DNA of 43,718 bases from positions 1-43,718 of the forward strand of contig WGDA01000139.1 of assembly GCA_015493505.1 (NCBI GenBank). Direction: 5' to 3'. Source of the DNA: Pseudomonadota bacterium (GTDB lineage: Bacteria; Desulfobacterota; S145-22). Positions 1-43,718 of this stretch are shown in pieces (positions within the stretch are counted from its first letter, which is position 1; every line of letters starts with the position of its first letter). The notes beneath the pieces were generated by a model. It was not told the DNA's origin, ran no database searches, and was given only the letters and a program-made list of their open reading frames with translations. Position numbers and translations under genes: made by a program.

Positions 1-221
1 CCTTTGAGGGAGGCTCTGTTTTTGGAGACGCGGTCACCTCCGAGTACAAAATCAATTACGTCCGTCCCGCCATCGGTCACACGTTAATTGCCCGTGCATC
101 CACGCTATCCTCCGGCAAACGTCAAGCCGTTTGCGTGTGCAAAGTCTTTACCGTCACCGAAAAGGGTGAAACCCTCATCGCCATCGCCCAGGGAACCATC
201 AATAGAATCGAAAAGACCTGA
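1..221 (+). CDS. PaaI-like hotdog thioesterase, C-terminal part (5' end outside window)
   Basis: An open frame enters from the left edge (first full codon at base 3) and stops at 219-221, giving 73 visible residues. The pattern of a beta strand with YKINYVRPA, then an ARAS strand, then KVFTVTEKG and IAIAQGT, is typical of the second half of the PaaI/YigI hotdog-fold acyl-CoA thioesterases, which hydrolyse small acyl- or aryl-CoA thioesters in the cytoplasm. The N-terminal half with the catalytic Asp/Asn is not in the window, so substrate and activity cannot be judged. A perfect terminator stem overlaps its stop codon, so this is the last gene of its transcript and is not part of the protease/kinase operon that follows. 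Confidence 0.75.
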   Translation, partial: FEGGSVFGDAVTSEYKINYVRPAIGHTLIARASTLSSGKRQAVCVCKVFTVTEKGETLIAIAQGTINRIEKT

Positions 222-244
222 CCACGAAGGGGTCAGGTCTTTAT
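212..244 (+). terminator. Rho-independent terminator of the thioesterase gene
   Basis: A perfect 10-bp stem, AGACCTGACC (214-223) and GGTCAGGTCT (231-240), encloses a 7-nt loop; flanking A/T pairs can lengthen it and TTTATTT follows. The left arm contains the TGA stop codon (219-221), so the hairpin begins inside the coding region. Confidence 0.85.
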
Positions 245-473
245 TTGACCTCTTTTTTCCGGAGGGAGCTTCTTCTCGGTTACACTCCTACAACAGAATA
301 CCCCCCAAGATATTTTCATCCGACAGTTACCACAGTGAACAGGCAGATGGGGAAATATACTGAAAAGCTACGTTTGCTCAGATGGATAAAAATCACAAAA
401 CAAGCCATTAGTAAACCGAAAAGGAGGGAAGAGAGACAAAACCAATCGCGGATTTTTGGCCAAACAATGTTTC

Positions 474-502
474 TTGACAGGCACACCGAATAAAGATAAA
501 TT
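474..502 (+). promoter_or_regulatory. Candidate sigma-70-type promoter P1 of the protease/kinase operon
   Basis: A perfect -35 TTGACA (474-479) is followed after 17 bp by TAAATT (497-502, 4 of 6 matches). Transcription would start near 509, giving a leader of roughly 90 nt before the protease gene. Confidence 0.5.
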
Positions 503-507
503 AACTC

Positions 508-536
508 TTGCAATCAGCAAGCGTGGCATCTATAAA
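508..536 (+). promoter_or_regulatory. Candidate sigma-70-type promoter P2 of the protease/kinase operon
   Basis: TTGCAA (508-513) and TATAAA (531-536, 5 of 6 matches) are separated by exactly 17 bp. It lies in tandem just downstream of P1; either or both could serve the operon. Confidence 0.45.
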
Positions 537-595
537 AAAGTAGGAAAGCAATAGAGGGAAGAAGGAAGCAAAAAATTTTCAAAGGGAGGGGTAAG

Positions 596-2299
596 ATGGT
601 ATTACGAGAGGAACATCCGCATCGGAAATCCATGAAACGTCTGGCAGAATTCATCACAGTTCTGGTCCTGGTGTTCACGTTGTTTTCCGCCACGGTTCAC
701 GCGAATGAACCGGCCGAAATGATGTTGCTCCGGGTCAAACCCGCGGTGGTCTTTATTGGGTCGGTCGTCAAAGGAATCGTAAAGATCAACACGAAGAGCG
801 GGCCCAAAATATTCAACGATATGGGGATTGGCTCTTCCGGGTCGGGTTTTATCATCAATCCCAATGGCTACATCTGCACGAACGGGCACGTGGTCCAGTA
901 CTATTACGAGAAAAACGACAAACAACTGGAGCGAATGTTTCTCATGCAGGTCATTCAGAAACATTTTCTCCCGAAACTGATCAGTTCAGGTAAAATCTCG
1001 AACGACCCCGCAAGCATCAAAAAGGCCATGTTGCAGTTGTACGCAATCCTGAAACCCAAAACCGTGGTGGAGATCAAGAAAAACCTGTTCGTCTATCTCT
1101 CCAACAAGAAAAGATATCCGGCGGAGGTCAAGGATTACAGCCCCCCCATGGGCCAATACCCGGGCAAAATCGATATTCCCGGTTTCCAGTATGAATCGGA
1201 AACCGGAAAGGATATCGCGATCATAAAAATAGAGGCCAAGGACTTGCCCACTGTTGCCCTGGGAGATTCCAGCACGGTGCAACTGGGTGAAACTATCTAC
1301 GCGGCTGGGTACCCGGGAGTAGTTTTTCAGCATTTACTGCTGCAGAAAAGCCTGGCAAACCTTCTGGACTGCACCGTGACCGTCGGGCACATCTCCGGGA
1401 AAAAACTCTCGGCCACCGGGGCGTCGCTCATCCAGACGGACACACCTATCACCCATGGAAACAGCGGGGGCCCCGATTTCAACACGAAGGGGGAGGTCAT
1501 CGGTATGTCCACCCTCGCCAGCGTGCAAAAAACCGCCTCGGGATACCAGCAGATTCAGGGTTTCAACTTCCTGGTTCCCATTAACACCGTTAAAGAGTTC
1601 ATCGCCCGGGCCGGGATCAAGACAGGGGTGCAAAGCCTCTTCAACAAGCTGTGGGTGCAAGCCCTGGAGGCGTATCGGAAACAAGACTGCCAGGGGGCGA
1701 TGAAGTATTGCGACGCCGTCCTGAAGCTTATGCCGGGTCAGCCGGATGTCCTGAAACTGCAGCGTTTGACACAGGAAAAAATCACAAAGGGAGAATGCCC
1801 CGTTCCCATGAAGAAGATTATCCTCTATGTGGCGATTGGCGTCATTATCCTGATTATCCTGATCGTCATCTTCATCCTGATGCGTCGGAAGGGGCGTCAG
1901 GAAGAACCCCTCATGGCAGAAGCGGCCCCCGCCAGTCAGGTCGAAGAGGCCACGGTCATCGAAAAACCGGCTGAAATACCTGCCACCCTCGGGTTTCTCA
2001 TCGGAAAAGAAGGCCCCCTGTCTGGAAAAACCTTTGAAATTTCCAAAGAGGGGCTCAAGATCGGGCGGGATCCCGCCAAATGCGATATCGTGATCGAAAA
2101 CCCGCACGTCTCCAGGGAGCACGCCTGGGTGGGAGAGGAAAACGGCCAGAAGATGGTAAAAGACCTCGCTTCGGCCAACGGAACCTTTTTAAACACCCTC
2201 TCCCATCAGATCAAGGCGGAAACCTTGAGCCCGGGAGATATCATTATTATTGGAAAAGGAAAGATGGCCAGCTTCGTCTACAAGAAAACGCGTGAATAA
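596..2299 (+). CDS. HtrA/DegP-like periplasmic serine protease fused to a cytoplasmic FHA domain
   Basis: Encodes 567 residues. After an N-terminal hydrophobic signal segment (about 16-36, ending near VHA) comes a trypsin-like domain with the whole catalytic triad visible: His98 in TNGHVV, Asp206 in GKDIAII and Ser290 in HGNSGGP. There is a long insertion between His and Asp (about 104-195) and no PDZ domain. Residues about 350-400 resemble a TPR helix pair, 407-429 form a strong membrane helix followed by RRKGR, and 466-563 form an FHA domain with IGRD, SREH and NGT. By the positive-inside rule the protease should be periplasmic and the FHA domain cytoplasmic, where it could bind phospho-Thr made by the kinase encoded next. 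The ATG at 596 follows AAAGGGAGGGG (581-591); a second ATG at 632 (residue 13) would also keep the signal peptide. Protease substrate unknown. Confidence 0.88.
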   Translation: MVLREEHPHRKSMKRLAEFITVLVLVFTLFSATVHANEPAEMMLLRVKPAVVFIGSVVKGIVKINTKSGPKIFNDMGIGSSGSGFIINPNGYICTNGHVVQYYYEKNDKQLERMFLMQVIQKHFLPKLISSGKISNDPASIKKAMLQLYAILKPKTVVEIKKNLFVYLSNKKRYPAEVKDYSPPMGQYPGKIDIPGFQYESETGKDIAIIKIEAKDLPTVALGDSSTVQLGETIYAAGYPGVVFQHLLLQKSLANLLDCTVTVGHISGKKLSATGASLIQTDTPITHGNSGGPDFNTKGEVIGMSTLASVQKTASGYQQIQGFNFLVPINTVKEFIARAGIKTGVQSLFNKLWVQALEAYRKQDCQGAMKYCDAVLKLMPGQPDVLKLQRLTQEKITKGECPVPMKKIILYVAIGVIILIILIVIFILMRRKGRQEEPLMAEAAPASQVEEATVIEKPAEIPATLGFLIGKEGPLSGKTFEISKEGLKIGRDPAKCDIVIENPHVSREHAWVGEENGQKMVKDLASANGTFLNTLSHQIKAETLSPGDIIIIGKGKMASFVYKKTRE

Positions 2300-2332
2300 G
2301 GGCACCTTGTCGATGTTATGTGAAAACGGGTG

Positions 2333-4003
2333 ATGTCTCTTTTAGGCACTGTTATAGGTGACTACAAGATCCTTCGGAAGATCGGTTCCGGGGGAATGGG
2401 GGTGGTATATCAGGGGGTTCATGTTCGTCTGGATCAGCCCGTCGCCATCAAGGACCTGGCTCCCGAGCTGGCCTCCGACCCTGAAATGCGACAGCGGTTC
2501 ATCCGTGAAGCCCGAATCCAGGCGCAACTGAACCATCCGAATGTGGTCAACGTTCATAACCTCCTCGAACATGAGGGGCGCCTGCTTCTCGTGATGGAGT
2601 TCGTGGAGGGGGAAACCCTCGACAAACTTATCCAGGAGAGGGGCGCCCTTCCGTATGACAAGGCGATTGGCATTTCCCGACAGGTTCTCGACGCCCTGTC
2701 GTTCATGCACGCCAAGGGGGTCATCCACCGGGACCTGAAGCCCGGGAATATCATGCTTGCCGAAGGGAACCGGGTCAAGGTTACCGATTTCGGCATCGCA
2801 AAGGCAACCCGGGAAAAGGGTCAAACCCGGGCCGGCGTAAGGCTTGGTACCCTCTGGTACATGTCCCCGGAACAGATCAAAGGAAACTCCGTGGACGCCC
2901 GAAGCGATCTTTACGCCATGGGGGTCACCCTGTTTCAGATGGTCACAGGCAAGCTGCCGTTTTTTGGAAATTCTGATTTTGAAATCATGAAGGCCCACAC
3001 GGAAGTGGCCCCGCCCGACCCCAAGAAAATCAAGAAGGACATTCCCAAACCGCTTTCAGGCATCATCCTGAAGCTTCTCGAAAAAAACCCCGATCAGCGT
3101 TTTCAGACGGCGGACGAGGTGTTGAACGCGCTAAAAGGTATCCAGCCGTTCGCCAAAGTGCAAGAGACCCCGCTTAAAGCCGGCAAGGCCAAAACAGGCT
3201 TGAGCTTTCCGAAAGAGCTCACCTTCTCTGACAAGGCCCCTCCCCGCTGGATCTGGATTCTCATCGCCGCGTTACTGGTTGTGGCAGGCGGAATTGTCCT
3301 GACTTACTGGCTTCTCAACAGAAAATCATCCATTATCCCTGTGGTACAAAAACCGACAATCGAAAGGAGTGTGACTGCCACATCGAATCCTCCCACCTCC
3401 CCACAGAAAACGGTTCAGGGAGAAGAAAAGACTCCATCCGGCGGTGAAGGCGAAGAGAATGTTGCACCAATCCTCGAAGAAATTGAGCATGAAAAGGGGC
3501 CCTCTAAACCCGAAAAAGCGGAGAACACGAAATCCGCCCCCCATGAAAACGAAAAGGGGCTTGAAAACGCCCCTGAAAAGAACGTGGCGCAACCCAGCTC
3601 ATCCACCAGGGGAACTGTAGCTGAAATGAGCCCTTCGGGGAGACTGAAGCACCCCTCTTCGCCGTCATCAAAAAGCGCCGGAATACAGAAAAAAAAACCC
3701 TCCACTACCCATCATAAAAGACATCCAAAAAAGACAGTGGTGGAGATGTCGCCATCAGGCAGCACTGTAAGGGGGGAGAAACGGCACGTTGCCGCATCCC
3801 ACCCTGGGACGAAGGCCCAGAAGAAAACCAATCAAAAAAAAGAGGAAAAGATTTATATCAACAAGCGGCTGGGGTACTTTTTCAAATCACTCAAAAAATC
3901 CCTCAAAAACTTGGAACATTCCAAACCTAAAGGGCAATCGACTTCCAGCCATTCTTCGAACCAGGAGGGAGAGAGTGATCTCGATGAAACTTTTAGAAAC
4001 TAA
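2333..4003 (+). CDS. Membrane-anchored PknB-type Ser/Thr protein kinase with Lys-rich external tail
   Basis: Encodes 556 residues from the ATG at 2333; a GTG one codon earlier (2330) is also possible, and residue numbers here count from it. The kinase domain (about 10-270) has the glycine loop GSGGMGVVY (19-27), Lys41 in VAIKD, HRDLKPGN (133-140, catalytic Asp135), DFG (153-155) and SPEQ in place of APE. It should therefore be an active Hanks-type kinase phosphorylating Ser/Thr. A membrane helix lies at about 307-328. The remaining 230 residues lack PASTA repeats; they are rich in Lys, Ser, Pro and Glu and carry two copies of VEMSPSG or VAEMSPSG. This tail would sit in the periplasm and may bind an anionic polymer or an envelope partner, which is inference. 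It follows the protease gene by about 30 nt and precedes FHA and phosphatase genes, as one operon. Confidence 0.9.
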   Translation: MSLLGTVIGDYKILRKIGSGGMGVVYQGVHVRLDQPVAIKDLAPELASDPEMRQRFIREARIQAQLNHPNVVNVHNLLEHEGRLLLVMEFVEGETLDKLIQERGALPYDKAIGISRQVLDALSFMHAKGVIHRDLKPGNIMLAEGNRVKVTDFGIAKATREKGQTRAGVRLGTLWYMSPEQIKGNSVDARSDLYAMGVTLFQMVTGKLPFFGNSDFEIMKAHTEVAPPDPKKIKKDIPKPLSGIILKLLEKNPDQRFQTADEVLNALKGIQPFAKVQETPLKAGKAKTGLSFPKELTFSDKAPPRWIWILIAALLVVAGGIVLTYWLLNRKSSIIPVVQKPTIERSVTATSNPPTSPQKTVQGEEKTPSGGEGEENVAPILEEIEHEKGPSKPEKAENTKSAPHENEKGLENAPEKNVAQPSSSTRGTVAEMSPSGRLKHPSSPSSKSAGIQKKKPSTTHHKRHPKKTVVEMSPSGSTVRGEKRHVAASHPGTKAQKKTNQKKEEKIYINKRLGYFFKSLKKSLKNLEHSKPKGQSTSSHSSNQEGESDLDETFRN

Positions 4004-4025
4004 AAAAATGAACAGGGGGTAAGGC

Positions 4026-4526
4026 ATGATTTGTCCATACTGTGGAGCCACGTTACCGGATGGGTCCAAAACCTGCCGTGATTGCGGAAAACCCTTGCGT
4101 CCCGCTGGCTCGGCTAAGACAGAGATCGTCGCGGAAAACCTTTCAAACGCGGGCACAACCTCCGTCTTTCCGGAAGAGACCCTTGAAAAAACCCAGATTC
4201 TCTCTGAAGGGCTGGAACCCGTGGGCCCCTTCCTTGGCTGGCTTGTGATAATGGAAGGCCCCGACCAGTGGAAAGAATTTCACATCCCGGCGGATCCGGG
4301 GCAGCTTCTCGTGGGTCGGGGCGAAGCTGCCGACATCAGACTAAACGACGATACCCTTTCCAGAATTCACATCAGCATTCGAAAAAAGGACGAGGAATTT
4401 TACCTGACCGACCTGGACTCCGATTCGGGCACCCGGGTCAACGGCAAACCTGTCGAACGCGTTAAGCTGCAGGACGGGGATCGCATCCAGATTGGAAATA
4501 CCACCATCGCTTTCAAAATCCTGTAG
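4026..4526 (+). CDS. Zinc-ribbon plus FHA domain protein
   Basis: Encodes 166 residues. The first 26 contain CPYCG and CRDCG, a four-Cys zinc ribbon of the double-zinc-ribbon type, followed by a linker rich in Thr/Glu (about 30-70; its EKTQ and EETLEKT stretches could hold phosphorylation sites). Residues about 75-166 form an FHA domain: VGRG, LSRIHISI and a DSGTRVNG turn. No signal peptide or membrane helix is seen, so it should be cytoplasmic. FHA domains bind phosphothreonine; the position between kinase and phosphatase makes it a likely substrate or adaptor of this kinase, similar in principle to GarA or Fha-type readers. The ATG at 4026 follows AGGGGG (4014-4019). The molecular output is unknown. 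Confidence 0.85.
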   Translation: MICPYCGATLPDGSKTCRDCGKPLRPAGSAKTEIVAENLSNAGTTSVFPEETLEKTQILSEGLEPVGPFLGWLVIMEGPDQWKEFHIPADPGQLLVGRGEAADIRLNDDTLSRIHISIRKKDEEFYLTDLDSDSGTRVNGKPVERVKLQDGDRIQIGNTTIAFKIL

Positions 4527-4541
4527 CAGGCCCCGCCGGAC

Positions 4542-5501
4542 ATGAAAAACCGGATTCAGGCATTTTCCCTGACTGACGTTGGACGAACCAGGAAGAACAA
4601 TCAGGATGCCTGCGCGGTTTTTATCAGGGGAGAACGCCTCCTCATGGTTGTGGCTGATGGGGTCGGGGGTAACAAGTGCGGGGAAATCGCCAGCCGGCTG
4701 GCGGTGGAAACGCTGAAAAGCGCGTTCGAAGGGTCTGCTCCAGATTCCCCTCGGTCATTTCTCGTCCAGGCGACGGAAGAAGCCAACCAGCGCATCCGCG
4801 CCTACGTGGGCACGCATCCGGAATGCCGGGGCATGGCCACCACCCTGGTTGCCGCCCTGATTCAATACCCCGCCCTTCACCTCATTCACGCGGGAGACAG
4901 CCGCGCTTATCTCCTTCGGAGAGGGTTATTGAAGAAGGCCACCGAGGACCACACGCTCGTTCGGAAGATGGTAAAGGAAGGGCTGTTGACCCCGGAGGAA
5001 GCGAAACGGCATCCGAAACGCCACGTAATTGTCAACGCCCTTGGGATATCAGACACCCAACCATACGATTACACCTGTTACGACCTGGAGCCGGGAGACC
5101 AGGTGCTACTCTGTTCCGACGGGTTATATGATGAGTTACCTGACGAAAAAATACGGGATATCCTGCTCAAACACGAGCCGAAAACCGCTGTCCGGGCGCT
5201 GGTCGATGAAGCCAATGCCTCGGGAGGTCATGACAACATTTCCATTACCCTGGCGGTAGTGGAAAGCGCCGGACTCACGGACACGAAACGCCTGGAACCG
5301 CTTTCCACACCGGATACCCAAAGAAACCGGGGTATGAGGTGGCTGGCAGTCGCGCTCATCCTGTGCGCCATGGCGTTGGGGGCGTGGATTTTCTCGCGTA
5401 CCCCTGTGGGCCACCGGGCCCGGAAAACCCTCACTTCACTGTTCAGGGGTACCCCTTCCGCGGAAAAAGCATCCCCCAAAAAATATGGCTCAACCCCCTG
5501 A
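4542..5501 (+). CDS. PP2C-family (PPM) protein phosphatase with C-terminal membrane anchor
   Basis: Encodes 319 residues. PPM motifs are all present: GRTRKNNQD (Asp22), VVADGVGG (Asp39), GMATT, AGDSRAYL, SDGLYD (192-197) and GHDNIS (229-234); the metal-binding aspartates are conserved, so activity as a Mn/Mg-dependent Ser/Thr phosphatase is expected. Unlike the usual stand-alone 240-residue form it carries a C-terminal membrane helix (about 266-284) and a short basic tail, which would hold the catalytic domain on the cytoplasmic face beside the membrane kinase encoded upstream. It starts 15 nt after the FHA gene with only a weak ribosome site, suggesting translational coupling. It is the last gene before a terminator and probably reverses the action of the kinase. 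Confidence 0.9.
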   Translation: MKNRIQAFSLTDVGRTRKNNQDACAVFIRGERLLMVVADGVGGNKCGEIASRLAVETLKSAFEGSAPDSPRSFLVQATEEANQRIRAYVGTHPECRGMATTLVAALIQYPALHLIHAGDSRAYLLRRGLLKKATEDHTLVRKMVKEGLLTPEEAKRHPKRHVIVNALGISDTQPYDYTCYDLEPGDQVLLCSDGLYDELPDEKIRDILLKHEPKTAVRALVDEANASGGHDNISITLAVVESAGLTDTKRLEPLSTPDTQRNRGMRWLAVALILCAMALGAWIFSRTPVGHRARKTLTSLFRGTPSAEKASPKKYGSTP

Positions 5502-5560
5502 CCTTCCTTTCGCGCCGATTGAATTTTCACACCATCTCTGTTAGATAGGGTTCAAACTCA

Positions 5561-5607
5561 AAGGAGGAAGCCAGGCTAAACATCTGACTGTTTGGCCTTT
5601 TTGATAT
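5561..5607 (+). promoter_or_regulatory. Shine-Dalgarno split from its start codon by a terminator-like hairpin
   Basis: A strong AAGGAGG (5561-5567) lies 41 nt before the ATG of the PP-loop gene, too far for normal use. The hairpin at 5573-5598 lies between them; if it folds in the mRNA the remaining unpaired spacing is about 14 nt. No nearer ribosome site is visible, and an in-frame stop at 5602-5604 excludes an earlier start. Confidence 0.5.
5573..5603 (+). terminator. Rho-independent terminator/attenuator after the phosphatase gene
   Basis: A 10-bp stem with one G-U pair, AGGCTAAACA (5573-5582) and TGTTTGGCCT (5589-5598), has a 6-nt loop and is followed by TTTT. It ends only a few bases before the next start codon, so it either ends the kinase operon or attenuates transcription into the next gene. 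Confidence 0.75.
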
Positions 5608-6624
5608 ATGATGGAAACAATCAAAGCTGTCTGCCTGTTTTCAGGGGGACTCGACAGTATTCTCGTGATCAAGATATTGGAATCACAAGGGATTGACGTC
5701 AAGGCCGTGATGTTTGTATCGCCCTTTTTCGAAGACAGGTCTCTCGGCAGCCCTGCCACCCTCATTGAAACTGCCTGGAAAAAGTGGCAGATCACCCTCG
5801 AGGTGGTTGACCTTACAGAGCCCTATTTTCCCATGCTGAAATCCCCGCCTCATGGATACGGGAAAAACCTCAATCCCTGTATCGACTGCAAGATCTTGAT
5901 GCTCAAAAAGGCAAAGAAGCTAATGGAAAAGACGGGGGCGCGGTTTATCGCAACCGGAGAAGTCATCGGCCAGCGCCCCATGTCTCAGCGGCGAGACACC
6001 ATGCGCATCATCGAAAGAGACTCTGGACTGGAGGGACTGCTCCTGCGCCCCCTTTCGGCAAAGCTCCTGCCAGAAACCATCCCGGAAAGGGAGGGATGGG
6101 TCGATCGGGAGTCTCTCTACGACATTTCGGGAAGAAGCCGCGCGCGGCAGATGGCGCTGGCGGAAAAATTCCAGATCAGGGAGTATCCCTCTCCCGCCGG
6201 AGGGTGTATCCTGACAGATCCCGTGATTTCCAAAAGGATTGAATATATGTTAAAAGAGCAGGTTGAAATACAGGCGGACGATATCGCGTTATGCAGGGTG
6301 GGGAGGCATTTTGTCTGGGATGACGGCACACACCTGATCGTCGCGAGAAACCAGGCTGAAAACGCGCGCCTAACTTCTCTCGCTCCCCGTGGGCAAACGC
6401 TTTTAAAGGTCAGGCACTTCCCAGGGCCGTTGGGCCTTTTTTCCAGCCGTGGCCCGGATTCCGCCAAACTTCTGACTGCCGCGGAAATCGTTTGCCGATA
6501 CAGCAAAGCGCGCCACGAAAATTCCGTGGAAGTTCAGGCGACTGAGGTAAAAAGCGGGCGTGAAAGAATACTGACCGTCACCCCCCGCTGGGAGCTGAAT
6601 GGCATTGGATGCAGTCACCTATAA
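5608..6624 (+). CDS. PP-loop ATPase, MnmA/ThiI-like putative tRNA thiolation protein
   Basis: Encodes 338 residues. An N-terminal ATP-pyrophosphatase loop SGGLDS (12-17) is followed by NPCIDCK (90-95), a GEVIGQRPMSQ segment and AGGCILTDP (197-205). This layout is that of bacterial PP-loop proteins often annotated as tRNA 2-thiouridine or 4-thiouridine enzymes, whose C-terminal part resembles the NFACT-R/DUF814 fold. By family knowledge it should adenylate a tRNA base and transfer sulphur with the help of its cysteines; Cys91, Cys94 and Cys200 are candidates. It is neither canonical MnmA nor full ThiI (no THUMP domain seen), so the exact target base is uncertain. The double ATG (5608, 5611) follows the terminator hairpin described above. 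The next gene begins 16 nt later. Confidence 0.75.
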   Translation: MMETIKAVCLFSGGLDSILVIKILESQGIDVKAVMFVSPFFEDRSLGSPATLIETAWKKWQITLEVVDLTEPYFPMLKSPPHGYGKNLNPCIDCKILMLKKAKKLMEKTGARFIATGEVIGQRPMSQRRDTMRIIERDSGLEGLLLRPLSAKLLPETIPEREGWVDRESLYDISGRSRARQMALAEKFQIREYPSPAGGCILTDPVISKRIEYMLKEQVEIQADDIALCRVGRHFVWDDGTHLIVARNQAENARLTSLAPRGQTLLKVRHFPGPLGLFSSRGPDSAKLLTAAEIVCRYSKARHENSVEVQATEVKSGRERILTVTPRWELNGIGCSHL

Positions 6625-6640
6625 CCGAACAGGAGAAACC

Positions 6641-7480
6641 ATGCTGAGAATCGCTGGGATTCAGTTGGGGTGCAAAAAGGACAAGGAATACAACCTCAAA
6701 CGCGCGCTGAAGCTCCTTCGGTTTGCCGCGTCGAAAGAAGTCCGCATCGTCTGCCTTCCCCAACTCTTCAATACCCACTGGTTTCCCGCCGAGATCAACC
6801 CCGACCATTTTGAGCTGGCAGAGGATGAAAACGGACCGACCTTGACGGCGTTGAGGGAAATCGCCCAAAAGGAGAACCTGGTGCTTGTTTGCCCCATCTT
6901 TGAAAAAACCGAAGACGGGCACCACTACAACACGGCTTTCGTGATTGACGCGGACGGCGCGATTGCCGGAAAATACCGCAAGGTGCATGTCCCGCAATTT
7001 CCCCTCTGGGAAGAACGCACCTATTTCGAAACGGGAGACCTCGGCTTTCCCGTGATAGAGACGCGATACGCCAGGCTGGGGATCCTGATCTGCTGGGACA
7101 ATCTCTTCCCGGAAGCGGCGCGCATCCTTGGCCTGGGGGGCGCTGAAATCCTCTTTTCCCCCACGGCCAACGCCTTTCTTTCCCACCACAAATGGAAAAC
7201 CATGATCATGTCGCACGCCATCTCAAACGGATATTACGCCTTTCGGGTCAACCGCGTTGGTGGGGAAGCCAAACAGTCTTTTTACGGCATGAGCTTCTGC
7301 GTCGGCCCCACTGGCCAGCTTTTGGGTGAAGAAAGCGGGAAGACTGAAGGGCTCATCATCGCGGAAATCAATCTGAAAGAGGTATCAAGCGCGCGGAACC
7401 AGTGGCCGGTCCTGCGAGACCGACACCCTGAACTGTATCATCAACTGACCGAAACCTCAGAAATAAAGGGAGACGCCTGA
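6641..7480 (+). CDS. Nitrilase-superfamily carbon-nitrogen hydrolase with altered catalytic Glu
   Basis: Encodes 279 residues from the ATG at 6641, chosen because AGGAGA (6631-6636) precedes it and the family begins with an IAGIQL-like strand; an upstream ATG at 6599 would overlap the previous gene. The nitrilase fold is clear along the whole length: KYRKVHVP (Lys114), ILICWDNLFPE (Cys151) and EERTYFETGD. It most resembles N-carbamoylputrescine amidase and omega-amidase-type members. The position of the first catalytic Glu, normally in LPELF, reads LPQLF: Gln41 (codon CAA). Lys and Cys of the E-K-C triad remain. Either the protein has reduced or different activity, or this subgroup uses another acid. 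Its stop overlaps the next ATG by one base. Confidence 0.82.
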   Translation: MLRIAGIQLGCKKDKEYNLKRALKLLRFAASKEVRIVCLPQLFNTHWFPAEINPDHFELAEDENGPTLTALREIAQKENLVLVCPIFEKTEDGHHYNTAFVIDADGAIAGKYRKVHVPQFPLWEERTYFETGDLGFPVIETRYARLGILICWDNLFPEAARILGLGGAEILFSPTANAFLSHHKWKTMIMSHAISNGYYAFRVNRVGGEAKQSFYGMSFCVGPTGQLLGEESGKTEGLIIAEINLKEVSSARNQWPVLRDRHPELYHQLTETSEIKGDA

Positions 7481-7662
7481 TGGCTGGATCAGGAAAAACC
7501 TACTGCTCGGTATGCGCCTGGAGAAAAACGTGCCAGAAAAAATTCACCATGAAGGACAGGATCTGCCCGGATTACACGCGAGATCTCACCCTCCCTCTCC
7601 CGGAAGAGGAGCTGAAAAAGGAACCACAGAGACATGAAGGAACAGATACGCGCATCCATTGA
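7480..7662 (+). CDS. Small Cys-rich conserved protein of unknown function
   Basis: Encodes 60 residues. The first half holds CSVCAWRKTCQKKF and CPDYTRD: four cysteines spaced C-x2-C-x5-C-x9-C, suggesting a metal site. The tail is acidic and polar. The ATG overlaps the stop of the nitrilase gene (TGATG) and the 3' end overlaps argS by 29 nt, so it is translated as part of the operon. I recall similar mini-proteins beside argS in Deltaproteobacteria, but this is memory and not a search. Function is unknown; a zinc or iron-sulphur binding role is a guess from the cysteines only. Confidence 0.65.
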   Translation: MAGSGKTYCSVCAWRKTCQKKFTMKDRICPDYTRDLTLPLPEEELKKEPQRHEGTDTRIH

Positions 7663-9280
7663 AAAAACACTGGCGGAGCTTTACCCGGAAATCCAGGCCC
7701 CAACGGTGGATGTGGACTATCCCTCACAGGAACGCTTCGGGGATTATACCACCAATGTGGCCATGCAACTGGCAAGGCCCTTGAGAACAAATCCGCGGCA
7801 GATTGCCCAGGCCCTGGCGGAGAAGCTCAAACAGACCCCCCTCTTCTCAGACGTGGAGGTGGCGGGGCCGGGCTTCATCAACTTTACCCTTTCGACGGAA
7901 ATCTGGTTCGAGAGATTGAAGGATGTTGAGCAGGAGGGCGAGCGTTACGGCTGGCGCAAACACCCCCTTCCCCGGAAGATCCAGGTTGAATTTGTCAGCG
8001 CCAACCCAACGGGGCCGCTGCATGTGGGGCATGGGAGAGGCGCCGCCGTGGGAGACAGCCTCGCCCGGCTGTTGCGCGCCATCGGCCACACTGTGGAATG
8101 TGAATATTATATCAACGACATCGGGCGCCAGATGCGGGTACTGGGGCATTCCGTTTACCTGCGCGCGTGCCAGTTGAAGGGGGAAGACATCCCCTTCCCC
8201 GCGGATCACTACCAGGGCGAATATATCGTGGATATCGCGAAAAAGCTCTTGGAAAAAGAGGGGGACAACCTCTTCACCCTCGATGAGGAAGAGGCGGTAG
8301 CCCGGTGCGGCAAGGCCGCTGCCAGCGAGATCCTCGAGGCGATAAAAAAAGACCTGGACGATTTTGGCGTGGTTTTCGACCACTGGTTCTCGGAGGCGTC
8401 CCTTTTTGAGAAGGGAGAGGTCACCGCTGCGATCGAAGACCTGAAATCACGCGGGTACGTAGCAGACAGAGACGGGGCAACATGGTTCCTCAGCACGAAG
8501 TTCGGGGACGAAAAGGATCGCGTGGTCGTACGCCAGACAGGTGAAACAACCTATTTTGCCTCCGATATCGCCTATCACTGGGACAAATTCCGGCGCGGCT
8601 TCGATCAGGTGATCGATGTATGGGGAGCCGACCATCATGGGTACATTCCCAGGATGAAGGGGGTCATCCAGGCCCTGGGATACGATCCCGACCAGCTCAA
8701 AGTGGTTCTAATCCAACTGGTCAACCTGTTGCGGGGCGGCCAGCGGGTTTCCATGTCCACCCGTGGAGGCACCTTCGTCACACTTCGGGAGATCCTGGAC
8801 GATGTGGGCAGTGACGCCGCCAGATACTTCTTTCTGATGCGCCGTTCGGATTCCCCGCTCGACTTCGACCTGGACCTTGCGCGCCAGCGGTCGAACGAAA
8901 ACCCCGTGTTTTACGTCCAGTACGCCCACGCCAGGATCTGCAGTATCGAGGAAAAGGCGCGGGAGGCGGGGGTTCCCACGCCCACGTTTGGCCAGGTCAC
9001 TGGCAGCTACCTTACGCTCCCGGAAGAAAAGAAGCTGATGAAGCGGCTCGCGCGGTTTCCGGAGGTTGTTTCACAGGCTGCGCAAGCGCTGGAACCCCAC
9101 CGTCTCGTGTACTATCTCCATGAACTTTCCGGCGAGTTTCACCATTACTATAACCACACACGCGTCCTCGTGGACGATTCCGGGCTGGCGTCCGCCAGGT
9201 TCTTTCTGGCGCGATGCGTGAAGCAGGTCATTCGCAACGGTTTGACCCTCCTGGGAATCTCGGCACCCCAAAAAATGTGA
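7634..9280 (+). CDS. argS: Arginyl-tRNA synthetase
   Basis: Encodes 548 residues, normal for bacterial ArgRS. It charges tRNA-Arg with arginine in the cytoplasm. The N-terminal additional domain (about 1-110) precedes the class I signature NPTGPLHVGHG (124-134, HIGH equivalent). The KMSKS position reads VSMST (372-376), which is usual for ArgRS, which often lacks the canonical KMSKS. The C-terminal DALR anticodon-binding domain ends in RNGLTLLGI. The ATG at 7634 lies inside the end of the preceding small gene. The following SPOR gene begins 5 nt after the stop. Confidence 0.95.
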   Translation: MKEQIRASIEKTLAELYPEIQAPTVDVDYPSQERFGDYTTNVAMQLARPLRTNPRQIAQALAEKLKQTPLFSDVEVAGPGFINFTLSTEIWFERLKDVEQEGERYGWRKHPLPRKIQVEFVSANPTGPLHVGHGRGAAVGDSLARLLRAIGHTVECEYYINDIGRQMRVLGHSVYLRACQLKGEDIPFPADHYQGEYIVDIAKKLLEKEGDNLFTLDEEEAVARCGKAAASEILEAIKKDLDDFGVVFDHWFSEASLFEKGEVTAAIEDLKSRGYVADRDGATWFLSTKFGDEKDRVVVRQTGETTYFASDIAYHWDKFRRGFDQVIDVWGADHHGYIPRMKGVIQALGYDPDQLKVVLIQLVNLLRGGQRVSMSTRGGTFVTLREILDDVGSDAARYFFLMRRSDSPLDFDLDLARQRSNENPVFYVQYAHARICSIEEKAREAGVPTPTFGQVTGSYLTLPEEKKLMKRLARFPEVVSQAAQALEPHRLVYYLHELSGEFHHYYNHTRVLVDDSGLASARFFLARCVKQVIRNGLTLLGISAPQKM

Positions 9281-9285
9281 CCCCT

Positions 9286-9960
9286 ATGGGAAAGAAGAAA
9301 AAGCAGGAACAAAAAACGAAATCATTGCCCACGGCAACTACACTGATCGTGGCGCTGGTCTCTTCCACCCTCTTTTTTCTGCTGGGGGTCATGGTCGGGC
9401 GCGAATACGCCATCCGGGAAGGGTTGGTCCCAGTAACGGAAAAGACGGCGGAATCCCCCCAGGCCTCCACGCCTCCTCTTCCGAACGAGGCAGCGGGGGG
9501 GAAAACGAAGGGGACGGAGAAGGTCAACATCACCTTTTACGACCAGCTCATGAAATCCGGCGACCAGGAGCTGAATCAGGAAATCGCCGAAAGCCGCAAG
9601 GCTGGCAAGCCGGGCCCAGCCCAACACAAAGCCGCTCCGAAAAAGCATGAAAAGGCCAAACCCAGGCCTGAAGAGAACCCCGCCCAGCCACCCAGGCAAG
9701 AACCCGCGAGTGGCACGGGAGATTACGCCCTTCAGGTTGCCGCGTTTCAGAACCGGGACAACGCCCTGAAAATGGTTCGGGCCCTGCAGCGGGAGGGGTT
9801 TCACGCGCACCTGCTCAGGGGGGCTTCCCCCACGCATGGAACGTTCTACCGCGTCTGGGTGGGTTATTACAAAAACATCTCCGAGGCGTCGCGCGCGCGG
9901 CACGCCCTGTTACAGCAAAAAGGGACCAAGATCACGCGAGTGATCATTGTCAAACGATAA
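9286..9960 (+). CDS. Inner-membrane SPOR-domain protein
   Basis: Encodes 224 residues from the ATG at 9286; a longer frame from 9214 would overlap argS by 67 nt and adds nothing that looks conserved. A basic N-terminus ([11 protein letters not shown]) precedes one membrane helix (about 19-39), a Pro/Lys/Glu-rich periplasmic linker and a C-terminal SPOR domain (about 145-224) starting at [14 protein letters not shown] domains bind denuded peptidoglycan glycan strands and recruit proteins to the division septum, as in FtsN and DedD. The order short cytoplasmic tail, membrane helix, linker, SPOR matches that type. Its stop overlaps the lepA ATG by one base (TAATG). Confidence 0.88.
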
Positions 9961-11762
9961 TGTCAGTCCAGAAGCACATCCGGAACTTCTCCATCATTGC
10001 CCATGTCGATCACGGCAAATCCACGCTGGCCGACCGCCTGCTGGAAAAAACCAACACGGTCTCCCCCCGTGAAATGAAGGAGCAGTTTCTGGACAAGATG
10101 GACCTGGAGCGGGAGCGGGGAATCACCATTAAGGCCCAGACGGTCCGGATGGCTTACCGGGCCCGCGACGGACAGGAATACCTGTTCCATCTCATCGACA
10201 CACCAGGACACGTGGATTTTTCGTACGAAGTCTCCAGGAGCCTGGCCGCCTGCGAAGGGGCCGTGCTGGTTGTGGACGCCGCACAGGGGGTGGAGGCTCA
10301 GACCCTGGCAAACGTTTACACGGCGGTGGACCAGGGGTTGGAGATCATCCCGGTCATCAACAAAATCGACCTGCCAAGCGCCGACCCCGAGAAGGTAAAA
10401 CAGGAAATCTACGAAATCATCGGCCTGGACCCCTCAGACGCGCTGCTAATCAGCGCCAAAACGGGGACGGGGGTCGAATCGGTGCTGGAGGCCATTGTCA
10501 CCAAGATTCCCCCACCCAGCGGGGACCCTACCCATCCTCTGAAAGCCCTGATCTTCGATTCGTGGTACGACAGCTACCAGGGAGTCGTGGTGCTCGTCAG
10601 AATCTTTGACGGGCGGGTTTACAAGGGGATGAATATCCGTTTCATGTCCACGGGAAAGACCTATGAAGTCACATCCGTGGGAACATTCGCCCCCCACCAG
10701 GTCTTTCTGGACGCCCTGGGGCCTGGAGAAGTGGGTTTTCTGACGGCCTCCATCAAGGAGATTTCCCATTCAAAGATCGGGGACACCATCACGTCAGTTA
10801 AAAACCCTGCCGACAACCCCCTGCCAGGATTCAAGGAAGCCAAACCCATGGTTTTCAGCGGGTTGTATCCCGTGGACGCGGGGAAATACGATGACCTGAA
10901 AGACGCCCTGGAGAAACTCCAGTTGAATGACGCCTCCTTCCGGTTCGAACCGGAAACCTCTCTGGCCCTTGGCTTTGGATTCAGATGCGGTTTCCTCGGC
11001 ATGCTCCACATGGAAATCGTTCAAGAAAGGTTGGAACGGGAGTTCGAACTGGAACTGATTACCACCGCCCCCACCGTCCGGTATGAGGTCATCAAGACGG
11101 ACGGAGAGAAGGTTGTGGTAGAAAATCCTATTCAACTGCCCTCTCCCCAGAAGATTCAGGCTATCCTGGAGCCCGTGATGCTGGGCACGATTCATATCCC
11201 TTCAGACTACGTGGGCACGGTCCTGAAACTCTGTGAGGAGCGCCGCGGTGTCCAGAAGGAAATCAAGTTCTTCTCCTCCAATCGGGTCGTGGTCACGTAC
11301 GAGCTTCCCCTGAATGAAATCGTTATCGACTTTTACGACCGCCTGAAATCGTCAACGCGGGGGTACGCGTCGTTTGACTATGAATTTCTTGCTTTTAAGC
11401 CGGCGAATCTGGTAAGATTAGATGTTTTGATAAACGGGGAGGTGGTAGACGCCCTATCCCTCATTGTCCACCGGGACAAGGCTTATGCCAAGGGACGAGA
11501 CCTGATCAAACGGATCAAGCAGTTTATTCCCAGACAGCTTTTCGAAGTCGCCATCCAGGCGGCCATCGGATCCAAGGTCATTGCCCGGGAAACCATCAAG
11601 CCCCTTCGGAAAAACGTGACCGCCAAATGCTACGGGGGAGATATCACGAGAAAACGCAAACTCCTTGAAAAGCAGAAAGAAGGGAAAAAGAGAATGAAAC
11701 GGGTCGGCAGGGTGGACATCCCACAAGACGCCTTTTTGGCTATCCTGTCCGTGGAAGGATAA
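9960..11762 (+). CDS. lepA: Elongation factor 4 (LepA), ribosome-associated GTPase
   Basis: Encodes 600 residues, the usual length. It has the G1 loop AHVDHGKS (14-21), GITIKAQTV in switch I, DTPGHVD (G3) and NKIDLP (G4), then EF-G-like domains II, III and V and the LepA-specific C-terminal domain ([33 protein letters not shown]). LepA acts on the ribosome in translation initiation and elongation or back-translocation under stress. It is followed one base later by lepB, the classic lepA-lepB pairing that couples translation with protein export. Confidence 0.97.
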
Positions 11763-11763
11763 A

Positions 11764-12441
11764 ATGAAGAAAAAGATATTTGTCAAAGAAGAGAACCTGA
11801 GGAAAAAATCGTGGTTCAAGGAATATGGCGAGTCGATCCTGATCGCCTTCATCATCGCGATGGTGGTCCGGACCTTTGTCATCCAGGCCTATAAAATCCC
11901 TTCAGGCTCCATGGAGCCCACCCTGCTGATTGGTGACCACCTTCTGGTCAGCAAGTTCACTTACGGCATCAGAATCCCCTATCGGGTTTTTGGAATCTAC
12001 CTGCCGGGTGGAGGCACGACCCTGATACCCATTTCGTCCCCGAAACGCGGAGACGTGGTGGTTTTCGTCTTCCCGCAGGATCACAGCAAAGATTTCATCA
12101 AGCGGGTCATTGGCCTTCCCGGTGAGACGATCGAAATCAGGGACAAGAAGATTTTCATCAACGGGAAGCAGATAAAAGACCCCTGGGGAGTATATACCGG
12201 CCATCAGGGAGGAGAGATCGGGCAGATACAGGAACATTTCGGCCCCGTCAAGATTCCTCCCAACAGCTATTTCATGATGGGAGACAACCGGGACCACAGC
12301 TATGACAGCCGATTCTGGGGTTTCGTCAACAAACGTTTCATCGAGGGAAAGGCGCTGATTCTGTACTGGTCCTGGAATTCCCTCGCGCCTGACCTTCTTC
12401 ACAAGGTTCGGTGGAACCGTATCGGGAGGGTGATCCGCTGA
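11764..12441 (+). CDS. lepB: Signal peptidase I
   Basis: Encodes 225 residues. A single N-terminal membrane helix (about 23-42) leads to the S26 protease domain with box B IPSGSMEPTL (catalytic Ser49), box C, box D RGDVVVF and FIKRVIGLPG (catalytic Lys113), and box E MGDNRDHSYDSR. The Ser/Lys dyad removes signal peptides from exported proteins on the outer face of the inner membrane; likely local clients include the secreted products of this window. The ATG sits one base after the lepA stop, and the stop overlaps the pyrR ATG (TGATG). Confidence 0.96.
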   Translation: MKKKIFVKEENLRKKSWFKEYGESILIAFIIAMVVRTFVIQAYKIPSGSMEPTLLIGDHLLVSKFTYGIRIPYRVFGIYLPGGGTTLIPISSPKRGDVVVFVFPQDHSKDFIKRVIGLPGETIEIRDKKIFINGKQIKDPWGVYTGHQGGEIGQIQEHFGPVKIPPNSYFMMGDNRDHSYDSRFWGFVNKRFIEGKALILYWSWNSLAPDLLHKVRWNRIGRVIR

Positions 12442-12965
12442 TGCCACCCAGGGTCCTTTTTACCGAATCGCGGGTTAAGCAGGCCCTTCAGGACATGGGG
12501 CAGGCGGTGCGGCACCTTTTTGAGGGAGAACAGACGTTCCTGATCGTGGGCATTCAAAGCGGCGGCATGATGGTCGCCAGGCATTTACGGGAAGTGACGG
12601 CCCTGGCGGGGTTCGAACATATTCCCATAGGGTCAGTGGACACCACCCTCTACCGGGATGATATTCACAAACTGGGTCCTGAAAAAGGGCTGCTTCCCAT
12701 GGAGATCCCCGTCAGTGTGGAGGACGCGGCGATCCTCCTGGTGGATGACGTCATCTTCACGGGCAGAAGCGCCCGGGCGGCCATGGACGCCCTGTTCTGT
12801 CTGGGAAGGCCCAGGGTCATCCGGCTGGCGGTACTGGTGGATCGGGGCCACCGCGAGCTCCCCATTCAGCCCGATATCGTTGGATTCGAGGTCTCCACGG
12901 ACTATGGAGACGAAGTGGTGGTCTCCTGGAACAATCAGGGCGGGAAAGTGGCGCTTACACGCTAA
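12441..12965 (+). CDS. pyrR: PyrR-type pyrimidine regulator / uracil phosphoribosyltransferase
   Basis: Encodes 174 residues from the ATG at 12441, which overlaps the lepB stop. The type I phosphoribosyltransferase fold is shown by LIVGIQSGG near residue 35, the DTTLYRDD segment typical of PyrR, and the PRPP loop ILLVDDVIFTGRSAR. PyrR converts uracil plus PRPP to UMP and in many bacteria binds pyr-operon leader RNA to cause attenuation. No other pyr genes or PyrR-binding RNA element are seen nearby, so only the enzyme identity, not the regulatory role, is supported here. Confidence 0.9.
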   Translation: MPPRVLFTESRVKQALQDMGQAVRHLFEGEQTFLIVGIQSGGMMVARHLREVTALAGFEHIPIGSVDTTLYRDDIHKLGPEKGLLPMEIPVSVEDAAILLVDDVIFTGRSARAAMDALFCLGRPRVIRLAVLVDRGHRELPIQPDIVGFEVSTDYGDEVVVSWNNQGGKVALTR

Positions 12966-13004
12966 GATGACGTAAGCCGAACCTTTCCGCGAAGCAGAAA
13001 ACAA

Positions 13005-13044
13005 CACGCGCCAGGAAAGTCTAACGACTCCGAGCCAGCGCGTG
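13005..13044 (+). promoter_or_regulatory. Possible hairpin in the gltX leader
   Basis: CACGCGC (13005-13011) and GCGCGTG (13038-13044) form a perfect 7-bp stem around a 26-nt loop, ending 14 nt before the gltX ATG. It could influence gltX translation or be chance in GC-rich sequence. Confidence 0.3.
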
Positions 13045-13058
13045 GAAATGGATTGGAA

Positions 13059-14492
13059 ATGGACGAAAAAAAAGAAACGGTTATCACGAGATTCGCCCCC
13101 AGCCCCACCGGATACCTTCACATCGGTGGGGCGCGGACGGCACTGTTCAACTGGCTGTACGCCCGGCATACGGGAGGGAAGTTCATTCTCCGTATCGAAG
13201 ACACGGACCGCCAGCGGTCCACCGAGGCGTCCATCCAGGTTATCCTCGAAGCCATGAAGTGGTTGGGACTGGACTGGGATGAAGGTCCCTATTTTCAGAC
13301 ACAGCGCGCAGATTTATACAGGCAGGCGGCCCAGAAGCTCCTTGAAACCGGATGGGCCTACCGCTGCTACTGCACGCCTGAAGAGCTGGAGGCTAAACGG
13401 AAACAGGCCCTGAAAGAGGGGAGAAAGCCCAAATATGACGGGACATGCCGGAATCGAACGGATTTTCCGGCAGACAAACCCTTCGTGCTGAGATTCAAAT
13501 GCCCGCAGGAGGGCACCGTGGTGGTGGAAGACCTGGTCAAGGGAACCGTTCGATTCGAGGCCTCCGAACTGGATGACCTGATTATCGTGCGGTCGGATGG
13601 CGTCCCCACCTACAATTTCGCGGTCGTCGTGGATGACGCCTCCATGGGCATCACCCACATCATCCGGGGAGACGACCACCTGAACAACACCCCCCGACAG
13701 ATCCTCATCTATCAGGCTCTGGGGTATCCGCTGCCGAAATTCGCGCACGTCCCTATGATCCTGGGGCAGGATCACAAGCGCCTCAGCAAGCGCCATGGCG
13801 CCGTCTCGGTGCTGGCATACCGGGATGAAGGGTACCTTCCTCAGGCGCTGGTCAACTACCTTGTCCGCCTCGGGTGGTCTCATGGAGATCAGGAAATCTT
13901 CAGCCGGAATGAGCTGATTGATCTGTTCAATTTGGAGGGGATCGGCAAATCAGCTGGGGTCTTCAACCCGGAAAAGCTTCTCTGGCTCAACGCCCACTAC
14001 ATCCGGAATACCTCTGACTCCGAACTGGCGCGCCAGGTGCGCCCCTTTCTCGAAATGGAGGGGATCGACCCGCCCGAGGACCGGCTTATGATGGCCATCA
14101 AGACTGTCAAGGAACGAAGCCGGACCCTGAAAGAAATGGCGGACGGCATGCGTTTCTACTTCACGGACACGGTAACCTATGACCCGAAGGGGGAAAGAAA
14201 ATTCCTCAAACCCGCCATGATCCCCCTCTTTTCACAGATCATCGAATGCCTGGAGGCGCTGGACAACTTTGAAGAGTCCCGGGTGGAGACGTGTTTCAAG
14301 GCGGTCATGGAACGCAATCAGATCAAACTGGGAAAAATCGCCCAGCCTGTCCGGGTCGCCCTGACGGGGAAGACGGTAAGTCCCGGGTTATTCGAGGTCA
14401 TGGAGGTTCTTGGGAAAGAACGCACGATTTCCCGGCTTCGAAACGCCCTGAAAACCCTTGAGCAAAAAGCCGCCGAATATGAGGAAGCGTAG
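13059..14492 (+). CDS. gltX: Glutamyl-tRNA synthetase
   Basis: Encodes 477 residues from the ATG at 13059; a TTG at 13053 is an alternative. Class I signatures are [16 protein letters not shown] (HIGG 21-24) and RLSKRHG (KMSKS equivalent, 241-245). Also present are [10 protein letters not shown] and the [10 protein letters not shown] segment. It loads glutamate on tRNA-Glu. The length matches bacterial GluRS, and the C-terminal helical anticodon domain is complete. Whether it is discriminating or also charges tRNA-Gln cannot be told from the sequence by eye. It is preceded by a 93-nt spacer with a possible hairpin and followed by smc after 84 nt. Confidence 0.95.
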
Positions 14493-14576
14493 CGTTTCAC
14501 CCCTCACAAATCATAACATCGCTGACCCCATCGCCGCTCCCGCGCCAGGGAAGGCGTGGAACCCTGTGGGTATGGC

Positions 14577-17500
14577 ATGAGAATCCGCCGCCTGGAACTG
14601 ATTGGCTTCAAATCCTTTCCCTTCGCCACAACCATCGAATTTCCCTACGAAGGGATTACCGCCATCGTGGGCCCCAATGGATGCGGAAAAAGCAACGTCC
14701 TGGACGCCCTCATGTGGGTCATGGGCGCGACCAGCCCGAAACTTCTCCGAAGCCGCTCCATGGAAGACGTCATCTTTGCCGGCAGCGAAAATCTTGAACC
14801 CCTGGGGCGCGCCGAGGTTCGCCTGACAATAGACAACACAAAGAAGCTTGCCAGTGAGCCCTATCGGGAAATTCCCGAGATAGAGATCAGGCGGGTCTTT
14901 TACCGCGACGGAGAAAGCGAATTCTGGCTGAATGGCCGGCGTTGCCGGCTGCGCGATATCCAGGAGTTTTTCCTCGGTACGGGCCTGGGAACCAACTCAT
15001 ATGCCATTATCGAGCAGGGAAAAGTGGACGCGGTCACTCTTGCCCGACCGGAGGGACGCCGCCTTTTTCTGGATGAGTCCGCTGGCATTTCCAAGTACAA
15101 GGAACGCCGGGAGATCGCCCTGAGAAAGATGGAAGCGACAAAGCAGAACCTCTCGCGCGTTGAGGACATCCTGCATGAGGTCACACGCCAGGCGAACCGC
15201 CTGAAACGGCAGGCGGGTAAGGCCCGACGCTATCAGCGTCTCAAAGAACGGCTGAACGCCCTTTTAATCCGTCGGGCGGAACTTGACCTTCTGGAAATGG
15301 ACGGGAAACGGGAACAGCTGAATGCCGCGCTGCAATCCCTTTCACGGCAGGCCGAAGCCAAAGAGGCGGAATGGAAATCTCTCGACGCCAGGGTTTCAAG
15401 CGCGCAGGCACGCCTGCTCGAGCAGGAAGAGGCGCTTCGCGCCTTAAATGCCGCGTTCGCCCAACAGCGTGACGCACTTGGGGAAAAACGCCAGGCTTTT
15501 TATGAGATGAAAGAGAAGCGTGGGCGGGTGGAAGAGGCACTGAAAGGTCTCCGGGGAACGGCCCGGGAGGCGAAACAACGCCTCTCGTCTCTCGCCGCGC
15601 AGAAAGAGATGCTCGAGCAATCCATCCAATCCCTCGAAGAGTCCTTTCAGGAAAGGGCGCGGACCCTTGAAGAAAAGAAAGCCGCCTATCAGGCAGAAAA
15701 AGAGCGCCTGAACACCATGGAAGAGAGGATAGAACGCCACAAGCAGGCCGTTTTCGACGCCATGGCGGCGGAAGTTGACGCGAAAAACCGCCTGATCGAA
15801 TTATCAACCAGGTCTGAGGAAACCCGGCGGGGTATCGAAAAACGCCAAAAGGAGCTTCAAGAGGCGGAAAAGCAGTATCAGATCCTGGACCAGTCTCTCA
15901 CCGATTTCAAGGCGAGAGAAAAGAAGCTGAGAGAAACGCTGGCGGCAAGGGAAGAAGAGAAAAGAGAATTGGAAACCTCGCTGAACCAGGCGGTTCAGCG
16001 CGAAAACCGCGCCCGTGACTCCCTGAAGGAACACGAAAGAAAGCTGATGGCGCGGCGTTCGGACCTGAACTCCCTTGAAGAAATACAGAAAAACCTGGAA
16101 GATGTCTCTTCCAAGGGGGCCAAGACCCTCTTGAAACAGTTTTTCGAGCATCATGAACCCAGGGGAGGCAGTGAAAGGCTGGTCGCGGACATGATAGAGA
16201 TTGACCCGCGATACGACCGGGCCCTGGAAGCCACCCTGAGGGATGAGCTCGAATTTATCATGGTCGACAATCATGAAATCGCCCTCAAGGGTCTCGCTTT
16301 CCTGAAAGAAAAAAACGCTGGCCGAAGCGGTCTGATCCCCCGAGACGCGCTTCGGGCGTGTCCGGAAACCGAGTATCCCCCGCCACACCCCGAGATGGAA
16401 CCCCTTCTGGACCACATACGGGGCCCCGAAGAAGAAAAAACCATTATGGCGTGCCTGTTGAAAGATGTCTGGGTCGTGGAAGACTACGCCAAAGCCGTTG
16501 AAATCCGACATAAAAACGGCTTTGCCGGCACCCTTGTGACCCTGGAAGGGGATATCTTTTATCCCAATGGTGTCATCGTTGGCGGAAGCGACGAACCGGG
16601 CGCGAGAACCCGGGTGGGACGAAACAGAAAAATCTCGGCGTTAAAACAGCTCATCGAAGAGATGGAAAAGGAAAGAAGCCGGCTTTTCGCCGAGGTGGAA
16701 GAAGCCGAAGCGGCGAGCCGTTCCCTGAAGGATCGGCGCGATACCGTGGCGGAAGAGATGCAGCAGACCCGTCTGAACCTTTCCACTCTTCTGAAGGACC
16801 TGGAAAACACCGGCAAAAATCACGACCGTGTCAGACGTCAGATGGAGGTCCTGCGGGCAGAACTGGATGAAATGAACCGGCGGGTGCGCCTGTCAGAGGG
16901 CGAGCTGTCAAGGCTGCGGCAGACATACGAAGACGCCAGGCGCGAACAGGCCAGGCTTCGGGAAAAGCTGGAGAGCCATGAAAAGGAGATTCAGGCCCTG
17001 CGTGAGTCCGTCGAAAAAAGGGGGCAGGAAACCAACAGGCTCAGGGTGGAAGAGGCCGAGGCGCGCGAAAAACTTCAGAACCAGGTTCAGAAGCTGAAAA
17101 CCCTGCGGGAAGAGGTAGCCCGCCTAAACGCCGATATAGAGCAGAAACGGCGCCGGGAAGACGAGCTTTCCAGTGAACTCCGGGACATCCGTGAGCAGGT
17201 CTCCTCACTGGAACGCGTGATCAGGGAGATGGAGGTCCGGCTCGCGGAAGAAAAGAAACGGATTGAGGCCAGCGAACTGGAGCTGCGCAAGAGCAAGGAA
17301 TCGATTCGCGAACTGGAAGCAAAAAAATCCGAAACCTTCAAGGCACTTCAGAAACTGAAGGAGGAAATCGCCGAAAAGAGATTGAACGTCTCTCAACGGG
17401 ATCTGGAAATCGACGCCCTGATTAAAGAAACACGCGAGCGGTTTGGTGTCGACTTGCGGGAAAGGCTGTCCGGGGAGCCGCGTGACGGAGAGGAAACGTG

Positions 17501-18149
17501 GGATGAAGAAGAGGCCCGGTCTCTGGAAAAAAAGATCGCGAGCCTGGGAGAAATCAATTTCGTGGCCATCCAGGAGTTTGAAGAGCTAAAGGAGCGCATC
17601 TCCTTTCTGGAACAACAGCGGGCTGACCTTCTGGACGCGATTCAGACCCTGACGGAAACCATTCAGCGGATCAACCGGGTCACCTCCACGCGCTTCAAGG
17701 AAACCTACGAAAAGGTTCAGCACCACTTCGCTGACCTGTTTACAAAGCTTTTCGGCGGTGGAAAGGGGGAACTGCGGCTCACCGATCCGACGAATTACCG
17801 GGAAACCGGCATAGACATCTTTGCTCAGCCACCGGGAAAGCGACTCCAGGCTATTCGGCTCCTCTCTGGAGGTGAAAAGGCCCTGGTGGCGCTCGCCTTC
17901 CTTTTCGCCATGTTTCTGACGCGTCCCAGCCCCTTTTGCGTCCTGGACGAGGTGGACGCCCCCCTCGATGAAGGAAATATCGACCGGTTTAACCAGTTAC
18001 TGGTGGAATGGTCCGATATGTCCCAGTTTATCCTCATCACCCATAACAAGCGTACCATGGCGCGCGCGAAATCCCTGTTTGGGGTTACCATGGAACAGCC
18101 GGGAGTTTCAAAAATCATCAGTGTTTCCCTGGAAGAGGTTGAACCTTGA
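14577..18149 (+). CDS. smc: Chromosome segregation ATPase SMC
   Basis: Encodes 1190 residues from the ATG at 14577, chosen because SMC proteins begin with an M-R-I-x-R-L-E-L-x-G-F-K-S-F-like strand; a GTG at 14556 would add seven residues. The head has Walker A GPNGCGKS (32-39), the C-terminal signature LLSGGEKALVALAF and Walker B CVLDEVDAPLDEGN. Two long charged coiled coils flank a hinge domain near residues 510-680, which contains VADMIEID and GVIVGG. As a dimer with ScpA/ScpB it compacts and helps segregate the chromosome; no scp genes are in the window. The stop overlaps the TTG start of the next gene. Confidence 0.96.
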   Translation: MRIRRLELIGFKSFPFATTIEFPYEGITAIVGPNGCGKSNVLDALMWVMGATSPKLLRSRSMEDVIFAGSENLEPLGRAEVRLTIDNTKKLASEPYREIPEIEIRRVFYRDGESEFWLNGRRCRLRDIQEFFLGTGLGTNSYAIIEQGKVDAVTLARPEGRRLFLDESAGISKYKERREIALRKMEATKQNLSRVEDILHEVTRQANRLKRQAGKARRYQRLKERLNALLIRRAELDLLEMDGKREQLNAALQSLSRQAEAKEAEWKSLDARVSSAQARLLEQEEALRALNAAFAQQRDALGEKRQAFYEMKEKRGRVEEALKGLRGTAREAKQRLSSLAAQKEMLEQSIQSLEESFQERARTLEEKKAAYQAEKERLNTMEERIERHKQAVFDAMAAEVDAKNRLIELSTRSEETRRGIEKRQKELQEAEKQYQILDQSLTDFKAREKKLRETLAAREEEKRELETSLNQAVQRENRARDSLKEHERKLMARRSDLNSLEEIQKNLEDVSSKGAKTLLKQFFEHHEPRGGSERLVADMIEIDPRYDRALEATLRDELEFIMVDNHEIALKGLAFLKEKNAGRSGLIPRDALRACPETEYPPPHPEMEPLLDHIRGPEEEKTIMACLLKDVWVVEDYAKAVEIRHKNGFAGTLVTLEGDIFYPNGVIVGGSDEPGARTRVGRNRKISALKQLIEEMEKERSRLFAEVEEAEAASRSLKDRRDTVAEEMQQTRLNLSTLLKDLENTGKNHDRVRRQMEVLRAELDEMNRRVRLSEGELSRLRQTYEDARREQARLREKLESHEKEIQALRESVEKRGQETNRLRVEEAEAREKLQNQVQKLKTLREEVARLNADIEQKRRREDELSSELRDIREQVSSLERVIREMEVRLAEEKKRIEASELELRKSKESIRELEAKKSETFKALQKLKEEIAEKRLNVSQRDLEIDALIKETRERFGVDLRERLSGEPRDGEETWDEEEARSLEKKIASLGEINFVAIQEFEELKERISFLEQQRADLLDAIQTLTETIQRINRVTSTRFKETYEKVQHHFADLFTKLFGGGKGELRLTDPTNYRETGIDIFAQPPGKRLQAIRLLSGGEKALVALAFLFAMFLTRPSPFCVLDEVDAPLDEGNIDRFNQLLVEWSDMSQFILITHNKRTMARAKSLFGVTMEQPGVSKIISVSLEEVEP

Positions 18150-18802
18150 AAACACCAAAGCTTTTGGTCTTCGACCTGGATGGAACTCTCGTGGACAGCC
18201 GGACAGACCTGGCAAATGCCGCCAACGCGGCGCTCAAGGCGCTGGGGCTTCCCACCCTTTCGAAACCAACCATCGTCGGCTATGTGGGTGACGGCATCAA
18301 CACCCTGCTGCTCCGGTGCCTGACGGATGCCTCCCGCCATCTTCTTCAGCAGGCACGGGAATACTTCGACGCTTATTACCGGGCCCACCTCCTCGACCAC
18401 ACCACGCTGCTGCCTGGCGTTTATCCCGTTTTCGAATCCTTGCACCCCAAAAGCCACCTGACGGTTTTGACCAATAAATCCGAACGATATGCCAAAAAAA
18501 TTCTCGACGGACTCGGGGTCGCGCGTTTCTTTGACCTGATCGTCGGCGAGCGAAACGGCACCCCGCCGAAACCCGACCCGGACGCGCTTCGTGGCATCAT
18601 GGCCCAACTTAACGGAACCCCTGCAACCACCCTCATGGTGGGTGACGGGAAAAACGATATTCTGGTGGCCCAGAAGGCGGGATGCCAAAGTTGCGCGGTG
18701 GCCGACACCCCGGAAAAAAGGCGGCAGCTTGAGATATTTCAGCCGGATTTTCTCATCACTCACATGGAAGAACTGCCTCGCCTGTTCGAGGACACGCCGT
18801 GA
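18146..18802 (+). CDS. gph: HAD-superfamily phosphatase, Gph (phosphoglycolate phosphatase)-like
   Basis: Encodes 218 residues. It has HAD motif I FDLDGTLVDS (9-18, nucleophile Asp), a helical cap domain, motif II VLTNKS, motif III with the KPDPD loop Lys and motif IV MVGDGKNDI. This arrangement fits phosphoglycolate phosphatase, which clears 2-phosphoglycolate formed during repair of oxidised DNA ends; placement near endonuclease III would suit that. Related HAD phosphatases have different substrates, so the specificity is tentative. The start is a TTG (18146) overlapping the smc stop, and the stop overlaps the GTG of the following gene. Confidence 0.85.
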   Translation: MKTPKLLVFDLDGTLVDSRTDLANAANAALKALGLPTLSKPTIVGYVGDGINTLLLRCLTDASRHLLQQAREYFDAYYRAHLLDHTTLLPGVYPVFESLHPKSHLTVLTNKSERYAKKILDGLGVARFFDLIVGERNGTPPKPDPDALRGIMAQLNGTPATTLMVGDGKNDILVAQKAGCQSCAVADTPEKRRQLEIFQPDFLITHMEELPRLFEDTP

Positions 18803-19068
18803 CGCGAGACAAGACAGACAGCATGATCCAGCGTTTTTTCCCGACGCGTGAAGACAGGCTCCGAGCCTCGCGGGCGATTGATCGGAAGGCCTGCGCCTAC
18901 CTGTCCAGGTATCCTACCTCCCTTGTCTCCCAGGTACGGGCGCTTAAAGCCGCGGGCCTGAGCCTGAAGGAAATTTCTGAAAAACTGGGAGGTGACCCCC
19001 GTATTCCTGAGATCGCCATGCATCTGTCCGTGCAAAAACAGGCACGGAGCATCGGAGGAGGCTCATGA
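18799..19068 (+). CDS. Hypothetical 89-residue protein with HTH-like helices
   Basis: Starts at GTG 18799 (overlapping the previous stop, GTGA) or possibly ATG 18823, and its stop overlaps the next ATG (ATGA). The overlap on both sides argues for a real, co-translated gene. It is basic in the first half (PTREDRLRASRAIDRKA), then VRALKAAGLSLKEISEKLG looks like the two helices of a helix-turn-helix, with a short polar tail. I do not recognise the family. A DNA-binding or accessory role for the neighbouring endonuclease III or phosphatase is only inference from position. Confidence 0.65.
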   Translation: MTRDKTDSMIQRFFPTREDRLRASRAIDRKACAYLSRYPTSLVSQVRALKAAGLSLKEISEKLGGDPRIPEIAMHLSVQKQARSIGGGS

Positions 19069-19721
19069 GCCCGGAGGACATCCGAGACATCATTGAAACC
19101 CTCCGGGCCTTCAACCGTCGTTTCCAGGAACCCATCGTGACAGAAGTGTCCCGGGAACGTCGCTCTCCTTTCGCCATACTGATCGCCACCCTGATAAGCC
19201 TTCGGACCAAGGATGATGTGACCCGTGCCGCATCCCGGCGCCTTCTTGCTCTGGCCGACACACCGGAAAAAATGGTACAGCTTCCCATCCCAGCTATCGA
19301 AAAGGCCATTTATCCCGCCGGGTTTTATAAAACCAAGGCAAAACGAATCCACGATATCTGCGAAACCCTGATTCAAAAGTACCAGGGGGGCGTACCCGAC
19401 ACCCTCGAGGCACTGCTGGAGCTGAAAGGGGTGGGAAGGAAAACGGCCAACCTTGTGATTACCCAGGGGTTCGGGAAGCTGGGTATCTGCGTGGACACGC
19501 ATGTGCACAGAATCTCCAACAGGCTCGGTCTGGTACAAACCAAAACACCCGACAAAACGGAAATGTCCCTCAGGAAAATCCTGCCAAAGGAGTTCTGGAT
19601 TGAATACAACGATCTGCTCGTTACTTTCGGGCAAAACCACTGCACGCCCCTTTCACCTCGCTGTTCCTCCTGCCCCATCACGTCGCACTGCCGGAAAATC
19701 GGGGTGGAAAGATTCCGATAA
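19065..19721 (+). CDS. nth: Endonuclease III (DNA glycosylase/AP lyase)
   Basis: Encodes 218 residues. It has the helix-hairpin-helix LKGVGRKTAN with the catalytic Lys, the catalytic Asp in VDTHVHRISNRLG, and a C-terminal [4Fe-4S] loop C-x6-C-x2-C-x5-C starting at CTPLSPRC. It removes oxidised pyrimidines from DNA and cuts the abasic site. The N-terminal strand SPFAILIATLISLRTKD has LRTKD where most Nth have LSAQTTD, a feature of a Nth subgroup. The ATG at 19065 overlaps the stop of the small gene upstream (ATGA). It closes the housekeeping run; no clear terminator follows. Confidence 0.92.
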   Translation: MSPEDIRDIIETLRAFNRRFQEPIVTEVSRERRSPFAILIATLISLRTKDDVTRAASRRLLALADTPEKMVQLPIPAIEKAIYPAGFYKTKAKRIHDICETLIQKYQGGVPDTLEALLELKGVGRKTANLVITQGFGKLGICVDTHVHRISNRLGLVQTKTPDKTEMSLRKILPKEFWIEYNDLLVTFGQNHCTPLSPRCSSCPITSHCRKIGVERFR

Positions 19722-19734
19722 AAGCGCGCGGGTA

Positions 19735-19762
19735 TTGACAAAACTTTTCTTTTGATTAACAT
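19735..19762 (+). promoter_or_regulatory. Candidate sigma-70-type promoter of the first response regulator
   Basis: A perfect TTGACA (19735-19740) is followed after 16 bp by TAACAT (19757-19762, 4 of 6). It lies just past the nth stop, in an abruptly A/T-rich stretch. Confidence 0.5.
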
Positions 19763-19778
19763 GTGATTTGACAATCAC
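19763..19778 (+). promoter_or_regulatory. Palindromic candidate operator
   Basis: GTGATT (19763-19768) and AATCAC (19773-19778) form a perfect inverted repeat with a 4-base centre TGAC. It overlaps a second TTGACA (19768-19773), which has TAAAGA (19791-19796) 17 bp downstream, and lies directly after the first -10. Placement and symmetry fit a dimeric regulator site; half-site spacing does not match CRP. Confidence 0.45.
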
Positions 19779-19813
19779 GTAAAGTATATCTAAAGAGTTC
19801 ATAAGTGGGGAGC

Positions 19814-21256
19814 ATGAAAAACCGACCAAAGGATTCTCCTTATTCTTCCATTCGGGTTCTGGTGGTAGAAGATGACCCTGACCATAGAAAATTTCTTCAA
19901 GATTTCTTACAAGGTGAGGGGTTCCAGATAAGCGTCGCGGAGGATGGCGCCAAAGGAATCGCTTTACTGAAAAAAACTCCTTTTCACATTGTCATGACAG
20001 ACCTTAAGATGCCCAGGGCGGATGGGATTCAGGTTCTGGAGGCGGCCCAAAAACTCCCTTCGCCCCCTCTGGGGATTCTTTTCACCGGCTACGCCGACGT
20101 GGAATCCGCCGTTAAGGCGATGAAACTGGGCGCGTTTGATTACATCAAAAAACCCCTGACAATCGAATCCTTGAGAAGGGTCCTCCACCAGGCCTGTTCA
20201 GAGGTCGCCTACCGCCACGTGGACGTGGAACAGGGTCAAAGGCCCGGGGGATTGTGTGGAATGCTGGGGCAAAGCAAACCCATGCAACGCGTGTTCGACC
20301 TGATTCAGCGGGTGGCAAAAACAGACAGCACGGTACTCATCTATGGGGAGAGCGGGACAGGCAAGGAACTCACCGCGAAGGCGATTCACGAACTCAGCAG
20401 CCGCCGGTCATTCCCTCTGGTGCCAGTCAACTGCGGTGCCATTCCAGAGGATCTCCTGGAAAGCGAACTCTTTGGCCATGAAAAAGGGGCGTTTACCGGG
20501 GCGGTCAATACCCGTATCGGACGTTTTGAGCTTGCAAACGGGGGGACTATCTTTCTCGATGAAATTGGTGACATGAGCCCCGCCCTGCAGGTAAAAATTC
20601 TTCGTGTTCTTCAGGAGCACGAAATTGAACGGGTTGGGGGACTCAGATCCATTCTGGTTGATATCAGAATCATCGCCGCCACGCACCGTAACCTTGAAAA
20701 GGCAATCAGGGAAAACCGTTTCAGGGAGGACCTGTACTACCGGCTGAACGTTATCCCCATCGAACTCCCCCCCCTGAGAGAGCGCAAAGAAGATATCCCC
20801 TTGCTCGCCAGATATTTCCTGGAGCGGTTCAAGGCCAAAAACGGCGCCAGCATAGAGGGGATTTCCGACGAAGCCCTTGATTACTTCATGCGGTACGCCT
20901 GGCCCGGGAATATTCGTGAACTTGAGAACCTGATTGAACGCCTGGTTGTTCTAAAAGGGGAGGGAATCATTGACGTTGAAGACCTTCCGGAAAAAATCTT
21001 TGACCCCTCAGTCCGGATGGATTTTTCTCCCAAAAAAATTCTCGAGAACGGTATACAGTTCAACACTGCGGTCAGTGAATACGAAAAGGAACTCATCCTC
21101 CACGCCTTGAAGAAGGCCCGTTGGGTCAAAAACCGGGCCGCGAAGATGCTCGGTATGAACCGGACAACCCTTGTGGAAAAGATGAAAAAAAGAAAGATAA
21201 GCCTCAGCCCGACAGAGGAAGGTGATTATCAAGGCACCCCTTTGTCAAAAAATTGA
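19814..21256 (+). CDS. NtrC-family sigma-54-dependent response regulator (first)
   Basis: Encodes 480 residues from the ATG at 19814, preceded by GGGGAG (19807-19812); a GTG at 19805 is in frame. The receiver domain (about 12-128) has the acidic pair near 20-21, phospho-acceptor Asp63 in VMTDLKMP and the KKP loop. The AAA+ domain has Walker A GESGTGKE (178-185) and GAFTGA (225-230), which contacts sigma-54; Walker B is IFLDEIGD. The C-terminal Fis-type HTH contains [20 protein letters not shown]. It should therefore bind upstream sites and open sigma-54 promoters when phosphorylated. Its position before the motility genes suggests a FleQ/FlrA- or FlrC-like role, but its kinase is not adjacent. 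It has its own promoter region with a palindrome. Confidence 0.93.
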
Positions 21257-21306
21257 CGTTTTTCCCCGTATTAACGCGAAAAAAGCCTGACTATTAACCT
21301 TTTTAC

Positions 21307-21323
21307 TGGAACATTTCTTGCAA
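21307..21323 (+). promoter_or_regulatory. Sigma-54 promoter of the TPR/kinase/regulator operon
   Basis: TGGAAC-N5-TTGC: the invariant GG (21308-21309) and GC (21320-21321) are 10 bp apart as required for the -24/-12 elements. Transcription would begin near 21333, practically at the start codon of the TPR gene. The same TGGAAC-N5-TTGC sequence recurs before flgB. Confidence 0.75.
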
Positions 21324-21337
21324 CCACTACGGTGGCT

Positions 21338-24187
21338 ATGGTGCGAGGCAAACACACGAAAGGTAAATTCTGCGTTTTTCTGGCGGGGCTCTTACTCCTC
21401 TTTCTGATGGGAAACCAGCCGCGCGTGGGGGCGTTGAACTTTGCCACCCTGACACGCGTAAGGATAACTCAGTCACAAAAGTTTGTCCGGTTAAAATTCC
21501 TCTTCAAAGGGCACCTCCCTCCCCGTTCCGGCGCTATCCACAACGGGAAGACACTGGTTGTCTTATTTCCGGGCGCCAAAGCAGTAACTACGAAAAAACT
21601 GGTGCCAGGAAAGGGCTCACTGGTCAAAGAGGTACGTGTTCGCAACGTATCCACGGGGGTTGAGGTAAAGATTTTTCTTGACACATCACAGATTGAGTAC
21701 GTGAAATTCCAGATCCCGCATCCTCCGCAGGTGATGCTCAACCTGAGGAGGTCCAAGAGATTGATCAAAAAGGTTTTCGAACCCCCTCGCGAAAAACCAA
21801 TTCCGGTCGCAAAAAAAATGCCGCCCGTCAAACCCGCCAAAAAAGAAGAAAAGAAAATCGAGAAGGCAACCACAGAAACAAAGCCCAGCAAGAAAAAAGA
21901 ACAGCCGCCCCAAAAGGTTTCACCCACCAAAGCGGTGCAACTGCAGGCGTCAACGGTGTCCCCTCTGCCGCCTGCCAGTGATCAAGAGACGCAAGCGTTG
22001 TTCGCTTCCGCCAAATCTGCCTGGGATGAAAAAAAATATGAAAAAGCCGCGGCTCTGTTTCAGAAGGTCTTAGGAAAATCGCCTCGAACACGTGAGGGGG
22101 AAATGAGCGCCTTCTACTGGGCACGTGCTCGATATTTTCTGGAAAAATCCCGTCACAAAAGAACCCTGGAAGTGGCCGACGCGTATGAAGACATCCTGAA
22201 AAAATACCCCACGGCTCCTTGGGCGCTTCAAGCTCTCTGGGACCTGGCGGAGCAATACACCACCCTTACCTTCTACAATCAGGCCATCAACGTCTATCAA
22301 CGCATCATCAAAGAATTTCCTGGCACGCAAGACGCGGAAAAGGCTCTTTTCATGATTGGGAGACTGCAGCTCACGAAAAGGGCCTTCAAAGCCGCGGAAA
22401 ATACCTTCCGGAAATACCTCGAACAATTTCCAAAGGGGAAATATGTCCGGGACGCGAGCTATTTTCTTGGGGACGCCCTTTACTATCAGGGAGAAACCCG
22501 GGAAGCGATAGAGCTGTATCAGTCGGCTATGAAACACTGGCCTCAAGCGACGTCCACCGACCTGCAGACGCTTGAAAACATGGCGGCCCTTTTTGAGAAA
22601 AAGGGAGACCGGGATCGCGCCTTGGATCTCCTTTTTCTGGCTCTGAACCTCACCTCTTCAAAAGAGAACGCCTCAGAGCTCATGTACCGCATCGCGGAAT
22701 TATACAGGAAAGAAGGCCGTTTTAAAGAGGCTCTCAAGGTTTACTCGAATATTCTGGCGCAATACCCCAAATCCCACATGGCCGCGCAAAGCATCATCGC
22801 CATGGCCGCGCTATCTGAGTCCCATCCTGGAATCAAATACGAGGGGTTTCAATTTGGCATTGACCCATACGAGTTTCCCCTGCAGGCTTACGCCTCCCTG
22901 CTGAAAAACCAGAAAGATCCCTTTGTGATTAAAAAAGCCCTCCTGGGCGAGGGGCGGCTTCTTCTCAAGCAGGACCCCGAAAAGGCGATTGGGGTTTTGA
23001 CCCGCTTGATCCGAGAATATCCTGATACCGTGGAAGCCCAGAAAGCGAGTCCCCTTTTGGGCAAGGCTTTTTACGCAACTATCGCCAAATATTTCAAGAA
23101 GAAAAAATATAGAACATGCATCCGTTTTTACCACCAGTTTCGGAAAGCTGGTTTGGGGGACAACCCCAAACTGACGATGCTTATCGCCACATGCTATCTG
23201 AAACTCAAGAACACAGCTCTTGCCGAAAAAACCCTGAACACCCTTCAAAAACAGCAGATTCCGCCCGCGTTGAGGCCTTCCTACGATTACAGCAAAATTC
23301 TCCTGGCACGTTCAAAGGGAGACATGAACACAGTCTTGAAAAACGCCCTCGATTTCCTGGGGCGTTATCCAAAATCGAAAAAACGTCCGACAGTCCTGGC
23401 GGCCCTTCAGCAGGCCATCGTAACCCTGGAAAGCAAAAAAACGGCGCCCATGATTACCTCTTCCATCAAAAGGCTGCTGGCGGTCACACACAGCGCGCCT
23501 GAAAAGAAGGTGGCCTCACGAATATTCACGGCCCATATCAGATACCTCAACGCTCAGGGAAACGGAAAAGAGTCGGTATCCCTCATTCAGTGGCACCTCG
23601 ACAAATATCCTGCCTCACCAAACAAGTACGCCCTTTACCGTTTGCTCGGGGATACCTATTTTCAAGAGGGGCAACTCGCCCTCGCGGAAAAGGCTTATCT
23701 GAAATCCCTTAAGGGAAAATTCTCTAAGGCACGGCAGGGGTATACCTTATACAGGATCGGTGTTTGCCGGATGAAACTCAAAAAATATCGGGAGGCAAAC
23801 GCCGCTTTTGGACTGGCGGAAAAACTCCTCGACAGAATAGCCAAACCCTTGCCTCCGGAGGTCGCCTGGTTGTCCAGACAGGTTCGCTTGGAAAGAGCGG
23901 AACTTCTCTTCCGGGAAGGAAGGAAAAAGGAAGCCCTGACAGCCTTTCAGGACTTCGCGAAAACCACTCCAAAGGGAAATCAGAAGGACTGGGCGCTGTA
24001 CCGGCTGGCTGAATTGTACGGTCAACAGCGCAACCTCAAGGGTGTTTCAAAGACCTTTGACACCCTTGAAGCGCAAAGCTCCGACCCATTCTGGAAAAGA
24101 AACGCGGAAGATATCAAGACAAGCCTCGACTGGTTCGCGAAACACGCCAAAGAATTCAACGACACCCAAGGGGAGACAAATCAATGA
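21338..24187 (+). CDS. Large secreted TPR protein with AMIN-like N-terminal domain
   Basis: Encodes 949 residues from the ATG at 21338; a GTG at 21332 is in frame. There is a basic N-terminus and a hydrophobic signal segment (about 10-26). Residues about 35-138 form a beta-rich, AMIN-like module, about 140-215 are Lys/Pro/Glu-rich, and the rest (about 220-940) is a long array of TPR helices, for example YEKAAALFQKVL, YNQAINVYQRII and FKEALKVYSNIL, the last part resembling YbgF/tol-associated repeats. It should be periplasmic or envelope-associated. The family is not recognised precisely. Being the first gene before the motility kinase and regulator, under a sigma-54 promoter, it probably supports flagellum assembly or anchoring, which is inference. 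Its stop overlaps the kinase start. Confidence 0.82.
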   Translation: MVRGKHTKGKFCVFLAGLLLLFLMGNQPRVGALNFATLTRVRITQSQKFVRLKFLFKGHLPPRSGAIHNGKTLVVLFPGAKAVTTKKLVPGKGSLVKEVRVRNVSTGVEVKIFLDTSQIEYVKFQIPHPPQVMLNLRRSKRLIKKVFEPPREKPIPVAKKMPPVKPAKKEEKKIEKATTETKPSKKKEQPPQKVSPTKAVQLQASTVSPLPPASDQETQALFASAKSAWDEKKYEKAAALFQKVLGKSPRTREGEMSAFYWARARYFLEKSRHKRTLEVADAYEDILKKYPTAPWALQALWDLAEQYTTLTFYNQAINVYQRIIKEFPGTQDAEKALFMIGRLQLTKRAFKAAENTFRKYLEQFPKGKYVRDASYFLGDALYYQGETREAIELYQSAMKHWPQATSTDLQTLENMAALFEKKGDRDRALDLLFLALNLTSSKENASELMYRIAELYRKEGRFKEALKVYSNILAQYPKSHMAAQSIIAMAALSESHPGIKYEGFQFGIDPYEFPLQAYASLLKNQKDPFVIKKALLGEGRLLLKQDPEKAIGVLTRLIREYPDTVEAQKASPLLGKAFYATIAKYFKKKKYRTCIRFYHQFRKAGLGDNPKLTMLIATCYLKLKNTALAEKTLNTLQKQQIPPALRPSYDYSKILLARSKGDMNTVLKNALDFLGRYPKSKKRPTVLAALQQAIVTLESKKTAPMITSSIKRLLAVTHSAPEKKVASRIFTAHIRYLNAQGNGKESVSLIQWHLDKYPASPNKYALYRLLGDTYFQEGQLALAEKAYLKSLKGKFSKARQGYTLYRIGVCRMKLKKYREANAAFGLAEKLLDRIAKPLPPEVAWLSRQVRLERAELLFREGRKKEALTAFQDFAKTTPKGNQKDWALYRLAELYGQQRNLKGVSKTFDTLEAQSSDPFWKRNAEDIKTSLDWFAKHAKEFNDTQGETNQ

Positions 24188-25485
24188 TGAGCCTGGACAC
24201 GATTCGGAAGGAGATTCCACCCGATCACCTGGAACTTCTCCAATCCGCGTTTAGAACCTTCACGGAAGCCACCCGAAGTTTAGAGACCTCCTATCATGAA
24301 CTTGAAAAGCAGGTGGACATCCTGAACGAAGAGTTAAAACAGAAAAACGTGGCGCTCGCGAAAAACCTCAGGGAGAAAGAGGAGCTCGCCAATTACCTGC
24401 GGAATATCCTCGAGAGCCTGGACGTGGGAATCCTTGTCTGCAATCATCTCGGAAAAATCTCCCTCTTTAACAGGGTTGCAAGCGACATGTTTCAGATCCC
24501 GGTAAAGCAAGCCATCGGGAAACCCCTGAAAGGCCTGCTTTCCGGATATTCATGGGCCTCTCTTTTTCTTGACACTTTGTCATCCGATCAGCACCCCGTG
24601 CTGGAAACCGAGGCTTTTCGAAGAGGCGAGACGTATCAGACTGTGGGAATCTGGCGGTCACACCTGAAGGACAGAGAAGCACGGACGATTGGGGCTATCT
24701 TCATTCTTCAGGACCAGACCCAGATCAAGCGCCTGGAACGGCAACTGTCAAGAAAAGACAGGCTGGCGGAAATGGGCGAAATGGCCATGCACGTGGCCCA
24801 TGAAATTCGTAATCCTTTAGGCAGTATCGAGCTGTTCGCCTCTGTCCTCAAAAAGGATCTGACGGGCCAAGTGGAAAAGCAGGCTCTTTGCGACCATATC
24901 CTCACGTCCGTAAAAACCATGGACCATATCATCTCCAATCTCCTGCAATTCACGCGACCACACAAGCCAAACCTGAAAAGGGTAGCGCTTGCCCCATTCT
25001 TGGATGAGTTTACGCGATTCATCCAGCCGATTCTGAGCCAATCCTCCATCGAGCTGTCGCAAAATTTCGAGGAGGCTGCCGGCGTAGATATCGTGGCAGA
25101 CAGGGAACTTATCTGGCAGGTTTTTCTGAATCTCGTCCTGAACGCTATTCAGGCCATGCCTTCGGGGGGTTCCCTTGAACTACGGATCAAGAGAGAAAAA
25201 CATTTCACGCTGCCGGAGAAGGAATCTTTCGTCAAGGCCTGCGGTAAAGATCAGGTCTGTTTCATCCGGATCTCCGTGCGAGACACCGGAGAGGGGATTC
25301 CACCGGAGAAGCTGAAGAAGATTTTTGCCCCCTTTTACAGCACCAAGAGAAAAGGCACCGGTCTGGGGCTGTCCATTGTTCAGACTATCGTCGATCAGCA
25401 TGGCGGGATGATAGAGGTAGAAAGCGAAAAGGGGGTTGGAAGTATCTTCAAGGTTTACCTGCCGGGATGTAAGGAACGGAAATGA
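24184..25485 (+). CDS. Soluble PAS-domain sensor histidine kinase (FlrB/AtoS-like)
   Basis: Encodes 433 residues without membrane helices. An N-terminal coiled coil (about 25-72) leads to a PAS domain (about 73-180), then HisKA with H-box VAHEIRNPLGS (phospho-acceptor His206) and HATPase_c with N-box NLVLNAIQAM, G1 RDTGEGIPPEK, F-box IFAPFYSTK and G2 GTGLGLSI. It autophosphorylates and passes phosphate to a response regulator, almost certainly the one encoded 17 nt downstream. Cytoplasmic PAS kinases of the FlrB/FleS type monitor flagellar assembly, and the location immediately before flgB supports this. Two ATGs (24184, 24187) overlap the TPR stop; GGGGAG (24171-24176) is the ribosome site. 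Confidence 0.92.
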   Translation: MMSLDTIRKEIPPDHLELLQSAFRTFTEATRSLETSYHELEKQVDILNEELKQKNVALAKNLREKEELANYLRNILESLDVGILVCNHLGKISLFNRVASDMFQIPVKQAIGKPLKGLLSGYSWASLFLDTLSSDQHPVLETEAFRRGETYQTVGIWRSHLKDREARTIGAIFILQDQTQIKRLERQLSRKDRLAEMGEMAMHVAHEIRNPLGSIELFASVLKKDLTGQVEKQALCDHILTSVKTMDHIISNLLQFTRPHKPNLKRVALAPFLDEFTRFIQPILSQSSIELSQNFEEAAGVDIVADRELIWQVFLNLVLNAIQAMPSGGSLELRIKREKHFTLPEKESFVKACGKDQVCFIRISVRDTGEGIPPEKLKKIFAPFYSTKRKGTGLGLSIVQTIVDQHGGMIEVESEKGVGSIFKVYLPGCKERK

Positions 25486-25502
25486 CGGTAAAAAGGTAGA
25501 AG

Positions 25503-26873
25503 ATGAAAAAAAGAGGAAGAATTCTGGTCATAGACGATGACCCCGCGATGCGGATTGCCCTCAAAGAAGCCCTGAGCCGGGCGGGATGGAAGGTGACCCT
25601 CACCTCCGGAGGGAAAAGCGGCTTGCAATCCTTCAGGGAGTCTCCCGCTGACCTCGTCATCACGGATGTCCGGATGGAAGATATGAGCGGGATAGAGGTC
25701 CTTGAACAAATCCGTGAGATTTCAAACGTTCCCGTGATTGTCATCACCGCTTACGGAACGGTCGAAGACGCTGTGCTCGCCATGAAACGCGGCGCGGTCG
25801 ACTATATCTTGAAGCCCTTTTCACTGGATGACCTTCAAAAGGTTATCGAAAATGCCATGCCCGCGTCCAGCGTGAGTCCACCCACGCCCTTGACCTTAGA
25901 GGGGTTCGACAGGGATATTGTGGGAAACGCCCCCGCTTTTCGGGACATGATCGCCTTTTGTGACAGCATCGCATCAAGCCGGTGCACGGTCCTTATCTGG
26001 GGCGAAAGCGGAACGGGGAAAGAGCTCATTGCCCGATACATCCATTTCAAAAGCCCCCGCAGAGCCTTTCCATTTGTCGCTGTGAATTGCGCGGCGATAC
26101 CCGAAAACCTCCTGGAAAGCGAAATGTTCGGCCACGAAAGGGGGGCATTCACGGGAGCCAGTGTTCAAAAAACCGGAAAATTTGAATTGGCCAACAAGGG
26201 GACTTTGCTCCTGGATGAAATTGGAGAGCTTCCGAAACCCTTGCAGGCGAAGCTTCTGAGAGCCCTGCAGGAATTTGAAATCGACCGCGTGGGGGGAAAA
26301 GCCCCAATTCCCGTCGATGTCAGGGTTCTCGCGACCACCAACGCCGACCTTCGGAAGATGGTGAAGGAAAATACCTTCCGGGAAGACCTGTTCTATCGTC
26401 TGAACGTAATAAACATCAAAGTCCCCCCTCTGCGGGAAAGGCGGGAAGATATACCGCTTCTGGCGACGCACTTCCTGAAAAAATTCACGAAGGAAGAGAA
26501 CCGCTCCATTTCATCCATTTCAGATGCCGCCCTTCAAAAGCTGGAAAATTATACTTGGCCGGGAAACGTCCGCGAGCTGGAAAACGTGATGGAACGAGCC
26601 GTCCTGATGGCCCGCGGCAACACCATAGACGAGAAGGATATCATTCTGGAAGGAGGGGAAATTCCTCGACAAGGCGTCAAAGATTTGAACATCTCCGCCG
26701 GCCAGTCCGTCAGAGAAGTAGAGAAACTCCTTATCCTGAAAACCTTGGAGGAAGTTGGGGGAAACCGCACAAAAGCGGCTCAGATGCTGGGAATCAGCAT
26801 CCGGACGTTGAGGAATAAACTCTCTGAATACAGAAACGACCCTGACTTTCCCGATGCGTTAAGCAAGGCATAA
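25503..26873 (+). CDS. Sigma-54-dependent response regulator (FlrC/FleR-like, second)
   Basis: Encodes 456 residues. The receiver has DDD (11-13), Asp55 in VITDVRM, Thr82 in VITAYG and Lys104 in LKPF. The AAA+ part has GESGTGKE (167-174), the sigma-54 contact loop GAFTGA (214-219) and Walker B LLLDEIGE. The Fis-type HTH (about 425-446) contains NRTKAAQMLGISIRTLRNKL. All key residues are intact. It is co-transcribed with the PAS kinase and lies 75 nt before flgB, whose promoter carries a sigma-54 signature, so it is the best candidate for the direct activator of the basal-body operon and perhaps also of its own operon, which has the same promoter type. Confidence 0.93.
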   Translation: MKKRGRILVIDDDPAMRIALKEALSRAGWKVTLTSGGKSGLQSFRESPADLVITDVRMEDMSGIEVLEQIREISNVPVIVITAYGTVEDAVLAMKRGAVDYILKPFSLDDLQKVIENAMPASSVSPPTPLTLEGFDRDIVGNAPAFRDMIAFCDSIASSRCTVLIWGESGTGKELIARYIHFKSPRRAFPFVAVNCAAIPENLLESEMFGHERGAFTGASVQKTGKFELANKGTLLLDEIGELPKPLQAKLLRALQEFEIDRVGGKAPIPVDVRVLATTNADLRKMVKENTFREDLFYRLNVINIKVPPLRERREDIPLLATHFLKKFTKEENRSISSISDAALQKLENYTWPGNVRELENVMERAVLMARGNTIDEKDIILEGGEIPRQGVKDLNISAGQSVREVEKLLILKTLEEVGGNRTKAAQMLGISIRTLRNKLSEYRNDPDFPDALSKA

Positions 26874-26886
26874 GGGGGATTCATTG

Positions 26887-26902
26887 TGGAACGATATTTG
26901 CT
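26887..26902 (+). promoter_or_regulatory. Sigma-54 promoter of the flgB operon
   Basis: TGGAAC-N5-TTGC, with GG (26888-26889) and GC (26900-26901) 10 bp apart. Transcription would begin near 26913, giving a leader of about 35 nt with GAGGAG (26934-26939) before the GTG of flgB. Confidence 0.8.
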
Positions 26903-26947
26903 TAGAATAGGTAGAAAGAAAAAACAGCTGAGCGAGGAGACGCGAAA

Positions 26948-27346
26948 GTGCTAAATCTTTTCAGCCCTTCCCTGGATTTGCTCGCAAAGGTCATGGACCT
27001 TCGTTCATTGGAACATGACCTGATTGCGGCAAATATTGCCAACGCGGACACGCCGGGGTACAAGGCGCGCCATATCGATTTCAAAAAGACGCTGGAACAG
27101 GTCACGGGAAATTCCCTGCCCCTCGAAAGAACGAATCCGCGTCATTTTCCCATCGGTAGCCAGCAGGAAATCCTGCCCATTGTCCGGGTCACCCGCGACC
27201 CCGCCATGGGGCTGGATGGAAATAACGTGCAACTGGACAAAGAAATGAGCGATCTGGCCATCAATCAGTTGCTTTACAACACCTACGCGCAGATTCTCGC
27301 GAGGCGCCTCGGCTGGCTGAAGGATGCCATAGAAGGAGTCAAATAA
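26948..27346 (+). CDS. flgB: Flagellar basal-body rod protein FlgB
   Basis: Encodes 132 residues. It has the proximal rod signature: LEHDLIAANIANADTPGYKARHIDF near the N-terminus (flg_bb_rod motif) and a C-terminal helix with NQLLYNTYAQILARR. It forms part of the proximal rod in the periplasm and is exported by the flagellar type III system without a signal peptide. The start is GTG (26948) preceded by GAGGAG. First gene of the basal-body operon; flgC begins directly after its stop. Confidence 0.95.
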   Translation: MLNLFSPSLDLLAKVMDLRSLEHDLIAANIANADTPGYKARHIDFKKTLEQVTGNSLPLERTNPRHFPIGSQQEILPIVRVTRDPAMGLDGNNVQLDKEMSDLAINQLLYNTYAQILARRLGWLKDAIEGVK

Positions 27347-27787
27347 ATGGATTTTTTTACCGCCATAAAGATTAGCGGATCGGGGTTAAGCGCGCAACGT
27401 TTTCGCCTTAACATCATCTCGAGCAACCTTGCCAACATACAGACCACACGGACCCCTCAAGGAGGGCCTTATCGAAGAAAAGACGTTGTTTTCGAAGCTG
27501 TCCCCATGCCGGCTTCCTTCAACGGAATCCTGACAGACGCCATCCGATCGGGACTTGAAGGTGTTCGCGTGGAAAAGGTCGTGAACGACCCCACACCTTT
27601 CAAGCTCGTGTATGACCCGGGCCATCCGGATGCTGACAAAAACGGATACGTCAAGATGCCAAACGTGAATACCGTTGAAGAAATGGTCAATTTAATCAAC
27701 GCGACCCGTACCTATGAAGCCAACATTGCCGCGATCGATGCAGCAAAAAACATGGCCTTGAAAGCCCTGGAAATAGCCAATCGTTAA
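27347..27787 (+). CDS. flgC: Flagellar basal-body rod protein FlgC
   Basis: Encodes 146 residues. The N-terminal rod motif reads SGLSAQRFRLNIISSNLANIQTTRTP, and a C-terminal helix contains VNTVEEMVNLINATRTYEANIAAIDAAKNMALKALEI, which is diagnostic of FlgC. It builds the proximal rod together with FlgB and FlgF. The ATG at 27347 immediately follows the flgB TAA. Length and both terminal coiled-coil regions are normal. Confidence 0.97.
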   Translation: MDFFTAIKISGSGLSAQRFRLNIISSNLANIQTTRTPQGGPYRRKDVVFEAVPMPASFNGILTDAIRSGLEGVRVEKVVNDPTPFKLVYDPGHPDADKNGYVKMPNVNTVEEMVNLINATRTYEANIAAIDAAKNMALKALEIANR

Positions 27788-27800
27788 GGCGGGAGGATAA

Positions 27801-28103
27801 ATGGTGAAAGATTTAACCGTTCAAAACACACTTGAATCCTTGTTAAACACGCCTAACCAGAAGGCCCAGAAACCTACTTCTGGAAAATCCTTTCAGGAAA
27901 CCCTGAAGGAATCGATGGAAAAAGTCAACAAACTCCAGAAGGAAGCTGATGAAGCCGTGAAAAAGCTCGCCACGGGCCAGGGGGGCAATATCCAGGACAC
28001 CATGCTGGCGATTGAAAAAGCGGACATCTCTTTCAGGATGATGATGCAGATTCGCAATAAAATCGTTGAAGCTTACGAGGAAATCTGGCGGATGCAGACA
28101 TAG
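27801..28103 (+). CDS. fliE: Flagellar hook-basal body complex protein FliE
   Basis: Encodes 100 residues. The C-terminal half with LATGQGGNIQDTMLAIEKADISFRMMMQIRNKIVEAYEEI is the conserved FliE region that links the MS ring to the proximal rod and is the first substrate of flagellar export. GGGAGGA (27791-27797) precedes the ATG at 27801. Gene order flgB-flgC-fliE-fliF is the standard one. Confidence 0.95.
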   Translation: MVKDLTVQNTLESLLNTPNQKAQKPTSGKSFQETLKESMEKVNKLQKEADEAVKKLATGQGGNIQDTMLAIEKADISFRMMMQIRNKIVEAYEEIWRMQT

Positions 28104-28127
28104 CGGTTAGGAAGGGGGAGGAATCAC

Positions 28128-29693
28128 ATGTTTGAACAGATCAAGAACCTGTGGCAGAACCTTTCTGTGGGAAAAAGAATCGCCTTTGTCTCAAGCGTCC
28201 TTTTTTGTGTTCTGTTTATCGTTTTCCTGATTGCCTGGGCTGGGCGTGTCCAGTATCGCCCACTTTACACAAACCTCAACGCAGACGACGCCTCAGCCAT
28301 TATTTCGTACCTCAAGGCGCAAAAGATTCCTTATAAGCTTGCTGCCTCAGGCACCACCATTCTGGTTGCCCAGAACAAGGTTTATGAAACACGCCTGGAG
28401 CTGGCTGCCAAAGGCCTACCCCAGGGAGGAGGCGTGGGGTTCGAGATCTTCGACCGTTCTAAACTGGGAACCACCGAATTCGTCCAGAAAATCAATTACC
28501 TTCGCGCTTTACAGGGTGAATTGTCGAGAACCATCAATGACCTGAACGAGGTTTCCAGCAGCCGCGTTCATATCTCCCTTCCTGAAAAATCACTGTTTGT
28601 CGAGCAGCAAAAACCAGCCAAAGCCTCTGTCGTCTTGAAGCTCAAGGCTGGAAGGCACCTCACACACAACGAGATACAGGGGATCACGTATCTTGTCGCG
28701 AGTGCCGTGGAGGGACTGACTCCTGACAACGTAACCGTCATCGACCAAAATGGGAGAATTCTTTCCGGCAAGACAGAGGGAAATCCATCTCTGGCCATCA
28801 ACGCTGACGATCAGGCCCTTCGGGAAGCCGTAGAAAAACGGCTTGAAAACAAAATTCAATCGATTCTCGAGCGCGTGGTCGGCCCTGGAAAGGTGGTCGC
28901 GAGGGTTGCGGCAAAACTCGATTTTACGTCTGCCCAACAGACGGAAGAAAAATTTGATCCGAACGCCGTGGTAAGAAGTGAACAGCACACGGAAGAAAAA
29001 TCGACCTCCACGAAGGCTGCCACGGGTGTTCCAGGTGTTGCTTCCAATGTGCCTGGCCAGATGATCAAAACGCAAGCCACCAAACCGGGCGGGAATTCTT
29101 ATAAAAAAACCTCGGATACCATCAATTACGAAATAAGTAAGGTCGTTACGAAAAAAATCCTCCCACCGGGGGAAATCAAATCCTTGTCCGTGGCGGTACT
29201 GTTGGATGGCACCTACAAGATGGTCAAAGGGAAAAACGGGAAAATGGTTAAAACCTATGTCCCCCGCTCTGAAGAACAGATGAAAAAGATTGAAGAACTG
29301 GTCAAAAATGCGATAGGGTTCAACCCAGACCGCGGAGACAAGGTCAGTGTTGTCAACATTCCCTTCGAAACGATGAAAGTAACAGTCACCAAAGAATCTT
29401 TCTTCCAGAAACTGTTGAATCCGTCCATCCTTCTGCCAGCTTCCAAATATGCTACAATCCTTGTGATATTCTTTCTCTTCTACCTGTTTATCGTCCGTCC
29501 TTTTCTCAAGTGGCTCAAAACCCAGAAACTCGCCCTTCCCGGCGCTGAAGGCCCACAGGCCCTGATCGGGGTTGAGAGTCCACTGGGTCTCGCCCTTTCG
29601 CCAGAAATTCAAAAGATCAGTGGCCTGGCGCGAACGAACGTGGACAGAATGGTGGAAGTCATTCGAACCCTTATGCGGGAAGAAACTCCGTAA
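28128..29693 (+). CDS. fliF: Flagellar MS-ring protein FliF
   Basis: Encodes 521 residues. An N-terminal membrane helix (about 18-38) and a C-terminal one (about 445-467) bracket the periplasmic ring-building domains: YRPLYTNLNADDASAII (RBM1), SSRVHISLPEKSLF (RBM2) and the long RBM3/beta-collar part, including NYEISKVV. The last 50 residues are the cytoplasmic tail that docks FliG. FliF forms the MS ring, the base on which the motor and export gate assemble. The ATG at 28128 follows GGGGGAGG (28114-28121). A 50-nt gap separates it from fliG. Confidence 0.96.
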   Translation: MFEQIKNLWQNLSVGKRIAFVSSVLFCVLFIVFLIAWAGRVQYRPLYTNLNADDASAIISYLKAQKIPYKLAASGTTILVAQNKVYETRLELAAKGLPQGGGVGFEIFDRSKLGTTEFVQKINYLRALQGELSRTINDLNEVSSSRVHISLPEKSLFVEQQKPAKASVVLKLKAGRHLTHNEIQGITYLVASAVEGLTPDNVTVIDQNGRILSGKTEGNPSLAINADDQALREAVEKRLENKIQSILERVVGPGKVVARVAAKLDFTSAQQTEEKFDPNAVVRSEQHTEEKSTSTKAATGVPGVASNVPGQMIKTQATKPGGNSYKKTSDTINYEISKVVTKKILPPGEIKSLSVAVLLDGTYKMVKGKNGKMVKTYVPRSEEQMKKIEELVKNAIGFNPDRGDKVSVVNIPFETMKVTVTKESFFQKLLNPSILLPASKYATILVIFFLFYLFIVRPFLKWLKTQKLALPGAEGPQALIGVESPLGLALSPEIQKISGLARTNVDRMVEVIRTLMREETP

Positions 29694-29743
29694 AAATTCT
29701 TCGGAGAGATTGGGGTGAAATTCTTTAAAGGAACAGTGAAGTC

Positions 29744-30751
29744 ATGAAAGGCCCGGAAAAAGCGGCGGTGGTCCTTTCGGTACTGGGACCGGAAATTTCC
29801 CAGAAGATTCTCGAAAAATTAAGCCCTGAAGAGGTTCAGGCACTTGAAAAGGCGAAGGCGTCCCTGAACACGCTTCCGCCCGAGGAAATCAGTCAGGTAT
29901 TTCGAGAGGTGGCCGAAAAGATTCCTGACAGCGGAATCACCTCCGCTGAACCTGAATCCACGACTCAAACGAACGGAAAGAGTTCCGCCACAAACGGAAA
30001 CGGAAAAGATGGGGGGGAAGCCCCCGAAGACGAAACTGAGCAGGAAGATCCTCAGGAGCGTTTGAAAAGAATTCTCGAACAGGCTGACCCAAAAACACTC
30101 TCAAATTTCATGCGCTCCGAGCATCCACAGACGATTGCCCTGATACTTTCGCAAATGGAACCCTCCAAATCCGGGCAAATCCTGGCATCTCTGCCTGAAT
30201 CCCTCCAGGATGAAGTGGTCAAACGGATCGCTTCTCTCGAAGAGGTCTCCATGAGCATCCTGAAACAGATCGCCGATGTGCTTGAAAACGAGATTCAGGC
30301 GACAGGCGCCTCCGGCCAGATCATGGGAGGGGTCAAACCGGTCGCTGAGATTCTGAACCAGGCGGGCCGGTCCACAGAGCAGGCCATCCTGTCCCGCCTG
30401 GAAGAGACGGATCCGGATATGGCAGATTCCATCAGACAGCTCATGTTTGTTTTTGACGACCTCAATAAGATTGATGACCGTGGGATTCAGGCGATTCTAA
30501 GGGAGGTCACTTCTCAAGACCTCGCGCTGGCGCTTAAAACCGCGGGTGATGACATCAAAGAAAAGATTTTCAAGAATATGTCTGAACGGGCGGTTGAAAT
30601 GCTGAAAGAAGACATGGAAGCCATGGGGCCGGTCCGTCTGTCCGACGTGGAAAAAGCCCAGCAGGAGATCATTAAGGTCGCCATGCGGTTAGAGCAGGAA
30701 GGGAAAATCGTCATCAGCCGGGGCGGCGGCGAAGGAGACGTGCTCGTATGA
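29744..30751 (+). CDS. fliG: Flagellar motor switch protein FliG with an unusual interdomain linker
   Basis: Encodes 335 residues. The N-terminal FliF-binding domain is short (about 1-61), followed by a polar low-complexity linker (about 62-104) rich in Thr, Asn, Gly, Lys and Glu, where other FliG proteins have the last helices of the N domain. The middle domain has the EHPQT motif (126-130) and ARM-like helices. The C-terminal torque domain has MFVFDDLNKIDDRGIQAILR, whose charged helix interacts with the stator, and ends normally. It forms the upper C ring and generates torque and switching. Its stop overlaps the fliH start (ATGA-type, 4 nt). Confidence 0.95.
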   Translation: MKGPEKAAVVLSVLGPEISQKILEKLSPEEVQALEKAKASLNTLPPEEISQVFREVAEKIPDSGITSAEPESTTQTNGKSSATNGNGKDGGEAPEDETEQEDPQERLKRILEQADPKTLSNFMRSEHPQTIALILSQMEPSKSGQILASLPESLQDEVVKRIASLEEVSMSILKQIADVLENEIQATGASGQIMGGVKPVAEILNQAGRSTEQAILSRLEETDPDMADSIRQLMFVFDDLNKIDDRGIQAILREVTSQDLALALKTAGDDIKEKIFKNMSERAVEMLKEDMEAMGPVRLSDVEKAQQEIIKVAMRLEQEGKIVISRGGGEGDVLV

Positions 30752-31530
30752 CAACATCAGACAAAAAAAATGTCGTCCGTCCGCTCGAAAGCCCCGATTT
30801 CTCCCGCCTGGGAAAGGGTCGAGAGGGACTCTCGGACGGCACCTCGCCCTCTGACTCCCGGAGTTTTTTCCCCTTGTTTACGGACGCTGACGGAAAGGGC
30901 GCAACACCCGCCCAGAATCCGATTGAGCGAAAAAGGGAGAAACTGTTAAAAGAAGCGGAACAGACACTCCTTGATGCGCGAAAGAAAGCGGATGAAATCG
31001 CTGAAAAAGCCTATGAAAGGGGATACGCTGAAGGAGAAAAGGCGGGCTACGAGTACGGGCTCAAAAAGGTTGAAAGCATGATTCAGGCATTGTCTGAGGC
31101 GCAGAAGCGAATAGAAGAAACTCACAGAGATATGATTCTCACCCAGGAAAAGGAGATCATCTCCCTGATCCTGTTCATCGCGAGAAAGGTGATTCATACC
31201 GAAACCAAAACAAACCCGGAAGTTCTTTTATCCGTTTTGCGGAAGGCGCTGGAGGAAGTTCCTCATAAAAGAGACCTCCATATCCGCCTGAACCCTATGG
31301 ATTATGAGTTTTACAAGAAAAACGTCCAGAAATTCGTGGAAGCCCACGAAGAGCTGAAAGAAGCTGAGATAGAACCAGACTCACGGGTCGATTTGGGAGG
31401 CGTCATTGTTGACCACCGGATGGGAAGCGTGGACGCGAGGCTTTCCAGGCAGTACGAAAAGATAGAAAAGCTTTTCCAGAATATTTTGGAAGAAAACCAG
31501 AAAGCGAACAGGGAACTCTCACGGGAATGA
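30748..31530 (+). CDS. fliH: Flagellar export regulator FliH
   Basis: Encodes 260 residues. A disordered N-terminus (about 1-60) is followed by a long charged helix with AEKAYERGYAEGEKAGYEYG, which contains the glycine-repeat pattern of FliH, and a C-terminal domain with a V/ATPase E-subunit-like fold (IRLNPMDYEF, SRVDLGGVIVDHRMGSVDARL). FliH dimers bind FliI, keep it inactive and bring it with substrate-chaperone complexes to the export gate. The ATG overlaps the fliG stop. Confidence 0.9.
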   Translation: MTTSDKKNVVRPLESPDFSRLGKGREGLSDGTSPSDSRSFFPLFTDADGKGATPAQNPIERKREKLLKEAEQTLLDARKKADEIAEKAYERGYAEGEKAGYEYGLKKVESMIQALSEAQKRIEETHRDMILTQEKEIISLILFIARKVIHTETKTNPEVLLSVLRKALEEVPHKRDLHIRLNPMDYEFYKKNVQKFVEAHEELKEAEIEPDSRVDLGGVIVDHRMGSVDARLSRQYEKIEKLFQNILEENQKANRELSRE

Positions 31531-31534
31531 CCGG

Positions 31535-32869
31535 ATGATGAATCAGATCACAATTCCATGGTCCTATTACCGATCGGCTCTTGACTCCCTGAACCCATTT
31601 TCAATCAACGGGCGGGTAACCAAGGTGGTTGGGCTGGTTATTGAAGGGAACGGTCCCGGTGTTTCCATTGGAGGAGTTTGCAGAATTCTTCCAAAGGGCA
31701 TGAACCATTTCTTCCGCGCGGAAGTCGTGGGATTCAGGGAAAATAAAGTCCTGTTGATGCCCCTGGGAGATTTACGGGGGATCGAACCCGGGTGTGAAAT
31801 TCAGGTCGAACAGGAAACCGCGACAGTAGGGGTCGGAGACGCCTTTTTGGGAAGGGTTGTCGATCCCTATGGGAATCCCCTGGATCAGAAAGGACCTCTA
31901 TATCCCGATTCCTCCTACCCTCTTTACGCGGATCCCATCAACCCCCTGCAGAGGCGTCGTATTACTCAGCCTCTTGACGTGGGGATCCGCGCGATCAATG
32001 GCATCCTCACCGTCGGCAAGGGACAGCGGATGGGAATTTTCTCCGGGTCGGGGGTGGGGAAAAGTACCCTGATGGGAATGATAGCCCGATATACCGGCGC
32101 TGACGTGAGTGTCATCGGATTGATCGGCGAACGGGGGAGAGAGGTGCGCGAATTTATTGAACGGGACCTGGGGGAAGAAGGCTTGAGGCGATCGGTCGTG
32201 GTGGTCGCAACCTCTGACATGCCACCTCTCGTCCGCATGCGTGCCGCCTACATGGCAACCGTCATCGCTGAATATTTCCGCGACCAGGGACGAGACGTGG
32301 TGCTGATGATGGATTCCATCACGCGCTTTGCCATGGCGCAGCGGGAAATCGGGCTTTCTATCGGGGAGCCGCCTACTACTCGGGGGTATACCCCCTCCGT
32401 TTTTGCCCTGCTCCCCAAACTCTTGGAGCGCTCCGGGATGAACCACACGTCCGGGAGCATCACAGCCTTTTACACGGTCCTGGTGGAAGGAGACGACTTC
32501 AACGAGCCCGTTTCAGACGCCGTACGGTCCATCCTGGACGGACATATCATGTTGAGCCGGGAGCTCGCCGAGCGGGGGCATTACCCAGCCATTGATCCGC
32601 TTCAGAGCGTGAGCCGCGTCATGACCGATGTGGTCGACAAGGCGCATCGCTCTCTGGCTCAAAAGGCCATCGAAATCCTCGCCACATACAGAAAGGCCGA
32701 GGACCTGATCAACATCGGGGCTTACGTTTCCGGCAGCAACCCCAAAATCGATTACGCGATTAAGATGATAGATCCTATCAACGCTTACCTGAAGCAACCT
32801 GTGGAACAAGGGGCCACTTTGCGAGAAAGCATAGAAGCGTTGCAAAAAATTATTCGAGAGGAATCATAA
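31535..32869 (+). CDS. fliI: Flagellum-specific type III export ATPase FliI
   Basis: Encodes 444 residues. It has Walker A SGSGVGKST (170-178), Walker B VVLMMDSITRFAMAQREIGL, IGEPPTTRGYTPSVFALLPKLLERSG and the FliI/YscN C-terminal region with IGAYVSGSNPKIDYAIK. The hexamer hydrolyses ATP to unfold and release substrates at the export gate. The double ATG (31535, 31538) starts 4 nt after the fliH stop. All catalytic residues are present. Confidence 0.97.
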   Translation: MMNQITIPWSYYRSALDSLNPFSINGRVTKVVGLVIEGNGPGVSIGGVCRILPKGMNHFFRAEVVGFRENKVLLMPLGDLRGIEPGCEIQVEQETATVGVGDAFLGRVVDPYGNPLDQKGPLYPDSSYPLYADPINPLQRRRITQPLDVGIRAINGILTVGKGQRMGIFSGSGVGKSTLMGMIARYTGADVSVIGLIGERGREVREFIERDLGEEGLRRSVVVVATSDMPPLVRMRAAYMATVIAEYFRDQGRDVVLMMDSITRFAMAQREIGLSIGEPPTTRGYTPSVFALLPKLLERSGMNHTSGSITAFYTVLVEGDDFNEPVSDAVRSILDGHIMLSRELAERGHYPAIDPLQSVSRVMTDVVDKAHRSLAQKAIEILATYRKAEDLINIGAYVSGSNPKIDYAIKMIDPINAYLKQPVEQGATLRESIEALQKIIREES

Positions 32870-32870
32870 A

Positions 32871-33332
32871 ATGGTCGCTTTTAGGCTACAAACCGTGCTG
32901 AATGTCCGCAAAATCGAAGAGGAAAAACTTCAGGGTGAATTGGCTACCCTCATTAAATCCATCCTTGAAGCGGAAAGCACGCTCAACTTTCTGCGGCTAC
33001 AAAAGTCTCAGACCCTGCGGATCCTGCACGAGAAACAGAAAGAGGGGATGTCGGCGGGTGAAATCGGCATTTATAACACGTACCTGAAAGAATTGTCTGA
33101 TAGAATATCCTCCCAGAAAAAAATTCTGAAAGAGCTGGAAAAAGCGCGCGACAAAAAACGCGAAGAATTGATAGAAGCGTCCAAGAGACGCAAAATCCTG
33201 GAGAAGCTAAAAGAGAAAAAACTGTTAGACGCCCTGCATGAAGAAATGAGAAGGCAGCAGAATTTCATCGACGAAATTGGTGTCACGCGCCACAACAGGC
33301 AGGGCATGGGAAGAGAGCAAAGGGGGATTTAG
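32871..33332 (+). CDS. fliJ: Flagellar export chaperone FliJ
   Basis: Encodes 153 residues, almost entirely charged alpha-helical coiled coil beginning FRLQTVLNVRKIEEEKLQGEL, the usual FliJ opening. FliJ is the gamma-like stalk within the FliI ring and couples it to FlhA. Identity rests on position after fliI, length and coiled-coil character, since the family is weakly conserved. ATG 32871 follows the fliI stop by one base, and its stop touches the next ATG. Confidence 0.85.
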   Translation: MVAFRLQTVLNVRKIEEEKLQGELATLIKSILEAESTLNFLRLQKSQTLRILHEKQKEGMSAGEIGIYNTYLKELSDRISSQKKILKELEKARDKKREELIEASKRRKILEKLKEKKLLDALHEEMRRQQNFIDEIGVTRHNRQGMGREQRGI

Positions 33333-33899
33333 ATGCTGAAGAGGGGGCTCACACTTCTGGTCGCTCTGCTGATCCTTTCCCTTGGCCTTCGGGCTATTCA
33401 CGCGTTTCACCTTTTTGAAGGATTGAAACCCTTCAGGATTCCCGAGTTCACAACTGTCGCCCAGGCAAAGGAAAACTCCCCTCAAAAAAAGGCTGCCAAA
33501 CCTTCGAAAACCACCAGCTCGCCATCTCTGGACATCAGGCTGAAGGAGCTTCAGCTCCGGGAAGAACAGATAAAACAGGAAGAAGCCAACCTCCACGCCC
33601 TTCAAAAAGACGTCGAGGCAAAAATTCAGCAGTTGAAGGCGCTTGAAGTAAAAGTCGGCAAATTACTGAAAAAGCGTGATGAGCTGGAAGAGAAGCGTCT
33701 GGAGCAACTGGCCAGGGTTTTTGAGTCGACCCCTCCAGAGCAGGCGGGCCCCCTGCTGAGTAAGCTGGATGTCAAGACAGCGGCGGAAATTCTGTACCGT
33801 ATGAATGGACGTAAAGCCGGAAAGATCTGGGGATACGTCAAAGCGGACAGGGCTGTAAAAATCAGTGAAGAGCTGACAAAACTGCAATGCGCTAAATAG
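33333..33899 (+). CDS. MotE-like flagellar protein (MgtE N-domain fold) with membrane anchor
   Basis: Encodes 188 residues. A hydrophobic N-terminal segment (about 5-27) acts as signal or anchor; a Lys/Pro/Ser linker leads to a long coiled coil (about 66-128) and a C-terminal domain with FESTPPEQAGPLLSKLDVKTAAEILYRMNGRKAGKIW, a helical repeat of the MgtE N-domain type. This architecture matches MotE family proteins, periplasmic chaperones for the stator partner MotC in some bacteria, and homologues sit after fliJ in many flagellar operons. No motC-like gene is in the window, so the partner is unknown. ATG 33333 abuts the fliJ TAG; AAGGGGG (33319-33325) is a good ribosome site. Last gene of the operon. 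Confidence 0.8.
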   Translation: MLKRGLTLLVALLILSLGLRAIHAFHLFEGLKPFRIPEFTTVAQAKENSPQKKAAKPSKTTSSPSLDIRLKELQLREEQIKQEEANLHALQKDVEAKIQQLKALEVKVGKLLKKRDELEEKRLEQLARVFESTPPEQAGPLLSKLDVKTAAEILYRMNGRKAGKIWGYVKADRAVKISEELTKLQCAK

Positions 33900-33926
33900 G
33901 CCGTACAAAACCGAATTTTCCACGGT

Positions 33927-33950
33927 AAAACCAAAAGAGGCTTCCAGCCC
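33927..33950 (-). terminator. Weak terminator candidate of the antiporter gene
   Basis: On the minus strand GGGCT (33950-33946) and AGCCT (33942-33938) form a short stem with a 3-nt loop, followed by CTTTTGGTTTT. The stem has only 5 bp including one G-U pair, so support is weak. No clear terminator is visible for the converging flagellar operon. Confidence 0.3.
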
Positions 33951-33953
33951 TTC

Positions 33954-35615
33954 CTATTCCTCCTCGAACAGGATCTGATAGATCTCTTCCCTTGAAGTAG
34001 CGGACATCAGGCGCTGGAAAAGCCCTTCCTGAGAAAACATTTTTGAGATTCTCATCAGAACATCCAGGTGGTACGCGAGCTGGTCCTTGTGAACAGCGGT
34101 CAGGAGGATGATATGGGCCTTGCTGTGGTCCATGGAACCAAAATCAATCCCTTCTTTTGACACCCCCAGCACACCCATAATAGGGCCGCTTCCTTCCAGG
34201 ATCCCGTGGGGAATCGCCAGCCCGTGGCCGATACCTGTCGTCAGCGAATTCTCCCGTTCGACAACAGAGCCCAGAAGCTCCTTGTGCTGCTCTTGGGAAA
34301 GACCATAAACATTTGAAAGGTGGCCCACCAGGTGTGTGATAGCCTGCCATTTGTCTGAGGCCTTCAAGTCGATGACAACGCCGTCGGGCCGCAAAAACCC
34401 CATCACTGGGTGCAAATCTTTCCCCGCCTCCCCCGCCATTTTCAGGGTGATCTTGGCCAAAACCGGCCCAAGGAGTTCATGTACCGTCACCGCGGCGATC
34501 ACAATGGCCGTAATCTTGGGGGCAATCTCCGAACAGCAGGTTTCCTCCTGGATCAAAACGATCAGGCCAAGGGCGATGCCCGCCTGTGGGAGAAGAGCCA
34601 GGCCGGCCAGGTTACGAAACGCCCGCGGCGCGCCACAGATCCAGGCGCTTAGGAACGTCCCCACCCATTTCCCGACAAAACGGGAGATGACATACAACGC
34701 GCCGGCCATCCCCACCACCGGGAGGAGGGAAAGCTGCAAGTGGGACCCGGCCAGGGTAAAAAAGGCCGTATAGATGACGGGTTCGAGCGACAGAAAGGCT
34801 TTATCCACCGCTTCCTTCTGCTGGATGAGGTTATGGACCAGAAATCCCAGGGCCATGGCGGAAAGTAAGGGGGAAACATGGAGAAAACTGGAGAGCCCCG
34901 AGACAAAAAAGAGCGCGACCAGCATCAGGGGCAGCACGGAGTCCTCGTGTTCAAGGCGGGGGAAGAGGGCCTTCAGAAAGAAGCCGACACCCAGGCCGAT
35001 CAAAATGGACGTGAATGAATAGAGAAGGGCTGTCTCGGTCAACGTCGTCGTTAGGGACACCTCGCCAGACAGGGTCCCCTTGACCCCCGCGAATACAAAT
35101 CCGAACAATCCCACGCAGACCAGGTTGTTAATCGCCACATGGGGAAGCAGCAGATCCGTCAATGGCCCTTTCGAGCGGGTTTCCTTGATAATTGCCAGGA
35201 TGGTCGCCGGCGCGGTCGCGCCAGACACCACTCCCAGGAGGAGAGACAGGAGAAAATCATGGGTAAACAGGTATAAAGTTCCCGCCACAAACGCAGAGCT
35301 GAGCAAGAGGTCGGAAACGCCCGTAATGAAGGCCCGGCCATTCGTTTCGATAATTTCCTTCAGATCAATATGCGTGGCGATGGAAAAGGAAACAAACGCC
35401 AGGGCGAAAGACATGATCGGTTTGAGCTCAACAGTGACCGCGCGATACGACAACAGGTGAAACCCGAACGGCCCCACGAGAATCCCCGCCACGATGTTTC
35501 CCGTTATTGCGGGAAGTTTCACCAGGTTCGCCAGTTTACCGCCCGCGAATCCCGCGATCAGCAGGAGGCTGATGGAAAAGATTTCGTTGACGGATCCTGG
35601 GGGTGGAAGGCTCAC
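33954..35615 (-). CDS. CPA2-type Na+(K+)/H+ antiporter fused to a PTS EIIA-like domain
   Basis: Encodes 553 residues. The first 380 or so hold about a dozen hydrophobic segments with the monovalent cation:proton antiporter pattern (NIVAGILVGPFGF, SGATAPATILAI). The last 150 form a type-2 PTS EIIA (fructose/nitrogen) domain: LTTGIGHGLAIPHG with the phosphorylatable His470, then DFGSMDHSKAHIILLTAV and a C-terminal LMSATSREEIYQIL helix. The fusion suggests transport gated by phosphorelay state or simply by the domain as a regulatory module; no PTS genes are nearby. The start is GTG (35615) with a weak ribosome site. It follows trmH on the minus strand by 54 nt, probably as one transcript. Confidence 0.85.
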   Translation of the reverse strand: MSLPPPGSVNEIFSISLLLIAGFAGGKLANLVKLPAITGNIVAGILVGPFGFHLLSYRAVTVELKPIMSFALAFVSFSIATHIDLKEIIETNGRAFITGVSDLLLSSAFVAGTLYLFTHDFLLSLLLGVVSGATAPATILAIIKETRSKGPLTDLLLPHVAINNLVCVGLFGFVFAGVKGTLSGEVSLTTTLTETALLYSFTSILIGLGVGFFLKALFPRLEHEDSVLPLMLVALFFVSGLSSFLHVSPLLSAMALGFLVHNLIQQKEAVDKAFLSLEPVIYTAFFTLAGSHLQLSLLPVVGMAGALYVISRFVGKWVGTFLSAWICGAPRAFRNLAGLALLPQAGIALGLIVLIQEETCCSEIAPKITAIVIAAVTVHELLGPVLAKITLKMAGEAGKDLHPVMGFLRPDGVVIDLKASDKWQAITHLVGHLSNVYGLSQEQHKELLGSVVERENSLTTGIGHGLAIPHGILEGSGPIMGVLGVSKEGIDFGSMDHSKAHIILLTAVHKDQLAYHLDVLMRISKMFSQEGLFQRLMSATSREEIYQILFEEE

Positions 35616-35669
35616 CTACCGTTATCCCATTGAAGATGAAGGGGAATGCTTCTCGCTTTTTCCCGTGGT

Positions 35670-36323
35670 CTATTTTTTCGCAAGCCGGTCCTCCACCGTC
35701 CATTTTCTCAGGCACGCGGAAAAAAGGTCTTCGGGAATGCTGGGTCGTTGAAACATGCCTTTTGCCTCACGCTGTCGGAAGGCTTCGTAGAGAATCACCG
35801 CGCACGCGACCGAAATGTTCAGGCTCTTGACCATCCCAACCATGGGAATTTTGATAAATCGGGTGGCGTGACGGGCCACCTCATCGCTGACCCCCTCCCG
35901 TTCATTCCCGAAAATCAGGAGCGTCGGCAGTGTGTAATCCACTTCTCGGAAATCCACAGAGGAGTCATCAATGAATGTCGCGAGGCACTGATACCCGGCG
36001 TCACGCATTTTTTGGAGAAAAGCGACCCTTTCGCGCACACGCTCCCGGCGAATCCAACGTTCGGTCCCCAGTGAAATCCCCCGGTTAACACCAAGCGACA
36101 TATCCGAAAGGTAATAGTAGAGGTAAAAAATCCCCGTCGCGTCACACGTGCGGATGACTGCGCTGATGTTGTGGGCGTTCTTCACGTCATCAAGAAGCAG
36201 GCGAAGCGTTTCCTGTCGCGTGGTGAGAAAATTGACTATGCGTCGAAATCGCGCCTCTGTCACGAGGCCTGGTTCTTCAATCCCGAAGAAAGATTCCCGC
36301 GACTCTGTCTCATCCTTACCCAT
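35670..36323 (-). CDS. trmH: TrmH-like tRNA (guanosine-18-2'-O)-methyltransferase
   Basis: Encodes 217 residues from the ATG at 36323; a TTG at 36344 would add seven. The three SPOUT motifs are visible: NAHNISAVIRTCDATGI (motif 1 with the catalytic Arg), LLIFGNEREGVSDE (motif 2) and IPMVGMVKSLNISVACAVILYE (motif 3). The trefoil-knot enzyme transfers a methyl group from SAM to the ribose of G18 in tRNA. The C-terminal RQREAKGMF segment matches TrmH more than the rRNA enzyme RlmB, which has an extra N-terminal domain that is absent here. No ribosome site supports either start strongly. Confidence 0.87.
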   Translation of the reverse strand: MGKDETESRESFFGIEEPGLVTEARFRRIVNFLTTRQETLRLLLDDVKNAHNISAVIRTCDATGIFYLYYYLSDMSLGVNRGISLGTERWIRRERVRERVAFLQKMRDAGYQCLATFIDDSSVDFREVDYTLPTLLIFGNEREGVSDEVARHATRFIKIPMVGMVKSLNISVACAVILYEAFRQREAKGMFQRPSIPEDLFSACLRKWTVEDRLAKK

Positions 36324-36438
36324 ATCTAATGCATAACATGGCAATCATCCGCGGGCAATGCCTCGGCCATTCCCATCGCGCCGCATAGCAAGTCAAGCAT
36401 CAATGGAAATTCCGGAAAAAACGGTTACTTTTTCTTTA

Positions 36439-36465
36439 TTGACTTGACGATGCGCCTATGATAAT
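36439..36465 (+). promoter_or_regulatory. Candidate promoter of the zinc-finger/winged-helix gene
   Basis: TTGACT (36439-36444) and GATAAT (36460-36465, 5 of 6) lie 15 bp apart, a short spacer. TTGACTTG (36439-36446) is the exact inverse of CAAGTCAA (36389-36396) in the same divergent intergenic region, a possible operator pair. Confidence 0.35.
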
Positions 36466-36510
36466 CGGGTCGAAAAAGAAGGGAAAAACCCAAAAAAGGA
36501 GGGATCGCCC

Positions 36511-36879
36511 ATGAAATGTGAGAAATGTGGCGCAGAAGTCAAGGACGAAGAAATTTTCGAATTCAGAGGTATGAAAGTCTGCGAGGACTGCTATTTCGAC
36601 CTCATGAACCCTCCCCGGACATGCGATCCATGGGCCAGCTATGCCGCCAAAAAGGAGGCGGAGCGTAAGGGGCAGGATATTCTGGCAGACCTGAGCGACG
36701 AACAGAAAAAACTGCTGGACCTGATTCGGAACCGGGGAAGGGTCAAAAAAGAAGAGGCGGCCAACGCCCTGGGGGTATCCGAAGATGAAGCGGAGCGTAT
36801 CTTTTCCACCCTGCATCACATGGACCTCCTGAAGGGTGAGAAAAAGGGAGAAACCATCTACTGGACCAGCGTAAACTGA
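36511..36879 (+). CDS. Small zinc-finger plus winged-helix protein
   Basis: Encodes 122 residues. The first 30 contain CEKCG and CEDCYFD, a LIM/ribbon-like four-Cys metal site (Cys3, 6, 24, 27), and a fifth Cys at 38 in PRTCDPW. Residues about 60-122 form a winged-helix-like domain (LSDEQKKLLDLIRNRG, VKKEEAANALGVSEDEAERIFSTLHHMDLL), ending in a beta hairpin GEKKGETIYWTSV. This could be a transcription regulator or a nucleic-acid-binding sensor of metal or redox state. The family is a conserved uncharacterised one as far as I can tell. AAGGAGGGA (36496-36504) gives a strong ribosome site and a terminator follows, so it is a single-gene unit. Confidence 0.8.
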   Translation: MKCEKCGAEVKDEEIFEFRGMKVCEDCYFDLMNPPRTCDPWASYAAKKEAERKGQDILADLSDEQKKLLDLIRNRGRVKKEEAANALGVSEDEAERIFSTLHHMDLLKGEKKGETIYWTSVN

Positions 36880-36907
36880 TTGTGTGGCTACCATAAAAAA
36901 ATTTTTT

Positions 36908-36934
36908 AGGAGGGGGAGCTTCCCCCTCTTTTTT
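36908..36934 (+). terminator. Rho-independent terminator after the zinc-finger gene
   Basis: GAGGGGG (36910-36916) and CCCCCTC (36922-36928) form a perfect 7-bp G/C-rich stem with loop AGCTT, followed by six T (36929-36934). Confidence 0.9.
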
Positions 36935-37052
36935 GCGCTTTTCATTCCGCGCCTTCCTATCCTTCCTTTTCCCTCCGCCACGCTGTAAGACCGCAGATTG
37001 CCTTTTAAAACACGGCATGATAAGTAAAGAAAAAGAGTTGTTGGAGGTAAAC

Positions 37053-37769
37053 ATGATGATGTTGAAAAAGAAAAAGCGGATTTCCCATGCTATTTCCATA
37101 ATAACCTTTTTAAGCATTCTTGCCGTACTCTTGATCCTTCCCAAGGCGGGTTGGGCTACGGGTTCTGGCTCGTACACCAAGCCGGAGCAATTGGTCGACG
37201 AAGCTACCATTGTCATCAAGCATGTCCTCTCCGATCCCCACATGGGATGGGCACGGTGCCATCTCCAACAAGCAGAAGCCATCATCATCTTCCCCAGTGT
37301 CATCAAGGGCGCGTTCCTGGTGGGTGGCGAAGGTGGAAGCGGTGTCGCCCTGGCAAGGGACAAAAAAACCGGGGAGTGGAGTTACCCCGCTTTTTACACC
37401 ATGGGGTCTGTCTCGTTCGGCCTCCAGATTGGCGGAAAGGTGTCTGAGGTCCTGCTCATGGTCATGACACAAAAGGGGCTGGACGCCCTTTTAACAACTT
37501 CCTTCAAACTTGGAGGAGACGTAGGCATCGCGGCCGGTCCCGTGGGAACAGGGGTTCAGGGAAAGCTGACGGATATCCTTTCTTTCGTCAATTCAAAAGG
37601 GGCATTCGCCGGCATCAGCCTGGACGGGGCCGTTATCGCCCCGCGCAATAGCTGGAACAGCAGCTACTACGGTAAGCCCGTAGTTCCTTCCGACATCTTT
37701 ATCCGGAAAACCGTCAGCAATCCGCAGGCCGACAAACTGAGAATACAGGTGTCGCGGATTAAGAAATAA
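37053..37769 (+). CDS. Secreted SYLF-domain (YSC84-related) lipid-binding protein
   Basis: Encodes 238 residues from the ATG at 37053, preceded by TTGGAGG (37041-37047). A basic start (KKKKR) and a hydrophobic segment (about 12-31) end in GWA-TG, a good signal peptidase I site. The mature part shows SYLF features: AEAIIIFPSVIKGAFLVGGEGGSGVAL, TMGSVSFGLQIGGKVSEVLLMVM and GVQGKLTDILSFVNSKGAFAGISLDGAVI. SYLF domains bind phosphoinositides or other anionic lipids in eukaryotes; in bacteria they are exported envelope proteins of unclear function. It stands alone between two terminators. Confidence 0.88.
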   Translation: MMMLKKKKRISHAISIITFLSILAVLLILPKAGWATGSGSYTKPEQLVDEATIVIKHVLSDPHMGWARCHLQQAEAIIIFPSVIKGAFLVGGEGGSGVALARDKKTGEWSYPAFYTMGSVSFGLQIGGKVSEVLLMVMTQKGLDALLTTSFKLGGDVGIAAGPVGTGVQGKLTDILSFVNSKGAFAGISLDGAVIAPRNSWNSSYYGKPVVPSDIFIRKTVSNPQADKLRIQVSRIKK

Positions 37770-37804
37770 CAGCTTTCCAAGCCAAACCGCCCTTTAAGTG
37801 CCAG

Positions 37805-37840
37805 GCGTCTCCCCACGATGGGGAGACGCTTTTTCTTTTT
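37805..37840 (+). terminator. Rho-independent terminator after the SYLF gene
   Basis: GCGTCTCCCC (37805-37814) and GGGGAGACGC (37820-37829) form a perfect 10-bp stem, extended by one A-T pair, followed by TTTTTCTTTTT. It overlaps the stop codon of the converging minus-strand gene at 37839. Confidence 0.95.
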
Positions 37841-38960
37841 ATGACGCGTCATCCACCAGGGTGAGTGTGTATGAACACCGCCCCAGGCCCATGCGTTCAG
37901 CGTGGTGCAAATGGATGGTCCAGTCAACCTTGGGATACTGTTTCTCGAAGGGGTTTTCGATGGTTTCATAGGGAAGCCGAAGTGCCTTCCGCACCGCTTC
38001 CGGCGGGGAGCAGAGGAGGTCGACGGATGCCTGATCCACCGCGACGGGATCTGTTGAGGCCACGATCCCGAGCGGGGGCGCGATAGGAACTCCCGAGTGT
38101 GGGTTACAGTCACATAACGGGCTGATATCCCACACAAAATTGAAAAAGAGGCTGCTTTTCTCCTTCCCCTTCAGCGCCGCCGCCGCGTATTCGGCCAATT
38201 TTTCCTGAAACACGGGGATGGTCTCATTCCACTGGATCTGAATGGCTTTCTGAGGACAGGCCGTAATACACTCCCCGCAACCCACGCACGCTTCCGGGTC
38301 GATGTGGGCCTTTTCCGAAGCGATGGAAATGGCGTGCTGCGCGCAAACGGAAACGCAGGTTCCGCAACCCACACATTTCTTTTTCTTCACCTTCGGCGCG
38401 ACATTGGAATGTTGGGCCAGTTTCCCCTTTCTCGCCGCGCATCCCATGCCGATATTCTTCAAAGTCCCTCCAATGCCGGAAAGCTCATGCGCCTTGAAAT
38501 GGGAAACACCGACAAGCGCGTCCGCCTCGGCAATCTCCCGGGCAATATACGCCTCCGTAAAATGAGTTCCTTTTATGGGAACGCTTTTATAGGCGTTCCC
38601 GCGGATCCCATCCGCGATGATAACGGGGGCGTCCACCACCACATACGTGAAACCGTGGCGAATCGCCAGGGAAAGGTGCTCCACCGCGTTACTCCGCTCA
38701 CCCACATAGAGGGTGCACGTGTCTGTCAGAAAGGGCCGGGTGCCTATCTTTTTCAGGTTTTCCACAACCCGGCGGAGAAAAATGGGGCGCACAAAGGTCG
38801 AGTTCCCCTCTTCGCCAAAATGCAGCTTGACGGCGACGAATCCCCGCTTAGGAATCCGTCTTTCCATCTCAAACAGCGAAAAGATAGCGTCAATCTTATG
38901 GAAAAGGTTCTGCTTGTACCGCGTGTTTAAAGTCGCCACGGCAACAATTGGTTTGTCCAT
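37839..38960 (-). CDS. DUF362 protein with two [4Fe-4S] ferredoxin motifs
   Basis: Encodes 373 residues from the ATG at 38960, chosen because GGAGGAAACC directly precedes it; a longer frame starts at 39116 but overlaps the upstream gene. The DUF362 domain (FVAVKLHFGEEGNSTFV, VGVSHFKAHELSGIGGTLKNIGMG) is split by two ferredoxin clusters, CVGCGTCVSVC and CVGCGECITACP, near residues 190-235, and resumes with the GIVASTDPVAVDQASVDLL region. It is a cytoplasmic iron-sulphur protein. Reactions of DUF362/ferredoxin proteins are unknown in most cases, so only an electron-transfer or cluster-based role is inferred. It lies 37 nt after the saccharopine-dehydrogenase-like gene, likely the same operon. 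Confidence 0.88.
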   Translation of the reverse strand: MDKPIVAVATLNTRYKQNLFHKIDAIFSLFEMERRIPKRGFVAVKLHFGEEGNSTFVRPIFLRRVVENLKKIGTRPFLTDTCTLYVGERSNAVEHLSLAIRHGFTYVVVDAPVIIADGIRGNAYKSVPIKGTHFTEAYIAREIAEADALVGVSHFKAHELSGIGGTLKNIGMGCAARKGKLAQHSNVAPKVKKKKCVGCGTCVSVCAQHAISIASEKAHIDPEACVGCGECITACPQKAIQIQWNETIPVFQEKLAEYAAAALKGKEKSSLFFNFVWDISPLCDCNPHSGVPIAPPLGIVASTDPVAVDQASVDLLCSPPEAVRKALRLPYETIENPFEKQYPKVDWTIHLHHAERMGLGRCSYTLTLVDDAS

Positions 38961-38997
38961 GGTTTCCTCCGCTCTCTCAGTGGGAACAATCTCCCCT

Positions 38998-40155
38998 TTA
39001 AGCCTCCTCCCTCTCAATCTCCATACCAAACCCGGCGAGTCTTTCCAGAAACGGGCTGACGGGCACATCCTTGGCTGGCGAAAGCACCCCTCGCCCACTG
39101 ATCTCCCCGGTGGCAATCATGGCAGCCGCGATGGCAGCCGCGAATCCGACCATCCGGTTCATGGCGTACAACCCTGTTTTCAGGTCTCGCCGGTCGATGA
39201 GGCTATCCGTAATGGTCACCTCTTTCCCATCCCTCGTCCCTGTCGCCTTGACCACGACGATCCCCAGGTCACGTTCCCCCTCGCGGTACTGAAGGCGGGG
39301 TTCGAAATGTTTTACCAGGAATGTGAAGGGGGAAATTCCCAGGTCCGGATTGACGTCCTTCTCGAAAAATCCCAACCTGTGCCAGGCAAGGATATGAGCG
39401 GCGTGGCCCGGCCAGCGCAGGGAATACCGCCCCATGTTCCGAAGGGCCGTCCGCTTCAGCCCCAGGGTATCGACATAGGCGATGGCGTTCCCATTCGGGA
39501 TGGCTTCCAGCTCCCCCAGTTCCTGCAGGATAACGGGATGAAGGTTCTCCGGCAGGAAGACCTCTTCCGCCTTCAGAGAAACTTCTTTCCCATCCGCGAT
39601 GAAATGCGCGGGGCGTATGTAGGAATCCAGCACCCCGGACCAGATCCAGCTTATCTTGTAGTTCAGGATGTTGTCACATGCCTCCCGTTCGGGAATTCCC
39701 GCGCCGTAGGAGTAAAATTCCGTGACTTTGTCAAACTCCATCAGCAGGCGATGCGCCATGACCAGATCGATCCCGGGGTCCATTCCCATCTCCGGTAGGA
39801 TTGTGACTTGTTTTTCCAGTGCCCTTTCGTGAAGCCCGGAAATTCTGCCCGGATAAAAGGTATTCACGAGATGCGTCTCCGCCTCCACGGCCAGCTCTGC
39901 CATTCCTTCCGTGAAGGCGATGGGAAGCATGTCGAGGACCACGTCGGCGCGTTTCATCCAGTTGGTCACCTCCTTCGTGTCGGAGGCGTCCAGTTGCACG
40001 AACATGGGGGCCGGAACGCCTACCCTTTCCACGAAAGCGCGCGCGGTTTCAGGGTTCAGGTCTCCCACGATCACCGTCGCGTCCGGATCCAGCTGCCGCA
40101 AGGCGTAGACGGCGGCACGGCCCTGCAACCCCCCGCCGAGAATAAGATACGTCAT
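38998..40155 (-). CDS. Saccharopine dehydrogenase-like NAD(P)-dependent oxidoreductase
   Basis: Encodes 385 residues. The Rossmann start reads YLILGGGLQGRAAVYAL (GxGxxG), followed by VGDLNPE and a catalytic-domain core PEMGMDPGIDLVMAHRL and GAGIPE, as in saccharopine dehydrogenase/lysine-6-dehydrogenase family enzymes. These oxidise or reduce secondary amines or amino acids at a ketone or aldehyde carbon. The true substrate cannot be read from sequence: saccharopine, lysine, homospermidine and carboxynorspermidine relatives share this fold. GAGGGAGAAAATC precedes the ATG at 40155. A structured RNA may lie in its leader (40188-40235). Confidence 0.8.
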   Translation of the reverse strand: MTYLILGGGLQGRAAVYALRQLDPDATVIVGDLNPETARAFVERVGVPAPMFVQLDASDTKEVTNWMKRADVVLDMLPIAFTEGMAELAVEAETHLVNTFYPGRISGLHERALEKQVTILPEMGMDPGIDLVMAHRLLMEFDKVTEFYSYGAGIPEREACDNILNYKISWIWSGVLDSYIRPAHFIADGKEVSLKAEEVFLPENLHPVILQELGELEAIPNGNAIAYVDTLGLKRTALRNMGRYSLRWPGHAAHILAWHRLGFFEKDVNPDLGISPFTFLVKHFEPRLQYREGERDLGIVVVKATGTRDGKEVTITDSLIDRRDLKTGLYAMNRMVGFAAAIAAAMIATGEISGRGVLSPAKDVPVSPFLERLAGFGMEIEREEA

Positions 40156-40187
40156 GATTTTCTCCCTCGTTCAGGTCCTGAAAGTGT

Positions 40188-40235
40188 GGCACACGCCTCT
40201 TTCCCGTGCCTTTACCCGACACGGTGCGTGGTGCC
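40188..40235 (-). promoter_or_regulatory. Structured leader element upstream of the saccharopine dehydrogenase-like gene
   Basis: An outer stem pairs GGCAC with GTGCC and ACGC with GCGT (40188-40196 with 40226-40235, one bulged base). An inner stem pairs CCGTG (40204-40208) with CACGG (40220-40224). It ends about 33 nt before the start codon at 40155. No T-run follows on the minus strand, so it is not a simple terminator in that direction. Confidence 0.4.
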
Positions 40236-40330
40236 GTCATATTTTTCTACCATTGACCCAAAGGGATGTCCACACCCGAGAGGGAGTGAAAAGGCAAAGT
40301 GCCGAGGGGAGCCCGCAACCCGTTCCAGGG

Positions 40331-42073
40331 TTACACGGAAACCTCGGTGAACGCGAATCTCGTGACGTCAAAAAGGCCCCTGTCCGTCAGCTTGAGCTCG
40401 GGAATGACCGGCAGGGCAAGGAAGGAAAGGGTCATGAAGGGGTCCAGGGACCGATTGACGCCCAGGGTCTCAAAGGCGATTTGGTGCATCTCCTCCAGTG
40501 CGCGGGCGACCTCCTCCAAGGGCTCATCAGTGAGGAGCCCGGCGATGGGCAGCGGCAGCGTCTTGAGGGTTTTCCCCTCCCGGCAGAGGGTAACGCCTCC
40601 CCCAACCCGAATAAGTTCCCGCGCGGCGGCATGGATATCCGCGTCGTTGTCTCCGATGGCAATGAGATTGTGGGAGTCGTGAGCGATGGTGGAGGCGATG
40701 GCGCCCCCCCTCAGGCCATAATTTTCCACGAGCCCCAGTCCGATGTTTCCCGTGGCGTGATGCCGTTCGATCACAACCAGCTTCAGGATATCCTGGTCGG
40801 GACGCGGCTGGAAACACCCTTCGGCGTTACGATGAACCGTGCGCTGCACGCTCTCCGTGAACAGGCTCATGGCCTGAAGGCACATGACCCGGGCGGTATC
40901 GGAGGACAGCCTCAGTTTCAGGTCTTCCACGGAAAACGGCTTCACGTTCATGCTCCTTTCCGCCCGTTCGGAACGCACCGGTGTCGTTTCAAAGAGGCAC
41001 CGGCCTTCCTCGGATGTCTTGACACCCCGAAAGTAGGTCGCCACGACCCGAAAATCCCTCAGATCTTCGACTACGGCAAAGTCGGCGAAGTATCCCGGGG
41101 CGATGGCGCCCCTCTCTCGGAGGCCGTAACACTCGGCCGCATTGAGCGTCGCCATCCTGACCGCCGTAATGGGATCGAGCCCCTCGGCTACCGCAATTCT
41201 GAGGTGGTTGTCGATGTGCCCTGATGTGAGGAGGTCCTTGGGCTGGCGGTCGTCCGTACAGAACAGGCAGCGCCGGGCGTTTTCCGGCGTTACCCCTTTC
41301 AAAAGCGCTCTCAGGTTCCGGGCCGCGCTGCCCTCCCGCAACATAACGTACATGCCGTTCCGGATCCGCTCGGTCATCTCCTCAACCGTGGAGCACTCAT
41401 GATCCGTCTTGATCCCCGCCGCCGCGTAGGCGTTCAGGGCCATGCCGGAAAGGAGCGGGCTGTGTCCGTCCGCCACCTTGCCCCTCAATCGGGCAGTCAG
41501 AATCTTGTCCAACACGGAAGACGCCGCGGAAACAACGGCCGGAAAGTTCATCACCTCTCCCAGCCCCAGCACCGACGGCTCGTCCATGAGGGCATCAATA
41601 TCCGCGGCTTCCAGGCGCGCGCCGGATGTCTCGAAGGGCGTGGCGGGGACGCAGGAGGGAATCATGAAAAAGACGGAAAGGGGCAGGTCCCGCGCCGCCT
41701 CCATCATCAGGTAAATCCCGTCTTTCCCCAGGACATTGGCGATCTCATGGGGGTCGGCCACAACGGCCGTCGTTCCGTGGGGCACGACGGCCTGGGCGTA
41801 TTTTCCCGGCAGCACGTGGGATGACTCGATATGCACATGGCTGTCGATGAGGCCGGGAATCACATAGCGGCCTCTAAGATCCACGGTTTCCCTGCCTTCA
41901 TAGTCCCCTATCCCGGCGATCCTGCCGTCGCGGACGGTGAAGTCGCCCTTCACAATCCGGTGTGAAAAGACATCGACAATTCGGGCGTTTTTGAAAACCA
42001 CATCACCCTTTTCCTTGCCGGCAGCCGTCAGAATCAGGCGCGTCAACCGTTCCTTTTCATCCCCATCACGCAT
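40331..42073 (-). CDS. ade: Adenine deaminase
   Basis: Encodes 580 residues, normal for bacterial Ade. The amidohydrolase metal motif PGLIDSHVHIESS is present, followed by AVVPHGTTAVVADPHEIANV, the CTDDRQPKDLL segment and the C-terminal domain with RHHATGNIGLGLVENYGLRGGAIASTIAHDSHNL. It converts adenine to hypoxanthine and ammonia in the cytoplasm using a dinuclear metal centre. GGAGAG precedes the ATG at 42073. Its stop is 175 nt upstream of the saccharopine-dehydrogenase-like start; upstream on the same strand lies a molybdenum hydroxylase that could oxidise hypoxanthine further. Confidence 0.95.
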   Translation of the reverse strand: MRDGDEKERLTRLILTAAGKEKGDVVFKNARIVDVFSHRIVKGDFTVRDGRIAGIGDYEGRETVDLRGRYVIPGLIDSHVHIESSHVLPGKYAQAVVPHGTTAVVADPHEIANVLGKDGIYLMMEAARDLPLSVFFMIPSCVPATPFETSGARLEAADIDALMDEPSVLGLGEVMNFPAVVSAASSVLDKILTARLRGKVADGHSPLLSGMALNAYAAAGIKTDHECSTVEEMTERIRNGMYVMLREGSAARNLRALLKGVTPENARRCLFCTDDRQPKDLLTSGHIDNHLRIAVAEGLDPITAVRMATLNAAECYGLRERGAIAPGYFADFAVVEDLRDFRVVATYFRGVKTSEEGRCLFETTPVRSERAERSMNVKPFSVEDLKLRLSSDTARVMCLQAMSLFTESVQRTVHRNAEGCFQPRPDQDILKLVVIERHHATGNIGLGLVENYGLRGGAIASTIAHDSHNLIAIGDNDADIHAAARELIRVGGGVTLCREGKTLKTLPLPIAGLLTDEPLEEVARALEEMHQIAFETLGVNRSLDPFMTLSFLALPVIPELKLTDRGLFDVTRFAFTEVSV

Positions 42074-42149
42074 GGCACTCTCCTGAAATAGTCAAATTTT
42101 ATCTGTATCAGGCCCCTGCCCCGGACAAACAGGCAGGAACCGTTTGAGA

Positions 42150-43718
42150 TCACAGGCGGCCCAGGGCCCGAAGAATCCCCTCTGGCGTGATGGGCCACTG
42201 ACGCATCCAGACCCCGATGGCGTCATGAATCGCGTTGGCAATCACCGGCGCCGCCCCGTTCATGCTGACCTCGGAGATGGATTTCGCCCCGTAGGGGCCA
42301 TGGGGGTCGTCTGTTTTTACCAGGACCACCTTGAAATCCTCCGGCACGTCACCAATCATGGGGACCCCGTAACTTCGCAGGTCCGTGTTCAGGGCGTGGC
42401 CTTCCGCGTCATAAATCAGGCCCTCATAGAGGGTGTGGCCAATGGACTTCAGCACGGCACCATACACCTGTCCCATGGCGAGTTCCGGGTTCACCGGCAT
42501 CCCCGCGTCCATGAGGGCGTAGTATTTCTGGACCTCGATGGCGCCAGTGCGGATGTTCACCGCCACCTGGGCGAAGTGCGCCCCGTATGGAAAGGAAAAC
42601 TTGTTGGTCGTGAAATGCCCTTCCCCGATAAGCTGCCCGATTCCCTTGCCGCTGTGGGTTTTCTGAGCCAGTTCCTCGTAGGTCAGCTCCCCTTTCTTGC
42701 CGACAACCTTGCCCGGGTAGGTAACATTCAGGTCCGTCTCCGGCTCGTTCAGGATCTCCGCGGCTGCCTGGATTATCTTTCTCCGCAGGTCCTGCGCGGC
42801 GAGCATGGACGCCCCGCCGGAGAAATAGGTACCGCTGGAGGCGAAAGCCCCCGAATCAAAGGGCGTGTTGTCCGTGTCCCCGGAGAGGATGGCAACGTTT
42901 CCCATGTCCGTGGCCAGCGTCTCCGCGGCCATCTTCACGCTGACGGTATCCAGCCCCGTCCCCAAATCGGCGCCGCCGGTCAACAGCATGAAGGTCCCGT
43001 CCCGCAACATCTTTATGGTGGCATTGGACTGGTCGAGTCCGGGAAGCCCCGATCCCTGCTGGATAATCACCACGCCCTTGCCGATCCGGACATCGGGATC
43101 ATCCGCGGTTTCCCGCTTGCCCCATGCGATCATTCGTGCGCCCTCTTCCAGCGCGGGCCCCAGGCCACAGCTCTCCACCAGCGCTGCCTCGCCCTTGCGC
43201 CCCTCACCGAGGCACTTGAGAATCTCAAGCAGGTAGCCTTCACGCACCCGGTTTTTCTCGAGAAACGCAAGGGGGTCCATCCCCAGCGTGTCAGCCAGCT
43301 CGGCAGCGGCCATCTGGAGGGCGAAAGACCCCTGCGGCGCCCCGTATCCCTGGTAAGCGCCGGTCGGCGAGAGGTTCGTGTAATAAGACGTGACCTCGAA
43401 CCGGAAGTTGTCACACATGAACAGGGGAAGCGATTTGGAGCACGCGTTCATGGGAACCGTCAGGGCGTGCGCTCCGTAGGGCCCCTCGTTGGCCTTCAGG
43501 TCCATAGCGACGGCTGTCAGCGTGCCGTTCCGCTTGGCGCCAAGCTTCACCTTGATCTTCATGGCCTTCCGCGTGCTGCAGGATTCGAACTCTTCCTTCC
43601 GGGTGTACTGGTGGAAAATGGCCCGCCCCGTTTTGTAGGTGGCATAGGCGCAGACCTCCTCCAGGAGGATATCCTGCTTGGAACCGTATCCCCCCCCGAC
43701 CCGCTCCTTGATAACGCG
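42150..43718 (-). CDS. Xanthine dehydrogenase-family molybdenum-binding subunit, C-terminal part (cut by window)
   Basis: The open frame runs off the right edge; 522 residues are visible and the N-terminal hammerhead domain is missing. An internal ATG at 43562 is not the start, since VGGGYGSKQD upstream of it is a conserved molybdopterin motif. Other features are TGAYQGYGAPQG, TGGADLGTGLDTV and, near the end, AKSISEVSMNGAAP, which carries the Glu expected to act as catalytic base, followed by IANAIHDAIGVW and ITPEGILRAL. In xanthine dehydrogenases the motif corresponding to GAYQGYG has Arg for purine binding (AFRGFG); here it is Gln, so xanthine dehydrogenase is the closest well-known relative but the substrate is uncertain. 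It lies 76 nt before ade, which favours a purine. Confidence 0.83.
   Translation of the reverse strand, partial: RVIKERVGGGYGSKQDILLEEVCAYATYKTGRAIFHQYTRKEEFESCSTRKAMKIKVKLGAKRNGTLTAVAMDLKANEGPYGAHALTVPMNACSKSLPLFMCDNFRFEVTSYYTNLSPTGAYQGYGAPQGSFALQMAAAELADTLGMDPLAFLEKNRVREGYLLEILKCLGEGRKGEAALVESCGLGPALEEGARMIAWGKRETADDPDVRIGKGVVIIQQGSGLPGLDQSNATIKMLRDGTFMLLTGGADLGTGLDTVSVKMAAETLATDMGNVAILSGDTDNTPFDSGAFASSGTYFSGGASMLAAQDLRRKIIQAAAEILNEPETDLNVTYPGKVVGKKGELTYEELAQKTHSGKGIGQLIGEGHFTTNKFSFPYGAHFAQVAVNIRTGAIEVQKYYALMDAGMPVNPELAMGQVYGAVLKSIGHTLYEGLIYDAEGHALNTDLRSYGVPMIGDVPEDFKVVLVKTDDPHGPYGAKSISEVSMNGAAPVIANAIHDAIGVWMRQWPITPEGILRALGRL

Follow-up and report, generated by a model that had tools for sequence, protein, structure and literature searches.

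Gene locus and domain architecture

The open reading frame at positions 596-2299 of the window (the whole stretch of 43,718 nucleotides analysed here) encodes an HtrA-like protease that is joined through one transmembrane (TM) helix to an FHA domain. Three genes follow on the same strand, encoding a Ser/Thr kinase, a zinc-ribbon and FHA protein (ZnR-FHA) and a PP2C phosphatase, and the four genes are separated by gaps of only 30, 22 and 15 bases (Table 1).

Table 1 Positions of the protease/FHA gene, its features and the downstream operon genes in the window
Feature	Position	Strand	Basis or detail
Whole gene: signal peptide, HtrA-like protease with insert, TPR-like hairpin, TM, linker, FHA	596..2299	+	567 aa
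Probable Sec signal peptide, residues 1-37	596..706	+	Hydropathy and AlphaFold helix 10-33; cleavage site inferred
Trypsin_2 / HtrA catalytic core, residues 82-304	839..1507	+	Pfam E 2.4e-24; Foldseek HtrA1
Catalytic His98	887..889	+	Motif NGHVV; alignment
Two-helix part of His-Asp insert, residues 108-155	917..1060	+	Alignment; AlphaFold2
Catalytic Asp206	1211..1213	+	Motif GKDIAII; alignment
Catalytic Ser290	1463..1465	+	Motif GNSGGP; alignment
TPR-like helical hairpin, residues 348-397	1637..1786	+	Weak Fis1_TPR_C match below cut-off; predicted helices
Single TM helix, residues 405-431; RRKGR cytoplasmic	1808..1888	+	Hydropathy, AlphaFold2
Disordered juxtamembrane linker, residues 432-464	1889..1987	+	pLDDT <50 at 433-460
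Thr453, candidate phosphosite in T-x-[IV]-E	1952..1954	+	Invariant in five orthologues
FHA domain, residues 465-563 (Pfam core 488-553)	1988..2284	+	R491, S506, R507, H509, N528 present
Hanks-type Ser/Thr kinase, TM at 307-325, K/S/P-rich extracytoplasmic tail	2330..4003	+	Pkinase E 6e-62
ZnR-FHA, conserved Thr motifs KTEIV, TTSVF, KTQI	4026..4526	+
Stp1-type PP2C phosphatase, C-terminal TM 267-285	4542..5501	+	244 bits vs cut-off 230 (Stp1/IreP)

The original prediction described this protein as an HtrA-like protease with an intact triad and with an FHA domain in place of the usual PDZ domains, encoded in front of a kinase, a second FHA protein and a phosphatase. This description is borne out at each point. 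The three catalytic residues sit exactly in their motifs and are invariant or nearly so in an alignment with 28 other proteases. The protease core is recovered by both Trypsin_2 and structural searches, the FHA family is matched over residues 488-553 (E 1e-13), and Pfam matches up to E = 1 include no PDZ family.

The hydrophobic stretch at the N-terminus (residues 16-34) is preceded by KR and has VHA-NE beyond its end, which is the pattern of a Sec signal peptide. Between the catalytic His and Asp, the protein carries about 75 extra residues relative to DegP-type proteases. A second hydrophobic helix (residues 408-426, Kyte-Doolittle value 3.55) follows the protease and is itself followed by RRKGR.

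The linker between this helix and the FHA domain was compared across five orthologues that are 38-78% identical. Only 3 of its 34 columns are invariant, namely P438, T453 and E456. The motif at Thr453 reads TVIE, TQIE, TRVE, TLVE and TRVE in the five proteins, and from these five sequences Thr453 is a candidate phosphosite. The GR, SxxH and NG residues of the FHA domain (R491, S506-H509 and N528-G529) are invariant in the same set.

Predicted structure and membrane topology

An AlphaFold2 model of the monomer was computed from 29 aligned sequences, leaving out the row of a Nonomuraea homologue described below, and reached a mean pLDDT of 83.7. It predicts a protease, a single helix (405-431) and a separate beta domain (466-563), the latter forming the FHA sandwich, with a disordered linker at 433-460. 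The insert between His and Asp is modeled as a helical hairpin (helices 108-131 and 138-155), and three further helices ahead of the membrane (348-361, 365-378 and 383-397) form a hairpin region resembling TPR repeats. The top Foldseek matches were the protease domains of HtrA1, MucD and DegS, with E-values down to 2.8e-16. TM-scores normalised by the target were about 0.5-0.8, and those normalised by query length were low because a single domain aligns.

Taken from the N-terminus, the signal peptide, the protease, a single helix with positive charges at its C-terminal end and the FHA domain place the two domains on opposite sides of the membrane, which agrees with the original prediction. Based on sequence and model, the protease domain is predicted to be exported beyond the inner membrane, and the FHA domain to be cytoplasmic. 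We assume that the outside compartment is the periplasm, given a Gram-negative envelope.

The operon and the kinases, phosphatases and FHA proteins of the genome

The genome that contains the window comprises 2.80 Mb in 174 contigs and is 99% complete. Across this genome, the operon kinase is the sole strong Pkinase match (212 bits), the other three matches being partial and reaching at most 37 bits. The operon phosphatase is likewise the only Stp1-type match. Three FHA proteins were found, two of which are encoded in the operon and one on contig 129. Judged by known families, the writer, the eraser and most of the readers of phosphothreonine are therefore encoded in one operon. The sole-strong-kinase status, together with the signal peptide, the His-Asp insert, the TPR-like hairpin and Thr453, had not been part of the original prediction.

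The kinase scores 331 versus 450 bits with the model for PASTA kinases of the PknB family, over its kinase domain only, and no PASTA repeats were found with Pfam. The kinase has an extracytoplasmic tail of ~230 residues that is basic, disordered and of low complexity. The tail (window 3305-4000) contains V[AV]EMSPSG repeats, and VEM[ST]PSG is seen in two genomes of the same family (G003 and G005).

In ZnR-FHA, Thr45 and Thr56 are invariant in seven proteins, with the sequence TTSVF in the window. Its FHA domain carries Ser or Thr at the canonical Asn of the NG motif, and the FHA domain of the protease is therefore the more canonical phosphothreonine reader of the two.

The third FHA protein (G000:C129:45835-46023; L090:5713-7251) reads from its sequence as FHA-GAF-HD-GYP, and its gene adjoins that of a KUP-type potassium transporter in two genera. 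It might connect the single kinase to cyclic-di-GMP. Separately, positions 5608-6624 of the window encode a ThiI-like sulfurtransferase-type protein fused to an NFACT-R RNA-binding domain, and this gene lies adjacent to the operon in several relatives.

Conservation across genomes

Orthologues with the full architecture were found at 73-78% identity in three genomes of the window's family (G001, G003 and G005) and at 38% over the length in a genome from another family (G257). Because of this conservation in three genomes and again in a fourth, the architecture is not a chance arrangement. An assembly artefact was ruled out as well, as several separate genomes agree. Among 395 genomes from across the phylum, in each of which the best few candidates were scored, full two-domain matches were confined to the window's family and G257, although divergent fusions may have escaped this scoring. 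Most trypsin matches in relatives were ordinary DegP proteins and were discarded, including the one with the best E-value outside the family (L010). No relative of the window protein was found on viral contigs, and no plasmid record covered at least 80% of either the window protein or the G257 protein.

The gene order of protease/FHA, kinase, ZnR-FHA and PP2C is the same in G001, G003 and G005, with the G001 contig cut at both ends. The linkage with the kinase and phosphatase thus extends to relatives, as the original prediction required of a functional connection: in four genomes of the family all three partners are encoded next to the protease, and G257 has the same parts list in a different order. 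More specifically, the G257 cluster runs FHA, FHA, PP2C (partly masked as N), kinase, protease/FHA and second kinase. A second soluble FHA protein of G257 (L085:5095-5589) has ATRVE ahead of its FHA domain, the same motif as in the protease linker. Searches of other genomes from the order of G257 gave no match to its protease/FHA protein and, for the cluster's kinase, only matches of at most 45% identity, which makes the cluster look like a unit. On these comparisons, the data suggest that the cluster was gained or differentially lost as a unit.

One genome of the window's own genus (G002) keeps the kinase and the PP2C, and the gene for ZnR-FHA is gone. Its protease is a remnant that matches residues 241-342, has its GNSGGP motif replaced and lacks the FHA part. 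No FHA domain was found in this metagenome-assembled genome. These absences have to be read against its completeness of 95% and contamination of 7%, but the contig with the remnant is syntenic with the window. The whole module appears to be decaying there (L038:3730-6412, on contig 299): the kinase tail is shortened too, and the PP2C frame stops before its TM helix, with similarity running on past the stop.

In another genome of the family (G004), a frame at the start of contig 192 (L087:2-496), upstream of ZnR-FHA, ends in a PDZ domain (E 4.6e-13) followed by a tail that resembles the C-terminal tail of the window kinase. The N-terminus lies off the contig. In all probability this is a kinase whose PDZ domain lies outside the cytoplasm, so that the HtrA-type module would sit on the kinase.

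A conflict or defence system, for which FHA and trypsin-like domains are described in PMC7159879, was considered and rejected: the passages on FHA in that article deal with different effector architectures, and the operon lies amid housekeeping genes.

Proposed function and alternative readings

We give a probability of about 0.5 to the reading that the protein acts at the membrane as the effector of a closed phosphothreonine circuit, in which a switch of the FhaB/GarA kind is fused to an HtrA protease. In such a circuit, the FHA domain likely binds a phosphothreonine made by the operon kinase. The site could be the kinase's own activation loop or juxtamembrane region, as for FHA proteins with PknB and PknG. 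It could also be Thr453 in the protein's own linker, phosphorylated after kinase docking, which would constitute an intramolecular switch of the GarA/OdhI type. Docking, or a switch at Thr453, would alter the clustering, the partners or the activity of the protease at the membrane. Extracytoplasmic proteolysis would thereby be turned up or down, the PP2C phosphatase would reverse the step, and information would flow mainly from the inside out.

The reading is supported by the domains, triad and topology, by the single strong kinase and single Stp1-type PP2C of the genome, by the conserved gene order and the G257 cluster, by the invariance of Thr453 and Glu456, by the canonical FHA residues, and by G002, where the protease remnant lacks its FHA part and the genome has no FHA domain; OdhI and FipA/FhaB, described below, provide precedents. 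Several observations weigh against it. An ectodomain with a TM helix and no FHA domain exists in Nonomuraea, so the protease needs no FHA control in general. The protease also appears dispensable to the core pair, since G002 keeps kinase and phosphatase without it. Furthermore, one TM helix and a disordered 28-residue linker make a poor conformational lever, and clustering would be needed. In the most specific version, kinase docking and phosphorylation of Thr453 would be recognised by the FHA domain of the same protein and would gate proteolysis across the membrane, with the PP2C as the off switch. We hold this tentative proposal to be possible rather than probable.

The FHA domain might instead act as a scaffold only. 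It would bring a quality-control protease that is always active to the places where the kinase acts, such as division or envelope synthesis, and catalysis would be left unregulated. In mycobacteria, FhaA and FhaB have been tied to division, to elongation and to the localisation of FtsZ (PMC3989709, PMC11898655), and the FhaB model aligns with the protein from the TM helix through the FHA domain (residues 412-556), with a score below the cut-off. This arrangement would leave the invariant Thr453 unexplained, though a docking phosphosite might fit, and the genes next to the operon include none identified as serving division or the wall. We consider it somewhat unlikely.

Signalling could also run from the outside in. 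The protease would then cut an extracytoplasmic target, possibly the kinase tail, while the FHA domain keeps it bound to the kinase in its active state, and proteolysis would report to the kinase or reset it. FHA docking would indeed put the protease and the kinase tail on one side of the membrane. The end of the tail, GxF[FY][KQ]S[LI][KR]KS, is conserved in those genomes of the window's family (f1) that have an intact protease and is missing in G002. However, one deletion in G002 could account for the loss of both the end of the tail and the adjacent FHA gene, and the first kinase of G257 is almost without a tail. We consider this direction of flow unlikely.

Finally, the protein could be an ordinary envelope-stress protease in which the FHA domain serves as a protein adaptor independently of phosphorylation or persists as a passive remnant. 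We consider this very improbable. Homologues without FHA exist (L093, L086), and Nott et al. 2009 (cited as reference 4 in PMC8546545) indicate by their title that some FHA domains are phospho-independent, but the canonical phosphothreonine-binding residues are all present down to the orthologue of 38% identity, and the kinase and phosphatase genes stay linked to the protease gene across genomes.

For the reading as a phosphothreonine circuit, Thr453 provides a concrete and mutable candidate site, and the writer, eraser and readers of the window genome seem few enough for complete testing. Bacterial Ser/Thr kinases usually sense outside the cell and phosphorylate inside. If the circuit holds true, phosphorylation would have a route to act back across the membrane, through a membrane protease that reads phosphothreonine in the cytoplasm. 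A gated protease, if true, would place the extracytoplasmic proteome under the direct control of Hanks-kinase signalling.

Comparison with known systems

HtrA proteases are textbook enzymes, and the window protein shares with the HtrA/Deg proteins (Do family, DegS, HtrA1 and MucD) the protease fold, the triad, the GNSGGP motif and the location in the envelope. It differs from them in its lack of PDZ domains, its helical His-Asp insert and its cytoplasmic FHA domain. The TM helix is C-terminal, whereas that of DegS is N-terminal. The protein scores 98.6 versus 416 bits with the Do-family model TIGR02037, every Do-family cut-off lying far above it, and falls below the cut-off of the DegS equivalog (64 versus 423 bits).

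The ectodomain also resembles that of an actinobacterial protein, from Nonomuraea gerenzanensis (L093:4542-6260), which has a comparable insert, a TPR-like hairpin and a TM helix and is 30% identical over 355 aa, from the ectodomain through the start of the TM helix. In contrast to the window protein, it continues into a cytoplasmic proline-rich tail without FHA. A protease in G385 has a comparable insert and neither a C-terminal TM helix nor FHA. By comparison of these three proteins, an HtrA membrane protease with the insert and no PDZ domain may be older than its fusion to FHA in this lineage.

FHA and trypsin-like domains in one protein are already known from Bacteroides thetaiotaomicron NP_811686.1 (FHA-FHA-trypsin; PMC2605481), where, unlike here, two FHA domains lie N-terminal, ahead of the protease. 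The trypsin table of that article contains no architecture with FHA C-terminal to the protease. A literature search on dedicated phrases found no FHA/protease fusions, and a protease outside with FHA inside, beside a kinase, was not found in the literature searched; databases across all phyla may hold it.

A TM-FHA protein in a kinase/PP2C operon is known as well (FhaB; PMC3989709, PMC11898655). The actinobacterial FhaB/FipA (Rv0019c) resembles the window protein in its TM helix, linker and FHA domain and in an operon with a kinase, a second FHA protein and a PP2C, and its interaction with PknA requires the FHA domain (PMC3989709). The alignment with the FhaB model runs almost end to end, at 57 bits versus an NCBIfam cut-off of 125. 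The window protein has a protease ectodomain in place of the short N-terminus of FhaB, and rodA and pbpA were not seen with its operon.

The linker resembles that of GarA and OdhI in layout: a conserved Thr lies in a disordered stretch directly ahead of the FHA domain. GarA is among the best PDB sequence matches of both operon FHA domains, the TTSVF sequence of ZnR-FHA matches the GarA peptide ETTSVF (PMC8546545), and the protease/FHA protein scores 52 versus 200 bits with the OdhI equivalog, below the cut-off. For GarA and OdhI, autophosphorylated PknG is the docking partner of the FHA domain, and this docking strongly promotes phosphorylation of the ETTS motif; OdhI is phosphorylated about 45-fold better than the isolated peptide because its FHA domain is the kinase docking site (PMC8546545). 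The title of reference 4 in that article speaks of an intramolecular switch. GarA is soluble and regulates metabolic enzymes, whereas the switch proposed here would sit on a membrane protease and use a different motif, T-x-[IV]-E.
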